Shown: piece by piece, positions 1 through 64,000 of the stretch
How the letters are laid out: every line of letters starts with the position of its first letter
Numbering within the stretch: the first letter of the stretch is position 1
Made by a program: the position numbers and the translations under genes
Notes under the pieces: generated by a model
Databases searched by the model: none
The model's input: only the letters and a program-made list of their open reading frames with translations
Told to the model about the DNA's origin: nothing
From: Marivirga sericea
GTDB taxonomy: Bacteria > Bacteroidota > Bacteroidia > Cytophagales > Cyclobacteriaceae
NCBI RefSeq assembly: GCF_900177665.1
Contig: NZ_FXAW01000001.1
Location: 1,069,099 to 1,133,098 of the forward strand
Length of the DNA: 64,000 bases
Direction: 5' to 3'

Positions 1-81
1 TCTAGGATTATGATAAAATTTCATAGTCTATTCGTTTTCTAGGCCTTTCAAAATAAAATTAATAGCATTGGATTTCTAAAT

Positions 82-624
82 TTATCCTATTGTTTCTACC
101 ACTAAATTGTGGTTAGTATAAATGCATATATCTGCCGCAATGTGCAAACTTTCTCGCACAATATCTTCAGCAGATAATTTATCACCTGCGTGCTTTTTTA
201 AAGCTGTTGCTGCAGATTGTGCATACATACTTCCTGAACCTATTGTAGCAATTTGATTATCAGGTTCCAAGACGTCTCCAGTTCCAGAAATTATTAATAC
301 CTCATCTTTGTCAGCTACAATCATCATTGCTTCTAGCTTCCTCAGATACCTGTCGGTTCTCCACTCTTTAGCAAGCTCTATAGCGGAGCGTTTCATATTT
401 CCACCAAAGGCATTGAGTTTCTCATCAAACTTCTCTAACAAATTAAAGGCATCTGCTGTAGAACCTGCAAAGCCGGTGACTATTTTTCCGTCTTGTAATT
501 TTCTTATTTTCTTGACATTACTTTTAGCGACAGTATTCCCCATTGTTGCTTGACCATCAGCTCCAATAGCTACTTGTCCTTTATGCACAACCGCACATAC
601 GGTAGTTGATCTTATTTTTGACAT
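82..624 (-). CDS. hslV: HslV, peptidase subunit of the HslUV (ClpQY) ATP-dependent protease
   Basis: HslV is the threonine-peptidase ring that degrades proteins unfolded by the HslU ATPase in the cytoplasm. The 180-residue product has the expected family length. It begins MSKIRSTTV, so removal of a short propeptide would expose the catalytic threonine pair at residues 7-8. The core [15 protein letters not shown], the [10 protein letters not shown] segment and the [11 protein letters not shown] segment are all typical of the family. The HslU ATPase is not in the window, so the pair is either split or hslU lies beyond the left edge. No clear promoter element was found before the gene. The function is certain from sequence. 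Confidence 0.97.
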
Positions 625-651
625 TTTAATTTTTTGGCTTAAGTATTAGTA

Positions 652-684
652 ATAAAAAAGTCTCGTTATAAAACAACGAGACTT
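652..684 (-). terminator. Rho-independent terminator after the E2 gene
   Basis: On the minus strand a 10-bp stem (AAGTCTCGTT / AACGAGACTT) with a short A/T loop is followed by a T-run. It lies about 25 bases past the stop of the pyruvate dehydrogenase E2 gene and before hslV, so it separates the two. Confidence 0.85.
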
Positions 685-707
685 CATAATACAAGTTAAT
701 AAAAATT

Positions 708-2399
708 TTAAATCAGTATTCTCACTGGATCTTCTAACAAGCCTTTTAAGGTCTGTAAAAATGCTGAACCTACCGCTCCATCCACTACTCTATGGTCACA
801 TGAAAGGGTTACTTTCATTACATTACCTGGAACCAATTCGCCATCTTTTACGATTGCAGTTTGCTTAATTCCACCAACTGCTAAAATACAAGCATCAGGA
901 GGATTGATTATAGCTGTAAATTCCTCGACACCAAACATTCCTAAGTTGGAAATTGTAAAAGTATTGCCTTCCCAATCCTTCTGCTCCAATTCCTTATTTT
1001 TAGCTTTCTGAGCAAAGTCTTTTGCTTCAGCGGCAATATGTGATAAAGATTTATTATCTGCAAAGCGGATAACAGGAACAAGTAAGCCTTCTTCTACTGC
1101 CACAGCCATCCCCACATGGATATGTTGGTTTCTTCTTATTTTATCTCCCATCCAAGAGCTATTTACTTTAGGATGCTGACGTAATGAAGCTGCCACTGCT
1201 TTAATCACCATATCGTTAAATGAAATCTTTACAGGGCTCATTTCATTGATACTCTTCCGGGCTTCCATGGCCTTATCCATGTTAATTTCCATGGTTACAT
1301 AGAAATGGGGAGCAGAAAACTTACTTTCAGCCAGCCTCTTGGCCACCGTTTTTCTCATTTGAGAAACTTTCACCTCTTCATATCGCTCTTCACCAACTAC
1401 TTGTGGAATGTTGATAGATTGTTCGGATTTCGATTCTTGTTTCGCACCCTCACTAGCTTTTTGTTTAGGAGTAAAGTTTTCTACATCAGACTTAATAATT
1501 CTTCCGTTATTACCTGACCCGTCTACATCTGCTAAATCAATACCTTTATCTTGAGCAATTTTTTTAGCTAATGGACTGGCAAAAATTCGGCCGCCATCTT
1601 TCCCCTTTTTCTCTGTATTAGCTGATTCAGCTTTTGGAGATGGTTTAGGGCTTCCGGAATCAGATTTACTTTCAGTTGATTTCTGATCTTCCGATTTATT
1701 CTTATTCTCTTCCTTTTTGCTTTCACCTCCAGAAGATTTCTGCTCGTGTGCTTTTAACAATTTCTTGTAATCAGCACCCTCTTCACCGATAACGGCTATT
1801 ACCCCATCGATTGGAGCAGCATCCCCTTCTTTTATTCCAATGTAAAGGAGAGTACCGTCTTCATAAGCTTCAAGTTCCATGGTAGCCTTATCAGTCTCCA
1901 CCTCTGCTAAGATATCGCCAGCTTCCACTTTATCGCCTTCTTTTTTCAACCATGAGGCTATCACACCTTCTTCCATGGTATCACTCATTTTAGGCATAGT
2001 AATTAGGCTAGCATTTACATCTGAAGCATCAACTTCGTCACCACCACCATCATCATCTTTACTTTCCTTTTTATCATCAGACTTATCATCATCAGATTTA
2101 TCGGAACCATCAGCATCTTCACCATTTTCGATGTCTTTCAGTAAACCATCGATATCCTCTCCTTTTTCACCTATGATCGCAATCACTCCATTAACTGGAA
2201 CTGCATCTCCTTCTTTTATTCCGATATGTAAAATTACACCGTCTTCGAATGACTCTAATTCCATTGTGGCTTTATCGGTTTCAACCTCAGCCAATATATC
2301 TCCTGATGATACTTCATCGCCCTCTTTTACCAACCATGAGGCTATTACGCCTTCCTCCATGGTATCACTCATTTTGGGCATTTTTATTACTTCAGCCAT
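708..2399 (-). CDS. pdhC: Dihydrolipoamide acetyltransferase, E2 of the pyruvate dehydrogenase complex
   Basis: This is the E2 core enzyme that passes acetyl groups from lipoyl-lysine to CoA. The 563-residue protein has two N-terminal lipoyl domains (about residues 1-80 and 131-210), each with the ETDKATMELE motif; the lipoylated lysines are K43 and K171. Acidic and Ser/Lys/Glu-rich linkers separate them. A peripheral-subunit-binding domain follows at about 271-308 (FASPLAKKIA and the DGSGNNGRI turn). The catalytic domain ends with the DHRVVDG motif, with His at about 536. The two lipoyl domains are nearly identical to each other, indicating internal duplication. A TAnnTTTG promoter element lies just upstream. 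Pyruvate is the likely substrate rather than 2-oxoglutarate because of the tandem lipoyl architecture; E1 genes are not in the window. Confidence 0.93.
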   Translation of the reverse strand: MAEVIKMPKMSDTMEEGVIASWLVKEGDEVSSGDILAEVETDKATMELESFEDGVILHIGIKEGDAVPVNGVIAIIGEKGEDIDGLLKDIENGEDADGSDKSDDDKSDDKKESKDDDGGGDEVDASDVNASLITMPKMSDTMEEGVIASWLKKEGDKVEAGDILAEVETDKATMELEAYEDGTLLYIGIKEGDAAPIDGVIAVIGEEGADYKKLLKAHEQKSSGGESKKEENKNKSEDQKSTESKSDSGSPKPSPKAESANTEKKGKDGGRIFASPLAKKIAQDKGIDLADVDGSGNNGRIIKSDVENFTPKQKASEGAKQESKSEQSINIPQVVGEERYEEVKVSQMRKTVAKRLAESKFSAPHFYVTMEINMDKAMEARKSINEMSPVKISFNDMVIKAVAASLRQHPKVNSSWMGDKIRRNQHIHVGMAVAVEEGLLVPVIRFADNKSLSHIAAEAKDFAQKAKNKELEQKDWEGNTFTISNLGMFGVEEFTAIINPPDACILAVGGIKQTAIVKDGELVPGNVMKVTLSCDHRVVDGAVGSAFLQTLKGLLEDPVRILI

Positions 2400-2424
2400 A
2401 TATGTCGATTTCTATTAAACTTGT

Positions 2425-2432
2425 CAAAAATA
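2425..2432 (-). promoter_or_regulatory. Bacteroidota -7 promoter element (TATTTTTG) for the E2 gene
   Basis: TATTTTTG on the minus strand matches the Bacteroidota TAnnTTTG -7 consensus and lies about 25 bases before the E2 start codon. The -33 element is not obvious. Confidence 0.5.
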
Positions 2433-2519
2433 ACGGGATTTCAACCTTAATTCAAATTAATTGAAATAAAGTATTAAGAATACCCCAAAACTTTCCTATT
2501 GTTTTGAATTTACGTGAAA

Positions 2520-2556
2520 ATAAAAAGCCCGCTCCATTGTAGGTGCAGGCCTTAGT
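2520..2556 (-). terminator. Terminator after the OmpH-like gene
   Basis: On the minus strand an imperfect GC-rich stem (GCCTGCACC against GGAGCGGGC, one mismatch and one wobble) is followed by TTTTTATTTT. It directly follows the OmpH-like gene. Confidence 0.75.
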
Positions 2557-2572
2557 AAAAAAATAAAATAAT

Positions 2573-3187
2573 TTATTTTGAAGCTGCAGAATCTGCTTTC
2601 TGTTTAAAAGCATTATTCAGTCCTTCAATCACTTCATTAGTAATTTCTAGACCATCATTAGCATACAAAACATCACTTCCTCTCGAATAAGTTAAAACTA
2701 ATTGAAGATTGTTCTCGTCACCGTACTCCTTCAAATAATCACTTATAGTTTTATACAATTCGTTATTCAACTCTGCCTCTTTCTGTCGTAATTTTCTAGA
2801 CAAATCTTCTTGGTAAACTCGTAAATTCTGTTGTTTTTTCATCAAGTTCTCCTCTAGAGCCTTTCCCTGAGCAACTGTCAAATTCTGAGCTGTCCTTTGA
2901 AAATCACTGATCTCATTCTGCAGTCCTTGTGCTCTATTCTGGTATTCGTTCTCGTATTTTTGAGATAACTCGCCCAATTCTGATTCAATTTCTTGCATGA
3001 AATCATAATTTGCTAGTAGAGAATCAGAATGAACATAGGCAATCGCTACATTTTGATAAATTTTGTCATCTTTTTGTTCAGTCCCAGTACTTTCCTCAAC
3101 TTGTTCGCTGCCGCTAAATTTATCTATAAACAAGTAGGCGACTGCCACAATTAAAATGATATTAAGAATTAATGATAAGTTCTTCAC
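2573..3187 (-). CDS. OmpH/Skp-family protein, probable periplasmic chaperone
   Basis: The Skp/OmpH family binds unfolded outer-membrane proteins in the periplasm. The product has a hydrophobic N-terminal anchor (about residues 3-20), then a long Gln/Glu/Lys-rich coiled coil (EIESELGELSQKYENEYQNR onward to RQKEAELNNELYKTI) and the typical end segment with VLTYSRGSDVLYAN, LEITNEVIEGLN. I place the start at a GTG (3185-3187), giving about 204 residues. The longer frame opens at a TTG (3224-3226) that is itself part of a TAnnTTTG promoter element and so cannot be translated from that promoter. The family call is good. The protein appears membrane-anchored rather than cleaved, which differs from E. 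coli Skp. Confidence 0.82.
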   Translation of the reverse strand: MKNLSLILNIILIVAVAYLFIDKFSGSEQVEESTGTEQKDDKIYQNVAIAYVHSDSLLANYDFMQEIESELGELSQKYENEYQNRAQGLQNEISDFQRTAQNLTVAQGKALEENLMKKQQNLRVYQEDLSRKLRQKEAELNNELYKTISDYLKEYGDENNLQLVLTYSRGSDVLYANDGLEITNEVIEGLNNAFKQKADSAASK

Positions 3188-3223
3188 GTGTATGTTATTT
3201 AAATTAGGTTTTATAATCGATTG

Positions 3224-3231
3224 CAAAGTTA
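3224..3231 (-). promoter_or_regulatory. -7 promoter element (TAACTTTG) for the OmpH-like gene
   Basis: TAACTTTG on the minus strand matches TAnnTTTG. Transcription would begin roughly 7 bases downstream, leaving a leader of about 30 bases before the proposed GTG start. The element overlaps the alternative TTG start, which argues against the longer protein. Confidence 0.55.
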
Positions 3232-3377
3232 ATCAAACAAATTAAAGCGCAAAGCTTATAAATTTAGGATTTCCATTGAGGCATTCTGGTAAGGCTTACG
3301 GTTGCTAGTAACCAACTGACAATGAGAAATAAATCAAAAAAAATATCCGACTGTTCCATTTTGGCTCCAGAAAATTT

Positions 3378-4085
3378 TCAATCTTTCTTCTCTTTATTGT
3401 CTTTCGATTCTTGATACTCATACAAAAATTGGTGATCAGGGTTTGTGAAATTATAATTTTCACCATCATCTTCAAAATCTTCCTCTTCCCAATCCTTTTC
3501 AAAATAAAGCTTCAATTCAGCCTGTCCCGCAAATTCATTTTTCATCCATAGGGCCACAAGAAGCCCACTCAATAAGCCCATCAAATGTGACTCCCAGGAA
3601 ATATGTCCATCTTGAGGTAAAACACCGTAGAACATGCCACCATATAAAAGCAAAACTACAAAAGACAGTGCTAAGGAAGATTGGTTTTTTCGCAAAAGTC
3701 CGCTAAATAAAATAAAAGATGCAATGCCATAAATGACTCCACTAGCACCAATGTGGTATGCCTCTCGAGCAATAATCCATACAAAAATCCCTGTTACAAC
3801 ATATATATACAGCAATGCTTTCAATGCAATTTTATCATAAAAGAAAAAAAGTATGATAATAAGTAACATTAAAGAAAAGCTATTGGACAATAAATGCAGG
3901 AAATCACCATGAATAAATGGTGAAGTAAAGATTCCGATAGTTCCCAATAGGTGTCTCGGCATAATACCGAAATGAGCAAAATTTGCAGCAAAAGCCCACT
4001 CTACGGCTTTCACAAGCCAAAGAATTAAAATGATGTAGCTACCGAAGACCACACTTTGTCGAAAAAGGGACTTTTCTTTAGACAT
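3378..4085 (-). CDS. Rhomboid-family intramembrane serine protease
   Basis: Rhomboids cleave transmembrane segments inside the membrane with a Ser-His dyad. The 235-residue protein has about six hydrophobic segments. The catalytic serine is S115 in GASGVIYG, and the catalytic histidine is H167 in SWESHLMG. The HxxxN motif that helps form the oxyanion hole is present as HLLSN (H64-N68). The C-terminal 45 residues form an acidic cytoplasmic tail (EKDWEEEDFEDDGEN). The gene lies between the deacetylase and the OmpH-like gene, all on the minus strand, but the gaps are wide enough for separate transcription. Active-site residues are all present; the substrate is unknown. Confidence 0.92.
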   Translation of the reverse strand: MSKEKSLFRQSVVFGSYIILILWLVKAVEWAFAANFAHFGIMPRHLLGTIGIFTSPFIHGDFLHLLSNSFSLMLLIIILFFFYDKIALKALLYIYVVTGIFVWIIAREAYHIGASGVIYGIASFILFSGLLRKNQSSLALSFVVLLLYGGMFYGVLPQDGHISWESHLMGLLSGLLVALWMKNEFAGQAELKLYFEKDWEEEDFEDDGENYNFTNPDHQFLYEYQESKDNKEKKD

Positions 4086-4125
4086 ACATTCAATATACGA
4101 AATTTCTCAAAAAAGGTATCGATAA

Positions 4126-5028
4126 TTAAAAGTAGATGTCCTGGGCAAGACGGTAGGTATTGGCATGCGCTTCAATAATATGAGCTATTTTTTTCGAATA
4201 ACCCCCTCCCATACTAACTACCACTGGAATTTCGTTATTATAACAGTGCTCAAAAACGATCTTGTCTCTTTCTTTGCATCCTGCAATACTCATCCCTAGC
4301 CTGCCCAGCTTATCTGTTGCTAGGACATCTACACCAGATTGAAAAAAGATAAAATCTGGTTCTTGCTCATCAATTAATCGTGGAAGCGTTTTTCTTAATA
4401 GATCAAGGTAGGTTTTATCATCCGTTTTGTCTTCTAATTCAATATCCAGATCAGAGGTCTCTTTATGCATAGGATAGTTACTTTTTCCGTGCATACTAAA
4501 GGTAAAGACGTAAGGATTATCTTGAAAAATCTCCGCTGTTCCATTTCCTTGGTGGACGTCTAAATCCACTACCAATATTTTTTTAGCTTTAGCAGTTCTT
4601 AATAGGTATTGAGCGGCTATAGCAATGTCATTTAATAAGCAAAAGCCTTCTCCCCGGTCGGTAAATGCATGGTGAGTTCCTCCAGCAATATTCATAGCGA
4701 CTCCATACTGCAATGCATAATTAGCGGCATCGATAGTACCTTGGTTTATTATCCTTTCCCTTTCAACCAACGCAGCCGATAATGGAAAGCCGGTTCTTCT
4801 TTCTTCTTTCCTGCTCAAAGTTAGATTCTTGAGTTTGTCCCAATAATCTTTTTTATGAACAGCCAGAATTTCACTTTCTGATAATAAGTCTGGTGAAAAA
4901 AAATTATCTTCTGTTACCGTCCCTTCATAGAGTAATTGCTCAGGCAGCAATTCATACTTCTCCATCGGAAAACGATGATTTTTAGGTAAAGGATGAGCGT
5001 ATTCTGGTCTAAAAGCTATTTTTAACAT
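4126..5028 (-). CDS. Histone-deacetylase-superfamily protein
   Basis: This family hydrolyses acyl groups from lysine, polyamines or small molecules using a catalytic zinc. The 300-residue protein contains the HDAC active-site set: GGTHH at 116-120 (the catalytic His pair), DLDVHQGNGT at 155-164 (zinc Asp and His), SGVDVLATDKLGRLG (third zinc ligand Asp) and the C-terminal MGGGYS motif. The compact size and SMHGKSNYP segment resemble the bacterial proteins related to class IV HDACs. The actual substrate cannot be read from sequence. The neighbours, a rhomboid protease and a tiny membrane protein, give no clue. Confidence 0.92.
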   Translation of the reverse strand: MLKIAFRPEYAHPLPKNHRFPMEKYELLPEQLLYEGTVTEDNFFSPDLLSESEILAVHKKDYWDKLKNLTLSRKEERRTGFPLSAALVERERIINQGTIDAANYALQYGVAMNIAGGTHHAFTDRGEGFCLLNDIAIAAQYLLRTAKAKKILVVDLDVHQGNGTAEIFQDNPYVFTFSMHGKSNYPMHKETSDLDIELEDKTDDKTYLDLLRKTLPRLIDEQEPDFIFFQSGVDVLATDKLGRLGMSIAGCKERDKIVFEHCYNNEIPVVVSMGGGYSKKIAHIIEAHANTYRLAQDIYF

Positions 5029-5111
5029 CTACGAAAAGTATATTTCAATAACTGTAATTAAATAAGGGTGTTCAAAAATTTGAGAATATAAATTCGATAT
5101 TGTGAAAGCAA

Positions 5112-5140
5112 CAAAAAAAAGCTGATCACTAAGATCAGCA
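5112..5140 (-). terminator. Terminator after the small DUF1328-like gene
   Basis: On the minus strand a perfect 7-bp stem GCTGATC / GATCAGC with a 5-base loop is followed by eight T residues. It ends the small membrane protein gene at 5177-5341. Confidence 0.85.
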
Positions 5141-5176
5141 ATTTATTAAAACCTAATTAGAAAATTTCACTTTTGA

Positions 5177-5341
5177 TCATCTGCCTCTTGCTAATCTAGC
5201 AATTACAGATATGACGAGTAGCACCAAAAATATGTAAAAAATTATTTTTGCTATTCCCGCGGCTCCAGCGGCTATGCCTCCAAATCCTAGTACTGCTGCA
5301 ACTAGTGCAACAATTAGGAAAATTACTATCCATCTTAACAT
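5177..5341 (-). CDS. Small DUF1328/YtjA-like membrane protein, 54 residues
   Basis: The reading frame [15 protein letters not shown]... codes for 54 residues with two hydrophobic segments. The first is rich in Ala and Gly ([14 protein letters not shown]) and the second is [14 protein letters not shown]; the chain ends in ARLARGR. This order (LRWxxxF, a Gly/Ala turn, [11 protein letters not shown]) is the hallmark of the DUF1328 family of small inner-membrane proteins, whose role is unknown and which are often stress-induced in other bacteria. The gene has its own perfect terminator 37 bases downstream, which supports it being real. Confidence 0.85.
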
Positions 5342-5674
5342 AGTTATAGTTTAAGGTTAAAAAATATATTTTCATCTATTTTATATCCCTTTGTACGCAA
5401 ATTAGTAGAGAAAGGTTTAATCCTTTTACGATTGGTCTAAATTTTGATACAACTAAAAAGATGACATCCGCATTTATCAAAAATAATCAATGAAGCTTAT
5501 TGAGCTGCTTTCAGCTGTAATTGTGAAAATGGTTTTGTTAGATAGGGCAGTGCAGCGAGACTATTTAACCTATTAATCCTATTTACCTTTTTTAATAGTC
5601 TATAGCTGGCAATATGTGATTATAGGCAGACACAATTGCAAATGATTCTCACTCTTTTTCATGCAGGAAGCAAA
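5342..5674. other. Intergenic stretch with no recognised content
   Basis: About 330 bases lie between the DUF1328-like gene and the acidic hypothetical gene, both on the minus strand. I see no convincing frame, RNA gene, hairpin with T-run or repeat in it. It should contain the promoter of the DUF1328-like gene near its left end. Confidence 0.6.
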
Positions 5675-6241
5675 CTACTCTGCATCATATTCTTCTTCAT
5701 TTGACACAAAAGCGTATAGGGTATCATCTAATTCTAAGTGATCTTCATTAAAATCGGATATAAAATTATTCATCACCTCCTCATCCACCTCTTCAACATT
5801 TAATCCAACATCAAGTCCGATACCATATTCCCCCCCATTATCCATGTCAACATGCTCTTGAACTTTCACGAGCTCTTCATCTTCAATATCATCAATCATT
5901 TCAGCAATGTAAAGCCCAATTTCCTCCTCTACATCATCCAGAGTTCTTAAATCACCATTCTCGTCTTCTTGAAATTTTATGGGTTTAAAATTAGGAAATT
6001 TCTGTGCTGCTTTGTGTTCAGCCAGCTCATAAACTTCGCTGGCATGGTGAAGTCTTAAGGTATAAATAACTGCATCATAAATCACCTCTTTTCCTTCATA
6101 CATTCCCGTGAAGCGAAAATGCTTATACTCTTCATTATTGTCATCGGTATCAACCAAAACAAATTTGTTTTTCTGTTGAGCAATATTCTGCTTCAATTTG
6201 TCGATTTCTGCGGCATCGAAGCCTGGATTTTGAGCACTCAT
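5675..6241 (-). CDS. Very acidic hypothetical protein, 188 residues
   Basis: I do not recognise a named family. The protein is soluble and strongly acidic, with Glu/Asp-rich stretches in the second half (DDVEEEIG, EMIDDIEDEEL, EEVDEEV and a C-terminal NEEEYDAE). The first half looks like a mixed alpha/beta domain (FVLVDTDDNNEEYKHFRFTG, then KEVIYDAVIYTLRLHHASEVYELAEHKA split by loops). There is no signal peptide or membrane segment, so it should be cytoplasmic. The codon use and composition are like the neighbours. It is probably a lineage-restricted Cytophagales protein. Confidence 0.75.
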   Translation of the reverse strand: MSAQNPGFDAAEIDKLKQNIAQQKNKFVLVDTDDNNEEYKHFRFTGMYEGKEVIYDAVIYTLRLHHASEVYELAEHKAAQKFPNFKPIKFQEDENGDLRTLDDVEEEIGLYIAEMIDDIEDEELVKVQEHVDMDNGGEYGIGLDVGLNVEEVDEEVMNNFISDFNEDHLELDDTLYAFVSNEEEYDAE

Positions 6242-6307
6242 AATTGTCTGGTTTGTAACGGAGAAATAAATTACAATTTTTTTTCAAACTTCGCAATAAA
6301 ATGATTT

Positions 6308-6652
6308 TTATTCACGCTTTTTGCTAACACTTTCAAATATGTTGTTCACAATCGCTAAAATAACACCAAACAACAAAGCCCACCAGAAGCCTTCAACATA
6401 GAATCCGTCCACTACATAATCTGCTAACATAATCATTAAAGCATTGATTACCAGTAGAAAAAAACCTAGGGTAAATACTGTCACAGGAATTGTTAATATA
6501 ACCAGTAAAGGTTTTAAGGTAGCACTGAAAAGAGCTAAAAACAATGAAACAACGAGTGCATCAAAAAAACCTTCTACATGGGCGCCTGGAAGTATGTAGG
6601 ATGCAACTATTACAGCCAGTGAGGATAATACTAATTTGATTAAAAAGTTCAT
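6308..6652 (-). CDS. Phage-holin-family (4-TM) membrane protein
   Basis: The 114-residue protein consists of four hydrophobic segments with short loops. It has the pattern of the chromosomally encoded PF04020-type 'phage holin family' proteins: an N-terminal NFLIKLVLSSLAVIVASYILPG, a LFLALFSATLKPLLVILTIP segment, then GFFLLVINALMIMLADYVV, and a final GFWWALLFGVILAIVN. Despite the name, the family is widespread in non-phage contexts and there is no other phage gene nearby. Function is unknown. Confidence 0.85.
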   Translation of the reverse strand: MNFLIKLVLSSLAVIVASYILPGAHVEGFFDALVVSLFLALFSATLKPLLVILTIPVTVFTLGFFLLVINALMIMLADYVVDGFYVEGFWWALLFGVILAIVNNIFESVSKKRE

Positions 6653-6767
6653 GTGTATTTAATTGTTTAAATTGGTCACATGGAATCGTTGATTAAAAAT
6701 TGACTTTGAGATGCTCTAAAACACCAACCTCAATTCTTAATGTCGATTTCATTCGAAATAGTTTTCT

Positions 6768-7262
6768 TTAAAAATATCTTTCCTTCAACACCTTTTGATG
6801 ATGTTTCCAATGCCCAACGGTAATATACCACAAACTTATAATAGATATGGGTTGACCATCCGCCTCCCCTTCTATATTCAGAATTTTTTCTGGCATTGAT
6901 TGGAATAAAGATAAGTGACTTTTTCTTAAATTATAAAACTCTTCCGCCATTTTTAGCTTGTCCTGACGAGAATATTCGGAGGCTTGGGCATAATCGTTCT
7001 CCGAAAAACCAGGTAAGGAAGTTTTTTCACCTCTAGCGAGTGATAAAGCACGGAAAACCATGATGCGCTCAGTATCAATACAGTGTTGTACTAATTGAGC
7101 CACGCTCCATTTCCCTTTCTCGTATCGATACTTCCATTTTTTATCGGGAATATTACTGATTAGAACAGCTACTTCACTGATCTGATGTTTAAGCTCAGTC
7201 TCAATGTCGTCTTGGACTAAATCAACATATCCTTGATAAAAAGGAGCGTGTAATAATTTCAT
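6768..7262 (-). CDS. DinB-family protein (putative metal-dependent hydrolase/transferase fold)
   Basis: The DinB/YfiT fold is a four-helix bundle with three metal-binding histidines. In this 164-residue protein the candidates are H60 (QLVQHCIDTE), H151 (GHWKHH) and H154 or H155. The segment KWSVAQLVQHCIDTERIM is the classic family signature. Many DinB-like proteins act in thiol transfer or detoxification, but no specific reaction can be assigned. It follows the Lacal_2735-like small gene by only 10 bases on the same strand, suggesting co-transcription. Confidence 0.9.
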   Translation of the reverse strand: MKLLHAPFYQGYVDLVQDDIETELKHQISEVAVLISNIPDKKWKYRYEKGKWSVAQLVQHCIDTERIMVFRALSLARGEKTSLPGFSENDYAQASEYSRQDKLKMAEEFYNLRKSHLSLFQSMPEKILNIEGEADGQPISIISLWYITVGHWKHHQKVLKERYF

Positions 7263-7272
7263 AAGATTTTAT

Positions 7273-7440
7273 TTACTCATTTATGGCATCCATTTTTTTG
7301 GCTACCTCTTCAGCTTCGGCCATTTTTTGATCAGCTTTCTTTCTGTCAATACTGCTCAATTTATGATACTCAGCTAATAGCTTTTTGTACTCATCGTTCA
7401 ACTTTTCTTTTTCTGATTTCTTTTTAAATAATCCAAACAT
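7273..7440 (-). CDS. Lacal_2735-family small protein, 55 residues
   Basis: The frame reads MFGLFKKKSEKEKLNDEYKK, then a second helix ending MDAINE. It is a highly charged, helical protein that starts with the MFGLFKKKSE signature of the Bacteroidota-specific Lacal_2735 family and carries its conserved HKLSSIDRKKADQKMAEAE section. Function is unknown. The start ATG is the only one in frame. It sits immediately upstream of the DinB-like gene. Confidence 0.85.
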   Translation of the reverse strand: MFGLFKKKSEKEKLNDEYKKLLAEYHKLSSIDRKKADQKMAEAEEVAKKMDAINE

Positions 7441-7475
7441 AGTTTTTTAATTTAGGTTTGAAAACAGCCCTTAAC

Positions 7476-8072
7476 TCAATTTGTTTGAATTACTTTCAAT
7501 CCTGCCAGTAGAAAATTCATCATATCTGTTTTTCTTTCAGGCATTTCTTCCACAGGAAATTTAATACTCAATTTTATAAAGCCCGTATTCTGAACATGGT
7601 CTTCCAATTCTACTGAATCCATTTTATCAAGTAGCACATAATTACTAGATTTATAATCGTACTCCCAGGGAGAATTATTTACACAAAAATACACCTTTCC
7701 ATAATTTTTTAAGCTATGAAGGAGGCTTTTTCCATATTTCTGAACGAATTTACCTTGAAGATGAAAAGTTGAAGAAATGAAATTTCCCCAATAGAACATG
7801 GTCCGAAAAGCAATAATATCTTTTTTGGTGAAAAAAGCAGGAAAATCCAGCATCAAATAAGGCAAGTACTTATAATTTTCCCCTTTGGATATTTTACCAT
7901 GCACTAAATTTAGTTCAGAAGGCAATTTGTCTTCAAAAGAATCAAGTTCTTTCCGGATTTCCTTTTGCATGTCTTCCAGATAATCCCAAACTTTTTCTAT
8001 CATCCTATATTTAATCAATAGAACAGTGGGATCTGAAGCTAAATCTAATTCTTGGGTCGTGAATTTTGACAT
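7476..8072 (-). CDS. Hypothetical protein, 198 residues
   Basis: I recognise no family. The protein is soluble, with no signal peptide or membrane segment. The N-terminal third is helical (MIEKVWDYLEDMQKEIRKEL); the middle is rich in aromatic residues (YLPYLMLDFPAFFTKKDIIAFRTMFYWGNF) interrupted by short charged turns, and the C-terminal part contains a likely beta region (VYFCVNNSPWEYDYK). It is followed at 35 bases by the Lacal_2735-like gene and preceded by a terminator, so it probably begins its own unit. Confidence 0.72.
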   Translation of the reverse strand: MSKFTTQELDLASDPTVLLIKYRMIEKVWDYLEDMQKEIRKELDSFEDKLPSELNLVHGKISKGENYKYLPYLMLDFPAFFTKKDIIAFRTMFYWGNFISSTFHLQGKFVQKYGKSLLHSLKNYGKVYFCVNNSPWEYDYKSSNYVLLDKMDSVELEDHVQNTGFIKLSIKFPVEEMPERKTDMMNFLLAGLKVIQTN

Positions 8073-8078
8073 AAATAA

Positions 8079-8108
8079 AAAGGGTGAATTTTTTTAATCC
8101 ACCCTGTA
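8079..8108 (-). terminator. Terminator between the 74-residue gene and the 198-residue gene
   Basis: On the minus strand AGGGTGGATT and AATTCACCCT form a stem with one wobble, followed by TTTTTATTT. It ends the small gene at 8128-8352. Confidence 0.75.
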
Positions 8109-8127
8109 TAATACAATTTTGTAATTA

Positions 8128-8352
8128 TTAAACCTGATCTGGCTTTTGGATGATTTTCAAGACCACCTCATGCTGATCATTATCGTTATCAGTTAATTTA
8201 ATCCTTACCATAGGATTATCTGCTTTTATTTTATCCTCCACATTGATTATTTTAAATTGACTCAATTTACCTTCTATTTCAGGCGCCAATTCTTTAATTG
8301 CTTTCGCAATTTCTACTTCAAGTTGACTGGGATTATATTGTTTCGTGATCAT
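8128..8352 (-). CDS. Small hypothetical protein, 74 residues
   Basis: No family is recognised. The product is soluble and charged with a predicted helix (LEVEIAKAIKELAPEIEGKL) followed by beta-like segments (MVRIKLTDNDNDQHEVVLKIIQ). A terminator directly downstream and the absence of overlap with other genes support it being real. It lies downstream of fabH on the same strand with a 64-base gap. Confidence 0.65.
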   Translation of the reverse strand: MITKQYNPSQLEVEIAKAIKELAPEIEGKLSQFKIINVEDKIKADNPMVRIKLTDNDNDQHEVVLKIIQKPDQV

Positions 8353-8416
8353 TGTTCGTTCCGTTTTTCTTAAATCTAATAATTAAAATAGAAAAATAAC
8401 ATCTAAAATGAGATAA

Positions 8417-9418
8417 TTACCATCTAATAAGAGCAGAGGCCCAAGTAAATCCACTACCGAAAGCCGCTAAGCAAACCAAGTCTCCTTCTTTCACTTTTCC
8501 TTCGTGCCAAGCTTCACTTAACGCAATCGGAATTGATGCAGCAGTAGTATTTCCGTATTTTTGAATATTATTGAAAACCTTGTCATCTGTTAATCCCATT
8601 TTGGATTGAATGAATTTGGAAATTCTTAAATTAGCTTGATGAGGAACCAACATATCAATATCTGAAGGTTTTAAATTGTTAGCTTCTAATGCTTCGTGAA
8701 TCACCTCTTGGAAACGAACTACAGCATGCTTAAAAACCATATTCCCATTCATATAGACCTTATAACCCGAAGTATCTAAAATTTGCTCGGGCTGTCTTTC
8801 TTCTCTGGAACGACTACTTCCAGGATCTTTTACATACAATTCTTCCGCATAAGTTCCTTCTGCATGAAGGTGAGTAGATAGAACTCCTTGTTCATCACTT
8901 GCACTCATGATGGCAACGCCTACCCCATCGCCAAAAATAACAGCAGTAGAGCGCCCACGATCAGACATGTCAATTGCTGTAGATTGGATCTCTCCACCAA
9001 CAACCATAATATTTTTATACATGCCAGTTTTAATGAATTGATCAGCTACTGATAAACTGTAGACAAATCCCGAACAGGCATTTCGGATATCTAAACAACC
9101 AATCGTATCCATCCCCATTTCTCGCTGTAATAATACACTAGATCCAGGGAAGAAATAATCTGGCGTAATGCTCGCAAAAATGATGAAATCAATATCCTCA
9201 TTTTTCATCTTGGCATTTTTCAAAGCCATATCAGCAGCTATTTTTGCCATTTTTGCTAAAGAACCCTCTATTTCAGGATCAAAAAAGCGCCTTTCTTTAA
9301 TACCTGTCCTTTCAGTAATCCATTCATCTGTTGTATCTATCCATTTGGCTATATCTTGATTAGTCACTACTGTGGAAGGCACAGCATGACCTAAGCCCAC
9401 TATTTTTGAATTTTTCAT
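8417..9418 (-). CDS. fabH: Beta-ketoacyl-ACP synthase III (FabH)
   Basis: FabH condenses acetyl-CoA (or another acyl-CoA) with malonyl-ACP to start fatty-acid synthesis. The 333-residue length is typical. The catalytic triad is complete: C115 in NACSGF, H260 in VPHQANLR and N290 in YGNTTAAS. The C-terminal GSGFTWASALIRW is the family ending. It stands alone here, without plsX, acpP or other fab genes, so this could be one of several FabH copies. Whether it prefers branched starters, common in this phylum, cannot be told from the sequence alone. Confidence 0.96.
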   Translation of the reverse strand: MKNSKIVGLGHAVPSTVVTNQDIAKWIDTTDEWITERTGIKERRFFDPEIEGSLAKMAKIAADMALKNAKMKNEDIDFIIFASITPDYFFPGSSVLLQREMGMDTIGCLDIRNACSGFVYSLSVADQFIKTGMYKNIMVVGGEIQSTAIDMSDRGRSTAVIFGDGVGVAIMSASDEQGVLSTHLHAEGTYAEELYVKDPGSSRSREERQPEQILDTSGYKVYMNGNMVFKHAVVRFQEVIHEALEANNLKPSDIDMLVPHQANLRISKFIQSKMGLTDDKVFNNIQKYGNTTAASIPIALSEAWHEGKVKEGDLVCLAAFGSGFTWASALIRW

Positions 9419-9561
9419 AGTATTTTTACTCCATTATCGTTTCCTGATGCACTTTATATTTACATAATTTTCAAAATGCGCCTCAATATAGAGCAATCTT
9501 ATATTCTAATCAAAAATAGTAGTCATGCAGCGTAATTACCGATGGGGCTTAGCATTGAAGA

Positions 9562-10074
9562 CTATTCTTCGAACCAAGTTTTATACAGTGTATAATTTTT
9601 TGCGGTCTTCTCGAAGATCTCTAGTAATTCTCCTTCGATCTTTTTTACCTTTTTTGCCGGAACACCTGCATATATATATCCGGACTCTACAATAGTATTC
9701 TCCAAAACCACCGCACCTGCTGCTACTATTGAACTGGATTGAACCACCGCATTATCCATTACGATAGCGCCCATACCCACCAAAGCAGAATCTTCAATTT
9801 TGCACCCATGAACAATTGCCCTATGTCCTATTGACACACTATTACCTATTGAGGTAGACGCCTTTTTGTATGTACAATGAATTACAGCACCATCTTGAAT
9901 ATTAGTTTTATCTCCTATTACGATACTATTCACATCTCCTCTAATAATAGCACCCCACCAAATACTACAATCCTTTCCAATTATCACATCACCAACAATC
10001 ACAGCATTATCTGCTACAAAAGAATTCCCTCCAATTAGTGGCATCTTTCCCTCACACTCTTTAATTATTCCCAT
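9562..10074 (-). CDS. Gamma-carbonic-anhydrase-like left-handed beta-helix protein
   Basis: The 170-residue protein is built from hexapeptide repeats of the left-handed beta-helix type (VIVGDVIIGKDCSIWWGAII and onward). The three zinc histidines of gamma-class carbonic anhydrases are present as H66 (VIHCTYK), H84 (IGHRAIVHG) and H89. The RGD segment (R45-D47) and the C-terminal helix are also typical. Families with this layout (CaiE/PaaY/YrdA) often lack strong anhydrase activity, so the function should be read as probable. It is transcribed divergently from the YceI gene. Confidence 0.88.
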   Translation of the reverse strand: MGIIKECEGKMPLIGGNSFVADNAVIVGDVIIGKDCSIWWGAIIRGDVNSIVIGDKTNIQDGAVIHCTYKKASTSIGNSVSIGHRAIVHGCKIEDSALVGMGAIVMDNAVVQSSSIVAAGAVVLENTIVESGYIYAGVPAKKVKKIEGELLEIFEKTAKNYTLYKTWFEE

Positions 10075-10198
10075 TTTAATTTGTTTTTAAATAATAGATG
10101 TACCTACATTTCATATTAATGTATATTTTTTTTTATGATTTCACAAACTTTATAAAACTTCAAGCGTTACTCGAACTAAACAATAAAACCACTAATCT

Positions 10199-10960
10199 AT
10201 GAAAATTTTAAAAACAATAAGCGCATTTGCTTTCGCCATCATTTTGGCGCTAGCGTGTACTTCAAATCCTAAAGGTGACGAAGCAAAAGTAAGCGAAGCT
10301 GAAGAAGTAACTGAAGCAAAGGGAATGGAAGTAGCAGTTTCTTCTGATGAGGCTAATATGGAATTCGTAGGTACCAAACCTACAGGAAGACATTATGGAA
10401 ATATTGCGTTGTCTGACGGATCAATTACTGTTAAAGATGGCAAAGTAACGGGAGGTAAATTTGTATTCGATTTAAATGAAATCGCAATCACTGATTTGAA
10501 AGATGATCAAGAAAGTCACCAAAAACTAGTTGGCCATTTGCAATCAGATGATTTTTTCGATGCAGCGAATCATCCTCAAGTTACATTTGAGTTAGTATCC
10601 TTGAAGCCTCTAAAATCAGAGAAAACAGCGGATAGCTATGACTCTTACCAAAACGATATGGAACAACCAGCTGAAGACGAGAAGATTATGGAATTACCAG
10701 ATTTTGAATTGGAAGGTGCTACTCACGAAGTAACTGGTAATCTGACAATGAGAGGTAAAACATTAGCAATAACAGTACCTGCGAAGGTGGAGGTTACTGA
10801 CAACGGTGTAAAGGCTTTTACTAACTTCAGTATTGATAGAACTAAATGGGGCTTGATGTATGGAGATGAGTCGAAAGCAGTCGATAAAGCAAAAGATAAA
10901 TTTATTTATAATACTGTTGGGGTTGGCTTTAATATTGATGCCAAAACAAAAAACATGTAA
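10199..10960 (+). CDS. YceI-family lipoprotein
   Basis: YceI proteins have a lipocalin-like barrel that binds isoprenoids or other amphiphiles. The 253-residue product has a signal peptide with a lipobox ending at C20 (LALACTS), followed by a Glu/Lys-rich spacer. The domain begins at about residue 48 (NMEFVGTKPTGRHYGNI) and ends with INFSIDRTKWGLMYG-like strands (TNFSIDRTKWGL). An acidic insertion at about 140-165 (QPAEDEKIMELPDFELEG) makes it longer than ordinary YceI. It is followed by a terminator and is probably monocistronic. Confidence 0.9.
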   Translation: MKILKTISAFAFAIILALACTSNPKGDEAKVSEAEEVTEAKGMEVAVSSDEANMEFVGTKPTGRHYGNIALSDGSITVKDGKVTGGKFVFDLNEIAITDLKDDQESHQKLVGHLQSDDFFDAANHPQVTFELVSLKPLKSEKTADSYDSYQNDMEQPAEDEKIMELPDFELEGATHEVTGNLTMRGKTLAITVPAKVEVTDNGVKAFTNFSIDRTKWGLMYGDESKAVDKAKDKFIYNTVGVGFNIDAKTKNM

Positions 10961-10985
10961 TTCTAAGTCTTTAAAAATAATTGAT

Positions 10986-11018
10986 AAGGTTGCTAATATT
11001 TTTTAGCAGCCTTTTTTT
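10986..11018 (+). terminator. Terminator after the YceI gene
   Basis: AAGGTTGCTAA and TTAGCAGCCTT form an 11-bp stem with one G-T wobble and a six-base loop, followed by seven T residues. Its position shows that the upstream in-frame part of the pabB frame is not coding. Confidence 0.9.
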
Positions 11019-11046
11019 GTGCAATTTTGTATCAAAATCAGTTCTA

Positions 11047-12333
11047 TTGGAATCTATTAAAATCGACATATCACCATTTCCAAATGCTTGGGAGTCTATC
11101 TTAAATTGGGTAGAAAATTACCCCAATGTTGTCGCTTTCTACCCCCAGCAGGTAAAAGAATACCCTTTCGGAGCTTTCCCAAAAGTTATTGCTGTTGGAA
11201 ATCAAAAATTGAATCTTAGAGCTCCATTTTTCGAAAGTCTACAATCATATTTGCATGCTAATCCGAACAAAAAGATATTCGGATATTTAGGGTACGACTT
11301 AAAAAACGAATTAGAGGATTTAGAAAGTCATCATCCTTCCATAATCAATTGGGACCCAATGAATTTTTTTAGTCCTGACTGTTTACTTTCATTTGATCAA
11401 AAACATCTTACTATTGAGAGTACAGATTTAGACTATTTTAAAGACGAAATTCAAAAGACATTATCTTTCATCCCTTCTGAAAATCAAGAGCAACCATCAG
11501 TTAGTCGTTACAAATCATGGGTGAGTAAAAAAGAATATATTAATAAAGTTAATCAGTTGAAAAACCACATTGTAGAAGGGGATATTTATGAAATTAATTA
11601 TTGCATTAATTATTCTGCTACTGCCAAACGTTTAAATCCTATTCAAGTTTTTCAGAAATTATGCAGCAACTCTCCTGCTCCCTTTGCTTCATATTTGAAA
11701 ATAGACAAAAAACACATTATTTCTTCTTCACCAGAGCGCTTTTTGAAGCTCAAAGACCAAAAAATAATAAGTCAACCTATAAAAGGCACTGCCAGCAGAG
11801 GCTTGACTGAAAAAGAAGACCTTGAAAATAAAAAACAGCTATTTAAAAGCGAGAAAGAACGAGCAGAAAACATGATGATTGTAGATTTAGTCCGCAATGA
11901 TCTGGCTAAATCATCCGTGAGTGGAAGTGTAAAAGTGGATGAAATCTTTGGGATTTATAGCTTTCAGCAGGTTCACCAAATGATCAGCACCGTTTCTGCT
12001 ACAAAGCGAAAAGAAGTCAGTTCCTGTGAAGTAATCAAAAATGCATTTCCAATGGGTAGCATGACAGGTGCACCCAAAATTAGAGCAATGCAATTGATTG
12101 AAGATTACGAATGCAGCAAAAGAAATGTATTCTCTGGAAGTATTGGTTATTTCAATGGAGCCCATGACTTTGATTTCAATGTCTTGATTAGGAGCATCTA
12201 CTATGATGAAAAAACGGATGCTATCAATTATCAAGTTGGCAGTGCCATCACCTATGATTCCGATCCTGAAACTGAATATGAAGAATGCCTTTTGAAAGCC
12301 AAAGCAATAGAAAAAACGCTGGGCATCATATAA
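11047..12333 (+). CDS. pabB: Aminodeoxychorismate synthase component I (PabB)
   Basis: PabB converts chorismate plus ammonia to 4-amino-4-deoxychorismate for folate synthesis. Signature segments are GDIYEINYCINYSA, SSSPERFLKL, PIKGTASRG, MIVDLVRNDLAKS, GSMTGAPKIRAMQ and the C-terminal GSAITYDSDPETEYEEC. The lysine in PIKGT is the residue that separates PabB from TrpE, which has Ala there. I place the start at TTG 11047 (about 428 residues). The frame is open back to 10981, but that stretch is the terminator of the preceding gene and encodes only an accidental hydrophobic peptide. No pabA or pabC lies next to it. The start is moderately certain, the function well supported. Confidence 0.9.
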   Translation: MESIKIDISPFPNAWESILNWVENYPNVVAFYPQQVKEYPFGAFPKVIAVGNQKLNLRAPFFESLQSYLHANPNKKIFGYLGYDLKNELEDLESHHPSIINWDPMNFFSPDCLLSFDQKHLTIESTDLDYFKDEIQKTLSFIPSENQEQPSVSRYKSWVSKKEYINKVNQLKNHIVEGDIYEINYCINYSATAKRLNPIQVFQKLCSNSPAPFASYLKIDKKHIISSSPERFLKLKDQKIISQPIKGTASRGLTEKEDLENKKQLFKSEKERAENMMIVDLVRNDLAKSSVSGSVKVDEIFGIYSFQQVHQMISTVSATKRKEVSSCEVIKNAFPMGSMTGAPKIRAMQLIEDYECSKRNVFSGSIGYFNGAHDFDFNVLIRSIYYDEKTDAINYQVGSAITYDSDPETEYEECLLKAKAIEKTLGII

Positions 12334-12399
12334 TCTTAAAAAGATTACTTTTCCGAAGGAAAAACTACTGCCATAATGTCATTTTCTAGAATTATTAGC

Positions 12400-12407
12400 T
12401 ACCTTTG
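12400..12407 (+). promoter_or_regulatory. -7 promoter element (TACCTTTG) for miaB
   Basis: TACCTTTG matches TAnnTTTG and sits 46 bases before the miaB ATG, leaving a leader of about 40 bases. Confidence 0.5.
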
Positions 12408-12453
12408 CCTGCTATAAATTAATACAACACAAAGCACTTTATAAATTACAAAT

Positions 12454-13920
12454 ATGAGTGAATTGATTAAAGACTTGGACATTATTGCAGAAGAAACAAA
12501 GACAGACGAGTCTTGCGCTGTTCAAGTATCAAAAGAAGAAAATACTGGCAAAAACCGAAAATTATATATTGAAAGTTACGGCTGTGCAATGAATTTCTCT
12601 GATAGTGAAATTGTCACTTCCATTATGAAAGATAATGGATTTGATACTACAGATGATTTCAAGTCAGCTGATGTTATATTACTCAATACCTGCTCTATTA
12701 GAGAAAAAGCAGAGCTAACAGTCCGAAAAAGATTAACTGATTTCAATAAAGTCAAAGCAAGTAAGCCTGGAATGCAAATTGGAGTATTAGGATGCATGGC
12801 TGAGAGACTGAAAACCAAACTTTTAGAAGAGGAGAAAATCGTAGATATCGTAGCAGGCCCTGACTCCTACAGAGATTTACCAAACTTGGTAAAGACAGTT
12901 GATGAAGGTGATAAAGCAGTCAATACATTCTTAAGCAGGGAAGAGACTTATGCCGACATTAGCCCTGTGAGGCTTAATTCAAATGGAGTAACAGCATTTA
13001 TCTCAATCATGCGAGGCTGTGACAATATGTGCTCTTTCTGCGTAGTGCCTTTCACTAGAGGAAGAGAGAGAAGTCGCGATCCTTTTTCGATCGTAAAAGA
13101 AGCTCAGGATCTATTTGACAAGGGCTATAGAGAAGTAACTCTATTAGGACAAAATGTAGACTCCTACAAATGGTCGGAAGAGATGAATAACAAAGCCCGA
13201 TTAGAAAAAATTGAGAGAAAAGAGGATGTCGAGATTATCAACTTTGCAAATCTGATTGAAATGGTAGCAAAGGTATCACCTGATTTAAGAGTTCGGTTTT
13301 CTACTTCTCATCCGAAAGATATAACAGATGAGGTCTTGCATACGATGAAAAAGTACGAAAATATTTGCAATTATATTCATTTACCAGCACAGAGTGGTAA
13401 TTCACGTATTTTAAAAATGATGAATCGTACTTATGATCGAGACTGGTATATCAATAGAGTGGATGCTATCAGAGAAATTTTGGGTGAAGAGTGCGGCATT
13501 TCTTCTGATATGATATCAGGATTCTGTTCTGAAACAGAGCAGGATCATCAAGATACCCTAAGCTTAATGGACTATGTTAAATATGACTTCTCCTATATGT
13601 TCTTTTATTCTGAACGGCCAGGAACTTTAGCGGAGAAAAAATATGAAGATGATGTTCCATTGGAAACAAAAAAGAGGAGATTGCAAGAGATCATCGATAA
13701 ACAAAGAGTGTATTCTTTGGAACGCAATCATTTGGTACTAAATAAGGTCCACAAAGTTTTGGTGGAAGGCACTTCAAAAAGATCAGATGAACAACTACAA
13801 GGAAGAAACTCAGAGAATAAAGTAGTGATCTTTCCTAAAGGAAATCATAAAAAAGGAGATTATGTTAATGTTTTCGTAGAGGAATGTACAGGTGCAACCC
13901 TAATTGGGAAAGCGGTCTAA
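12454..13920 (+). CDS. miaB: MiaB, tRNA 2-methylthio-N6-isopentenyladenosine(37) synthase
   Basis: MiaB is a radical-SAM enzyme that adds a methylthio group to i6A37 in tRNAs reading UNN codons. The 488-residue protein has all expected parts. The N-terminal UPF0004 domain ligates the auxiliary cluster through C44, C80 and C114. The radical-SAM motif is C189-C193-C196 in [22 protein letters not shown] domain lies at the C-terminus (about 420-488). An extra N-terminal 35 residues rich in Glu and Lys precede the domain, as is common in this phylum. The next gene starts 12 bases later, so miaB leads a unit with the sigma-54 activator and lptE. Confidence 0.97.
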
Positions 13921-13932
13921 ATACTTTTTGCT

Positions 13933-15201
13933 TTGGATATACAAACTATCAAAAATAGATTCGGCATAATCGGAAATTCCGATCATTTAAACTTTGCCAT
14001 TAAAGTAGCCATGCAGGTTGCTCCTACAGATATGACTGTACTCATAACCGGAGAAAGCGGAGTGGGAAAAGAGTCATTTTCCAAAATTATTCATCAGCTA
14101 AGTGCAAGAAAGCATGGTCAATTTATTGCTGTCAATTGTGGTGCAATCCCTGAAGGAACTATAGATTCCGAGCTATTCGGACACGAAAAAGGTTCTTTTA
14201 CCGGTGCTTATGATGCTAGAAAAGGATACTTTGAGGTGACAGATAATGGTACTATTTTTTTAGATGAAATTGGCGAAATGCCACTCCCAACTCAATCCCG
14301 TTTATTGAGGGTTCTAGAAAATGGAGAATTTATCAGAGTGGGTTCTTCGAAAGTAGTCAAAACTGATGTGAGAGTGGTGGCAGCTACTAATGTAAACTTA
14401 ATTCAAGCAGTTGAAAAAGGGAAGTTTAGAGAAGATTTATATTATCGACTCAATACCGTTCCTATTTTTGTTCCGCCTCTGCGCGATAGAGGTGAAGATA
14501 TTGAGCTCTTATTTCGAAAATTCACGTCAGATTTTGCTGAAAAGCATCATGTCAACCCCATTAAACTAACAGAAGATGCGAAGCAAGCTTTAATGGGTTA
14601 TCGCTATCCAGGAAACATTCGGCAGCTTAAAAATATTGCTGAGCAGATTTCTCTGTTGGAAATGGAACGCGAAGTTGATAAAGATATTTTATTGAAGTAT
14701 TTGCCACAAGAAGGTAATATGATGCCGGCAATTTACAAAAGTACAGATAGCACTGGCGGTGGTGATAAGAGTAATTTCTCTGAGCGCGATATTTTATACA
14801 AAATTCTTTTTGACATGCGGAATGATGTCGAAGAATTAAAGAAACTGGTACATAATGTACTCAAGAACGAAAATTACGGAGAAGAAATCATCAAAGACAA
14901 TGAAGGACTATTTGAAGTGAAACAAAATGAGTTCAAAGAAAATGCAGAAGGCATCAGGACTCCATATTTACTAGATAGTCGAAAAAATGACGAAGATGAT
15001 ACAAGTGAGAGTTTTAATCTAGAAGATTATCAAGATGCTGAACACGAGATTGAGGAAGAATCTTTATCATTGGAAAAAAAGGAAAAAGAAATGATAGAGC
15101 GTGCACTTTCCAAAAATCAGAATAAAAGAAAATATGCGGCACGAGATTTGGGTATTTCTGAGCGTACCTTGTACAGAAAAATAAAACAATATGACCTTTA
15201 G
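13933..15201 (+). CDS. Sigma-54-dependent transcriptional activator lacking a sensor domain
   Basis: The AAA+ domain starts essentially at residue 1, so there is no receiver, GAF or PAS input domain. Walker A is GESGVGKE at 40-47, Walker B is TIFLDE around 107-111, and the sigma-54 contact loop reads GSFTGA (87-92) rather than the commoner GAFTGA. A Fis-type helix-turn-helix closes the protein (AARDLGISERTLYRKIKQYD). About 115 residues of acidic, probably disordered linker (about 255-370) lie between the ATPase and the DNA-binding helix; this is longer than usual. Start is TTG. The gene is 12 bases after miaB and overlaps lptE by 11 bases. Activity must be set by its amount or by a partner, since no sensor domain is present. 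Confidence 0.92.
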   Translation: MDIQTIKNRFGIIGNSDHLNFAIKVAMQVAPTDMTVLITGESGVGKESFSKIIHQLSARKHGQFIAVNCGAIPEGTIDSELFGHEKGSFTGAYDARKGYFEVTDNGTIFLDEIGEMPLPTQSRLLRVLENGEFIRVGSSKVVKTDVRVVAATNVNLIQAVEKGKFREDLYYRLNTVPIFVPPLRDRGEDIELLFRKFTSDFAEKHHVNPIKLTEDAKQALMGYRYPGNIRQLKNIAEQISLLEMEREVDKDILLKYLPQEGNMMPAIYKSTDSTGGGDKSNFSERDILYKILFDMRNDVEELKKLVHNVLKNENYGEEIIKDNEGLFEVKQNEFKENAEGIRTPYLLDSRKNDEDDTSESFNLEDYQDAEHEIEEESLSLEKKEKEMIERALSKNQNKRKYAARDLGISERTLYRKIKQYDL

Positions 15202-15718
15202 AAGTATTTTAGTTTTTTTGTTTTTAGCATTAACCACAAGTAGCTGTGGTGTTTACAGTTTCACAGGAGCATCAATCTCTCCAGACATCAAAACCATGTC
15301 CATCCAATATTTTTATAATGATTCAGGAAATGGGCCACCCAACTTACAACAAACTTTTACGGAAGAAATAAGAGATTATTATCAGCAAAATACCAGTTTA
15401 GAACTAGTGGAATCTAATGGAGACTTACAGCTGGAGGGGTCTATTACAGGCTATACTGTTAAACCAATTGCAGTTACTGCTTCAGGAAATCCTAATCAAG
15501 CAGATGCTGCAGGAGCCACTAGATTAACGATCACAGTAAAAGTAACCTATGTTAACACAAAAGATGAAGTTTTCAATTTCGATAATAAATCATTTTCATT
15601 TTACGCAGATTTTGATGCCACTTCAACCACTTTAACTGCAGAAGAAGATCAACTAATAGAAACCATTTTAGATCAGATAATTATAGATATATTTAATGCA
15701 TCAGTAGCAAATTGGTAA
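15191..15718 (+). CDS. lptE: LptE-family LPS-assembly lipoprotein
   Basis: LptE plugs the LptD barrel during LPS insertion into the outer membrane. The 175-residue product has a signal peptide with a lipobox (LTTSSCGVYSF, Cys at about 19). It is followed by the Bacteroidota LptE pattern: YSFTGASISPDIKTMSIQYF, then PNLQQTFTEEIRDYYQQ and the final DQIIIDIFNASVANW segment. It overlaps the sigma-54 activator gene by 11 bases, a translationally coupled arrangement, and is followed at 35 bases by the Lys-rich gene. The LptE assignment rests on length, lipobox and this neighbourhood, which is conserved in the phylum as far as I recall. Confidence 0.85.
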   Translation: MTFRSILVFLFLALTTSSCGVYSFTGASISPDIKTMSIQYFYNDSGNGPPNLQQTFTEEIRDYYQQNTSLELVESNGDLQLEGSITGYTVKPIAVTASGNPNQADAAGATRLTITVKVTYVNTKDEVFNFDNKSFSFYADFDATSTTLTAEEDQLIETILDQIIIDIFNASVANW

Positions 15719-15753
15719 AATTTTGTAACTTTAATTCTTTAAAATAGAACCAA

Positions 15754-16830
15754 GTGGATAAACAAAGGCTTACAACTCTAATTAATCAACCATCAAAACT
15801 ACAAGAAACCGACTTCAGAGAACTATCTGATCTCAAGAAGGAATACCCCTATTTTCAAGCGCTTTCGCCTCTCATCACTATCGGTTCAAAAAAGTTTTCA
15901 CCCCAAAATGAAAAAAAATATTTACAGTCTGCAGCAATTTATGCTTTGGATAGAAAGCATCTAAAGGAGATTTTAACGGAGGATTATTACGTATTTGAAA
16001 GTAAGCAAGAGAACGTAGAGAGTCAAGAAAAACAAATACCACAATCAAATTCGAAAACACTTGCCGATTCCATCATAGAAGATAATCCTTCTAATACAAC
16101 ATCGCATTTGCCAGATTCCTTCTTTGAAGATCTAATCCATGAGATGGAAGCGCTTAAAGCCGAAAAAGAAAATTACCAAAAAACTTTAGATCGAATCGAA
16201 GCAAAGAAAGCCAGCAGTAAAAAAACGAAGACTGCCACCAAAACAACTTCGAAAGCAAAGAGCCCAAAAACCGCTACTCTTAACAAGACTACCACAGCAA
16301 AAAAGTCAGCTCCTAAGACTAAAGCAGCTAGTTCAAAAAAAACTAGCCAAACAAAAAAAAGTACGCCTACCAAATCAACAGTAAAAAAAACAACCGCTCC
16401 GAAAGCAAAAGAAAGTAGTAAAAAAACTGCTAGCCCCAAAAGTAAAAGGCCAACGAAAACTGCCGCAAAAAAGCCTAAAAAAGATGAACATGACATAATT
16501 GAAGAAATTACTTCAAGAAAAGAGTTGAAAATAAGTGATGCTCACAAAAAGGAACAATTAAGTATCATTAATAATTTTATTGAAAAAGAACCCATTCTAA
16601 CGAAACGGATAGACACTGATAATCAGTCAAATAAGCAGGAAGCAGAAGATCTTTCGGCTAGCAGCGTCAACCTTTCAGATGATGTAGTTTCGGAAACTTT
16701 GGCAAAATTGATGATAAAACAAGGGAGAAAGCAAAAAGCCATTGATATTTACAAGAAATTAATTTGGAAATTTCCACAAAAAAAGACGTACTTTGTCGAA
16801 ATTATAGATGAGTTAAAAAAAGAATCATAA
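15754..16830 (+). CDS. Conserved protein with a histone-H1-like Lys/Ala/Thr segment
   Basis: The 358-residue protein has three parts. Residues 1-150 form a helical, soluble region that begins with the pattern TDFRELSDLKKEYPYFQAL, seen at the start of many Bacteroidota TPR-like proteins. Residues 151-243 (16204-16482) are a low-complexity basic stretch of Lys, Ala, Thr, Ser and Pro (KKTAPKAK-type repeats) that resembles linker-histone tails. Residues 244-358 are acidic and then helical, ending with a TPR-like helix pair (KQGRKQKAIDIYKKLIWKFP). There is no signal peptide. Start is GTG at 15754. It lies between lptE and secG in one unit (next gap 4 bases). The function is not known; DNA or RNA binding by the basic segment is an inference. 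Confidence 0.85.
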   Translation: MDKQRLTTLINQPSKLQETDFRELSDLKKEYPYFQALSPLITIGSKKFSPQNEKKYLQSAAIYALDRKHLKEILTEDYYVFESKQENVESQEKQIPQSNSKTLADSIIEDNPSNTTSHLPDSFFEDLIHEMEALKAEKENYQKTLDRIEAKKASSKKTKTATKTTSKAKSPKTATLNKTTTAKKSAPKTKAASSKKTSQTKKSTPTKSTVKKTTAPKAKESSKKTASPKSKRPTKTAAKKPKKDEHDIIEEITSRKELKISDAHKKEQLSIINNFIEKEPILTKRIDTDNQSNKQEAEDLSASSVNLSDDVVSETLAKLMIKQGRKQKAIDIYKKLIWKFPQKKTYFVEIIDELKKES

Positions 16831-16834
16831 ATAC

Positions 16835-17272
16835 ATGTTAACATTATTAATTACTTTAATCATTTTAGTTGCCATTTTGTTGGTATTGGTAGTATTGGCT
16901 CAAAATTCTAAAGGCGGTGGTTTGTCCAGCCAATTTGGAGGTTCAGGAGCTAGTCAAGTTGTAGGTGTTAAAAGAACTGGAGATATTCTGGAAAAGATCA
17001 CCTGGGTGTTGGCTATCAGCTTAGTGGTATTGAGCTTAGCTTCATCTTTTGTGATTAAATCAACAACAGTTGATACAGGCTTTACAAGTCCTAATATCGA
17101 AAAAGCACAAGATGAAACCTTACTTCCTGGAATGGAAAGTGGTGGTGAAGAAGGCCTATTACCTCCAACAGAAGGTGAAGAAGCTACGGAAGGTGATAGC
17201 GAACAAGGTGGTAACCAAGAATTGATTGAGGGGCTTCAAGACGAAACTGAAGACGGAAATACTGAAGAGTAA
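16835..17272 (+). CDS. secG: SecG, subunit of the SecYEG preprotein translocase
   Basis: SecG assists protein export through SecYE. The 145-residue product has two membrane segments (about residues 1-22 and 50-74) joined by the Gly-rich cytoplasmic loop NSKGGGLSSQFGGSGASQVVG, the family hallmark. A long acidic C-terminal tail (residues 80-145, rich in Glu and Gly) is extra compared with E. coli SecG but common in this phylum. It starts 4 bases after the Lys-rich gene and ends at a terminator, so it is the last gene of the miaB-secG unit. Confidence 0.95.
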   Translation: MLTLLITLIILVAILLVLVVLAQNSKGGGLSSQFGGSGASQVVGVKRTGDILEKITWVLAISLVVLSLASSFVIKSTTVDTGFTSPNIEKAQDETLLPGMESGGEEGLLPPTEGEEATEGDSEQGGNQELIEGLQDETEDGNTEE

Positions 17273-17295
17273 TATCGAACTTATAAAACACAGCA

Positions 17296-17325
17296 AAAGG
17301 GAATCCGAAAGGTTTCCCTTTTTTT
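17296..17325 (+). terminator. Terminator after secG
   Basis: AAAGGGAATCC and GGTTTCCCTTT form a stem with a GAAA loop, followed by a T-run. It ends the miaB-to-secG unit. Confidence 0.9.
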
Positions 17326-17370
17326 GTTTTAATTAATTAATATCTACTGTATTTATTAAAGCAAATGTAA

Positions 17371-18087
17371 ATGAAACTTAGTGTCTGCTGTATTTTAAGC
17401 CTATTATTATCGTTTGACTCCTTCTCTCAAAAAAGAATTGAATCATTAGAGAATTCAGGTAGTTTCAGCAGATTTGAAACTTACCTTAGTTTTGAGATCA
17501 AGCTTGTTGATTTTGAAAATAGTCTATATGTCAACGATCTTAAAACCACTGAAGTTCAAATAGAAAATGGCTTTACCCATAACAAAATTAACTTCATTGA
17601 TTTTTCTTTTGGTATAAACGGAGGTGTAACTTTAGGTATTCCTTACGAAGATCGAAGGATCGCTTATTTTCAAAATACAAACGGTTTTTCTTATGATACC
17701 TTTATTAAACTCGATGAAATAGACTGGATTGATCAAGATTTATCAAAAACCAGATATTTCTTTGGTTTTCATCCTCAACTCACTTTCAATATTTCAGAAA
17801 AATGAAAACTTCTTACTGGCACAGAAATACGCTATTACTTCCAACCTTTTTTTGAAAGAAGAACTTTTGATGGAGCATATGTCATTAATGATGGGGTAAA
17901 TTTCGACTTCTTAGGAAACGCTGGACCATATTATATACTTAATGATAATTTATCAATTGGTTTAAATTATTACAGGGGATTATCTTATTTATACAAAGCA
18001 TAAAGAGGAAATACTAGTGGAAGTGGTCTCTTCGAAAGCTCTGTTAGATACCATAGTTTAGGTCTAAATGTTAGTTATTCATTTTAA
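17371..18087 (+). pseudogene. Outer-membrane beta-barrel gene broken by two in-frame stops
   Basis: The frame begins with a signal peptide (MKLSVCCILSLLLSFDSFSQ) and beta-strand-like sequence. It stops at TGA 17803-17805. The same frame then continues without any shift for 65 codons of clearly barrel-like protein (LTGTEIRYYFQPFFERRTF, then NDNLSIGLNYYRGLSYLY), meets TAA at 18001-18003, and continues again to a natural end at TAA 18085-18087. The last residues SLGLNVSYSF carry the terminal Phe typical of outer-membrane barrels. Repairing the two codons gives a 238-residue protein. Both stops are one base from sense codons (GGA or AGA; CAA, GAA or AAA). This is a recently decayed gene or a pair of sequencing errors. 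The exact family is not recognised. Confidence 0.85.
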
Positions 18088-18102
18088 TCTTATCTATTCA
18101 AA

Positions 18103-18141
18103 GCAATGAAAAGGAAATCCCTTTGGTTTCCTTTTTATTGC
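18103..18141. terminator. Hairpin terminator after the pseudogene
   Basis: AAAAGGAAA and TTTCCTTTT form a stem inside a wider inverted repeat (GCAAT ... ATTGC), followed by TATT rather than a long T-run. It stands at the expected end of the broken beta-barrel gene. Confidence 0.6.
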
Positions 18142-18283
18142 TGTAGATTTTCAGAATTCTATTGTTTTGCCAAAAACTAAAATACAACTGCTAGTTAAAA
18201 ACAATTGAATGCAAAAAATGAACACTTATCTACACAAGAAATTGCTAAACCTGTAAACACACCAACTTGATAACTTGCCAACT

Positions 18284-18784
18284 TCACCCCCGTTTTCCTA
18301 ACTCAATCACCTCCAACTTCTCCACTTTCCCCTTATTAATCTCAAAGCGCATCATTGTCCTGATTTTATGAAAACCTTGATTTCCAGCTGCTCCTGGGTT
18401 GAGGTAAAGTAAATTTCCATGCTTGGGGTCAGGCATAGCCCGAAGGATATGAGAATGCCCACATATAAAAACATTTGGATTCTCCGAATGAATCAATTTT
18501 CGAACGCGTGGATTGTAAGAAGGTGGCTTTCCTCCTATGTGGGTCATAAATATCTTGGCACCTTCCCTTTCAATGAATAAATCTTCTGGATATTCCCTTT
18601 GAAATTCTGGGGTATCTATATTTCCGTATACTACCAGAGTCGGAGCAATCTGATTGAGCTTTGCAATAATTTCACCAGTATCCCCTACATCACCTGCATG
18701 CCAGATTTCATTGCATTCTTTGAAATAGCGTGGAATGCTGTCATCCCAAAAGCTATGTGTATCGGATATTAAGCCTACTTTCAT
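18284..18784 (-). CDS. YfcE/MJ0936-type metallophosphoesterase
   Basis: Small calcineurin-like phosphodiesterases of this family use two metal ions to hydrolyse phosphodiesters. The 166-residue protein has the ordered metal motifs: SDTHSFWD at the N-terminus (DxH), HAGDVGDTGE (GD), VYGNIDTPEF (GN), MTHIGGKP and GHSHILRAM (GHxH). Length and start are typical. The physiological substrate is unknown. It lies downstream of the phosphohexomutase on the same strand, separated by a 12-bp inverted repeat. Confidence 0.92.
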   Translation of the reverse strand: MKVGLISDTHSFWDDSIPRYFKECNEIWHAGDVGDTGEIIAKLNQIAPTLVVYGNIDTPEFQREYPEDLFIEREGAKIFMTHIGGKPPSYNPRVRKLIHSENPNVFICGHSHILRAMPDPKHGNLLYLNPGAAGNQGFHKIRTMMRFEINKGKVEKLEVIELGKRG

Positions 18785-18805
18785 TTGCCAAAGAAAGTTA
18801 GAACA

Positions 18806-18844
18806 TTCAACTTTTCCAAAGTTCCAAAACTCGGAAAAGTTGAA
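18806..18844. repeat. Perfect 12-bp inverted repeat between the phosphodiesterase and phosphohexomutase genes
   Basis: TTCAACTTTTCC (18806-18817) and GGAAAAGTTGAA (18833-18844) are exact reverse complements with a 15-base loop that contains CAAAGTTCCAAAACT. No T-run follows on either side. It resembles dispersed palindromic intergenic repeats rather than a terminator. Only one copy was noticed in this window. Confidence 0.7.
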
Positions 18845-18855
18845 TTTAGCAAAGC

Positions 18856-20577
18856 CTATAAATCCAAATCATCTAAATAAGATTTAATGATATCTCCTAG
18901 TTCAGCGAAATCTTCTTTATAACTTTTTTCACTATTTAGCTTGCCTTTCACACTCACATAGAATTTAATTTTAGGCTCCGTTCCAGATGGTCTAGCAGAT
19001 ATTTTACTACCATCTTCTAAGAAAAATTGAAGTACATTCGAAGAATCAAAATTCAATTTCGTTTTTACTCCGCTTTCTAAATCTAGAATAGTAGACTTTT
19101 GGTAATCCCTAACAGTCAACACTTTAGTTCCTCCCAATGACTTCGGTGGATCTTCTCTAAATCTTGTCATCATCGCCTTAATTTCTTCGCTTCCCGATTT
19201 TCCTTTTTTTGTAATAGAAACCAAGTCCTCACGATAGAAACCAAACTTCATATACATTTCAATCAGATATTCATAAAGCGTCTTTCCTTGAGATTTCACA
19301 AAAGCGGTCATCTCCGCAATCATGGCAACAGAAGCAATGGCATCTTTATCGCGTACATAATCCCCTATCATATAGCCATAGCTTTCTTCGCCACCGCCAA
19401 TGAAGGTCTTTTTACCCTCTAAATCTCGAATTACTGCCGCAATATTTTTAAAGCCAGTTAATGTGTCAAAGCTCTCTACTTGATAGGAATCAGCAATACT
19501 CTTTATAAGCTCAGTAGTAACAATGGTTTTAACTATATACTGCTTACCATCCAACTTCCCTAATTCACTCCATCTACTTAATAAATAATAAATAAGCATG
19601 GAGCCAGTTTGATTGCCATTCAACAATTCAAATTCATTTTCAGCATTCTTAATGGCAATCCCCACTCGATCTGCATCGGGATCAGTAGCCATGACAATAT
19701 CAGCATCAACTTTTTTTCCTTTCGCCAATGCCATCGACATCGCTTCCTTCTCTTCAGGATTAGGATACACCACAGTAGGGAAGTTTCCGTTGGGTTCAGC
19801 TTGTTCCTCAACTATATGCACATTTTTAAATCCAAAGAGTTCCAAGGCTTTAGGCACCAATGTAATGCCCGTTCCATGAATAGAGGAGTACACTATATCG
19901 ATCGATTTATCTTCCTCATTAGCATCCGGAAATAGAGAAATTTTCTTTACCTCATCAAGATAGGCTTCATCAATAGCTGTACCAATAGTCTCAATCAGTG
20001 AATCTTTACCTGAAAAATGGACATCGTCAAGAGAAGTAATAGATTGCACTTCATTCATGACATTCACATCATGTGGAGCGACCATCTGAGCACCATCTGT
20101 CCAATATGCTTTATATCCATTATATTCTTTAGGATTATGGGAAGCCGTTAAAACAACTCCACTTTTGCATCCCAAATAGCGAATAGCGAAAGACAGCTCA
20201 GGAGTAGGTCGTAGACTCTCGAAGAAGAAGACCTTAATATTATTGGCAGTAAAGACATCGGCTACCACTTTAGCAAATTCCTCAGCATTATTTCGACAAT
20301 CATGAGCAATGGCCACAGAAACACCTTGTTCAGTAAAAGTCTTGTTGAGATAATTGCTTAACCCTTGAGTGGCCATTCCCAATGTATATTTATTCATTCG
20401 ATTACTACCCACTCCCATTATCCCCCGTAGACCACCTGTTCCGAATTCTAAATCTTTATAAAATGACTCTTCAAATTCTTCCTTATTGTTTTCTTTAAGA
20501 TCTAAAATCTGATTTTTGGTGGTTTCATCTACTGATCTACTATCTAACCATTGTTGTGCTTTTTCTGCTGATGTCAT
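18856..20577 (-). CDS. Phosphohexomutase (phosphoglucomutase/phosphomannomutase family)
   Basis: The enzyme interconverts hexose 1- and 6-phosphates. The 573-residue length fits the long PGM/PMM type. The phosphoserine loop is TASHNPKEYNGYKAY, the metal loop is MATDPDADRVGIAI, the sugar-binding loop is GGGEESYGYMIGD and the phosphate-binding loop is SARPSGTEPKIKFY. All four active-site regions are intact. It starts 5 bases after the nucleoside hydrolase gene, so the two are likely co-transcribed, and a nucleoside hydrolase plus a mutase would fit ribose 1-phosphate or sugar salvage. That link is an inference. Confidence 0.95.
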   Translation of the reverse strand: MTSAEKAQQWLDSRSVDETTKNQILDLKENNKEEFEESFYKDLEFGTGGLRGIMGVGSNRMNKYTLGMATQGLSNYLNKTFTEQGVSVAIAHDCRNNAEEFAKVVADVFTANNIKVFFFESLRPTPELSFAIRYLGCKSGVVLTASHNPKEYNGYKAYWTDGAQMVAPHDVNVMNEVQSITSLDDVHFSGKDSLIETIGTAIDEAYLDEVKKISLFPDANEEDKSIDIVYSSIHGTGITLVPKALELFGFKNVHIVEEQAEPNGNFPTVVYPNPEEKEAMSMALAKGKKVDADIVMATDPDADRVGIAIKNAENEFELLNGNQTGSMLIYYLLSRWSELGKLDGKQYIVKTIVTTELIKSIADSYQVESFDTLTGFKNIAAVIRDLEGKKTFIGGGEESYGYMIGDYVRDKDAIASVAMIAEMTAFVKSQGKTLYEYLIEMYMKFGFYREDLVSITKKGKSGSEEIKAMMTRFREDPPKSLGGTKVLTVRDYQKSTILDLESGVKTKLNFDSSNVLQFFLEDGSKISARPSGTEPKIKFYVSVKGKLNSEKSYKEDFAELGDIIKSYLDDLDL

Positions 20578-20582
20578 CGGTT

Positions 20583-21551
20583 CTAATTAAATAATTTGTT
20601 TACTATAAAATTTTTGTACGTACTATCCGTCTCTACTACATATCGTATCGAATACTTACTTTCCGCTCCGTCTACAACCTCAAGATAGTTTTTTTTATCC
20701 GCTTTTATTAAAAAATAAGAGTCATTTTCTCGATAATTTATTTCAACCCCTTGATCTTCAATAGTAAAAAATTCTGGATATATGATTGCCCCAACTGTTG
20801 CTACATCAAAAGGAATGAACCCGTCAACTCCAAGTGCCACTCTCCAGCCAAAATGCCAATTTCTAAGTTTTCGAAAAACCCAATTATCTCCAGGATTGTT
20901 TCTTTCTTTTAACTTTTTGAGATCACTTTTGTAGATAAATATAGGTGCTGCGGCTTCGTAGCCAGCCAAAATAATGTTTAAGCTCCCTTTTTCCAGAAGA
21001 TATTGAAAAGATGCTGAATCTAGTTCGAAATTATAATCTGGTAAGTTCTTTCTAGCACTTTTGGGTCTAAAGACGTTCCCTTTTGTCCGACCAGCACAGA
21101 AAACAATATCAGTAATCTTTTTTGTTTGTTCAGGATAAAATTTCAATAGATTAGCAATGTTTGTAGCAGGCCCTAAAGCTAAAACTGCTAGAGAATCCTG
21201 TTCTAAGGCCGCTGCTAATGCTTCTACCGCAGGACTAGTAGAACCATAACTTTTACTAGCATCATCTTGACCTAAATAGACTGGAATATCGTATTCCGCA
21301 TAATACTTAAGAATCTTTTCTGTTACCTCTTTAGCATGTGCAACATTATGAACAACACTAATTCCTACTATTTCAATATCAGGATTATTAAGTGCTAACA
21401 TGAGCGCAACACCATCATCAACATCCTTCCCAAAAACATCAAAGATAATATCTGTATCAATCCATACTTTTTTAGGAGTTGCTTCTACAGAAGAAGCAAA
21501 GACTGATACATTAATAAAGAGAACTAACAAATATTGAACTACAAGCTTCAT
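20583..21551 (-). CDS. Secreted nucleoside hydrolase (IUNH family)
   Basis: IUNH enzymes cleave the N-glycosidic bond of nucleosides using a calcium ion held by an Asp cluster. The 322-residue protein has an N-terminal signal peptide (LLVLFINVSVFASSVEA), so it probably acts in the periplasm. The metal site reads IDTDIIFDVFGKDVDDGVAL at 31-50, which has an insertion between DTD and DDG compared with the commonest DTDPGxDD pattern; this spaced form is known in part of the family. A later ALGPATNIANLL segment is also typical. Substrate preference is not readable. It precedes the phosphohexomutase gene by 5 bases. Confidence 0.88.
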   Translation of the reverse strand: MKLVVQYLLVLFINVSVFASSVEATPKKVWIDTDIIFDVFGKDVDDGVALMLALNNPDIEIVGISVVHNVAHAKEVTEKILKYYAEYDIPVYLGQDDASKSYGSTSPAVEALAAALEQDSLAVLALGPATNIANLLKFYPEQTKKITDIVFCAGRTKGNVFRPKSARKNLPDYNFELDSASFQYLLEKGSLNIILAGYEAAAPIFIYKSDLKKLKERNNPGDNWVFRKLRNWHFGWRVALGVDGFIPFDVATVGAIIYPEFFTIEDQGVEINYRENDSYFLIKADKKNYLEVVDGAESKYSIRYVVETDSTYKNFIVNKLFN

Positions 21552-21574
21552 ATTTAAATGGACCTATATTAAAA

Positions 21575-21624
21575 ATAAAAAAGTCGTTCAGTTTTAAGTT
21601 GATAATCAACGACCTGAACGACTT
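21575..21624 (-). terminator. Terminator after hpd
   Basis: On the minus strand AAGTCGTTCAG and CTGAACGACTT form a perfect 11-bp stem with a 22-base loop, which itself can pair, followed by TTTTATTTTT. It ends the hpd gene. Confidence 0.85.
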
Positions 21625-21644
21625 TCACATAAAAAGAGAAGAAA

Positions 21645-22739
21645 TTACAAATTACCTCTCAACTCCTGCTCTCTTTCAATTGCCTCAAACAAAGCTTTGA
21701 AATTTCCTTTACCGAAAGATTTTGCGCCCTTTCTTTGGATAATTTCATAGAAAACTGTCGGTCTATCCTGAACAGGTTTAGTGAATATCTGGAGTAAATA
21801 CCCCTCATCGTCTCTATCGACCAAAATATTATTCTCCCTAATGGGTTCAATATCCTCTTCTATTTTACCTACTCTTTCCCATAAATTTTCATAATAAGTA
21901 TCAGGTACTCTTAAAAACTCTACGCCCCTTCTACGCATTTCAGATACTGTATCAACTATATCATCTGTAGCAATAGCAATATGCTGAACTCCAGCACCTT
22001 TATAGAAATCTATATATTCTTCAATTTGCGATTTCTTTTTACCTTCTGCCGGCTCATTAATCGGGAATTTTATAAAACCATTACCATTAGAAACTACCTT
22101 CGACATTAATGCAGTGTAATCTGTAGCAATGTCTTTATCATCAAATGTTATTAACAAATTGAAGCCCATTACATCTCTATAAAAATCAACCCATGTGTTC
22201 ATTTCTCCCCATCCAACATTTCCCACACAATGGTCAACATATTTCAAACCTATTGGCTTAGCTGGTAATTCACTTGTTTTTTCAACAAAGCCAGGAAGAA
22301 AAACCCCATTATAGCTATGCCTGTTAACAAAAGTATGAATTGTGTCACCATATGTGTGAATAGAGGCTATGGTTACTTCCCCATGCTCATCTTTAATAGT
22401 TTGGGGAGGAGTATGTGGCTTTGCTCCTCTTTTTGTTGTTTCATTGAATGATAATTCCGCATCATCTACCCAAAGCGCCAATACTTTTACTCCATCACCA
22501 TGAAGATTTACATGTTGAGCCACTTCTGTATCAGGAGCTAAAGAAGAAGTCAAAACCAATCGGATTTTTCCCTGTTGCAACATATAAGAAGCTCTATCCT
22601 TTATTCCTGTTTCGGGTCCGGCATAAGCTTTTAACTCGAAACCAAAAGCTGTTTGATAATACATGGCTGATTGCTTTGCATTACCCACATAAAATTCGAT
22701 GTAATCGGTGCCATTGATTGGCAAAAAATCCTGTTCCAT
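21645..22739 (-). CDS. hpd: 4-hydroxyphenylpyruvate dioxygenase
   Basis: HPD converts 4-hydroxyphenylpyruvate to homogentisate in tyrosine breakdown using Fe(II). The 364-residue protein has two glyoxalase-like domains. The iron ligands are H170 (VDHCVGNV), H253 (VQHIAIATDD) and E332 (FYEIIQRKGA). The C-terminal FGKGNFKALFEAIEREQ segment closes the active site as in the family. The rest of the homogentisate pathway (hmgA, fahA) is not in the window. A TAnnTTTG element lies 36 bases before the start, and a strong terminator follows. Confidence 0.96.
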   Translation of the reverse strand: MEQDFLPINGTDYIEFYVGNAKQSAMYYQTAFGFELKAYAGPETGIKDRASYMLQQGKIRLVLTSSLAPDTEVAQHVNLHGDGVKVLALWVDDAELSFNETTKRGAKPHTPPQTIKDEHGEVTIASIHTYGDTIHTFVNRHSYNGVFLPGFVEKTSELPAKPIGLKYVDHCVGNVGWGEMNTWVDFYRDVMGFNLLITFDDKDIATDYTALMSKVVSNGNGFIKFPINEPAEGKKKSQIEEYIDFYKGAGVQHIAIATDDIVDTVSEMRRRGVEFLRVPDTYYENLWERVGKIEEDIEPIRENNILVDRDDEGYLLQIFTKPVQDRPTVFYEIIQRKGAKSFGKGNFKALFEAIEREQELRGNL

Positions 22740-22775
22740 AGTAGTTTAAATCGATTGCATAATTTCTTTATAGTT

Positions 22776-22783
22776 CAAAATTA
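22776..22783 (-). promoter_or_regulatory. -7 promoter element (TAATTTTG) for hpd
   Basis: TAATTTTG on the minus strand matches TAnnTTTG at 36 bases before the hpd start codon. Confidence 0.5.
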
Positions 22784-22900
22784 TGTTTTTTAGACAGTAA
22801 TTGAAATAAATCTGAAACTATTCCTAAATAGTCTTCCATTTACTTGGAAGTTATTGGCAATCTAAAGAATTTTACGTTTAGAAAATAACAGCACTTAAGC

Positions 22901-23308
22901 ATGATAGATATTAAAAAGTTAGATCAAGATTTAACAGAATTAGTAAAAGCGAAAATTGCATTGAGCAAACTCACTTATGCTGATAAAGATTATGATAAAA
23001 TTGAAGAAGAGCTTCATGACATGGAGGACGATTTTATTGAAAATTATGGTGAATACTTGGAAGAAGCATTAGCCGAGGTTCATGATGAATTCTGCCCTGA
23101 TAATGACGTATTACTGCCTATAGCTTATTTAGCTGACGAATACATTGTGGATGGAGATTCAATTGATGTAGCTCCTGGCCATGGCGTATTAGTTGAAGCT
23201 GATGACTTTGCAAGTGCAAAAGTAACTTTGGCATTGGCACCACAGCCAACTCGAATAGTACTTCAAGCGGGAAATGATCATAAAGAGGTGGTTTGGAGAG
23301 CCAAATAA
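22901..23308 (+). CDS. Hypothetical protein, 135 residues
   Basis: No named family is recognised. The first half is helical and acidic (KAKIALSKLTYADKDYDKIE, HDMEDDFIENYGEYLEEALAEVHDE split by turns). The second half looks like beta strands with a conserved-looking LLPIAYLADEYIVDGDSIDV and a final RIVLQAGNDHKEVVW. It is cytoplasmic by the absence of a signal peptide. A strong terminator follows at about 20 bases, so it is monocistronic. It is probably a lineage-conserved protein of the Cytophagales. Confidence 0.75.
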   Translation: MIDIKKLDQDLTELVKAKIALSKLTYADKDYDKIEEELHDMEDDFIENYGEYLEEALAEVHDEFCPDNDVLLPIAYLADEYIVDGDSIDVAPGHGVLVEADDFASAKVTLALAPQPTRIVLQAGNDHKEVVWRAK

Positions 23309-23330
23309 TTTGCGCTTAAAAAAAATACTT

Positions 23331-23364
23331 AAATCCTGCTCTAATTCAGAGCAGGATTTTTTTT
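23331..23364 (+). terminator. Terminator after the 135-residue gene
   Basis: AAATCCTGCTC and GAGCAGGATTT form a perfect 11-bp stem followed by a long T-run. Confidence 0.93.
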
Positions 23365-23483
23365 TATAAAAAAATCAAAAATCAGGAAAATCATTCTATA
23401 GCCAAACGAACTATTGCAATTCGTTCAAAAACCCAATCATCATTTTCTTTCCATATTTTATTTCCATTTCCCAATCATCCATC

Positions 23484-23491
23484 TATATTTG
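23484..23491 (+). promoter_or_regulatory. -7 promoter element (TATATTTG) for the pyrophosphatase gene
   Basis: TATATTTG matches TAnnTTTG and lies 28 bases before the ATG of the membrane pyrophosphatase. Confidence 0.5.
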
Positions 23492-23518
23492 CAGGGTTTA
23501 AAAAAATAAAGAAAACTT

Positions 23519-25726
23519 ATGAGCAATATTATCTGGATTGTCCCGATTCTCGGGATCGTGGGACTGATTGTTATGGCTATAAAATCCGCTTGGGTATCAA
23601 AACAGGATGCCGGAGATGAAAGAATGACGGAATTAGCAGGCTACATAGCTAAGGGAGCTATGGCATTTTTAAGAGCTGAATGGAAAGTTATGTTCTACTT
23701 TGTGATCATTGCCGGTATATTATTGGCTTATTCAGGAACACTTGTAGAGACATCTTCTCCTGTTATTGCAATATCTTTTGTGATAGGAGCTGTATTTTCG
23801 GCATTTGCGGGTTACGTTGGGATGAATATCGCAACAAAAGCAAATGTTAGAACCACTCAAGCTGCAAAAACTAGCTTAGCAAAAGCCCTAAAAGTATCTT
23901 TTTCTGGCGGAACTGTAATGGGATTAGGAGTTGCAGGTCTTGCTGTTTTTGGAATGGGTATATTGTTTATCTTCTTATATAATATGTATGTAATCCAAAC
24001 AGGCGGAGACGTAAACGGTCTGGAAATGGAGAAAGCTTTAGAAGTATTGGCAGGTTTCTCATTAGGGGCTGAGTCTATTGCTTTGTTTGCCCGTGTTGGT
24101 GGTGGTATTTATACGAAAGCAGCCGATGTTGGAGCTGACTTAGTAGGAAAAGTTGAAGCAGGAATACCCGAAGATGATCCAAGAAACCCGGCTACAATTG
24201 CTGATAATGTTGGAGATAATGTAGGTGATGTGGCAGGTATGGGTGCCGATTTATTTGGTTCTTATGTGGCTACAATTTTAGCCTCAATGGTATTAGGTAG
24301 AGAAATTATTTCTGAAGATCAATTTGGCGGTATAGCCCCTATCCTACTGCCAATGATTATTGCGGGATTAGGATTAGTATTCTCAATAATAGGTACTTTA
24401 TTCGTACGTGTTAAAAATGAAACGGATAGCGTTCAAAAGGCTCTTAACTGGGGTAACTGGTCTTCAATTATTTTAACTGTAGTAGCTTCATTTTTTCTTG
24501 TAAGATGGATGCTTCCTGAAACCATGATCATCAGAGATTATGCATTTACTAATATGGACGTTTTCTGGGCAATCTTCACAGGTCTGATTGTTGGTGCGTT
24601 AATGAGTATCATCACTGAATACTATACAGCTATGGGTAGAAAACCTGTTCTATCAATTGTCAAGCAATCAAGTACTGGAGCTGCAACTAACATCATTGGT
24701 GGCCTGGCTGTTGGAATGCAATCTACTGTTATGCCAATATTGGTATTAGCTGTGGGTATTGTTGTTTCATATGAATTTGCAGGGCTTTATGGTGTTGCAA
24801 TTGCAGCAGCAGGTATGATGGCCACAACTGCTATGCAGTTAGCAATTGATGCTTTTGGACCAATTGCTGATAATGCTGGTGGTATAGCTGAAATGAGCGG
24901 CTTACCAGAAGAAGTAAGAGACAGAACAGATAATTTGGATGCTGTTGGAAATACAACTGCTGCAACTGGTAAGGGTTTTGCCATTGCTTCAGCTGCATTA
25001 ACTGCATTAGCTTTATTTGCTGCTTTCGTAGGAATTTCAGGTATTGATTCAATAGATATTTATAAAGCACCAGTTTTAGCTGCCCTATTTGTGGGTGGAA
25101 TGATTCCATTTATCTTCTCTTCTTTAGCTATTGCCGCGGTAGGTAGAGCAGCTATGGATATGGTCCAAGAAGTAAGAAGACAATTCAAAGAAATGCCAGG
25201 CATCATGGAAGGCACTACAAAGCCTGAATATGAAAAATGTGTGGATATTTCAACTAAAGCATCTATCAGGGAAATGATTTTACCGGGTGCTATTGCTTTA
25301 ATTACTCCTTTGCTAGTTGGATTTGGCTTAAAAGGAGTATTTGCGGAAACTTCTTCTGCTGAAATCTTAGGTGGTTTACTAGCAGGCGTAACCGTATCAG
25401 GTGTTTTAATGGGTATATTCCAAAACAATGCTGGTGGAGCTTGGGATAATGCTAAGAAATCATTTGAAAAAGGAGTAGAAATCAATGGCAAAATGGAGTA
25501 TAAAGGTTCTGAACCACACAAAGCTTCTGTTACTGGTGATACTGTGGGTGATCCATTCAAAGATACATCGGGACCATCTATGAATATTTTGATTAAATTA
25601 ATGTCTATTGTAGCCTTAGTAATCGCTCCTCATATTTCTGTTAAAGATCACAGCACTGCAGAAGTGAAGAAAGAATCTAAAGAAATAGTAGTTGAAAAAG
25701 CTGAAGTAATCAAAGCTGAGAAATAA
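23519..25726 (+). CDS. hppA: Membrane-bound ion-translocating inorganic pyrophosphatase
   Basis: This integral membrane enzyme couples pyrophosphate hydrolysis to pumping H+ or Na+. The 735-residue protein has about 16 hydrophobic segments. The catalytic site motif is [20 protein letters not shown] (202-221) followed by [18 protein letters not shown]. The [10 protein letters not shown] segment has Ala at 481 and Gly at 484, the pattern of K+-dependent enzymes. The glutamate usually found in the next helix is missing: it reads [10 protein letters not shown] (244-253). Instead a Glu is present one helix earlier, E185 in SLGAES. That layout points to the K+-dependent H+-pumping subgroup described for Flavobacterium johnsoniae. 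The C-terminus carries a short Lys/Glu tail. A promoter element and a terminator frame it. Confidence 0.96.
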
Positions 25727-25750
25727 TTTTTACTCTCTAAGACAATTGAA

Positions 25751-25785
25751 AAGGTTAGTTGGAAATCCAACTAACCTTTTTTTAT
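25751..25785 (+). terminator. Terminator after the pyrophosphatase gene
   Basis: AAGGTTAGTTGGA and TCCAACTAACCTT form a long stem with a very short loop, followed by seven T residues. Confidence 0.93.
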
Positions 25786-25895
25786 AAGACTGATAAAAGA
25801 ATAATCTCACACCAATTCACAATGCTTTTATTGTATTTACAGCAAATCATTTATATTTTGCTGCTACTTTTTGAAGTAATACAAATCTAGACCTA

Positions 25896-27824
25896 ATGGC
25901 AGAAAAAAAATCTCAAGAAAACAGACAAAAAAAGAAGTCTTCCCTTAAAAAATATATTCGTATCGATTTTAAGACACTTCAAGGGAGAATTACCATCGGG
26001 TTTCTTTTGATGGGAGCATTTGCTATTATTATGCTCATCAGCAGTAATCAATCTTGGAAAAAGCAGGTTAACAAGGGGAAAGAATTAATAGCACTTAACA
26101 AAAACAGTAGTAGAATTGCTGCTGAAATTCAACAGCTTGTATATCTAACTACTATCTTATCATTTCGCTACATTAGTACAGAAGATGATTTTTTTAAGAA
26201 TGACATAGAAAATAGATGGTATAATGACATTTATCCTAAAGTAGAAAAACTTGATAGTTTGGTAAGAGAATTTGGGGATGAAGAAGTAATTACATTTACT
26301 GAAGAGCTTAATGCTCATTTACCAAAGATAAAGAGTAAACAAAAAGAAGCGCTTTCCGATCTAAATTACGATAAACTAAACGGTGAGGATGTCATTGATG
26401 ACATTATGCATCTAACTTTCATCATCAATAGCATTAAAGGAGAATTAGCCGAAGCAGAAGAAAAGGCAATTCAAAATATTGAAGAAGCGGAAAGCAGCAT
26501 CCCTCTGATTCTGACTATTGAATTTATAATAGCTTTTATTATAAGTACTGCAATCGCACTCTACATAATTCGTTCTGTTCTTTTAAGAATTAAATATTTA
26601 AAGGTTAATATTCGTGACTTGGCCCACGGTAACCTTCCTAAAGAAATGAAAGAGTCAGAGGATGAACTCAACTCCATCATAAAAGCACTGAACGAACTCA
26701 CTAGAAACTTGACAGGCATAACAAGATTTGCTGATGAAGTTGGAAAAGGTGATTTCAGCACTGATATTACCGTATTTGATAATGAGGGACATCTCGGTCA
26801 ATCTTTGGCTGACATGCGCATAAAACTTCAAAATGTAGCCCAACAAGACAAAAGAAGGGTATGGTTTAATGAAGGCATCGCCAAATTTGGCGATATTCTA
26901 CGAAAGAATGACGATAATATAGAAGACTTATCGGCTAAACTTATCTCTGAATTAGCTGAATATACCAATTCGATTCAAGGTTCCATATTTATTGTAAATA
27001 AAGAAGATCAAGAAAACATTAAAATTGTACTCAAAGGAGCTTATGCTTATCATAGAAAAAAATTCCTAGAAAAAGAACTCAGCCCTGGGCAAGGCCTAGT
27101 TGGACAATGTTATTTAGAAAAGGAGTTTATCTATTTATCTGAAATTCCTGAAAACTATGTTTCTATTCGTTCTGGCTTAGGTGAGGCTAATCCAACTCAT
27201 GTTTTGATAAGCCCTATGAAATTAAATGAAGAAGTGTTTGGAATCATTGAACTTGCCTCATTTCAGCCTTATGAGGACTATCACAACGAATTTATTGAGA
27301 AAGTAGGTGAAAGCATAGCTTCTACAATTCAGGGATTACAGGTTTCTCTTGAAACGAAAAAGCTCTTAGAAGAATCGCAAATGAAAGCAGAGCAATTACA
27401 AGCTCAAGAAGAAGAAATGCGACAAAATGCAGAAGAGCTCGAAGCAACTCAAGAAGAAATGGAACGACAAAGCCGTGAAATGGGTGCTTTTAATCAGGCA
27501 GTAAGCATTTCAACTATGGTGGCTGAATTTGATAAAGACGGAAAAATTCTCGAAATCAACAGCCAAATAGAATTCCAAACAAGTTGGGACAGTGAAGATT
27601 TGATTGGTTTAGACCGAAAGAAATTATTCATTGATGAAGAAGATGTTGATTGGAGCAAAACTTGGAATGACGTAACAGATCATATGTCAATGAGCAAATC
27701 AGCAACATTGATGGATAAGCAAGGTCATGAACTACCTGTTGTCGCACATTTTATGCCTGTTTCTGATGAACATGGGAATGCAATTAAAATTGCTTGCATA
27801 TTTATTAAGAAAGATAAATTTTGA
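25896..27824 (+). CDS. Membrane receptor with HAMP, GAF and PAS domains and no kinase
   Basis: The 642-residue protein has a basic N-terminus, TM1 at about 31-50, a helical periplasmic sensor region at about 51-200, and TM2 at about 203-225. A HAMP domain follows (226-290), then a GAF domain (about 335-475), a Gln/Glu coiled coil (480-525) and a C-terminal PAS domain (530-640, with VAEFDKDGKILEINSQIEFQ). There is no histidine kinase, GGDEF, methyl-accepting or other output domain, and the next gene is a DNA ligase. The periplasmic part resembles the four-helix bundle of chemoreceptors. Signalling must go through a partner encoded elsewhere. The stop is clean and no frameshift is visible. Confidence 0.88.
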   Translation: MAEKKSQENRQKKKSSLKKYIRIDFKTLQGRITIGFLLMGAFAIIMLISSNQSWKKQVNKGKELIALNKNSSRIAAEIQQLVYLTTILSFRYISTEDDFFKNDIENRWYNDIYPKVEKLDSLVREFGDEEVITFTEELNAHLPKIKSKQKEALSDLNYDKLNGEDVIDDIMHLTFIINSIKGELAEAEEKAIQNIEEAESSIPLILTIEFIIAFIISTAIALYIIRSVLLRIKYLKVNIRDLAHGNLPKEMKESEDELNSIIKALNELTRNLTGITRFADEVGKGDFSTDITVFDNEGHLGQSLADMRIKLQNVAQQDKRRVWFNEGIAKFGDILRKNDDNIEDLSAKLISELAEYTNSIQGSIFIVNKEDQENIKIVLKGAYAYHRKKFLEKELSPGQGLVGQCYLEKEFIYLSEIPENYVSIRSGLGEANPTHVLISPMKLNEEVFGIIELASFQPYEDYHNEFIEKVGESIASTIQGLQVSLETKKLLEESQMKAEQLQAQEEEMRQNAEELEATQEEMERQSREMGAFNQAVSISTMVAEFDKDGKILEINSQIEFQTSWDSEDLIGLDRKKLFIDEEDVDWSKTWNDVTDHMSMSKSATLMDKQGHELPVVAHFMPVSDEHGNAIKIACIFIKKDKF

Positions 27825-27871
27825 GAACATAATAAATTCTGGGCTGTTATAGGATTCCGAAAGCTAACTCC

Positions 27872-29473
27872 TTGAAAGAATTTGCTAAACTCATAGCGTC
27901 CATAGACCAAAGCAATAAAACCACTGATAAGGTTAATGCTTTGAAAAGCTATTTTTTATCTGCCAACGACCAAGATAAAATATGGACTTTGGCACTTTTC
28001 ACCCATCGGAAACCTAAAAGAGTTGTCAAAACAAGCTTAATCAAAGATTGGATAACCGAATGGACAGGTATACCAGAATGGTTATTTCAAGAATCGTATC
28101 ATGTTGTGGGTGATTTAGCCGAAACAATCGCACTTCTCTTAACTGCTCCAGAAGGATACCAAAAAGAAATTGATAAACCCCTCTCCTACTATATCGAATG
28201 CTTAATTAGTATTAGCAATAAAACGGTCGAAGAAAAAAAAGAAAAGTTAAAGCTTATCTACGATGAATTAAACCAGCAAGAAAGATTCGTTTTTACAAAA
28301 ATCATGACAGGCGGCTGGAGAGTTGGTGTATCGCAAAACCTGATCACCAAAGCATTGAGCGAAGCATTTGAAATAGATAAATCGATTGTGGCTCACAGAC
28401 TAATGGGAGATTGGTCTCCCCAAAAGTTCACTTTCCAGGAATTAATTTTAGAGCAGGGTGAAAATGATCTAGCCTCTCGTCCATATCCGTTTTACTTGGC
28501 TCATCCTATAGAAACACAAGAAATAACGAAAGACTTAGATCCAAATGATTGGTATGCAGAATGGAAATGGGATGGTATAAGAGGGCAAATCATCAAAAGA
28601 AATGATGAAGTTTTTATATGGAGCAGAGGAGAAGAACTCGTGACTGAAAAATTTCCTGAATTAGAAGAAATGGCAAAAATTCTTCCAAATGGAACTGCGC
28701 TGGATGGAGAAATCATAGCCTATGAAAATGGAGCGCCACTTTCATTTGGAATACTACAAACTAGAATAGGAAGAAAAAACATCACCAAAAACCTTTTAAA
28801 AAAAGCACCGGTAGTCTTTATCTGTTACGATTTAATTGAGCTAAACGCACAAGATATAAGGAAGGAACCCTTAGAAAAAAGAGTTCAAAAATTAGAAAGA
28901 CTGATTTCGGAAACTAGCCATTCTGTACTAATCGATTCTAAAAAAATCGAATTTTCTTCGTGGGACGAGTTAATTGCTATTCGTAAAAAATCAAGAAGCT
29001 ACAAAACGGAAGGCTTAATGCTGAAGAAAAAGGAGTCACCATATGAAGCTGGGAGAAAAAGAGGAAGTTGGTGGAAATGGAAAATCGCACCTCTGACGAT
29101 AGATGGAATCATGATTTATGCCCAAAAAGGCCACGGAAGAAGAGCTGACTTATATTCAGATTACACCCTAGCTGTATGGAACCAAAATGAATTAATTCCT
29201 TTTGCAAAAGCCTATTCAGGCTTGACTGATGCCGAAATGCGAAAAGTAGATGCATTTGTTAAGAAAAATACAAAAGAGAAATTCGGTCCTGTTAGAACAG
29301 TGAAACCGGAATTAGTTTTTGAAATCGCATTTGAAGGTATTCAAGCATCAAATAGACATAAGTCAGGAATAGCTCTTCGCTTTCCGCGTATTAGCAGATG
29401 GAGGCAAGATAAACCAACTACTGAAGCCAATACATTAAATGACTTGCAAGAACTCCTCGAAAAATATGGATGA
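27872..29473 (+). CDS. ATP-dependent DNA ligase of the ligase-associated damage-response cluster
   Basis: The enzyme seals nicks in DNA using ATP. The 533-residue protein has an N-terminal DNA-binding domain (about 1-205), a nucleotidyltransferase domain with the adenylated lysine K232 in AEWKWDGIRG, a conserved ALDGEI motif and EGLMLKKKESPYEAGR, and an OB-fold domain at the C-terminus (WWKWKIAPLTIDGIM onward). The start is TTG. Its stop lies 8 bases past the true ATG of the helicase gene, so the two are translationally coupled. This ligase subgroup is associated with resistance to DNA damage such as crosslinks; NAD-dependent LigA is the replicative ligase and lies elsewhere. Confidence 0.95.
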   Translation: MKEFAKLIASIDQSNKTTDKVNALKSYFLSANDQDKIWTLALFTHRKPKRVVKTSLIKDWITEWTGIPEWLFQESYHVVGDLAETIALLLTAPEGYQKEIDKPLSYYIECLISISNKTVEEKKEKLKLIYDELNQQERFVFTKIMTGGWRVGVSQNLITKALSEAFEIDKSIVAHRLMGDWSPQKFTFQELILEQGENDLASRPYPFYLAHPIETQEITKDLDPNDWYAEWKWDGIRGQIIKRNDEVFIWSRGEELVTEKFPELEEMAKILPNGTALDGEIIAYENGAPLSFGILQTRIGRKNITKNLLKKAPVVFICYDLIELNAQDIRKEPLEKRVQKLERLISETSHSVLIDSKKIEFSSWDELIAIRKKSRSYKTEGLMLKKKESPYEAGRKRGSWWKWKIAPLTIDGIMIYAQKGHGRRADLYSDYTLAVWNQNELIPFAKAYSGLTDAEMRKVDAFVKKNTKEKFGPVRTVKPELVFEIAFEGIQASNRHKSGIALRFPRISRWRQDKPTTEANTLNDLQELLEKYG

Positions 29474-31895
29474 TCGCATAAAAGCTGGCATCAATTGGTT
29501 TGAAAAGAAAGATTGGAGACCATTTCCCTTTCAAATTGAAACATGGGAGAATTTTTTAGCTGGCCATTCTGGTTTATTAAATGCTCCAACGGGTAGCGGT
29601 AAAACCTATGCTTTGTGGATTGCTTATCTTATTTCTAAAATAAACAAAAGGCCTGAAAAAGGGCTGAAGTTTCTATGGGTGCTACCGCTTAGAGCACTTT
29701 CAAAGGATATTCAGTCTGCAATGGAAGAAGCAACAATAGATTTTGGTTTCGATTGGGAAATTGAAATCAGAACAGGCGACACTAGCACAAAAGACCGACA
29801 GCGACAAAAGAAAACACCTCCAGATTGCTTAATTACTACACCAGAGAGTCTGCACTTACTACTAAGTCAGAAGAAGGCCGATCAATACTTCAAAAATTTA
29901 GAAGCTATAGTGGTAGATGAGTGGCATGAGCTTTTAGGGAGCAAAAGAGGTATTCAAGTAGAATTAGCAATTTCATCTTTTAAAGAAATAAGTAAACAAA
30001 AACTGAAAATATGGGGGATATCAGCCACAATTGGAAATCTGGCCGAAGCTCAAAGGGTGTTATTGGGATCTAATGAAAAGGAAGGGAAATTTATTAGGGC
30101 TCAATTAGATAAAGAAATTAAAATCGAATCAATCTTGCCTGATGAGGTAGAAAAATATCCTTGGGCCGGACATTTGGGAATAAAATTAATAGATAAGGTT
30201 TTACCAATAATTAAAGCTAATAACACCACTCTTGTTTTTACAAATACTCGTTCTCAAACAGAAATTTGGTATCAGCAATTGCTTAATAAAGATCCTGACT
30301 TGGCTGGCGCTATCGCCATGCATCATGGATCTTTAAACAACCAAATCCGAACATGGGTAGAAGAAGCACTTCATTCTGGGCAAATTAAAGTAGTAGTTTG
30401 CACTTCCAGTTTAGATTTAGGTGTTGACTTTCGTCCTGTTGATACGATAATTCAAGTAGGAGGACCGAAGGGAGTCGCACGATTTGCCCAAAGAGCAGGA
30501 AGGAGTGGTCACAGGCCTGGCCAAACGAGTAAAATCTACTTTCTTCCTACTCATTCTCTAGAATTAATCGAAGGCGCAGCACTGAGGACAGCAATTAAAG
30601 AGAAAGATTTTGAAGCTAGAATACCTATTCAGATGGCTCTAGATGTACTTTTGCAATTTATAGTGACTTTAGCGGTGGGCGATGGTTTCGAACCTGATCA
30701 ACTTTATCAGCAAATTAAGAACACACATTGTTATCATAAAATAACCAAAAAGGAATGGACTTGGCTTCTAACTTTCTTGAAAACAGGGGGAGAAAGTCTA
30801 TCAGCTTATGATGAATATCACAAGACTATTACTGAAGATAACAAAATAAAAGTTATCAATAAGAGAATTGCAATGCGCCATCGTTTGTCGATTGGCACTA
30901 TCGTGGGTGACCAAGTTCTAAATGTTAAATATGTGAAAGGAGGTCACTTAGGAACAATAGAGGAATATTTCATTAGTAAACTAAAGCCAGGAGACACTTT
31001 TTGGTTCTCAGGCAAAGCCCTTGATTACGTTCGTCTAAAGGATATGACTGTGCAGGTAAAGAGAAGTAAGAAAAAAACCGGCCAAATACCACAATGGATG
31101 GGTGGTAGAATGCCTCTCTCTTCTCAATTATCATTTCATATCAGGAAAAAATTAGAGAAGCTAAGAACGAAAGAATTAGATGAAATCGAACTTACAAAAA
31201 TCCAGCCTTTGATTGACCGGCAAATGCAGCTTTCTACTGTGCCAAAAACAGATGAATTACTGATAGAATCAACAATTTCTAAAGAAGGCTTTCACATTTT
31301 TATTTTTCCATTTGAAGGTAGATTTATTCATGAAGTTTTAGCAGGATTAATAGCTTACCGAATTAGCGTTTCACAACCTATCACCTTTTCTATTGCTATG
31401 AACGATTACGGTTTCGAGTTACTAACTGATGAAGTCTTCGATCTTGAGGAAATGTTATCCTTTGATTTATTTTCTTTAAATAACGTAAAAGAGGATATTC
31501 TGCTAGGGATAAATGAAACTGAAATGGCGAAACGTAAATTTAGAGACATAGCCTCTATTTCTGGTCTCATTTTTAGAGGATTTCCAGGAAAAAATATTAA
31601 AGAAAGACATATTCAGGCTTCCTCTTCTATACTATTTGATGTTTTCTCAGAGTATGAACCCGAAAATCTATTACTTAAACAAGCCCATAGAGAGGTTATA
31701 CAGCAACAGTTGGAAGAAGAGCGATTGTATAAATCACTAAAAAAAATCAGTAGCCAAAAAATAATCTATAATAAAACCAACAAATTCTCCCCTTTTGCTT
31801 TCCCGATCATGGTTGACAGATTACGAGAAAAATTCTCTACTGAATCAATCGAAGAAAGAGTAGCAAAAATGCAATTACAATTAGAAAATATATAA
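29466..31895 (+). CDS. Lhr-like DEXH-box DNA helicase, ligase-associated
   Basis: The helicase belongs to the Lhr-type group found next to ATP-dependent ligases. Motif I is APTGSGKTYALW, motif II is VVDEWHEL (DEXH), motif III is ISATIGN, and motif VI is QRAGRSGHRPGQ. The C-terminal half (about 400-809) is the Lhr-specific region with a winged-helix-like part. I choose the ATG at 29466 (809 residues, MDDRIKAGINWF); an ATG nine codons earlier also exists but would overlap the ligase gene by 35 bases. The overlap with the ligase gene is 8 bases. A secreted DUF2147 gene, not the usual PdeM gene, comes next. Confidence 0.93.
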   Translation: MDDRIKAGINWFEKKDWRPFPFQIETWENFLAGHSGLLNAPTGSGKTYALWIAYLISKINKRPEKGLKFLWVLPLRALSKDIQSAMEEATIDFGFDWEIEIRTGDTSTKDRQRQKKTPPDCLITTPESLHLLLSQKKADQYFKNLEAIVVDEWHELLGSKRGIQVELAISSFKEISKQKLKIWGISATIGNLAEAQRVLLGSNEKEGKFIRAQLDKEIKIESILPDEVEKYPWAGHLGIKLIDKVLPIIKANNTTLVFTNTRSQTEIWYQQLLNKDPDLAGAIAMHHGSLNNQIRTWVEEALHSGQIKVVVCTSSLDLGVDFRPVDTIIQVGGPKGVARFAQRAGRSGHRPGQTSKIYFLPTHSLELIEGAALRTAIKEKDFEARIPIQMALDVLLQFIVTLAVGDGFEPDQLYQQIKNTHCYHKITKKEWTWLLTFLKTGGESLSAYDEYHKTITEDNKIKVINKRIAMRHRLSIGTIVGDQVLNVKYVKGGHLGTIEEYFISKLKPGDTFWFSGKALDYVRLKDMTVQVKRSKKKTGQIPQWMGGRMPLSSQLSFHIRKKLEKLRTKELDEIELTKIQPLIDRQMQLSTVPKTDELLIESTISKEGFHIFIFPFEGRFIHEVLAGLIAYRISVSQPITFSIAMNDYGFELLTDEVFDLEEMLSFDLFSLNNVKEDILLGINETEMAKRKFRDIASISGLIFRGFPGKNIKERHIQASSSILFDVFSEYEPENLLLKQAHREVIQQQLEEERLYKSLKKISSQKIIYNKTNKFSPFAFPIMVDRLREKFSTESIEERVAKMQLQLENI

Positions 31896-31933
31896 ATTAA
31901 TTTTACATTTGGTATTTAAAATTTTTATAAAAG

Positions 31934-32365
31934 ATGAAACAAATAAGTTTAGCACTACTATTAATCGGAATAAGTTTTAGTTCACTTGCACAATCTGATG
32001 TTACTGGAAAGTGGAAAACCATAGATGACGAAACTGGCAAAGAAAAAAGCATCGTAGAAATTTTCGAAAAAGACGGAATGATCTACGGAAAAATCACCAA
32101 GCTTTTTAGAGGACCGGATGAAGAGAAAGATCCGATATGTAATGAATGTACAGGAGATCGGAAAAACGAAAAAATCATTGGTATGGAGATTATTAGGGGA
32201 ATGGAATGGGATGCCGATGATGAAGAATATGAGGAAGGAACTATTATGGACCCTCAAGACGGCAAAGTTTATGATTGCGTTCTGTGGAAAGAGGGTGAAG
32301 AATTAAAGGTGAGAGGCTATGTAGCTTTTTTCTATAGAACGCAAACTTGGGAAAAAGTAAATTAA
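31934..32365 (+). CDS. DUF2147-family secreted protein
   Basis: The 143-residue protein has a signal peptide (LALLLIGISFSSLAQS) and the DUF2147 layout: DVTGKWKTIDDETGKEKSIV, then MIYGKITKLFRGPDEEKDP, two Cys residues (CNEC), GMEIIRGMEW, GTIMDPQDGKVYDC and the final GYVAFFYRTQTW. It is exported, probably periplasmic, with a lipocalin-like barrel expected. Function is unknown. It lies 38 bases after the helicase gene and 4 bases before pdeM, so it is inserted inside the repair cluster. An exported protein in the middle of a DNA-repair operon is odd. Confidence 0.9.
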   Translation: MKQISLALLLIGISFSSLAQSDVTGKWKTIDDETGKEKSIVEIFEKDGMIYGKITKLFRGPDEEKDPICNECTGDRKNEKIIGMEIIRGMEWDADDEEYEEGTIMDPQDGKVYDCVLWKEGEELKVRGYVAFFYRTQTWEKVN

Positions 32366-32369
32366 TCAA

Positions 32370-33029
32370 TTGGAACTCACATTAGCAGGAGAAAAGTTAC
32401 TGCTCTCAGAGGATAAAATCATTTATTGGCTCAAAGAGCAAACAGTGTTTATTGCTGATCTCCACTTAGGGAAAACTACTCACTTTCGAAAATCAGGAAT
32501 TGCAGTTCCAATAGCTATAATTAAGGCTGAAATAAGTCGAATTGAACATATAATTGTAAAATATCGCCCGAAAAGAATTTTCTTTTTGGGCGATTTATTT
32601 CATAGCGACTTGAATCATGAATGGAATATTTTCAATGATTTTCTTCAACTTCATTCGTCAATAGAATTTACTCTTATAAAAGGAAACCATGATATTCTTA
32701 GTGATAAAGTTTATCAGCTCAGCACCTTGCAGATAGAAAAAGAACCCTTTTATGTAGATCCTTTTGTTTTAACGCATCATCCGCTTGAAAATAATGAAGT
32801 TAATAAAAATGAAATGAATCTCTGTGGACACATTCATCCAAGTATAAGCCTAAAAGGGAAAGGAAAATCACATCTTCGCCTAGCATGCTTTTACCTAGAA
32901 CCAAATACGATGGTTTTACCAGCTTTTGGAAGATTTACTGGTTTAGCAAAGATTAGTCCATCCAAAAAAGGAAATATCTTCGCCGTTTTGAAGAATTCAG
33001 TTCAACAGATCGGCTCTAAAGAAGGATAA
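32370..33029 (+). CDS. pdeM: PdeM, ligase-associated DNA damage response endonuclease
   Basis: PdeM is a calcineurin-like metallophosphoesterase found beside ATP-dependent ligases and Lhr-like helicases. The 219-residue protein has the metal-binding motifs in order: IADLHLGKTTHFR, LGDLFHSD, IKGNHDIL, LTHHPLE and CGHIHPS. The start is TTG, 4 bases after the DUF2147 stop. Its role as a nuclease in this cluster is inferred from family knowledge. The MBL-fold exonuclease that usually leads the cluster is not present in the 5 kb upstream of the ligase. Confidence 0.9.
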   Translation: MELTLAGEKLLLSEDKIIYWLKEQTVFIADLHLGKTTHFRKSGIAVPIAIIKAEISRIEHIIVKYRPKRIFFLGDLFHSDLNHEWNIFNDFLQLHSSIEFTLIKGNHDILSDKVYQLSTLQIEKEPFYVDPFVLTHHPLENNEVNKNEMNLCGHIHPSISLKGKGKSHLRLACFYLEPNTMVLPAFGRFTGLAKISPSKKGNIFAVLKNSVQQIGSKEG

Positions 33030-33157
33030 CTCTGTTTTCTTTGGTAGAGCTGTAAGAAATTCGAGATTATTACATTCGAATATTTATAAAAAATTGCGTA
33101 TTATTATAATAATTTTCAAGTGAAGGGTTACCAAACTCATCTGAGCAGTATTAACCA

Positions 33158-33703
33158 ATGAAATTAACAGACAGTCAAATCATAACGCGCATCAAGTTAG
33201 GTGATGAATCTGCTCTAGATTATCTCTATGAGCAGCATTATAAAATGATGTTAAGAATGATTCTCAGAAATAACGGAACAGAGCAAGAGGCTCTGGATGT
33301 GTTTCAAGATGCTTTGATTGTGTTTTGGCAAAAAGCAATTGATGTTAATTTCGAACTTACTTCGAAAATAAGTACTTATCTCTACAGTGTTTGCAAAAAT
33401 TTGTGGAGAAAAGAACTTGAGAGAAAGAAAAAATTTGAAGAAAGTGACAAAGAAGAAAGCGAATTCAACCAATTAGAGAATCAAGAGATGGTGAAAATCA
33501 TTCATGATTGTATTGGAGAATTGGGAGATTCGTGTAAGCAAATCTTAAGCTATCACTATTTTGACGGCCTTTCCATGGACCAAATAGCTAAGAAAATGGG
33601 GCTTGCAAACAGTGATACTGCTAAAACAAAACGTTATAAATGTAAAAAAAGGCTGGATGATTTGATTCGTTCAAGATATAAAGCCAGCGACTTTTTAGAC
33701 TAA
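33158..33703 (+). CDS. ECF-family RNA polymerase sigma factor
   Basis: The 181-residue protein has sigma region 2 (ALDYLYEQHYKMMLRMILRN, then DVFQDALIVFWQKAI and KISTYLYSVCKNLWRKEL) and region 4 (LGDSCKQILSYHYFDGLSMDQ followed by IAKKMGLANSDTAKTKRYKC, the helix-turn-helix). No start problem is seen. The next gene begins 5 bases later and encodes a probable anti-sigma factor, so the pair is a regulatory unit. Target promoters cannot be predicted from the window. Confidence 0.93.
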   Translation: MKLTDSQIITRIKLGDESALDYLYEQHYKMMLRMILRNNGTEQEALDVFQDALIVFWQKAIDVNFELTSKISTYLYSVCKNLWRKELERKKKFEESDKEESEFNQLENQEMVKIIHDCIGELGDSCKQILSYHYFDGLSMDQIAKKMGLANSDTAKTKRYKCKKRLDDLIRSRYKASDFLD

Positions 33704-33708
33704 AAATT

Positions 33709-34596
33709 ATGAGTGAAACCAATTATTTTCGCTTAATAGAGGCATATTTTGAAGGAGTTATCACTCCTGCTGAAAAAGCAATGCTTGATGCAAAAATAGA
33801 ATCGGACCCTTTGGTAAAAGCTGAATTCGATTTACAGCAGCATATTGTGAAAGGAATTTCAAACGCAAGAAAACTGGAATTAAAATCCAGATTAGCAGCA
33901 ATTGATTTACCGATTAATACAGGGATTTTAGCTGGGAGTGGAGTAAAATGGTTAGCAGGAACCATAGCAGGCGTAACGCTATTTGGAAGTATTCTTTACT
34001 GGACCCTCATCTCCTTTGAAAATAATATTAAACCAATTGATATCAAGATCTCGCAGGAGGTTTCTTTTACAACTACTCCCCTCAATAGCTTTCCAGAATT
34101 ACTCGGGGAGAAAAACGAGATTATTGCTTTTAATAAGACAAAAAGCAGTCCATCTGAACCAACTGCTGTTAAAAAGCAAACTAATTCTGAACTGATAGAA
34201 AAAGATGCTACCGCCAAAGTACAGCCACAAGCGCTGATGTCATACGATGATGAGCAGCTTTTTAAAAATCAAAATGATGGGCAATTAGAAAATATTGCGA
34301 GTCGTGACATCGCTCATAATAGAGCTGATAAAACAGAAATAGAATTTTTTGAGGCGCTTGAAAAGGAAGGTAATTATCATTATCGCTATTACAATTCTAA
34401 GCTCTACTTATACGGTGACTTTAAACAGATGCCTTACCAAATAATTGAACTAAATGATAAAGGTAAAAAACAGTTATTCCTAAGTCATAATAATGAAGTT
34501 TATGCGATTAAAGACAATACAACTCAATTAACTGAATTAAGCAAACTCCAAGACGAAATGTTAAAAATGGAAATTCAGCTGATAGTGGAAGACTGA
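33709..34596 (+). CDS. Probable membrane anti-sigma factor, 295 residues
   Basis: The N-terminal 65 residues resemble a zinc-free anti-sigma domain: an acidic helix pair (RLIEAYFEGVITPAEKAML and DPLVKAEFDLQQHIVKG). A single membrane segment follows at about 80-101 (KWLAGTIAGVTLFGSILYW). The remaining 190 residues would be outside the membrane and are polar, ending in a beta-rich part that reads ELNDKGKKQLFLSHNNEVYAI. The gene is 5 bases after the ECF sigma factor. The role as anti-sigma factor is an inference from position and topology; the sequence itself is not strongly diagnostic. Confidence 0.75.
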   Translation: MSETNYFRLIEAYFEGVITPAEKAMLDAKIESDPLVKAEFDLQQHIVKGISNARKLELKSRLAAIDLPINTGILAGSGVKWLAGTIAGVTLFGSILYWTLISFENNIKPIDIKISQEVSFTTTPLNSFPELLGEKNEIIAFNKTKSSPSEPTAVKKQTNSELIEKDATAKVQPQALMSYDDEQLFKNQNDGQLENIASRDIAHNRADKTEIEFFEALEKEGNYHYRYYNSKLYLYGDFKQMPYQIIELNDKGKKQLFLSHNNEVYAIKDNTTQLTELSKLQDEMLKMEIQLIVED

Positions 34597-34620
34597 GACA
34601 AAAGTTCGTAAAAAATTTAG

Positions 34621-34655
34621 AAAAGCTTTTCATGAAAATGGGAAGCTTTTTTTCG
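34621..34655 (+). terminator. Terminator after the anti-sigma-like gene
   Basis: AAGCTTTTCAT and ATGGGAAGCTT pair over 11 positions with two G-T wobbles and a GAAA loop, followed by seven T residues. Confidence 0.88.
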
Positions 34656-34694
34656 TTTTTTACCATTTTAATAAGCGAAGCATAAATAAATTCT

Positions 34695-34702
34695 TATTTT
34701 TG
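34695..34702 (+). promoter_or_regulatory. -7 promoter element (TATTTTTG) for ftsX
   Basis: TATTTTTG matches TAnnTTTG and lies 12 bases before the ftsX ATG, implying a leader of only a few bases. Confidence 0.5.
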
Positions 34703-34713
34703 AGCTTTCAAAT

Positions 34714-35610
34714 ATGAGCAAAGAGAAAAAATACAGAAAGAAGAAAAAATTGGGGCACTATCCTTTCGTTAGCGTCATTTTGAGTATGACCCTAGCACTT
34801 TTTATATTAGGTCTGTTTGCACTTTTAATTACCACCACCACCTCACTGACTAAAGTTATTCAGCAGAATGTTGAAATGCAGGTGTATTTAAAATCCAACC
34901 TCTCAGAGCCACAACAACTTCGAGTAAGCAAATCACTGGTCTCGAAAGAATATGTTTTAAAAGAAGAAAGCATAGAATCCATTCGTTTCATCTCTAAAAA
35001 CGAAGCAGCTGAAAAATTCATAGAAGAAACTGGAGAAGACTTTATGCAATTCTTAGGAGATAATCCTTTAAAAGATGCTTACATCGTAAAAATCTCACCT
35101 GAATATCATTCTTCTGAAAAAATGAAAGAAGTGCAACAAGATATTGAAAATCTGAATGGCGTTTTTGAGGTGATATATACCAATAATATGGTGCAAAGTA
35201 TCAATGAAAACATTACTAAAATCAGTATAGTTTTACTAGCTATTTCAATCCTATTATTTATCGTAATCGGAATCCTAATTAACAATACCATTAAATTGGC
35301 GCTATTTTCCCAAAGATTTTTAATAAGAAGCATGCAATTAGTAGGTGCCACAAAAGGTTTTATCAGAAAACCCTTTATTTATCGTTCTATATGGCATGGT
35401 ATAATTTCAGCAATAGTGGCAGCTTCACTGTTATTTGGGCTATTGACTTATGGCAGCGAAAAACTGGAAGGACTTGCCGAACTACAAAATCAACAGATGC
35501 TTTTAATTATTTTTGGCGGGCTAATAGTAACTGGAATCTCCATTGCAAGCTTTAGTACATTTAGAGCCATGCAAAAATATATGGCCATGTCTTTAGATGA
35601 ACTGTATTAA
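34714..35610 (+). CDS. ftsX: FtsX, membrane component of the division-associated FtsEX complex
   Basis: FtsX anchors the FtsE ATPase and controls cell-wall hydrolases at the septum. The 298-residue protein has a basic cytoplasmic N-terminus (KEKKYRKKKKLG), TM1 at about 20-45, a periplasmic loop of about 125 residues (VEMQVYLKSNLSEPQQ onward), and three more membrane segments at about 170-195, 220-245 and 260-285. The conserved LVGATKGFIRKPF motif lies between TM2 and TM3. FtsE is not adjacent, which is common in this phylum. It leads a unit with DUF3098, uppP, truB and ribF. Confidence 0.93.
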   Translation: MSKEKKYRKKKKLGHYPFVSVILSMTLALFILGLFALLITTTTSLTKVIQQNVEMQVYLKSNLSEPQQLRVSKSLVSKEYVLKEESIESIRFISKNEAAEKFIEETGEDFMQFLGDNPLKDAYIVKISPEYHSSEKMKEVQQDIENLNGVFEVIYTNNMVQSINENITKISIVLLAISILLFIVIGILINNTIKLALFSQRFLIRSMQLVGATKGFIRKPFIYRSIWHGIISAIVAASLLFGLLTYGSEKLEGLAELQNQQMLLIIFGGLIVTGISIASFSTFRAMQKYMAMSLDELY

Positions 35611-35704
35611 ATAGAATAACATTGAGCAACTAATAGCCAGATAATTAAGATAGAATGACGCCTTTTGGTCTCACAAATTATAAACTACCATATAAACACT
35701 TTTT

Positions 35705-35914
35705 ATGTCAGAAAAGAAGAAATTAGCATTCGGCAAAAGCAATTATATCTTAATGATTGCAGGAATTTTAACACTTATTATAGGTTTCATCATTATGACT
35801 TTGGATTCAGAGCAATATGGCTTTGGGTTTTTAGGATTAACGCTAGGACCTATTATAGTCTTCTTAGGCTTTATTATTGAATTATTTGCTATTCTAAAGA
35901 AGCCTAAACAATAA
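35705..35914 (+). CDS. DUF3098-family small membrane protein
   Basis: The 69-residue protein has two membrane segments (NYILMIAGILTLIIGFIIM and GPIIVFLGFIIELFAIL) with the family start KKLAFGKSNY and the GLTLGP turn. DUF3098 is found next to ftsX and uppP in Bacteroidota; its function is unknown but the context suggests the cell envelope. It is 2 bases before uppP. A longer frame that opens upstream in another phase was discarded. Confidence 0.9.
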   Translation: MSEKKKLAFGKSNYILMIAGILTLIIGFIIMTLDSEQYGFGFLGLTLGPIIVFLGFIIELFAILKKPKQ

Positions 35915-35916
35915 AA

Positions 35917-36714
35917 ATGGGATTACTAGAAGCCATTATCCTTGGAATCATTCAAGGGTTGTCTGAGTTTTTGCCTGTTAGCAGTAGTGGACATCTCGAA
36001 ATTGGCGCAGTTTTGTTAAATGCACATACATCTGAGAGTTTGCTTTTTTCAGTTTTGGTACACGCTGCTACTGCCCTATCAACTATTATAGTATTCAGAA
36101 AAGACATTGGAAATATTCTCAAAGGAATCTTTACATTCAAATGGAATGAATCCTATGACTTCGCTCTAAAAATCATTATATCGATGATTCCAATAGCGAT
36201 AATTGGGGTGTTTTTTGAGGAGCAGGTTGAAAGCTTTTTTACGGGAAACTTGCTACTAGTGGGTAGCATGCTATTGGTAACAGCTGTGCTGCTAGCTTTT
36301 ACCCAAACTGTAAAAAATAAAGAGGGTGGAACTGTCCAGTACTGGCAAGCTATTATTATTGGTATTGCACAATCAATTGCTATACTTCCAGGGATTTCTC
36401 GGTCAGGTGCCACGATTGCAACAGCATTGCTAATTGGTGTAAATAAAGAAAAAGCAGCAAGATTTTCATTTCTAATGGTCTTAATTCCAATCTTGGGAGC
36501 ATCGCTTCTTAAAGTAATTGAATATATAGACCAACCAGCCGTTACACAACAAACAGGTGGCTTCGTATTATTTATGGGCTTCCTTATGGCTTTTCTAGCA
36601 GGTTTATTTGCCTGCAAAGCAATGATTAAAATAGTTAAAGAGGGGAAATTAATCTATTTCGCTGTCTATTGCGCAATTGTCGGAAGTATAGCTGTCATAA
36701 GTCAATTGATATGA
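35917..36714 (+). CDS. uppP: Undecaprenyl-diphosphatase UppP (BacA)
   Basis: UppP dephosphorylates undecaprenyl diphosphate to recycle the lipid carrier of peptidoglycan and O-antigen synthesis. The 265-residue product has about eight membrane segments. The catalytic motifs are GLSEFLPVSSSGHL (about 13-26) and PGISRSGATIAT (about 160-171). Its stop overlaps the start of truB by the ATGA arrangement, so translation is coupled. Activity in bacitracin resistance follows from family knowledge. Confidence 0.96.
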   Translation: MGLLEAIILGIIQGLSEFLPVSSSGHLEIGAVLLNAHTSESLLFSVLVHAATALSTIIVFRKDIGNILKGIFTFKWNESYDFALKIIISMIPIAIIGVFFEEQVESFFTGNLLLVGSMLLVTAVLLAFTQTVKNKEGGTVQYWQAIIIGIAQSIAILPGISRSGATIATALLIGVNKEKAARFSFLMVLIPILGASLLKVIEYIDQPAVTQQTGGFVLFMGFLMAFLAGLFACKAMIKIVKEGKLIYFAVYCAIVGSIAVISQLI

Positions 36715-37406
36715 GTGAAGTAAACAACGAATATAACGAGGGAAAAGTCCTGCTAATCGATAAGCCGCTTAATTGGACTTCCTTTGATGTAGTCAAGAAA
36801 CTGAAATTTGCCTTAAAAGTAAAGAAGATAGGCCATGCTGGTACTTTAGATCCTTTGGCGACTGGTTTGCTCATCCTTTGCACTGGAAAAATGACTAAAT
36901 CCATTGAAAAATATCAGGCCCAAGAAAAAGAGTATACAGGAGAATTCACTTTAGGCTTTACTACTCCGTCCTACGATTTAGAAACAGCTCCTGAATTTCA
37001 AAGTGAAACTAGCCACATAAACTTGGAAGATCTAATCAAGGAGGCGTCATATTTCACTGGAGAAATTGAGCAAACACCTCCAATCTTTTCAGCCGTAAAA
37101 ACCGGAGGAAAACGAGCTTACTCTTTGGCTAGAGAGGGAAAAGAAGTTAAATTAAAGTCTAGGGTTGTAAATATCAGTGAGTTTGAAATTACTGAATTTA
37201 AAGAAAATAAGGTTGCTTTTCGTGTTCGTTGCTCAAAAGGAACGTACATTAGGAGTTTAGCGTATGATTTTGGAGAAAAATTAGGTGTAGGTGCCTATTT
37301 ATCAGCATTACGTAGAACAAAAATCGGTGATTTTTCTGTTGACGATGCTGACAACTTAAATGAATTTGTGAAAAATAAAAAAGTCAACACAAATGATCGT
37401 CCATGA
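36711..37406 (+). CDS. truB: TruB, tRNA pseudouridine(55) synthase
   Basis: TruB makes pseudouridine at position 55 in the T-loop of tRNAs. The catalytic Asp is D47 in GHAGTLDPLATGLL; other motifs are LLIDKPLNWTSFDVV and RCSKGTYIRSLAYD. I choose the ATG at 36711 (231 residues), which overlaps the uppP stop as ATGA; the frame is open 14 codons further upstream, but that part lies inside uppP and reads as an unlikely Cys/His/Arg stretch. It overlaps ribF by 14 bases. Confidence 0.95.
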   Translation: MSEVNNEYNEGKVLLIDKPLNWTSFDVVKKLKFALKVKKIGHAGTLDPLATGLLILCTGKMTKSIEKYQAQEKEYTGEFTLGFTTPSYDLETAPEFQSETSHINLEDLIKEASYFTGEIEQTPPIFSAVKTGGKRAYSLAREGKEVKLKSRVVNISEFEITEFKENKVAFRVRCSKGTYIRSLAYDFGEKLGVGAYLSALRRTKIGDFSVDDADNLNEFVKNKKVNTNDRP

Positions 37407-38328
37407 CGGATATGAAAATTTAGAAGGCATCAAAAATGCAGTAGTCACCATTGGAACATTTGATGGTATTCATCTTGGACATCAAGAAATCATTAGCCGT
37501 ATTATTGAATTAGCTAAATCGGTGGATGGTGAAACGGCTCTGGTTACTTTCTGGCCACATCCCCGCTATGTTTTAAGTCAAAATCATGATAACTTAAAAC
37601 TACTCACTACTTTTGATGAAAAAGCTGAAATCTTAGCTCAATTAGGTTTAGACCATATTGTGCGAATAAATTTTACTAAAGAATTTTCTCAATGGACATC
37701 TGAAGAATTTATTCAAAAAATTATTATTTCTGCACTACATACTAAGAGATTGGTAATTGGATATGACCATCGATTTGGAAAAGATAGAGAAGGAGGATTT
37801 GAACACTTAAAAAAGCACTCAAGTAGATATGGATTTGAAGTTGAGGAGATCTCTAAGCAAACCATTGATGATGTTGGTATAAGTTCTACTAAAATCCGAA
37901 ATGCCATTGATGCAGGTGAAGTCGAATTAGCCCATGATTTCTTGGGAAGATTTTACGAAATCAATGGTATTGTGGTGAGTGGAGATAAAATTGGCAAAAC
38001 ACTGGGGTTTGCTACAGCTAATATCCAAGTGGAGGAACCCTACAAATTGATTCCTGCTGATGGTGCATATGCTGTGATTGTTCAACTTAAGGGCAAACAA
38101 TATAAAGGAATGCTAAATATTGGTTACAGGCCAACTGTTGATGGAAAATCGAAGAAAATAGAAGCTAATATTTTTGAGTTCAATGATGAAATTTATGGTG
38201 AAAAAATTAAAGTGAATTTTATCAAAAGATTAAGAGATGAAGTAAAATTTGGATCAAAGGAAGAATTAAGCACGCAATTGAAAAAGGATCAAGAAAAAGC
38301 AAAGCAAATTCTTAGTCAACATCCTTGA
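37393..38328 (+). CDS. ribF: RibF, bifunctional riboflavin kinase/FAD synthetase
   Basis: RibF turns riboflavin into FMN and then FAD. The 311-residue protein has the N-terminal adenylyltransferase domain with TFDGIHLGHQEII (HxGH-type site) and GYDHRFGKDREGG, then ISSTKIRNAI. The C-terminal kinase domain has GKTLGFATANI and MLNIGYRPTVDG. Both halves are complete. It overlaps truB by 14 bases and ends the ftsX-to-ribF unit. Confidence 0.96.
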   Translation: MIVHDGYENLEGIKNAVVTIGTFDGIHLGHQEIISRIIELAKSVDGETALVTFWPHPRYVLSQNHDNLKLLTTFDEKAEILAQLGLDHIVRINFTKEFSQWTSEEFIQKIIISALHTKRLVIGYDHRFGKDREGGFEHLKKHSSRYGFEVEEISKQTIDDVGISSTKIRNAIDAGEVELAHDFLGRFYEINGIVVSGDKIGKTLGFATANIQVEEPYKLIPADGAYAVIVQLKGKQYKGMLNIGYRPTVDGKSKKIEANIFEFNDEIYGEKIKVNFIKRLRDEVKFGSKEELSTQLKKDQEKAKQILSQHP

Positions 38329-38393
38329 GCAAATTAAATTCGCTAACTTAGGGATAGCATATAATTAATCAGCTTAGTATTAAATAGAAAAAC

Positions 38394-39089
38394 ATGATTA
38401 ATAAAGTAATAAAAAATGCAAGTGAGGCAGTAAAAGATATACCTGATAATGCAGTCCTCATGTTAGGGGGATTTGGATTATGCGGTATTCCTGAAAACAG
38501 TATTCAAGCACTTCTGGAAACAAAAGTGAAAGGACTAACCTGCATATCAAATAATGCTGGAGTAGATGATTTTGGTATCGGTCTGCTATTAAAGACTCAT
38601 CAGGTCAAAAAGATGATTTCTTCATATGTAGGTGAAAACGCAGAATTTGAAAGACAATTATTGTCTGGGGAATTAGATGTCGATCTTATTCCACAGGGTA
38701 CTTTAGCTGAAAGAGTGAGAGCAGGTGGAGCCGGAATTCCAGCATTTTATACCCCAGCAGGTTTCGGAACGGAGGTAGCAGAAGGAAAAGAAACTCGTGA
38801 ATTTGATGGAAAGATGTATTTATTAGAGACAGGCTTAATTGCGGATTTTGCTTTGGTAAAAGCCTGGAAAGGAGATACTGCAGGAAACTTGATCTTCAAA
38901 GGAACTGCAAGAAATTTCAATCCTCTGATGGCCGCTGCTGGGAAAATTACGATAGCTGAAGTTGAAGAATTAGTTCCCGCTGGTGATCTCAACCCAAATG
39001 AAATTCATACTCCAGGGATTTACGTTCAACGTATTTTTGAAGGTAAGAATTATGAGAAAAGAATTGAACAAAGAACTGTAAGATCTTAA
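38394..39089 (+). CDS. scoA: 3-oxoacid CoA-transferase subunit A
   Basis: This is the alpha subunit of the succinyl-CoA:3-ketoacid CoA-transferase type, which activates acetoacetate. The 231-residue protein begins with the CoA-transferase pattern [15 protein letters not shown], has [15 protein letters not shown] and [19 protein letters not shown], and ends with [13 protein letters not shown]. The B subunit follows after 3 bases. Together they should form an A2B2 enzyme for ketone-body or butanoate metabolism. Confidence 0.94.
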
Positions 39090-39092
39090 GAA

Positions 39093-39755
39093 ATGGCACT
39101 AGATAAAATAGGAATAGCAAAAAGAATAGCTCAGGAAGTGCAAGATGGAATGTACATCAATTTAGGTATTGGCATCCCTACTCTTGTGGCAAATTACATT
39201 CCCGATGCATTAGATGTAGTATTACAATCCGAAAATGGACTTTTAGGAATAGGGCAATTCCCGACAGAAGAGAAGGTAGATGCTGACCTAATCAATGCAG
39301 GGAAGCAAACAATTACTATGCGAGATGGTTCTGTTTTGTTTGATTCTGCTGAAAGCTTTGCCATGATTAGAGGGGGGCATGTGGACTTAACCATACTAGG
39401 TGCAATGGAGGTTTCTGAAAATGGAGATATATCAAACTGGAAAATTCCAGGTAAGATGGTAAAAGGTATGGGAGGTGCAATGGACTTAGTTGCTTCTGCT
39501 GAAAATATAATTGTTGCCATGCAGCATACTAGTAGAAATGGCGAATCAAAACTTCTTAAGGAATGTAGCTTACCAATTACAGGGTTAAGATGCGTAAAAA
39601 AAATTGTAACCAATTTAGCAGTACTAGAGGTACAGCAAGCAGGAGGCTTCAAACTTCTGGAAAGAGCTCCTGGAATTACCGTTGATGAGATTCGAGAAGC
39701 AACAGCAGGAAAACTAATTATAGAAGGGGATATTCCCGAAATGAAAATTGATTAA
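39093..39755 (+). CDS. scoB: 3-oxoacid CoA-transferase subunit B
   Basis: The beta subunit carries the catalytic glutamate that forms the CoA thioester. Here it is E47 in QSENGLLGIG. Other conserved parts are YINLGIGIPTLVANYI, RGGHVDLTILGAMEV and GDISNWKIPGKMVKGMGGAM. The 220-residue length is typical. Its last base overlaps the start of the next gene, an M48 lipoprotein, whose function appears unrelated. Confidence 0.95.
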   Translation: MALDKIGIAKRIAQEVQDGMYINLGIGIPTLVANYIPDALDVVLQSENGLLGIGQFPTEEKVDADLINAGKQTITMRDGSVLFDSAESFAMIRGGHVDLTILGAMEVSENGDISNWKIPGKMVKGMGGAMDLVASAENIIVAMQHTSRNGESKLLKECSLPITGLRCVKKIVTNLAVLEVQQAGGFKLLERAPGITVDEIREATAGKLIIEGDIPEMKID

Positions 39756-40573
39756 TGATGAGAAGTTTTAAAATATTTAATTTAGTACTCATAACCGGAT
39801 TGTTAATTTTCAATTCTTGTAAAGATAAAAATAACAATTTTGTGTTTCCTTCTATTGAAGAAGATGTCGAGCTTGGAGCCCAAGTTGCTGAACAAATTGA
39901 AAATGATCCCGATCAGTTTCCAATTTTAGACGAGTCAGAGTATTCTGACGCTTACACATACTTAAACACCTTACTTGATTACATTTTAACATCTGGAGAA
40001 GTGCAATACAAAGAGGAATTTGTCTGGGATATCCATATCATTGAAAATGATTCCGTTCTGAATGCTTTTGCTACGCCTGGTGGGTATTTATATGTTTATA
40101 CAGGGTTGATTAAGTACTTAGATCAAGAAGACGATTTAATGGGTGTTTTAGGACATGAAGTAGCTCATTCTGATTTACGACATACCTCCAGAAACATCCA
40201 GCGACAGTATGGTATTAATTTTATACTGGGTTTGATATCTGGAGAAGATCCAAGTCAACTTGAACAAATTGCAGGTCAAATAGCTGGTACTGCCGCAGGC
40301 TTAACTTTTTCTAGAGCATTTGAAGTCGAAGCAGATGAAAGATCAGTGGAATACTTAGCCAATACACCATACGCTTGCAATGGTGCCTATTCCTTCTTTC
40401 AAAAGTTATTGGATGAGGGTCAAGCTGGACGTACTCCAGCATTTTTGAGTACTCATCCCAATCCTGAAGATAGAGTAGAAGACATCAACATCAAAGCAGA
40501 TGAATTAGGCTGTGATACTACTCCTTTAGCCCCTGCTTCATATGAAGATTTCAAAAACATGTTGCCTCAGTAA
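39755..40573 (+). CDS. M48-family metallopeptidase lipoprotein
   Basis: The 272-residue protein is a lipoprotein (LLIFNSCKD, Cys at 22) in the M48 zinc-peptidase family, like the BepA/LoiP group that handles outer-membrane proteins. The zinc motif is HEVAH (134-138) in VLGHEVAHSDLRH, with the third ligand likely the Glu in FEVEADERSVEYL. The conserved NAFATPGGYLYVYTGL segment precedes it, and STHPNPEDRVEDI follows. A role in periplasmic protein quality control is inferred. It starts at the last base of scoB. Confidence 0.93.
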   Translation: MMRSFKIFNLVLITGLLIFNSCKDKNNNFVFPSIEEDVELGAQVAEQIENDPDQFPILDESEYSDAYTYLNTLLDYILTSGEVQYKEEFVWDIHIIENDSVLNAFATPGGYLYVYTGLIKYLDQEDDLMGVLGHEVAHSDLRHTSRNIQRQYGINFILGLISGEDPSQLEQIAGQIAGTAAGLTFSRAFEVEADERSVEYLANTPYACNGAYSFFQKLLDEGQAGRTPAFLSTHPNPEDRVEDINIKADELGCDTTPLAPASYEDFKNMLPQ

Positions 40574-40609
40574 TTAAAAACTTATATATAATAGATTGAA
40601 TTAGTAAAA

Positions 40610-40948
40610 ATGAAAAAATCGAACATTAATTTCGAAATAGATTTAGATAAAGATAATGTACCTGATAAAATCCATTGGAGCGCTACTGATGCAGGTGAAG
40701 AACTAACAGAAACCAAAAGCATTAGCATTTCACTTTGGGATCATGTCCAGAAAAACTCCATGCGAATCGATTTATGGACAAATGACATGCCAGTTGATGA
40801 GATGAAAAGGTTCTATATAGATTGCCTAGGAGGAATGGCACAAAGTGTTTTAAATTCCACTGGAGATGAATTCATGGCGCAAGAAATGAATATGCTTTGC
40901 GAAAAGTTAGTAAAGCATCTTGAAAAAGAATTGAAGGAACAACAATAA
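40610..40948 (+). CDS. gldC: GldC, gliding-motility-associated protein
   Basis: GldC is a small protein required for normal gliding in Flavobacterium and relatives. The 112-residue protein matches the family pattern: an N-terminal NINFEIDLDKDNVPDKIHWS, the ISLWD segment, MRIDLWTNDMPVDEMKRFY and a helical C-terminus (FMAQEMNMLCEKLVKHLEKE). It is cytoplasmic, with no signal peptide. Its presence suggests gliding and a type IX secretion system elsewhere in the genome. A terminator follows at once. Confidence 0.9.
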   Translation: MKKSNINFEIDLDKDNVPDKIHWSATDAGEELTETKSISISLWDHVQKNSMRIDLWTNDMPVDEMKRFYIDCLGGMAQSVLNSTGDEFMAQEMNMLCEKLVKHLEKELKEQQ

Positions 40949-40952
40949 ACAG

Positions 40953-40976
40953 AAGGTGACTCCGGTCACCTTTTTT
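40953..40976 (+). terminator. Terminator after gldC
   Basis: AAGGTGAC and GTCACCTT form an 8-bp stem with a short loop, followed by TTTTTATTT. It lies between the convergent gldC and PH-domain genes. Confidence 0.85.
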
Positions 40977-41355
40977 ATTTGATCACATGCCCTGCCAGAA
41001 TTTTCTGTACTGCGTAAACATCCACTGATTTATTAAATTCTTTCTCAATTCTGGGAGACTGTTGTCCGTGCAACCAGATTTTGAGAAATCCATGAGCGTG
41101 AAATGATTTTTTAGAATCCACACTAAAGGAGTCAATATTTGAATATGGCAATGAGATATACTCAATTCCACTGTCATCACCTTTTCTCACTTCAATAAAG
41201 ATAAGGCGCCTATTAGTGAAAATAAAAGTATCCTCTTCAATTTTAAAACCTACTTCAATTTGTTCACCATCGACAAATAGGCGACCATAATCCTCAATTA
41301 TTGAAGTGTTCTCTAGAACGCCAGATTTATTTAAAAAATTTGACAATAAGTTCAT
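40975..41355 (-). CDS. Bacterial PH-domain protein
   Basis: The 126-residue protein is a single bacterial pleckstrin-homology-like domain (bPH_1 type): GEQIEVGFKIEEDTFIFTNR, LIFIEVRKGD, SLPYSNIDSFSVDSKKSFHA and a final helix with AVQKILAGHVIK. The FTNRRL...SLPYSxIxSFS pattern is the family signature. No membrane segment is present. The function of the family is unknown. It is convergent with gldC, and its stop lies inside the gldC terminator region. Confidence 0.85.
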   Translation of the reverse strand: MNLLSNFLNKSGVLENTSIIEDYGRLFVDGEQIEVGFKIEEDTFIFTNRRLIFIEVRKGDDSGIEYISLPYSNIDSFSVDSKKSFHAHGFLKIWLHGQQSPRIEKEFNKSVDVYAVQKILAGHVIK

Positions 41356-41366
41356 ACTGAATAAGA

Positions 41367-42626
41367 TTACAATAAAATACCAATATCGAATTTTATTTGT
41401 CGATAATTAAAGTTTCTCCCAAAATTTCTTATTCGACCAGTTTCATTTTCGAATCTACTCATTTGAATATTCATTCGATTATAAAAAATAAAATCATCAA
41501 ACAAATTAAAGTTTATACCAAAAGATGTCCATATACCCAAACTATCATTCAAATCGGTCGAGCCTTCAAACTCAAAAAAATCATCGAACGCCCTTACTTC
41601 ATCAGTACCCGTCCTTCTTCTGTCTAGGTCAAGAAAATAATAGCCATTGGAGAAATAGCTTAATACTACACCTATATTTAAAAATGGTTGAATTTTTTGT
41701 TTTTTAAAAACTTTTCCGAAACCTATTCGAAAATCGAATTGATTGAAGTTATAAAAATAGTTAGAAAGGTACTGATTATCGTTTGTACCCAAGCTTGTAA
41801 ATTCATAACTATATTCATTTCCTATTGAATATTGAGGTGATAATATTAAATAGTAATTATGAATTTCTCTTAACCTAAAATTAAAATCTACCCCAAAAGC
41901 GAAATTATAATCATTTAATTCAATTTCTCTAGTTAATGCGTTACCTGGCGCTGTAATAAATTTCGTGAAAGCTGTTGAAGTAAATCCTCCTAAAAAGACG
42001 CCATAACTTATTTTACCATCGAAATCAGTTCTTTGAACAACAACATCATATTTATAGTCTCTACAAATATGATATTCCTCCAATAACTTTACTAATTCTC
42101 TATAAGCTAAATCAGTTTCTATTATTTTATCATACAAGCTAAAACATTCACTCATTAATACACTTAAAATTGAAATATATTCTCGATTGAATTTTTGAAG
42201 TATTTTTCCCTCTTCATTTTTCCTATAACTCGTAGTATTTATTAATTTAAACAGCTTATCATTCTTTTCAAGAAAAAAATTTCCTCCAAAGCGATACAAA
42301 TTTAAATTCCCTGTAAATAGAACTTCAAGTAGTTTATAGTCGTTGACTTTATTTGCATCTGGTAATAATCTTTTATAGTATAAATTTCCTTGGAGATCCC
42401 TATATGAGGATATATCTTGAATTCTGTAGAAGATAGCTTTTGAATTTTTATCCGGTTTTAAATATAATCCTTGCTCAATGTGTATAACCTTGGAAGTGTT
42501 TGAGATAAATCCATAAATTGTATCCTTCGATTCTGTCACCAGAAATTCTTTAGTATACTGATTTTGAGAATATAAATTAAAGGTAGTTAAAATTGAAAAT
42601 AGAACTATTGAAATGGTATACTTCAT
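41367..42626 (-). CDS. Putative outer-membrane beta-barrel protein, 419 residues
   Basis: The product has a signal peptide (ISIVLFSILTTFNLYSQ). A soluble N-terminal part follows (about 20-190), with the SKDTIYGFISNTSKV and LYYKRLLPD patterns seen in Bacteroidota proteins whose C-terminal half is a barrel. From about residue 200 to the end it alternates hydrophobic and polar residues with aromatic belts (YGVFLGGFTSTAF, FGVDFNFRLREI, NIGVVLSYFSNGYYF, IQMSRFENETGRI), as expected for about eight to ten strands. No named family is recognised. The gene is on its own with a promoter not obvious. The small barrel remnant upstream may be a decayed relative. Confidence 0.7.
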   Translation of the reverse strand: MKYTISIVLFSILTTFNLYSQNQYTKEFLVTESKDTIYGFISNTSKVIHIEQGLYLKPDKNSKAIFYRIQDISSYRDLQGNLYYKRLLPDANKVNDYKLLEVLFTGNLNLYRFGGNFFLEKNDKLFKLINTTSYRKNEEGKILQKFNREYISILSVLMSECFSLYDKIIETDLAYRELVKLLEEYHICRDYKYDVVVQRTDFDGKISYGVFLGGFTSTAFTKFITAPGNALTREIELNDYNFAFGVDFNFRLREIHNYYLILSPQYSIGNEYSYEFTSLGTNDNQYLSNYFYNFNQFDFRIGFGKVFKKQKIQPFLNIGVVLSYFSNGYYFLDLDRRRTGTDEVRAFDDFFEFEGSTDLNDSLGIWTSFGINFNLFDDFIFYNRMNIQMSRFENETGRIRNFGRNFNYRQIKFDIGILL

Positions 42627-42701
42627 GAAATCGACTAATAAATTGTACTTTAATTTAATTAAACTAGAGTCTTAAAATTTCAGAAAACGAGTTTTTCGTT
42701 A

Positions 42702-42878
42702 TTAAAATCCAATACCAAAAATAAATTGATACTGTTGATGATTGGCTTTTTTATTAGCGCTTTTCATTTCTCGGTCAGGACTAGAAAAATATATAAATTG
42801 AAAAACAAATTTGCTAAATAAATTCATTTCCTCAAATAATTTATGATTTACTCGTCTTGCAAACCAATAAACAAAATT
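42702..42878 (-). pseudogene. C-terminal remnant of an outer-membrane beta-barrel gene
   Basis: On the minus strand an open stretch of 58 codons after a TAG, with no useful start codon until about residue 21, reads ...FVYWFARRVNHKLFEEM, then NLFSKFVFQFIYF and a polar loop, and ends QQYQFIFGIGF. The last strand with terminal Phe is the outer-membrane-barrel end signature. There is no signal peptide or complete barrel, so it is probably the 3' end of a deleted gene. The whole interval between the two flanking genes is only 283 bases. Confidence 0.45.
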
Positions 42879-42909
42879 CTAATCAAGAATTAATTATGGA
42901 ATAAAAGGT

Positions 42910-44007
42910 TTACTTTTTAGATACTGCAAAAAGCCACAATTGCGTTTCCTGCATCTCACTAAAATTATCGTCTGAAATGAATAGTAAACTCTTATCACCA
43001 TTTGGGAAATCTGGGCCAAAGGTCATTCCCTCAATATTATCGATCTTTAAATCATAATCTGAGAAATCTATTAATAGTTTTTTAGAAACAAACTCATAGG
43101 TCCAATTTTGCAATGCCAGAACACTCTTAATATCCGTAGCATTTGTAGTTTCAATTTCAAAAAGTTTCACAAAGTTGCCCACTCCCTCTATGTAAGATCT
43201 TTCCAAGACCCACAATCTATGATCATCTATATACATAATTTCAGGAACTGAATTTATATAAAACCCATCAGAAGGATCAGGTTCAACACCCAACGAACTT
43301 AGATTATAGGCATACTGATTTAGAACACTACCGTTTTTGACATCCTGCCTAACCAACCGAATAGGATATGACCCCTTAATAAAGCCGGGAACTCCACCAT
43401 CTTCTTTAATCGGTAATTCATTTGCATACCAAATAATTGTGTCATTTTCTATCGTTAAGCTTTCGAATCCTCCATTTTCTCTCAAGCCCTTATCTTTATT
43501 AAAGCTAAAAATCTCAGGTATGTTAACCTCTGAAATCATTTTTCCATTCGTTGTCATCTCCCATACAAATGGATCAATCCAATCCTGAGTTCTACCACCT
43601 TCACTAGAATAAAAATACGTATTTGAAGAGGACCTAAAGACAATCGATTCTGGATCTAGCTCATCTTGTTCAAATAGTTCGCCCCCTCTATCCTTTAAAA
43701 AAACAGTTCGTTTAAAAGAATAATCAATAAATCCCGATGCATCATGATTAATTACCATCTCATAAATTCTTGCTGGAGAATATTCTGATCGATCATCTGA
43801 TATGACTACAAATTGATTACCTCCTAAATAATCAATTGATGAAAGCCCTCCTACGATAGTGCTATCGATAAGCTGGTCGCTATCAATTGTGATTTTATCT
43901 ACTAACCGAATTGAAAGAGTTGGTTTTGAGTGTTTTTTATCAGACTTAGTGCATGAAGATCCTAAAATAAAAAGTACCAATAAACAACTAAAGAGATGTT
44001 TTAACAT
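42910..44007 (-). CDS. Phytase-like-domain (esterase-like) lipoprotein
   Basis: The 365-residue protein is a predicted lipoprotein (LFILGSSCTKSD, Cys near 19). It matches the 'esterase-like activity of phytase' family: GGLSSIDYLGGNQFVVISDD near the start, DPESIVFRSSSNTYFYSSEG, NGGFESLTIENDTIIW, and the end pattern NIEGMTFGPDFPNGDKSLLF. A beta-propeller fold is likely. The reaction is not known for most members; calcium-dependent phosphoester hydrolysis is a family inference. It stands alone. Confidence 0.88.
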   Translation of the reverse strand: MLKHLFSCLLVLFILGSSCTKSDKKHSKPTLSIRLVDKITIDSDQLIDSTIVGGLSSIDYLGGNQFVVISDDRSEYSPARIYEMVINHDASGFIDYSFKRTVFLKDRGGELFEQDELDPESIVFRSSSNTYFYSSEGGRTQDWIDPFVWEMTTNGKMISEVNIPEIFSFNKDKGLRENGGFESLTIENDTIIWYANELPIKEDGGVPGFIKGSYPIRLVRQDVKNGSVLNQYAYNLSSLGVEPDPSDGFYINSVPEIMYIDDHRLWVLERSYIEGVGNFVKLFEIETTNATDIKSVLALQNWTYEFVSKKLLIDFSDYDLKIDNIEGMTFGPDFPNGDKSLLFISDDNFSEMQETQLWLFAVSKK

Positions 44008-44163
44008 AAAATTGACTGCCCCGTAAAAAATATTTTTGCAAAATAATACAAAATAAATGCCTAGAAGCTTTTTAAAGTCACTTTTTACTAATAATTCAAT
44101 TATTTACCATTGCTTCATTACAAATTAAATATACAAAGCCATAGTTATTGAAAATAAAAGAAG

Positions 44164-44171
44164 TAGCTTTG
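44164..44171 (+). promoter_or_regulatory. -7 promoter element (TAGCTTTG) for the cold-shock gene
   Basis: TAGCTTTG matches TAnnTTTG. It overlaps the upstream GTG (44171) that could be taken as a start, so translation should start at ATG 44192 with a leader of roughly 15-20 bases. Confidence 0.5.
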
Positions 44172-44191
44172 TGAAAATTAAAATTATTATA

Positions 44192-44383
44192 ATGAATAAA
44201 GGAACAGTAAAATTCTTTAATGATTCAAAAGGATTTGGATTTATTATTGACGAAAGCACACAACAAGATTATTTCGTACATGTATCAGGTCTAATTGATG
44301 ACATTAGAGAAAATGATGAAGTAGTTTACGAACTTCAAGACGGAAAAAAAGGTTTAAATGCAGTGAATGTGAAATTAGCTTAA
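44192..44383 (+). CDS. Cold-shock-domain protein
   Basis: The 63-residue protein is a single cold-shock domain that binds single-stranded RNA or DNA. It has RNP1 as GFGFI and RNP2 as YFVHVS, and starts MNKGTVKFFNDSK. I choose ATG 44192; the frame is open upstream to a GTG at 44171, but that codon is part of the promoter element. A strong terminator follows. The leader is much shorter than the thermosensing leader of E. coli cspA, so a different control is likely. Confidence 0.93.
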   Translation: MNKGTVKFFNDSKGFGFIIDESTQQDYFVHVSGLIDDIRENDEVVYELQDGKKGLNAVNVKLA

Positions 44384-44420
44384 TTGATAAATATACATTT
44401 TAAGATCATTTAATTGAATT

Positions 44421-44451
44421 AAGGTTTCTCAGATTTGAGAAACCTTTTTTT
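44421..44451 (+). terminator. Terminator after the cold-shock gene
   Basis: AAGGTTTCTCA and TGAGAAACCTT form an 11-bp stem with a four-base loop, followed by seven T residues. Confidence 0.93.
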
Positions 44452-44589
44452 ATGCCTATATATTACAACTATTTCAAATCCAAAACCTGATAAAGAGCCC
44501 AGAGTAGATTTAATACTGAGAGATAAATTCAATTTATCTAAACATAGGAAATTACATTGAGTTAAATAAGCACAAGAAAAACTTTAGAT

Positions 44590-45030
44590 ATGAACTGGAA
44601 CGATGTAATCAAATTCGCAAATAATGGCAGCCCTGAGCCACCAAAGAGGATTGAAAAAACGGATGATGAGTGGAAATCTATTCTTACAGTGGAAGAGTAT
44701 CAGGTTGCTAGAAAGAAAGGCACAGAGCGAGCCTTCTCAGGGGAATATTGTGAAGCTCATGAAGCAGGCCAGTACGCTTGTAGGTGTTGTGATACTACCT
44801 TATTTGATTCTACACTCAAGTTTGATTCAAGTTCAGGTTGGCCTAGTTTTACTGAACCCTTTGAAAATAACGTAATCAAATACGAAAAAGACGAAAGTTT
44901 TGGGATGGTTCGAGTTGAAGTATTATGCAATATTTGTGATGCACATTTAGGCCATGTTTTTCCCGATGGACCAGAACCTACAGGACTGCGATACTGCATT
45001 AATTCGGCATCGATAAAACTTAAACATTAA
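44590..45030 (+). CDS. msrB: MsrB, peptide-methionine (R)-S-oxide reductase
   Basis: MsrB repairs the R form of methionine sulfoxide. The 146-residue protein has the catalytic Cys at 136 in RYCINSASI, the zinc-binding pairs C64/C67 (ACRCC) and C113/C116 (CNIC), and the conserved SSGWPSF and HVFPDGPEPTGLRYC segments. No signal peptide is present, so it acts in the cytoplasm. The stop is directly adjacent to the stop of the convergent periplasmic-binding gene. Confidence 0.96.
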   Translation: MNWNDVIKFANNGSPEPPKRIEKTDDEWKSILTVEEYQVARKKGTERAFSGEYCEAHEAGQYACRCCDTTLFDSTLKFDSSSGWPSFTEPFENNVIKYEKDESFGMVRVEVLCNICDAHLGHVFPDGPEPTGLRYCINSASIKLKH

Positions 45031-45876
45031 CTATCTGATTAGATTTACAAAAGCAGTTCCTAGATTATCAGCAACAATCTTTTTGTATGTGACACTTTCC
45101 TTAAATTCAGGAGTAAGGAATTCTTTCCATATTAATTGCCAATCACTTCCTTTGGGAAAAATAAAGCCAAGCTGATCCTCTAATTCATTTAAAGGAACTG
45201 GATGTCTGGTAACGTTCATTTTCTTTCTAACAGCATCGAAATATTCGGTGAAGTCAATTAAAGTAAAATATTTAGCATCGCTTCTTAGTTTGGCATTGAC
45301 TTCACTACCCGAATTAGCATATTCAATGGTTAAGTTAGGGAAATACTCACTTGCTATTGTCTTTAAATATTGTTCATGGGTTGAGCCTTTTATAATCACT
45401 GCCTTGTATCCTTCAAAATTTGATGACATATCGGAAAAATCTCGTAATGTTTCAGCATTTTGATTTGATAATAGAACAGAAGGATTATTCATATAGGAAG
45501 GGCTAAAACCAAGGTAGTTTTTACGCTCGCTCGTAATGCTGGTGTTGCAAACTCCCATTATATCCTTACTTTTTCTTACCGTATTTATAAAATCGGTAAA
45601 GACAGGAATCTTCTTTTCAAACCTGAAATTAAGCGATACATTATGCTTTTCGCTAACATAAGCTTTAAATTCATTCATTATATCAATGCATACTCCCTGC
45701 ATTTTGCCGTTCTCTTCAAATACTAGCCCTGGCGTCTCATAATAAACGCAAGTTAAATCACCTTTTCCAGCATTCTTGACAGTTGACCAACTGCTGCCAG
45801 TTATCTGACTAAACCCTATTGAGATGTTAAACACAACTAAAAAAGTAAATAAGGAAGAATAGAATTTCATAATCAT
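45031..45876 (-). CDS. Periplasmic solute-binding-like protein (SBP family 3)
   Basis: The 281-residue protein has a signal peptide (LFTFLVVFNISIGFSQ) and the two-lobed fold of amino-acid-binding proteins: YETPGLVFEENGKMQGVCID near the start, MGVCNTSITSERKNYLGFSP, and YKAVIIKGSTHEQYLKTI in the second lobe. The TSERKNYLGFSPSY motif is the family signature. No transporter genes are next to it, so it may act as a lone sensor or have a signalling role; this is an inference. ATG choices two codons apart (45876 or 45870) cannot be separated. Confidence 0.85.
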   Translation of the reverse strand: MIMKFYSSLFTFLVVFNISIGFSQITGSSWSTVKNAGKGDLTCVYYETPGLVFEENGKMQGVCIDIMNEFKAYVSEKHNVSLNFRFEKKIPVFTDFINTVRKSKDIMGVCNTSITSERKNYLGFSPSYMNNPSVLLSNQNAETLRDFSDMSSNFEGYKAVIIKGSTHEQYLKTIASEYFPNLTIEYANSGSEVNAKLRSDAKYFTLIDFTEYFDAVRKKMNVTRHPVPLNELEDQLGFIFPKGSDWQLIWKEFLTPEFKESVTYKKIVADNLGTAFVNLIR

Positions 45877-45931
45877 ATAGTTTTCAAACGACTAAATATA
45901 ATGAAATGTACAGGTAATATCAAGATTAAAT

Positions 45932-46333
45932 TTAAGCGTGTCTAATTCCCATTAAATCCAGTTCTGGAATATATTGAAGATTCTCTTTTTGAATGGAATC
46001 AGGCACAAAGACAAATTTCTTATCAAAGATCTGATTAAGGATGTAGTAGCTTACCCAATATTCATTGTTGAGTTGAAATAGTTCTGGCTGAATAGGTTCA
46101 ATTCTAGCGTAACTCTGCTCTTCAACTTTCCCAATCTTGTGTCTCAAAATTGACGTTTCTTTGGTTTCTCCCTCAATAGTACCATAGCCTTTAGAGGTAA
46201 TCAGGACAGTCTCTAACTCAATATGATTTTTATTAATCAAATAGACATCCCATAGAGCTTGTCCTTCTTTTTCAATTTTAGTCACAACTAGTTCAACACC
46301 TGTAGCAGTAGAAAAATCAATGTCTTTTTTCAT
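45932..46333 (-). CDS. Conserved hypothetical protein, 133 residues
   Basis: No named function is recognised. The protein is soluble, with a likely all-beta first half (TGVELVVTKIEKEGQALWDV, VYLINKNHIELETVLITSKG) and a second half that ends in PDSIQKENLQYIPELDLMGI. The central segment reads RHKIGKVEEQSYARIEPIQP. There is no signal peptide. It sits between the periplasmic-binding gene and lipB with gaps on both sides. It is probably a Bacteroidota-specific protein. Confidence 0.72.
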   Translation of the reverse strand: MKKDIDFSTATGVELVVTKIEKEGQALWDVYLINKNHIELETVLITSKGYGTIEGETKETSILRHKIGKVEEQSYARIEPIQPELFQLNNEYWVSYYILNQIFDKKFVFVPDSIQKENLQYIPELDLMGIRHA

Positions 46334-46453
46334 AAATAGTTGATTTATATCATTTTATAATTATATCCTTTATATTAACCCGTAAAAACTGTGATTATAA
46401 TTCGACTTATTTGGATAGTATTCGCGCTTAAAATTAGATTCTAAACTCAGCCT

Positions 46454-47176
46454 TTATTCTAATAGCTTCATTTCAAATAAATTAGCTATATGCTTCTTTA
46501 ATTTATCACTAACCTCAAACATATCTTGCTTTTCACCAAGCTCTGCTTCCATGGATGTAACTGCCTTATCATCGATTCCACAAGGAATAATATTTTTGAA
46601 ATAATTAAGATCTGTGTTCACATTAAAAGCAAAGCCATGCATGGTTACCCAACGACTAGACTTAACACCTAAAGCACATATCTTACGTGGATTCTCAGCA
46701 CCTTCTTCATAGTCTATCCAAACGCCCGTTAACCCTTTTATCCGCCCTGATTCGATCCCATATTCGTTCAAGGTCAGTATTACCGCTTCCTCCAACAATC
46801 TTAAATATTTATGAATATCAGTAAAGAAATTATCTAGATCAAGTATGGGATACCCTACGATTTGACCAGGTCCATGATAGGTAATATCCCCTCCCCTGTT
46901 AATTTTATAATACGTTGCTTTCTTTTCTTTCAGGCCTCTCTCATCTAAAAGTAAGTGCTCTTCTGAACCACTTTTTCCTAATGTGTAAACATGCGGATGC
47001 TCCAACAAAATCAAATAATTAGGAGTAATTTGATGATCATTTTCCTCTATTTTCCTGTTGGCTGTTTTGATTTCAATGGTTTGCAAAAATAACTCTTCTT
47101 GGTAGTCCCAAGCTTCCTTATAATCCATCATTCCTAATGAGAGAACTTTTGTACTTTTGTTTAGCTTAAAATTCAC
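46454..47176 (-). CDS. lipB: LipB, lipoyl(octanoyl) transferase
   Basis: LipB moves octanoate from acyl-carrier protein to lipoyl domains such as those of the E2 subunit at 708-2399. The 240-residue protein has the conserved RGGDITYHGPGQIVGYPI, VKSSRWVTMHGFAFNV and the catalytic Cys in IIPCGIDDKAVTSM. It follows the sugar-phosphate isomerase gene by 3 bases and is the second gene of that unit. Confidence 0.95.
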   Translation of the reverse strand: MNFKLNKSTKVLSLGMMDYKEAWDYQEELFLQTIEIKTANRKIEENDHQITPNYLILLEHPHVYTLGKSGSEEHLLLDERGLKEKKATYYKINRGGDITYHGPGQIVGYPILDLDNFFTDIHKYLRLLEEAVILTLNEYGIESGRIKGLTGVWIDYEEGAENPRKICALGVKSSRWVTMHGFAFNVNTDLNYFKNIIPCGIDDKAVTSMEAELGEKQDMFEVSDKLKKHIANLFEMKLLE

Positions 47177-47179
47177 TAC

Positions 47180-48175
47180 CTATTCTGCTAATTTATTTTT
47201 TAAAAAATCTATACTTTTAACAGGGAATGGATCAATTTGGTTTTCCTCTGCTAAATAAAAACTAATCCAATCTATCAAATGAATAAAATAATATAATTGC
47301 TGACTGAAGCTTTTACCCTTTGCATGAAGTTCCAACACTTCTGCCTTATCCTTAATGATGGATTTACTAATATCCATCCTTTTTTGATTTCTTTTATGGT
47401 CAAAATCGGAACGCAAAATTATAGCTTTCGATTTCTTGATATGCTCTTTTGGAAACACCCATCCCACTAATTCATTATGATTTAATTCTGGAAAAACATT
47501 TGCATGTGAAAGCTGCTTGCTATTTTCTGCCAATTGCTGTTGAAAGCGCAATACTGCAGGAAAAAACTTCTGATCGGCATATAGAAATGTGAAATAGCCA
47601 TGAATATCTTTAGCAATACTCTTTGCCTCTTTTTGGATATATTCTTGATACTCCTCCAGTAGCGCTACACTAGCTTTCAATTCATCTGAAACTTGCAGTT
47701 CTTTGCAATACCCTAATTTGTACAACAACATTAATATTGCCACAGAAGGATACGCTAGACCCGCACGCGGACTTCCTGACTCTCCTGAAAAATTATATTG
47801 TGGAAAATTCTCTTGATCAGAAATCTCTTTCAGCTTTCCGCCAGTCGTAATAGAAAAGATGTGCTTAGTTTTCTTCCTCGCATGATCTAGCAAAGTTAAA
47901 GTTTCTTCGGTGTTTCCACTATAAGAGCAAGCTATAAATAAGGTACTGCTATTTACCCAAAAAGGAAGATTATAACCTTGAACCAAAGTAATGGGAAGGT
48001 TACAATAATCCTCCACTATACTTTTCACAAGATTTACTCCAATTCCAGAGCCTCCCATTCCACTAATAGCTATATGTTGAATATCAGCTTTTGATATATC
48101 AGAAGAGTTGATTTGTTTTGCTAATTCCAGCGCTTCTCTCAATTGGGCAGGAAAAGTTTTTATTAAATTTATCAC
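47180..48175 (-). CDS. SIS-domain bifunctional phosphoglucose/phosphomannose isomerase
   Basis: The 331-residue protein has two SIS lobes. The first contains AISGMGGSGIGVNLVKSIV, FIACSYSGNTEETLTLL and HIFSITTGGKLKE; the C-terminal lobe has FPELNHNELVGW with the catalytic Glu and His. This pattern matches the bacterial/archaeal PGI/PMI family better than ordinary glucose-6-phosphate isomerase. It would link glucose, mannose and fructose 6-phosphates. It leads a two-gene unit with lipB and has a promoter element just upstream. Confidence 0.88.
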   Translation of the reverse strand: MINLIKTFPAQLREALELAKQINSSDISKADIQHIAISGMGGSGIGVNLVKSIVEDYCNLPITLVQGYNLPFWVNSSTLFIACSYSGNTEETLTLLDHARKKTKHIFSITTGGKLKEISDQENFPQYNFSGESGSPRAGLAYPSVAILMLLYKLGYCKELQVSDELKASVALLEEYQEYIQKEAKSIAKDIHGYFTFLYADQKFFPAVLRFQQQLAENSKQLSHANVFPELNHNELVGWVFPKEHIKKSKAIILRSDFDHKRNQKRMDISKSIIKDKAEVLELHAKGKSFSQQLYYFIHLIDWISFYLAEENQIDPFPVKSIDFLKNKLAE

Positions 48176-48204
48176 AGTGATATTAAGTTCGTTTTATTAA
48201 TTTA

Positions 48205-48212
48205 CAAATATA
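48205..48212 (-). promoter_or_regulatory. -7 promoter element (TATATTTG) for the isomerase-lipB unit
   Basis: TATATTTG on the minus strand matches TAnnTTTG at 30 bases before the isomerase start codon, within the short gap shared with the divergent yraN gene. Confidence 0.5.
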
Positions 48213-48234
48213 ATATTAGATTGATACCATACGC

Positions 48235-48582
48235 GTGAATACAAAAAAAATAGGTGACAAAGGTGAAGATTTTGCCGTAAATATTTTAGAATCGAAAGGA
48301 TATGAGATTTTGGAGCGAAATTATCGATTCAAAAGAGCCGAAATTGACATAATTGCATTGCATCAGAATTTACTCATTTTCATTGAAGTCAAAACTTTGA
48401 ATTCTTTTAATCATGGTTATCCCGAAGAACGGGTCAATCAATCCAAAATTGATAAATTAATGGAAGCGGCAGAAAATTATATTTATGCAATAAATTGGCA
48501 AAAAGATATTCGCTTTGACATTCTCAGTATAAAACTAAATGAACCAGCTAAATATCTGCACATCGAAGACGCCTTCTATTAA
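48235..48582 (+). CDS. yraN: YraN-family endonuclease-like protein
   Basis: The 115-residue protein belongs to the UPF0102/YraN family with an endonuclease-like fold. It has GDKGEDFAVNILESKGYEIL, NYRFKRAEIDIIALH (the E-x-D site) and LIFIEVKTL (the ExK site), followed by NQSKIDKLMEAAENYI. A role in DNA recombination or repair is inferred from the fold; it is not proven in the family. The start is GTG at 48235. It is divergent from the isomerase gene. Confidence 0.92.
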   Translation: MNTKKIGDKGEDFAVNILESKGYEILERNYRFKRAEIDIIALHQNLLIFIEVKTLNSFNHGYPEERVNQSKIDKLMEAAENYIYAINWQKDIRFDILSIKLNEPAKYLHIEDAFY

Positions 48583-48583
48583 C

Positions 48584-49603
48584 CTAAGGTAACCAAAAAT
48601 CAAATACAATTTTATTCATGCAATCAAAATGATCTTTAGGACATTTCTGAAAACCTATTTTTGAGCACGGTCTGCAATTTACCTTTGTATTTTCCAGTAT
48701 AGTAAACTTTGTTTTATAAGGATACATCCCAAACATAGGGATGGTATTACCCCAGATACAAAAAATATTTTTCTTAAAGGCTGCAGCAATATGCATCAGA
48801 CCTGTATCATGAGTAAAAACATAGGTGGCATTTTTCACCAAAGATGCAGACTGGTTCAAGTTAAATTTCCCACAGGCATTAAAAATCTTTGCTTTTTTCC
48901 CCATCTCTGTTAGCTTTTCCTCATACGGGGCTGAATGCTTTGTTTGTTCAAAAAACTTCTCCACTTCATCCCCCATTTCTGCATCATCAGCACCTCCCAC
49001 TAAGATTATGGGTTTGTTGATTTTATCACATAGCTCTATCATACGATTAAACGGCAGCTTTTTGGTATTGTACTGGGCTCCTATAACATAAGCTACATAC
49101 TCTTGTTGGTGAGTCTCAGGTAGCCAATCCTTCTCTACCTCATCTTTTTCAGGAATAAAATAATCTAACCCAAACTGATCTTTTTTAACACCTAATTCTG
49201 AAGCTGCTTCTAAATAGCGATCTACTATATGTTGATTTGGCAGCTTATCGACTTTCATATTTACCATCAACCATTTTTCCCAATTTAATTTATGGAAAGC
49301 TTTTGATGGTTTATTTAATCTCAACTTGATGATTTTGGTTCTCAAATTATTGTGAAGATCAACTATGTAATCAAATTTTTCCAATTTTAGCTGCGTAACT
49401 AAATCGCTTAAACTATCCTCCAGTTGGTGTACCTTATCCACGTAAGGATTGTTTTCTAGCATATCTGCAAAGCTTGTCTTGGTCGCAAAATGCACCTCAA
49501 CATCAGCAAGCTGTAACTTAATAGCTCTAATGACAGGAGTGGTCAACACAATATCACCGATAGAGGAAAATCTAAGAATTAGTACTTTTTTAACTTTTTT
49601 CAA
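48584..49603 (-). CDS. Glycosyltransferase family 9 (heptosyltransferase-like)
   Basis: The 339-residue protein matches the ADP-heptose:LPS heptosyltransferase family: VLILRFSSIGDIVLTTPVIR at the N-terminus, YIVDLHNNLRTKIIKL, and the C-terminal FTHDTGLMHIAAAFKKNIF followed by WGNTIPMFGMYPY. These are the family motifs for nucleotide-sugar and acceptor binding. It likely adds a sugar to the LPS core, although this phylum often lacks heptose, so the donor is uncertain. It starts 3 bases after polX, suggesting one unit. Confidence 0.92.
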   Translation of the reverse strand: MKKVKKVLILRFSSIGDIVLTTPVIRAIKLQLADVEVHFATKTSFADMLENNPYVDKVHQLEDSLSDLVTQLKLEKFDYIVDLHNNLRTKIIKLRLNKPSKAFHKLNWEKWLMVNMKVDKLPNQHIVDRYLEAASELGVKKDQFGLDYFIPEKDEVEKDWLPETHQQEYVAYVIGAQYNTKKLPFNRMIELCDKINKPIILVGGADDAEMGDEVEKFFEQTKHSAPYEEKLTEMGKKAKIFNACGKFNLNQSASLVKNATYVFTHDTGLMHIAAAFKKNIFCIWGNTIPMFGMYPYKTKFTILENTKVNCRPCSKIGFQKCPKDHFDCMNKIVFDFWLP

Positions 49604-49606
49604 ATT

Positions 49607-51319
49607 TTATAATTTTAAAAGTGCTGACTTCTTACGGTCATCAAAATATTTGGAAATTTCTTCTAAACTCTTAGCATTAAAGGTCTCCTTAGCCGTTAAA
49701 CCTGCTTTTCTACCAATACAGAGCCCATAATACATATCGTGATAGCCATTTGTTTCGTGAGCGTCAGGATTAATTGAAATCTCGACACCTTTATCTAAGG
49801 CATATCTAACATATCGCCAATCTAAATCCAGACGCCAGGGGTGTGCATTAATTTCTATCACTACTCCATATTCAGCACATGCGTCTATTACTGCTCTATG
49901 ATTTACCGGATAACCTTTTCTTTGAAGTAATAACCTTCCAGTTGGATGACCTAAAATAGTTGTAAAAGGATTAGCTATTGCATTTATCAATCTGTTGGTC
50001 GCAGTCTTTTCATCCATACTTAAGGGGGAATGAATAGAAGAAACTACAAAATCAAAACTTTGAAGGACTTCATCAGCATAATCCAAAGAACCATCATTTA
50101 AGATGTCTGATTCAATTCCTTTAAAGATTTTAAAAGGCGCAAGCTTTTCATTAAGTTCCTCAATTTCCTCTTGCTGTTTTATGACTCTAAATTCTTGCAA
50201 CCCATTGGCATAAGAAGCAGTCTTGCTGTGGTCACTAATTCCTAAATATTCATATCCTAAATCCTTACAATATTGAGCCATTTCCTGCAAAGAATTTTTG
50301 CCATCGCTATAAGTACTATGATTATGCAAAATTCCTTTTAAGTCACTCATTTCAACTAACTCAGGAATTTTCTTTTCTTTTGCCCATTCTAATTCCCACA
50401 TGCCCTCTCTTAATTCTGGAAAGATAAACGGGAAGTCGACTGCCTTGTAAATCTCTTCTTCTGAAGCATATTGTTTTTCCTTCAAAATATGATTCAATGA
50501 TTTTCCATTTCCCAATTCCGCATTCAAATGTTTTGGATGAGCAGTTGTCCTAAATAAATCATTTACAAAGTGCTCTTGAGAGGTAAAAATAAGGTTAACC
50601 TCAGCCTTAGCAGGCTTATAAGTAAATTTTATGCTTAAGGGGCCGGAATTTTTCTTGTCTAGCTCAAAGTCTTCCCCTTTAGAAATAAACTGGATGATCT
50701 TCGCTTTTTGTTCAGCTACTACTAAGATTTCCAATGGCTTTATGACTTCCATTTTCCTTCTTAAATCTGAAGTAACGGATGCTTCAGCTACTCCATCTAA
50801 ACCCTTTAAACTTTCTATAAGGTTTTGCGCCACTTGCAAAGCTTCACGGTAATGAATATACCCTCTCCAACTCAATTTAAACTCTACTGCTTCTTGCAGC
50901 TTAACTTCAGTCTTTTTGCCAAATCCTTTTAATGCTGCAATTTTATTTTCCTGGCAAGCAATTAATAAATCTTCAAGATTATCGATTTCCAATTCCTCCC
51001 AAATCAGCTTTATTTTCTTAGGTCCAAATCCGCTCAGCTGCATCATCTCCAAAATCCCATTTGGCGTTTTAGCGCTTAAATCATCAAAAAGCTCGAAAGA
51101 ACCTTGCTCATTAATGTCATAAATCGACTGAGCTAAACTTTTGCCAACACCCTCAATTTCTTGAAGTTCAACAATATCCATCACTGCAAGACTTTGGTTA
51201 TGCCTTTCCAAACTATTGATAGCAGACTGGTAGCTTTTAACTTTAAAATCATTCTCGCCATGCAACTCCAAAAGTTTGGCAGTATTTTTCAAAATTTTTA
51301 TTATTTGTTTATTTTCCAA
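49607..51319 (-). CDS. PolX-type DNA polymerase with PHP domain
   Basis: Bacterial PolX fills short gaps in repair and has a 3'-5' exonuclease in its PHP domain. The 570-residue protein has an N-terminal helix-hairpin-helix region (IEGVGKSLAQSI and FGPKKIKLIWEEL), a nucleotidyltransferase palm (about 160-310), and a C-terminal PHP domain starting LKGILHNHSTYSDGKNSLQE and containing ISDHSKTA, GHPTGRLLLQR and INAHPWR. The palm lacks an obvious GSxRR...DID arrangement: the region reads SDLRRKMEVIKPLEILV, so the polymerase activity should be tested. It precedes the GT9 gene by 3 bases. Confidence 0.92.
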   Translation of the reverse strand: MENKQIIKILKNTAKLLELHGENDFKVKSYQSAINSLERHNQSLAVMDIVELQEIEGVGKSLAQSIYDINEQGSFELFDDLSAKTPNGILEMMQLSGFGPKKIKLIWEELEIDNLEDLLIACQENKIAALKGFGKKTEVKLQEAVEFKLSWRGYIHYREALQVAQNLIESLKGLDGVAEASVTSDLRRKMEVIKPLEILVVAEQKAKIIQFISKGEDFELDKKNSGPLSIKFTYKPAKAEVNLIFTSQEHFVNDLFRTTAHPKHLNAELGNGKSLNHILKEKQYASEEEIYKAVDFPFIFPELREGMWELEWAKEKKIPELVEMSDLKGILHNHSTYSDGKNSLQEMAQYCKDLGYEYLGISDHSKTASYANGLQEFRVIKQQEEIEELNEKLAPFKIFKGIESDILNDGSLDYADEVLQSFDFVVSSIHSPLSMDEKTATNRLINAIANPFTTILGHPTGRLLLQRKGYPVNHRAVIDACAEYGVVIEINAHPWRLDLDWRYVRYALDKGVEISINPDAHETNGYHDMYYGLCIGRKAGLTAKETFNAKSLEEISKYFDDRKKSALLKL

Positions 51320-51449
51320 AGCTTCTTGATTTTTTGTAAAATTAAAGGATATATTGAGAAGGAGAATGGATAGATTCCCTATTTTTTGTTTTTAACAAAA
51401 CAATAGAACATATGTTAGCAATGAAAATCTAATATTATTAACTTTTTCT

Positions 51450-52976
51450 ATGAAATTTAAATTTATACTACCCCTAATTTTAATTCTGAATGGCTTTTCA
51501 GTATATGGCCAAATATCACAGCCTTTAAGATATGAAATTGAAATAGATAATTTTAATGATGAATATTATATCATTTCGGCAAAAGAGGATGGCTTATTCC
51601 TATTCAAAGAAATGGACGAAAAAACAGAAAATAATGAATCTATCTGGGAAATAATTAGACTAGACACAAGTCTCCAAGTAATCAATAAAAGCGAAGTTAT
51701 AATTGATAAACGATTCTCCTTAAAAGGTTATAGCTATGACAATGAGAAATTCGTGATGCTTTTTCAAGAAGGGTATGAATATGCAGAAGACATGCTATTC
51801 CTCACTTTTTCAGTTAACAGTGATACCTTCAAGTCCTATGTTTACGAAAATGTAGTCCCTATTAACCTAACCGAGTTTGAAGTGAAAAACGATGCAGTTG
51901 TTTTCGGTGGAAATGTCAATATGAGAACTGTTGTTATGATGTACAACTTTACTGCCAAGAGAGGAGTTGTCTTGCCTGGTTTCTATAATGATCGGAGTAA
52001 ATTACTGCAAATCGTGACTAAAACTGAGGATGATTGGGTCAGAATCATCACTTCTGATCGCCTTCCTGATAAACGCTATGGAATAACGGTAAGAGCCTTC
52101 AGCACTATGGGAGAATCAATTTTTACTGAGTCTTTAGAAGCAAATGAAGGCTTAAGTTTAACGGATGGACGAGTGATTAACAGCAGTGAGGGAGGAAATT
52201 TACTTGCAGGAACATACTCAATTAAAAGAAGAACCGAGACTTCCAGAGGTATCTACGTTGCCGATATAGAAAGACAAAGCCAAGATAAAATCAGATACTA
52301 CAACTACGCAAATCTGGAAAATTTTTTCAATTACATGAGGGAGGGGCGCAAAAACAGAGTAATGAAGCGAATTGCAAGAAAAAAAGTAAAGGGAAAAAGG
52401 CTTAAGTTTAGCTACAGATTATTTGTCCAAGATATAGTGAAGCAGGGGGATCAAAACATTTTGATTGGAGAAGCTTACTTCCCAACTTATACAAACCGCA
52501 CCAGTGGTTATGGCTATTCTTCTTATACATATGATGCAGTTTTCAATAATATGTCTACTCAAAGATTTGACGGCTATAAATATACACATGCGGTGATCAT
52601 TGCTTTTGATGATGACGGCAAATTACTATGGGATAATAGCTTTGAAATCAACGACTTAAAAAGTTTTCAATTGGAAGAACATGTCCATCTAGCTTTTCTT
52701 GAAAACGAAATTGTAATGCTTTACCTCTTTAATCAAGAACTTAAAATTAAAGTCATAAAGGGACGTGAAATTATTGAAGGTAAGTTTACAGAAAGCTTGA
52801 AACTAATGCATGAAAGTGACGAAATGAAAAGTAACAATGAGGAACTAGAAGGCCTCAAACAATGGTATGGAAATAATTTTTATGCATTTGGTGTAAATAG
52901 AGTGAAAAACCTTAAAGACGAAAATATAAAATTGAATAGAAAAGTATTTTTTATCAATAAAATCGTGGTCGAATAA
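51450..52976 (+). CDS. Secreted hypothetical protein, 508 residues
   Basis: The protein has a signal peptide (ILPLILILNGFSVYGQ) and then a long mixed-strand region with no named family recognised. Repeated short blocks of beta-like sequence (FLFKEMDEKTENN, MLFQEGYEYAEDML, GGNVNMRTVVMMYNF) suggest a beta-propeller or similar repeat fold. A basic patch (RKNRVMKRIARKKVKGKRLK) lies at about 293-312 and a Gly/Tyr/Ser stretch (SGYGYSSYTYDA) at about 351-362. It is probably periplasmic or attached to the outer membrane. It ends 31 bases before pyrR, but pyrR has its own promoter element. Confidence 0.78.
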   Translation: MKFKFILPLILILNGFSVYGQISQPLRYEIEIDNFNDEYYIISAKEDGLFLFKEMDEKTENNESIWEIIRLDTSLQVINKSEVIIDKRFSLKGYSYDNEKFVMLFQEGYEYAEDMLFLTFSVNSDTFKSYVYENVVPINLTEFEVKNDAVVFGGNVNMRTVVMMYNFTAKRGVVLPGFYNDRSKLLQIVTKTEDDWVRIITSDRLPDKRYGITVRAFSTMGESIFTESLEANEGLSLTDGRVINSSEGGNLLAGTYSIKRRTETSRGIYVADIERQSQDKIRYYNYANLENFFNYMREGRKNRVMKRIARKKVKGKRLKFSYRLFVQDIVKQGDQNILIGEAYFPTYTNRTSGYGYSSYTYDAVFNNMSTQRFDGYKYTHAVIIAFDDDGKLLWDNSFEINDLKSFQLEEHVHLAFLENEIVMLYLFNQELKIKVIKGREIIEGKFTESLKLMHESDEMKSNNEELEGLKQWYGNNFYAFGVNRVKNLKDENIKLNRKVFFINKIVVE

Positions 52977-52989
52977 TTCCCCAGTTTAC

Positions 52990-52997
52990 TATCTTTG
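52990..52997 (+). promoter_or_regulatory. -7 promoter element (TATCTTTG) for pyrR
   Basis: TATCTTTG matches TAnnTTTG and ends 10 bases before the pyrR ATG. Transcription would start within a few bases of the start codon, leaving no room for an attenuator leader. Confidence 0.55.
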
Positions 52998-53007
52998 CGA
53001 CAGCGCC

Positions 53008-53556
53008 ATGGAAAAACGTCTGATTTTAGATACCGATCTAGTTCAAATTACCATTAATAGGTTAGTGGAAGAGTTAATTGAAAATCACAAAGATTTTCAA
53101 GAGACTGTCTTAATAGGACTTCAACCTAGGGGTATTTTTTTAGCTCAAAGAATTCAGACGAGATTAAATCAACGGCTTAATAAAGATCTTCCGTTAGGAT
53201 TGTTAGACACCACCTTCTATCGTGATGATTTTAGGAGAAGAGACACTCCTCTTAAAGCAAATGCAACAAAAATACCCTTCATTATAGAGGACAAAAAGGT
53301 GGTCTTAATTGATGACGTGCTTTTTACGGGACGTACAGTCCGAGCCGCTTTAGATGCTATGATTGCTTTTGGAAGACCAAAATTAGTTGAGCTTCTTACA
53401 TTCATTGATCGAAAATACACAAGAGACTTACCGATTCAACCTGACTACGTAGGAAGAAGAGTGAATACTATTAAAACTCAAAGGGTTTTAGTTGAATGGA
53501 CAGACCAAGGCGCTGAAAATGATAAAATCTGGTTAGTGACAAACGAAGAAAAATGA
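53008..53556 (+). CDS. pyrR: PyrR, pyrimidine regulator/uracil phosphoribosyltransferase
   Basis: PyrR senses UMP and binds pyr-operon mRNA, and also has weak uracil phosphoribosyltransferase activity. The 182-residue protein has the PRPP loop VVLIDDVLFTGRTVRAALDA and the family pattern LIGLQPRGIFLAQRI and LLDTTFYRDDFRR. The C-terminal DYVGRRVNTIKTQRVLVEW is also typical. It overlaps pyrB by 4 bases. The promoter leaves almost no leader upstream, so mRNA attenuation of this unit is doubtful. Confidence 0.95.
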   Translation: MEKRLILDTDLVQITINRLVEELIENHKDFQETVLIGLQPRGIFLAQRIQTRLNQRLNKDLPLGLLDTTFYRDDFRRRDTPLKANATKIPFIIEDKKVVLIDDVLFTGRTVRAALDAMIAFGRPKLVELLTFIDRKYTRDLPIQPDYVGRRVNTIKTQRVLVEWTDQGAENDKIWLVTNEEK

Positions 53557-54482
53557 CAAATTTAAGTGTAAAGCATTTATTGGGTATCAAAGACTTAACT
53601 GCAGATGATATTCAATTGATTTTTCAAACTGCCGACCATTTCAAAGAAGTTATAAATCGACCCATTAAGAAAGTCCCCTCCCTTCGAGATATCACCATTG
53701 CAAATATATTTTTTGAAAACTCTACTCGAACTAAACTATCCTTCGAACTAGCGGAAAAGCGACTATCTGCTGATGTAGTTAATTTTTCATCTTCAAATAG
53801 CTCCGTAAAGAAAGGCGAAACGCTATTAGATACTGTCAACAATATTCTATCAATGAAAGTAGATATGGTCGTAATGAGGCATTCAAGTGCCGGTGCTGCT
53901 CACTTTCTATCAAGACATATTGAAGCCAATATAGTTAATGCAGGTGACGGAACTCACGAACATCCTACGCAGGCATTACTGGATACTTATTCAATACGTG
54001 AGCAAATTCAAGATCTGAAAGGGAAGAAAGTTGCAATCATTGGAGACATATTACACTCAAGAGTCGCATTGTCAAACATTTACGCATTGAAAAAGCTAGG
54101 CGCTGAGGTATTAGTTTGTGGACCTGCAACCCTCCTGCCAAAATATATTTCTGAGTTGGGAGTTGCTGTTAGTTGGGACGTAAAGGAAGCTTTGGAGTGG
54201 TGTGATGTTGCCAACATTCTTCGAATTCAATTAGAAAGACAGCAACTCAAATATTTTCCATCATTAAGAGAATATTCACTCTACTATGGAGTAAATAAAA
54301 AATTACTAGATAGCATAGGAAAAGAAATAATCGTCATGCATCCGGGTCCGATCAATCGAGGAGTAGAAATTAGTAGTGACGTGGCTGATTCCAAACAGTC
54401 CATTATTTTGAATCAAGTGGAAAATGGTGTTGCTATTAGGATGGCTGTTCTTTACTTATTGGCACAAAAAAGGCAGAATTAA
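53553..54482 (+). CDS. pyrB: PyrB, aspartate carbamoyltransferase catalytic subunit
   Basis: PyrB makes carbamoyl aspartate in pyrimidine synthesis. The 309-residue protein has the carbamoyl-phosphate loop FFENSTRTKLSFELAEKRL, MRHSSAGAAHFLS, DGTHEHPTQALLDTYSI, IIGDILHSRVALSN and MHPGPINRGVEIS. The regulatory subunit PyrI is not here, fitting the unregulated class. It overlaps pyrR by 4 bases. Its stop codon lies inside a hairpin shared with the convergent gene. Confidence 0.97.
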   Translation: MTNLSVKHLLGIKDLTADDIQLIFQTADHFKEVINRPIKKVPSLRDITIANIFFENSTRTKLSFELAEKRLSADVVNFSSSNSSVKKGETLLDTVNNILSMKVDMVVMRHSSAGAAHFLSRHIEANIVNAGDGTHEHPTQALLDTYSIREQIQDLKGKKVAIIGDILHSRVALSNIYALKKLGAEVLVCGPATLLPKYISELGVAVSWDVKEALEWCDVANILRIQLERQQLKYFPSLREYSLYYGVNKKLLDSIGKEIIVMHPGPINRGVEISSDVADSKQSIILNQVENGVAIRMAVLYLLAQKRQN

Positions 54483-54492
54483 GATTCTGCCT
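54464..54492 (-). terminator. Terminator of the 54479 gene, overlapping the pyrB stop
   Basis: AGGCAGAAT (54471-54479) and ATTCTGCCT (54484-54492) form a 9-bp stem with a four-base loop. On the minus strand it is followed by a T-run that lies inside the pyrB coding region. The loop holds overlapping stop codons of both convergent genes. Confidence 0.8.
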
Positions 54493-54769
54493 GTAATATA
54501 AATTCTGTTAACTCTTGATTTGCGTTAGGACCAAATCCATCTGCGATTGTCCCCTTCTTGCCATCTGAAGTGCTAATCTGGTAAAGTATCGATAAATCAT
54601 CAGGATTAGATTTGCCCTCAAACCTATATTCCTTCACTTCTTTGATATCTTTTATATCAAAAGAATCATCTTCGGTCTTCAATTTACCCTCTTCAAAGAA
54701 AAAATTTTCAGTATAACCTTCAATTTTCAATTCTTCTATCTTTTGAGCTACTGTTTTCATTGCGTCCAT
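54479..54769 (-). CDS. Small acidic hypothetical protein, 96 residues
   Basis: The product shares a pattern with the next upstream gene (54827-55129): an IEEL..GY..NF.FE.GKL start, an ISTSDGKKGTIADGFG-like DG..G...D middle, and a helical end. It is soluble and acidic with no signal peptide. No named family is recognised. The two genes are on the same strand with a 57-base gap, so they are tandem paralogs. This one ends in the terminator that overlaps the pyrB stop. Confidence 0.72.
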   Translation of the reverse strand: MDAMKTVAQKIEELKIEGYTENFFFEEGKLKTEDDSFDIKDIKEVKEYRFEGKSNPDDLSILYQISTSDGKKGTIADGFGPNANQELTEFILQAES

Positions 54770-54826
54770 AAACTTACTTTTGATTTACTTTAAGTTACGG
54801 ATTCGAACAAAGATTGTTAAGCAAGA

Positions 54827-55129
54827 TTAATCTTCGATAGCTTCAAAATAATTTATTAGAGGAAATTGACCTGATGAATTCATAGTATCAATAGCATACC
54901 CTAATTCGCCATCATTGGTCATGAAAGTAATTACAGCAGAACCTTTGTCCTCATATAAATACTCGGCTTCTACAGAAACCTGCTCAGCAACATAATGCTT
55001 TTCGATCTGATGGTCTTCTTCTTCTTTTCTAAGTACAAGTTCTCCATTCTCAAACTGAAAATTGTTGTTGTATCCGTATTCAGATATCTCGTTAATTTTA
55101 AATTGAATTTGTGGGTTAAGGTTTTGCAT
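54827..55129 (-). CDS. Small acidic hypothetical protein, 100 residues, paralog of its neighbour
   Basis: The N-terminus (QFKINEISEYGYNNNFQFEN, then GELVLRKEEEDH) aligns by eye with the protein encoded at 54479-54769, and the second half has the matching FMTNDGELGYAIDTMNSSG pattern. It is soluble and acidic, without signal peptide or membrane segment. No named family is recognised. The gene is divergent from cbs; the gap between them contains the cbs promoter element. Confidence 0.72.
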   Translation of the reverse strand: MQNLNPQIQFKINEISEYGYNNNFQFENGELVLRKEEEDHQIEKHYVAEQVSVEAEYLYEDKGSAVITFMTNDGELGYAIDTMNSSGQFPLINYFEAIED

Positions 55130-55239
55130 AGCTTTAATTTTTAATTACAATACAAATAACGCCACAAGTATAGACACTGTTCTTCCTAAAAGATTATGAA
55201 TATTACATACGTCACATTTCAATGCTGATTTTAAATAAC

Positions 55240-55247
55240 TAACTTTG
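55240..55247 (+). promoter_or_regulatory. -7 promoter element (TAACTTTG) for cbs
   Basis: TAACTTTG matches TAnnTTTG. It contains the TTG (55245-55247) that opens a longer frame, so the true cbs start is downstream. Confidence 0.55.
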
Positions 55248-55271
55248 CAAAAAAAGAAAACTCAAAGAATA

Positions 55272-56642
55272 ATGTACTACAACTCTATAATAGAGACCAT
55301 TGGAAATACTCCTTTGGTGAAATTAAACAAGGTTAACAAAGGGATTCCAGGAACCATCTTGGTAAAAGTTGAATATTTCAATCCAGGAAACTCCATGAAA
55401 GACCGCATGGCAATTAAAATGATTGAAGATGCGGAAAAAGAAGGAACACTTAAGCCAGGAGGAACCATAGTTGAAGGAACTTCTGGCAATACAGGGATGG
55501 GTTTGGCATTAGCCGGTATTGCTAAAGGATACAAATGTGTCTTTACTCTTGCTGACAAACAGTCTAAAGAGAAAATGGATATTTTGCGTGCGGTAGGCGC
55601 AGAGGTAATCGTTTGCCCAACAAATGTGAGCCCAGATGATCCTCGCTCTTATTATTCAGTTGCAAAAAAGATACATGAAGAAACACCTAATTCCATCTAT
55701 CCTAATCAATACGATAATATGTCTAACTCAAGGGCGCATTACGAAACGACAGGTCCAGAAATTTGGGAACAAACTGAGGGTAAAATAACCCACTGGGCAG
55801 CAGGAGTTGGAACAGGAGGATCAATGTGCGGAACATCTAGGTATTTGAAAGAACAAAATCATGAAATTGTAAGTGTAGGAATTGATTCCTACGGTTCTGT
55901 ATTCAAAAAATACAAAGAGACAGGCAAATTTGATGAGAAAGAGATTTACCCTTATTTGACAGAAGGGATTGGAGAAGATATTTTACCAAAAAATGTTGAT
56001 TTCGCCATGATCGATCATTTTGTGAAAGTTACGGACAAGGATGGTGCTATCATGACGCGAAGATTGGCTAGAGAAGAAGGCTTGTTCTGTGGATGGTCTT
56101 GTGGCTCAGCTGTGCATGGCGCACTAGAGTATGCCGAAGAACATCTAAAAGAAGATGATGTGATGGTGATCATTTTACCAGATCACGGTACTCGCTATTT
56201 AGGTAAAATTTATAATGATGATTGGATGCGCGATCATGGTTTTCTAGAGAATAACGATTATGCAACTGCGAAAAATATTGTAAAGAAAAGAGGTCATAAT
56301 TACAAGTTGATCAGCATCGAAAGTGATCAAAAAATTGGTGAAGTAGTGAAACTGCTAGATGAATTATCCATTTCTCAATTGCCGGTTACTACTGCAGGAG
56401 AATTTGTGGGAAGTATTTCTGATACTCAACTACTAAATAAGCTAGTAGAGAACCCAGAATTAAAAGGGAAGCCAATTTCTGACATAATGGATGATCCATT
56501 CAAATTCATTGCATTGAATACAACTGTGGATACAATTTCATCTATGATGAATCACGGGGACAAAGCTCTAATGGTCTTAGATGATAATAATGAAGCACAC
56601 ATCATCACTAAACAAGATTTGCTTATGGCATTTGCTGATTAA
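55272..56642 (+). CDS. Cystathionine beta-synthase (PLP domain plus CBS pair)
   Basis: The enzyme condenses serine (or O-acetylserine) with homocysteine. The PLP-binding lysine is in FNPGNSMKDRMAIKM; the substrate loop is EGTSGNTGMGLALA, the phosphate loop is GVGTGGSMCGTSRYL and GWSCGSAVHGAL follows. A pair of CBS domains lies at the C-terminus (about 330-456, with QKIGEVVKLLDELSISQLPV and MMNHGDKALMVLDDN). I choose ATG 55272 (456 residues, MYYNSIIETIGNTPLV) because the upstream TTG is part of the promoter. A cysteine-synthase role is possible but the CBS pair favours cystathionine synthase. A terminator follows. Confidence 0.9.
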   Translation: MYYNSIIETIGNTPLVKLNKVNKGIPGTILVKVEYFNPGNSMKDRMAIKMIEDAEKEGTLKPGGTIVEGTSGNTGMGLALAGIAKGYKCVFTLADKQSKEKMDILRAVGAEVIVCPTNVSPDDPRSYYSVAKKIHEETPNSIYPNQYDNMSNSRAHYETTGPEIWEQTEGKITHWAAGVGTGGSMCGTSRYLKEQNHEIVSVGIDSYGSVFKKYKETGKFDEKEIYPYLTEGIGEDILPKNVDFAMIDHFVKVTDKDGAIMTRRLAREEGLFCGWSCGSAVHGALEYAEEHLKEDDVMVIILPDHGTRYLGKIYNDDWMRDHGFLENNDYATAKNIVKKRGHNYKLISIESDQKIGEVVKLLDELSISQLPVTTAGEFVGSISDTQLLNKLVENPELKGKPISDIMDDPFKFIALNTTVDTISSMMNHGDKALMVLDDNNEAHIITKQDLLMAFAD

Positions 56643-56660
56643 GGATAACATTTTTTAAAT

Positions 56661-56699
56661 AAAAAAAGGCTGTTAAATCTAATTTCACAGCCTTTTTTG
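56661..56699. terminator. Bidirectional terminator between cbs and the tRNA cluster
   Basis: AAAGGCTGT and ACAGCCTTT form a 9-bp stem with A-run on the left and T-run on the right, so it can end cbs (plus strand) and the tRNA unit (minus strand). It directly abuts the tRNA-Leu 3' end. Confidence 0.88.
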
Positions 56700-56783
56700 T
56701 GCGCACGAGAAGATTCGAACTTCCACGGGCTTGCGCCCACCACCCCCTCAAGGTGGCGTGTCTACCAATTTCACCACGTGCGC
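56700..56783 (-). tRNA. tRNA-Leu (anticodon GAG)
   Basis: The acceptor stem GCGCACG pairs exactly with CGTGCGC. The anticodon loop is TTGAGGG, giving anticodon GAG (codon CUC/CUU). A long variable arm (about GGGCGCAAGCCC) confirms a class II tRNA, and the T-loop is TTCGAAT. The CCA end is not encoded. It is the last gene of the cluster. Confidence 0.95.
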
Positions 56784-56854
56784 ATATCACCTGACAAATA
56801 TACATCCTAAAACTAAAAAACCTATCCATTTTGCAACAGACAGGTTCTTTAAAG

Positions 56855-56927
56855 TGACTCGCTTGGGGTTCGAACCCAAGACCCTATCCTTAAAAGGGAT
56901 ATGCTCTACCAGCTGAGCTAGCGAGTC
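56855..56927 (-). tRNA. tRNA-Lys (anticodon TTT), copy 1
   Basis: The acceptor stem GACTCGC pairs with GCGAGTC. The anticodon loop is CTTTTAA, so the anticodon is TTT. The T-loop is TTCGAAC with stem TTGGG/CCCAA. It is identical to the copy at 57055-57127. The CCA end is not encoded. Confidence 0.96.
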
Positions 56928-57054
56928 AAAATTTTTTAAGAAAAAAAATGCTCTAATTCAATCAATCAGAGCTTCTAAAACTAGATTTTTGCCAAACTGT
57001 TTTGGAAGAACGGCAAAATTCACAAGAATTAAAAAAATTAATTCCTGTGCAATG

Positions 57055-57127
57055 TGACTCGCTTGGGGTTCGAACCCAAGACCCTATCCTTAAAAGGGAT
57101 ATGCTCTACCAGCTGAGCTAGCGAGTC
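57055..57127 (-). tRNA. tRNA-Lys (anticodon TTT), copy 2
   Basis: This copy is identical over its 73 bases to the tRNA-Lys at 56855-56927, with the same acceptor, anticodon and T stems. It is the first gene of the cluster, about 107 bases downstream of the promoter element. Confidence 0.96.
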
Positions 57128-57233
57128 AATAAAAAAATATCTCTTAACTAAATCTCTTAATTAGTCAACTCAATAGTATTGAGTTCCGAGCGTTTTTATT
57201 GCTTTTAAGGTGTCGTTTTCCTTAATTGCGTTG

Positions 57234-57241
57234 CAAAGGTA
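57234..57241 (-). promoter_or_regulatory. -7 promoter element (TACCTTTG) for the tRNA cluster
   Basis: TACCTTTG on the minus strand matches TAnnTTTG and stands upstream of tRNA-Lys, tRNA-Lys and tRNA-Leu in that order, with no other gene between. It would drive a precursor of about 530 bases. Confidence 0.55.
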
Positions 57242-57257
57242 AGTACTAATTAATAAA

Positions 57258-57983
57258 ATGCAAATGCTAAAGTTCAAATTTCTGTTTTCATCCATTACTC
57301 TTCTTCTCTTGATCACAACAGTCGGACATACGCAGTCCCTTGAAAAGGAATTAGTTAAGGCTGATTCTTTGTATGAAAAAAAGCAGTATATAAGTGCAAT
57401 AAAAATTTATGAAAAAATCTATAATGCAGGAAATACAAGCCCAGCTATGCTGTTAAAGCTAGCTAGGATTGAAGAAGGTATGGGGAATGATGGTAAATCT
57501 ATTTATTATCTTGAAAATTATTATCAAATCACTAAAGACGAAAAAGTCATTGATTATTTAAAAAAGACTTCAGAGAATAAAAATACAGTAGGTTTTGATT
57601 ATGGACTTACATATAAAGCTGATTTATTTTATAAAGATTGGAAAATCCATTTTCAATCATTTTTCTCAATAATCATCATCTTTGGATTAGGCATGATGAT
57701 TAAAAATAGAGACTCGACTCATAAAAAGAGGAATTATTTTGTGCTCGCCTCTCTACCCCTCTTAGTGTTGGGTTTTCTTAACAACTATGAGGGAAAATCG
57801 GAAGCCATTATCACTGAGACTCCTAGTTATTTGTTAGAAGGCCCATCCTCAGGTGCTAATTTAGTAGATAAAGTAACTGTGCCAGCCAAAATTCAAGTGA
57901 ATCAAGAAGTTGATGTTTGGAGCAAAATAACTTTTGAAAATAAAAAAGCTTATATCAAGACATCACAAATTAAAAAACTTTAA
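57258..57983 (+). CDS. TPR and SH3-domain membrane protein (BatE-like), 241 residues
   Basis: The protein has a signal peptide (LLLLITTVGHTQS), a TPR region at about 28-105 (EKELVKADSLYEKKQYISA, then KIYEKIYNAGNTSPAML), two membrane segments at about 133-147 and 160-175, and a C-terminal bacterial SH3 domain at about 185-241 (SYLLEGPSSGANLVDKVTVP, VWSKITFENKKAYI). This order resembles BatE, a component of the Bat aerotolerance group, but bat genes are not beside it. The function is inferred, and the family call is moderate. Confidence 0.7.
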   Translation: MQMLKFKFLFSSITLLLLITTVGHTQSLEKELVKADSLYEKKQYISAIKIYEKIYNAGNTSPAMLLKLARIEEGMGNDGKSIYYLENYYQITKDEKVIDYLKKTSENKNTVGFDYGLTYKADLFYKDWKIHFQSFFSIIIIFGLGMMIKNRDSTHKKRNYFVLASLPLLVLGFLNNYEGKSEAIITETPSYLLEGPSSGANLVDKVTVPAKIQVNQEVDVWSKITFENKKAYIKTSQIKKL

Positions 57984-58296
57984 GCACTAGACTTCTATAT
58001 TTTTCACAATTGATTTCTAGAATAAACATCAATGTAGGTGGTCCATGTTAAGAAACAAATTTTAAAAAAGTTTACTGAAACTTTATACTTTCCTAATTGA
58101 TTTCCTCAATTTTCTACCCTCTTCTTTTAAAAGTGTCTATCTTAAAAATTCCCAACAATCTCCTCAGAAAAAATTGCACGTATGCGGGCGTCACTACAAT
58201 TAGTAAATATTAATTGATCTAGGAAATCTACATAAATTATACTCCTTGAGAACTATTTATTCTGCAATCTGGCTTTTCGCTTCAAGAATAATAGGC
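57984..58296. other. Intergenic stretch with no recognised gene
   Basis: About 310 bases between the TPR/SH3 gene and rlmD hold no frame, RNA or repeat that I can support. The right end holds the rlmD promoter element. Confidence 0.6.
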
Positions 58297-58304
58297 TAAT
58301 TTTG
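58297..58304 (+). promoter_or_regulatory. -7 promoter element (TAATTTTG) abutting the rlmD start
   Basis: TAATTTTG matches TAnnTTTG and ends 6 bases before the rlmD ATG at 58311. A start point about 7 bases downstream would be at or next to the ATG, giving a leaderless or nearly leaderless mRNA. Confidence 0.55.
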
Positions 58305-58310
58305 CGGGCT

Positions 58311-59711
58311 ATGGGAAGAAAACCGCATCCAATTATAGAGGAGTTAGAGATTGAAAAAATTGCCTCTGAGGGCAAAGCCTTAGGCTACTATAAAGACAAG
58401 GTCGTTTTTGTTGCAGGAACTGCACCCGGTGATATCATTGATGTTAGAGTGCATAAGAAAAAGAAAAGCTTTCTAGAAGGAAGCGCAATTAAATTTCATA
58501 AGAAGTCAGACTTAAGAGTAGACCCATTCTGCAGTCACTATGGAGTTTGCGGGGGTTGCAAATGGCAACATTTGAGCTATGATGATCAATTAGGATTCAA
58601 AAGCCAGCAAGTAAAAGATTCCCTAGAGCGAATCGCTAAAGTTGAATTACCCGAAATCAACGCCATTCTGGGTTCTCAAAACACAACTTTCTATAGAAAT
58701 AAAATGGAGTATACATTCTCCAACAATAGATGGCTAACAACTGAGGAAATAGCTTCTGGTGAAGAATTTGAAAATGATGCACTGGGTTTTCATATCCCTA
58801 AGAGATTTGATAAAATAGTTCAAATTGAAAAATGCTATTTACAAGCTGATCCTTCAAATGCTATTCGCAATTCCGTTGACCGATTTGCAAAAGATCATCA
58901 TATCACATATTTCAATTTAATTAAGCAGGTTGGCTTTTTAAGAAACTTAATTATCAGAACCACTTCTACTGGTCAGACCATGGTTATCTTGCAAGTTGCT
59001 GAAGAAAATGAAAAATGGCTGAATATGATGCTTAATCATATTAAAGAAAGTTTTCCCGAAATCACTTCGCTACTGTATATTTTAAATCAAAAGGGCAATG
59101 AAACATTTCATGACTTGGATGTAGAAGTTTTTTACGGAAAAGATCACATTTTAGAAGAAATGGAAGGCTTGGAGTTTAAAATTGGTCCCAAATCCTTCTA
59201 CCAAACCAATTCAGATCAAGCGTATGAATTGTACAAAGTAGCTAGAAGTTTTGCTGATTTAAGTGGAGAGGAAATTGTCTACGATCTGTACACTGGAACC
59301 GGGACCATAGCTAACTTCATAGCCAAGAGCGCAAAAAAAGTTATTGGTGTGGAATATGTACCTGAAGCCATTGAAGATGCGAAAGTAAATTCGCAGTTGA
59401 ACCATATTACCAATACCGAATTTTTTGCAGGAGATATGAAAGATATCTTCAATGGCGAATTTTTAGCTCAGCATGGAAAAGCAGATGTGATTATAACTGA
59501 TCCACCAAGAGCAGGAATGCATCCAGATGTTATTAATACGCTGTTGAATATTGGGGCGAAAAAGATAGTTTATGTGAGTTGTAATCCTGCCACTCAAGCA
59601 CGAGATCTAGCGCTATTAGATGAAAAATATAAAGTAAGTGCGATACAGCCGGTAGATATGTTTCCGCAAACACATCATGTGGAGAATGTTGTATTACTGG
59701 AATTAAAATAA
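58311..59711 (+). CDS. rlmD: RlmD-type 23S rRNA (uracil-C5)-methyltransferase
   Basis: RlmD methylates uracil 1939 of 23S rRNA (E. coli numbering). The protein has an N-terminal TRAM domain (IEKIASEGKALGYY to about residue 65), a 4Fe-4S motif with C74, C80 and C83 in CSHYGVCGGCKWQHL, and a C-terminal SAM-dependent methyltransferase domain with YDLYTGTGTIANFIA, TDPPRAGMHPDV and the catalytic Cys in VYVSCNPATQARDLA. I choose ATG 58311 (466 residues); the TTG three codons earlier is part of the promoter element. Assignment to RlmD rather than RlmC or TrmA rests on the TRAM domain and the Fe-S motif. Confidence 0.9.
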   Translation: MGRKPHPIIEELEIEKIASEGKALGYYKDKVVFVAGTAPGDIIDVRVHKKKKSFLEGSAIKFHKKSDLRVDPFCSHYGVCGGCKWQHLSYDDQLGFKSQQVKDSLERIAKVELPEINAILGSQNTTFYRNKMEYTFSNNRWLTTEEIASGEEFENDALGFHIPKRFDKIVQIEKCYLQADPSNAIRNSVDRFAKDHHITYFNLIKQVGFLRNLIIRTTSTGQTMVILQVAEENEKWLNMMLNHIKESFPEITSLLYILNQKGNETFHDLDVEVFYGKDHILEEMEGLEFKIGPKSFYQTNSDQAYELYKVARSFADLSGEEIVYDLYTGTGTIANFIAKSAKKVIGVEYVPEAIEDAKVNSQLNHITNTEFFAGDMKDIFNGEFLAQHGKADVIITDPPRAGMHPDVINTLLNIGAKKIVYVSCNPATQARDLALLDEKYKVSAIQPVDMFPQTHHVENVVLLELK

Positions 59712-61667
59712 TTAATCAGACTTAGGGCGGTAGATTTCAAATTCTACCCTCCTATTTAACCTTCTATCATCATCTGTTTCTTCATCTTGCACCACAGGCC
59801 TACTGTTTCCATAACCTTCTGCCACTACCCTATCTTCTTCTATAGGATGAAGAATAATGATATAATCTCTGATCGCATCTGCACGTTCTTGGGAAAGTGA
59901 TTTATTTCGCAATTCATCACCTGAAGAATCCGTGTGCCCTGATATTTTCAATTTAAATTCTGGATAATCAAGTAAAAAATCAACCACCTTATCCAAATCA
60001 CTATACATGTCAGGTCGTAACTTAGCAGAGTTCTTTTCAAATTCAATTGATTTAAATCTAATTTTACTAGATATTGGATCAATATTTCTATTCATAACAG
60101 TGTCACCTGACAGAAAAAACATCTCCTCAATTCTGAAAAGTTTATCAGATTGCACTACCATGACGTAGTTAGCGTTATTTATCAAATTGAATTCAAAACT
60201 TCCGTCTTCTCTTGTGAATTTTGGTGCTATCTCAATACCATTTTCTATATCTACAATAGAAACAATCCCCCTGAAAGGTTGACCTTGTACTGTATCGGTA
60301 ACTATACCAGAAACCTTGGTGTCTGCTCCTGGCATAGCTTCCATCGGCAATGGAAATGAAAACAAGTCCAAATTACGGCTTCTCATGGAAGATGAGCCCG
60401 CGTAAAATAAGTCCTCTGACTCAGAATCTATCGTAAAGTAATACTCATCCCCTTCAGTATTGATTAAAGGTCCAATATTTTTAGGTTCATCCCAGAGAAA
60501 AGATTTCGCATTAGATTTGTAGATATCAAAGCCTCCAAAATTCAGTAAATGTCCGTTAGAACTGAAATATAAAATATTATAACGTGGATGTATAAAAGGG
60601 CTTACTTCATTACCTCTGGTATTCACAATTGGTCCCAAATTTTTCGCAGTTGTCCAATTATTGTCTTCGCCCCTTACTGAAAAATAGATGTCTGCTAATC
60701 CAAATCCTCCAATTCGGTCAGAAGCATAAAAAAGGGTGTCTCCTGTCACAGAAAGAGTTGGGTGGGAATCCCAAGCTTTGGAATTTAAGTTGGCTCCCAA
60801 ATTAACAGCTTTCGTCCAGACGCTATCTTCATTAAGATGGGTTTCATATAAATCACAATTACCAAAACCATCTGGCGCACCACATCTAGCAAAAATAATT
60901 TGATCACCTTCAGCATTTAAAGTAGCAGACCCTTCATTGTATCGACTATTGATATCTCTCAACTGAATTGCATCTTGCCACATTCCATCTACCTGCTTAG
61001 CAATATACAAATCCTCATTCGAATTACTCGATAATAAACTACCACTTAAGCTTCTTTTGGAAGTAAAAATCATAGTCTTGTTATCTAAAGTTAAGGCTGG
61101 TGCATAGTCCTCCATATTAGAATTAATTTGCTTTCCCATACTCAAAAGAACACCTCGAGGGGGAACTAACGTATCAATAGATTTTCTAAAATCAACTAGT
61201 TCATAGTAGTAGTCAATGGGGACGTAATCATCTGTCTGCTCCAATTTCACAGAATCTAGAAAAATCTCCATTTGCCTTAAATCTATTTTGCTTTGATGAT
61301 GTTTTAGGGCAAGTCTGTATAAACTCTTTGATTTTTCAAAATCACCGTACAGCTCTTCCATTTTAGCTAATTGCCAAATCAATCGTGTATCTTTATAGAA
61401 ATTTTCCGTGGCAAACTGTTTCACATAGTTCTCTAATAAGTCTTTAAATCGCTCCCAATTTTTAGCTTGCTGCGCTTTGCTTATTTTATTGAGAGCATTT
61501 TCGTCTTCATAAAAATTAATTTGATTTACATTCGGGAAATAGAAAGGAAATAATTCGTCTACTTCCTTCTTAGAAAAATCTAATTGAGGATTATTTTGAG
61601 CATCTAGATCTAGAGAAAAACTCAGGCTCACTATAATTAAAAAGAACAAATTAAAAGGGTGCTTCAA
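59712..61667 (-). CDS. OmpA-family protein with PD40-type WD repeats (PorE-like)
   Basis: The 651-residue protein has a signal peptide (LIIVSLSFSLDLDAQ). An N-terminal TPR-like part (about 60-150) is followed by PD40-type beta-propeller repeats (about 185-430, with DNKTMIFTSKRSLSG, EGDQIIFARCGAPDGFGN, TGDTLFYASDRIGGFG), a carboxypeptidase-regulatory-like domain (about 447-520), and a C-terminal OmpA domain (about 535-651) with the peptidoglycan-binding LKISGHTDSSGDELRNKSLS. This architecture is shared with PorE-like proteins of the type IX secretion machinery and gliding. The role in that system is an inference. The stop is directly adjacent to the rlmD stop; the two genes converge. Confidence 0.9.
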   Translation of the reverse strand: MKHPFNLFFLIIVSLSFSLDLDAQNNPQLDFSKKEVDELFPFYFPNVNQINFYEDENALNKISKAQQAKNWERFKDLLENYVKQFATENFYKDTRLIWQLAKMEELYGDFEKSKSLYRLALKHHQSKIDLRQMEIFLDSVKLEQTDDYVPIDYYYELVDFRKSIDTLVPPRGVLLSMGKQINSNMEDYAPALTLDNKTMIFTSKRSLSGSLLSSNSNEDLYIAKQVDGMWQDAIQLRDINSRYNEGSATLNAEGDQIIFARCGAPDGFGNCDLYETHLNEDSVWTKAVNLGANLNSKAWDSHPTLSVTGDTLFYASDRIGGFGLADIYFSVRGEDNNWTTAKNLGPIVNTRGNEVSPFIHPRYNILYFSSNGHLLNFGGFDIYKSNAKSFLWDEPKNIGPLINTEGDEYYFTIDSESEDLFYAGSSSMRSRNLDLFSFPLPMEAMPGADTKVSGIVTDTVQGQPFRGIVSIVDIENGIEIAPKFTREDGSFEFNLINNANYVMVVQSDKLFRIEEMFFLSGDTVMNRNIDPISSKIRFKSIEFEKNSAKLRPDMYSDLDKVVDFLLDYPEFKLKISGHTDSSGDELRNKSLSQERADAIRDYIIILHPIEEDRVVAEGYGNSRPVVQDEETDDDRRLNRRVEFEIYRPKSD

Positions 61668-61840
61668 GACAATTTGATAGTTTTACGGTAAATATGTCAG
61701 TATATTAAACTTTAATATCCGAAAAATGTCGGGTTTCCGTTTAATTTAATTCCAAAATTAGAAAATATTTTATTGGCATAACAATTGAATTAGGAAAGCT
61801 CTTGATTTAAACGAATAAAAAAGAGATTTCAAATGCCATA

Positions 61841-64000
61841 ATGGCTGAAATAGTAAAAATATATATGGATTCAATATTTAAGCATCAACAGGTTTTTTCA
61901 GATATTAATGACGATGAAACAGGTGAGTTAATACAACTGATATCTACCGATGAGGAAAATAGTATGCGAGAGGAAGAATTACCTGATCAACTTCCGATCT
62001 TACCCATACGGAACACTGTACTTTTCCCAGGAGTAGTAATCCCTATTACAGTAGGGCGTCAAAAATCGATTAAACTTGTTAAAAAAGCATATAAGGGCGA
62101 TAGAATAATTGGTGTTGTAGCGCAATCCAACAGTAAGGTTGAAGATCCCGGAAAAGATGATATTTACAGCGTAGGAACTGTTGCTCGTATTCTAAAAATG
62201 ATTGTTTTACCAGATGGAAATACTACAATCATTATTCAGGGTAAGCAAAAGTTTCAAGTAAATGAAATTGTTCAAGAAGATCCTTTCCTGATTTCTACCT
62301 ACAAAGAGTTGGATGACGAAGAGTTAGATCCAAAATTAAAATCGAATAAAGCTGTTATTCAATCCTTAAAAGATGCTGCCAGTAAAATTTTAAAATTAAA
62401 TCCTGAGATTCCACAAGAGGCTCAGGTGGCTTTGGACAATATCGAAAACCCTAATTTCTTAACACATTTCCTTTCTTCTAATATTAATTCCGAAGTAGCA
62501 GATAAGCAAAAACTCTTAGAAAAAACGAATGCCAAAGAGCGTGCAACGCTATTATTGGAGTTCATGCTCAAGGATATCCAAATGCTGGAATTAAAGAATG
62601 AAATTCACAAAAAGGTTCATACTGATATCGATCAGCAGCAGAGAGATTACTTTTTAAGACAACAAATTAGAGTTTTGCAAGATGAATTAGGCCAAGACAG
62701 CCCAGATCAAGAATTAGATAACTTGAGACTAAAGGCTCAAGAGAAGAATTGGTCGGAGACTGTGCAAAAACATTTTAATAAAGAAATTGATAAGCTTTCT
62801 CGTATCAATCCACAAGCAGCAGAATATCCGGTTGCCATGAATTATGTGGAATTACTATTAGAATTACCTTGGGGTGAATTGACTAAGGATAATTTTGATT
62901 TGAAAAGAGCCAAGAAAATTTTAGACCGAGATCATTATGGGCTAGAAAAAGTAAAAGAACGAATTATAGAGTACCTAGCAGTATTAAAGCTAAAGCAGGA
63001 TATGAAAGCCCCGATTCTATGTCTTTACGGACCTCCGGGAGTTGGTAAAACTTCATTGGGTAAGTCGATATCTGATGCACTAGGCAGAAAATATGTTCGG
63101 ATGTCATTGGGTGGAGTTCATGATGAAGCGGAGATACGAGGACATAGAAAAACCTATGTAGGTGCTATGCCAGGGAAAATTGTGCAGAACATGAAAAAAG
63201 CGGGCAAATCAAACCCTGTTTATATTTTAGATGAAATAGATAAAGTCAATTCTGATTTCAGAGGGGATCCTTCTTCTGCTTTGCTTGAAGTTTTAGACCC
63301 AGAGCAAAATGAAACCTTCCAAGATAATTACTTAGAAGTTGAATATGACTTATCAAATGTACTTTTCATAGCAACCGCCAACTCATTAGACACCATTCAT
63401 CCTGCCTTAAGAGACAGAATGGAAGTGATTGAAGTAACCGGCTATACACTAGAGGAGAAAGTAGAGATCGCCAGAAAGCATCTTATACCCAAACAGAAAA
63501 AAGAGCATGGTTTAAAAACTAAAGATGTAGCAATTAGTAAAAAAGCTGTTGCTAAAATAATTGAAGACTACACACGCGAGTCAGGTGTTAGAGGTCTAGA
63601 AAGAACTATTGGTAAAATTGTTCGAAATATTGCCAAATCCATTGCGATGGAAGAAGAGTTTAACAATAAGATTGAACCCGAAGATGTTGTAAGAATATTA
63701 GGCGCAGAAGTTTTTGAAAAGGAAGTCTATCAAGATAATGAGACCGCTGGTTTAGTAACGGGCTTAGCCTGGACTTCAGTTGGTGGAGAAATCTTATTTA
63801 TTGAATCTAGTTTAAGTAGAGGAAAAGGAAAGCTGACCCTTTCTGGTCAGTTAGGAGATGTCATGAAAGAATCGGCAATGACTGCACTCTCCTACTTACG
63901 TTCTCATGCTGGTGAATTAGGCATCCATCACAAGATATTTGACCACTATGACCTGCATATCCACGTCCCAGCTGGTGCAGTGCCAAAAGATGGACCATCA
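61841..64000 (+). CDS. lon: Lon ATP-dependent protease, truncated by the window end
   Basis: Lon degrades unfolded and short-lived regulatory proteins. The frame from ATG 61841 is open for 720 codons to the window end, so the last roughly 100 residues are missing. The N-terminal LON domain starts at about residue 50 (LPILPIRNTVLFPGVVIPIT). Walker A is GPPGVGKTSLG at 397, Walker B is YILDEIDKVNSD, and a RGHRKTYVGAMPGK segment lies between them. The protease domain begins near residue 650. The final codons read PKDGPS, and the last codon of the window is the catalytic Ser of the Ser-Lys dyad. An in-frame ATG at 61865 is an alternative start. Confidence 0.96.
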   Translation, partial: MAEIVKIYMDSIFKHQQVFSDINDDETGELIQLISTDEENSMREEELPDQLPILPIRNTVLFPGVVIPITVGRQKSIKLVKKAYKGDRIIGVVAQSNSKVEDPGKDDIYSVGTVARILKMIVLPDGNTTIIIQGKQKFQVNEIVQEDPFLISTYKELDDEELDPKLKSNKAVIQSLKDAASKILKLNPEIPQEAQVALDNIENPNFLTHFLSSNINSEVADKQKLLEKTNAKERATLLLEFMLKDIQMLELKNEIHKKVHTDIDQQQRDYFLRQQIRVLQDELGQDSPDQELDNLRLKAQEKNWSETVQKHFNKEIDKLSRINPQAAEYPVAMNYVELLLELPWGELTKDNFDLKRAKKILDRDHYGLEKVKERIIEYLAVLKLKQDMKAPILCLYGPPGVGKTSLGKSISDALGRKYVRMSLGGVHDEAEIRGHRKTYVGAMPGKIVQNMKKAGKSNPVYILDEIDKVNSDFRGDPSSALLEVLDPEQNETFQDNYLEVEYDLSNVLFIATANSLDTIHPALRDRMEVIEVTGYTLEEKVEIARKHLIPKQKKEHGLKTKDVAISKKAVAKIIEDYTRESGVRGLERTIGKIVRNIAKSIAMEEEFNNKIEPEDVVRILGAEVFEKEVYQDNETAGLVTGLAWTSVGGEILFIESSLSRGKGKLTLSGQLGDVMKESAMTALSYLRSHAGELGIHHKIFDHYDLHIHVPAGAVPKDGPS

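Follow-up and report, generated by a model that had tools for sequence, protein, structure and literature searches.

Ordinary nonsense pseudogenes of bacteria carry in-frame stops within a frame that is homologous to intact relatives, and the gene concerned is a dispensable one. Barrels of the outer membrane need their C-terminal strands and a terminal Phe for insertion by BAM. For Marivirga, PMC11225308 gives 7-46 annotated pseudogenes in each genome. Here we describe a gene from this genus that is interrupted by two in-frame stop codons. In our estimate, with a probability of roughly 85%, it is a nonsense pseudogene of young age that arose by ordinary gene decay, and its parent is a genus-level gene for an outer-membrane protein, probably a beta-barrel. 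Literature searches on Marivirga pseudogenes, outer membrane protein, and secG returned nothing on the broken gene, as judged by titles and abstract openings.

The Broken Frame and Its Surroundings

The gene lies in a window (the whole stretch of 64,000 nucleotides that was analyzed, with a G+C content of 35.0%) of a source genome of 4,738,491 bases in 26 contigs, here termed G000. Positions 17371-18087 of the plus strand hold 238 codons and a final TAA, and translation gave exactly two internal stops. The first part (17371..17802) comprises a signal peptide, recognized by eye, and the N-terminal 144 codons; it is the only part expected to be translated. It is followed by a TGA (17803..17805), a middle part of 65 open and conserved codons (17806..18000), a TAA (18001..18003), the last 27 codons with a conserved end stretch and terminal Phe (18004..18084), and the original stop codon TAA (18085..18087). 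This re-translation agreed with the first-pass annotation, which had described a single 717-base frame with the TGA and the first TAA as its sole breaks. It also remarked that a single change would turn either stop into a sense codon; this holds for any stop codon and is of no evidential value. A random run of 238 codons with this base composition would contain 18.5 stops on average (P of two or fewer, about 9e-7), and the remaining five frames of the same stretch contain 13, 30, 21, 17, and 20 stops. A chance frame was ruled out because the joined frame aligns end to end with unbroken proteins.

Upstream of the broken gene is an intact gene on the plus strand (16835..17272) that we take to be secG, and downstream, on the minus strand, is an intact gene (18284..18784) that presumably encodes a YfcE/MJ0936-like metallophosphoesterase; both were named from their sequences rather than by family search. 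Each is a neighbor of the gene in most congeners. A terminator-like hairpin on the plus strand between secG and the broken gene (17299..17317), found by consensus scan in a stretch alignable in four congeners, suggests that the gene formed its own transcription unit. A second terminator-like hairpin on the same strand, with 18 pairs, was found 3' of the broken gene (18102..18142) by consensus scan only.

Intact Orthologues in Other Marivirga Genomes

The read-through protein was searched against 39 genomes including its own and those of nine Marivirga congeners. It matched its own genome and five of the nine congeners, and no match was seen outside Marivirga among the 39 genomes searched. A family-level profile search of 196 genomes returned just three weak partial matches outside the genus. 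The comparison of the joined translation with close relatives, which had been proposed in the first-pass annotation, thus yielded full-length, unbroken orthologues with 55-58% identity (E 3e-72 to 6e-78). They span the whole length, including the region past 17805, for which a lack of homologs had been envisaged as a counterargument. Both stop columns are occupied by sense codons in all five orthologues, and the stops of the window copy come too early when it is set against intact orthologues of equal length, as is characteristic of a nonsense pseudogene. The earlier statement that no frameshift is needed was borne out by the alignment. One codon present in all five orthologues is missing from the window copy, and the length of the N-terminal region varies among all of them. 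The orthologues of G005 and G009 are nearly identical, so the five orthologues represent four independent lineages. If G005 is strain BKB1-2, it has 97.8% average nucleotide identity (ANI) to M. arenosa ABR2-2 according to PMC11225308.

It had also been claimed that the sequence past each stop is still protein-like. Homology extending to the full length supports this, but codon usage of the last 27 codons favors the +1 frame, which scored higher (0.127 versus 0.045 in frame). These codons owe their support to homology (the stretch RYHSLGLN and the terminal Phe) and not to codon usage.

In three congeners (G006, G001, and G005) the orthologue immediately follows the same secG. G004 has an extra open reading frame between the two genes. 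In G009 the orthologue also follows secG, and an insertion parts it from the complete phosphoesterase gene. This insertion in M. arenosa ABR2-2 (G009; L009, just after 6711) lies beside the barrel gene; approximately the last 35-40 phosphoesterase codons remain adjacent, and the complete phosphoesterase gene is found about 6.5 kb off (G009:C1:3165737-3166234). The gap between secG and phosphoesterase measures about 160 bases in G003 and 510 bases in G007, and no similarity to the barrel gene was detected inside. In G002 and G008 the two flanking genes are on different contigs, and no copy of the gene was found in either genome. As the gene is patchy in the genus and missing between secG and the phosphoesterase gene in two congeners (G003 and G007), we deduced that it is dispensable.

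The Protein Is Probably a Small Beta-barrel

The encoded protein, of about 239 residues when intact, is probably a small outer-membrane beta-barrel. The label "beta-barrel" given in the first-pass annotation is made probable by the signal peptide and terminal Phe, both judged by eye, and by weak matches to the family PF13505 (OMP_b-brl), but the scores listed stayed below the Pfam cut-off. PF13505 was matched weakly by all six members (best E 1.3e-5); the window protein gave E 0.79 and 10.3 bits. Both scores listed, that of the window protein and the 20.3 bits of the first member, missed the cut-off of 28.7 bits, and none of the six orthologue places was among the matches of a PF13505 genome search. 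Structure prediction from two orthologue sequences gave a mean pLDDT of 27, and a sequence search of solved structures returned chance-level matches only (best E 0.11). A weak match of one of the six members to the NCBIfam TonB-hemin entry was discarded as not meaningful. The likeliest role of the intact protein is that of a porin, adhesin, or binding protein built as a small barrel at the cell surface, with loops varying between species.

Selection and Age of the Decay

A custom codon model was applied to the window copy and the orthologues; it ignores recombination, although one loop segment looks recombined. Omega was 0.264 on the window branch versus 0.157 elsewhere, a difference that was not significant (2 delta lnL 2.8), and omega = 1 on the window branch was rejected (2 delta lnL 17.2, i.e. 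8.6 log units). No branch of the OMP protein tree is longer than the window branch (0.57), which was mostly under purifying selection. In a functional-then-neutral model the neutral tail was fitted best by 0.144 substitutions per codon (about 0.05 per site); a tail of zero was a mere 0.16 log units worse, and values up to about 0.19 per site were compatible. Neutral divergence of 0.02-0.05 substitutions per site should produce 1.0-2.4 stops. If indels are assumed to arise at 0.1 times the rate of substitutions, the probability of two stops with zero frameshifts peaks at only about 6%, which weighs somewhat against decay. The occurrence of two stops without any frameshift points to a young pseudogene. 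Recent decay, one of the three possibilities left open in the first-pass annotation, is supported by the whole-length intact orthologues, by selection that was purifying for most of the branch, and by the lack of frameshifts.

On the window branch omega was 0.285 before and 0.208 after the TGA; the middle part gave 0.176, and the part past the TAA, of 27 codons only, gave 0.301. Omega = 1 was rejected weakly between the stops (1.7 log units) and not rejected after the TAA (0.9 log units), because both parts are short. When all codons past the TGA were taken together, omega = 1 was rejected by 3.3 log units, implying that this part was also selected until recently. Similar values on either side of the TGA are the expectation if both parts were functional until recently. 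The same values bear on the very improbable alternative that the truncated 144-residue protein is made and useful. The start region and the upstream sequence are still similar to those of the congeners, and the window branch before the TGA is not significantly relaxed, as such a product would have it. The part past the TGA is, however, as conserved as the part before it, so the truncated part was not singled out by selection, and a barrel without C-terminal strands is, by textbook knowledge, not expected to insert.

Because zero neutral time fits almost equally well and the excess of omega is not significant, the sequence alone cannot separate very recent decay from errors of assembly or base calling, in which case the gene would be intact in the living strain. 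Each stop affects a single codon and there is no frameshift, which fits such errors, as does the presence of one TAG inside another gene of G000, an ABC-F gene that is 86-88% identical to intact orthologues. The frequency of stops was assessed by comparing twenty 20-kb stretches and two short ones of G000, about 400 kb, with 400 kb from each of two congeners (at least 45% identity over at least 80 residues; the orthologues of the ABC-F gene and of a second broken PF13505 gene of G000 fell outside the stretches covered). The two comparisons yielded 108 and 106 matches, of which 6 and 4, respectively, were flagged for stops in G000, corresponding to seven distinct places. Sorted by overlap with longer frames rather than by annotation, five of these ran antisense to longer frames that are open, a sixth extended the start of an intact frame of 177 codons, and the seventh was the broken barrel gene, which is thus the sole clear stop-carrying orthologue of G000 in the comparison. 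No general excess of in-frame stops was found over these ~400 kb. Moreover, it would take a coincidence for two random errors to fall into the same dispensable gene of 714 bases, whereas two mutations in one unselected gene require none. Error was therefore judged unlikely.

Genes broken by nonsense codons without a frameshift are ordinary in Marivirga. The congener G006 has at least two clear broken genes with a single in-frame stop each (L088:2489-3487 and L080:3086-3454), and intact similar orthologues of these occur in G000 or G004. If G006 is the strain that was sequenced by nanopore according to PMC11225308, errors are possible in its broken genes as well.

Stop Codon Types and the Question of Readthrough

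The first-pass annotation had left open that the stops are bypassed; readthrough or recoding would then yield a barrel of full length. The frame is open past both stops and was formerly under selection, and two more genes of G000 carry in-frame stops, as this proposal would lead one to expect. The stops, however, are of different types in the three broken genes (TGA and TAA, TGA and TAG, and TAG alone), and the 56 open reading frames of the window end in TAA (38), TGA (10), or TAG (8). With all three stop types involved and all of them normal terminators, no single suppressor or code change explains the broken genes. No match was found for selA. A search for tRNA-Sec gave ten loose matches, none above the cut-off, and the same loose match occurred in all 14 control genomes; the tRNAs within the window are for Leu and Lys only. 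Neither SelA, nor tRNA-Sec above the cut-off, nor a reassigned stop codon was thus found for this genome, and the bypass of two different stops, both in normal use as terminators in the window, is extremely improbable. Genome-wide stop readthrough in G000 was rejected in the same way, with all three stop types serving as normal terminators, a single clear case in ~400 kb, and at least two in the congener G006.

The two further genes are as follows. A second small PF13505 barrel gene of G000 is open except for a single TGA and a single TAG (L035:2276-2914; G000:C24:233775-234413, also given as 233796-234398). It has no relative in the nine congeners, and the PF13505 search returned zero stop-containing matches in the nine other genomes. 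The other gene (L036; G000:C17:642100-643737, minus strand), which we take to encode an ABC-F ATPase on account of its two ABC domains, is interrupted by a single in-frame TAG immediately ahead of its first ABC signature motif; an unbroken copy of 86-88% identity is present in six of nine congeners.

A Possibly Exchanged Loop Segment

In alignment columns 481-540 (60 columns), located past the TGA in the middle part of the gene, identity of the window copy to G009, which represents the M. arenosa lineage, reaches 92%; it is 88% to G005 and 58-62% to the other three orthologues. Outside these columns its identity to G009 is 41-73%. On shuffling of columns, which are not independent of each other, the best run of excess similarity was reached in 0 of 2000 trials. 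This suggests that the loop segment was exchanged between species while the gene was still functional. Since the loop seems swapped, some congeners lack the gene, and nonsense codons silence it here, loss of the barrel might even have been favored instead of merely tolerated (e.g. if it served as a phage receptor), the surface being switched by loss and exchange; we consider this very unlikely.

Discussion

Decay of a dispensable barrel gene would have proceeded as follows. A chromosomal gene, situated in part of Marivirga between secG and the phosphoesterase gene, would have encoded a secreted, probable barrel of about 239 residues. Two point nonsense mutations would have hit it in the window lineage. 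The truncated product of 144 residues, devoid of the C-terminal strands and the terminal Phe, would be non-functional, and its loss would have been tolerated because the protein was dispensable.

The gene appears to have been caught at the onset of decay, with intact and partly syntenic relatives at hand, and is of little significance in itself. Any annotation that lists a 144-residue "protein" at 17371-17805 is corrected by this finding. As a barrel candidate at the genus level, patchy in presence and with one variable loop, the family has mild interest for the study of surface variation among marine Bacteroidota.

The window copy resembles its intact orthologues, e.g. those of M. arenosa ABR2-2 (NZ_CP129970.2, L009) and of the metagenome-assembled genome (MAG) contig QNXU01000218.1 (L008), in full-length alignment of the protein, a similar start, the terminal Phe, and, in most, the secG neighbor; unlike it, the orthologues have no internal stops, and they share 55-58% identity with the window protein. 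With PF13505 the family has in common a weak match in six of six members, but the two listed scores lie under the cut-off. From ordinary bacterial nonsense pseudogenes, with their in-frame stops in a homologous frame, dispensability, and intact relatives, the gene described here shows no notable difference.
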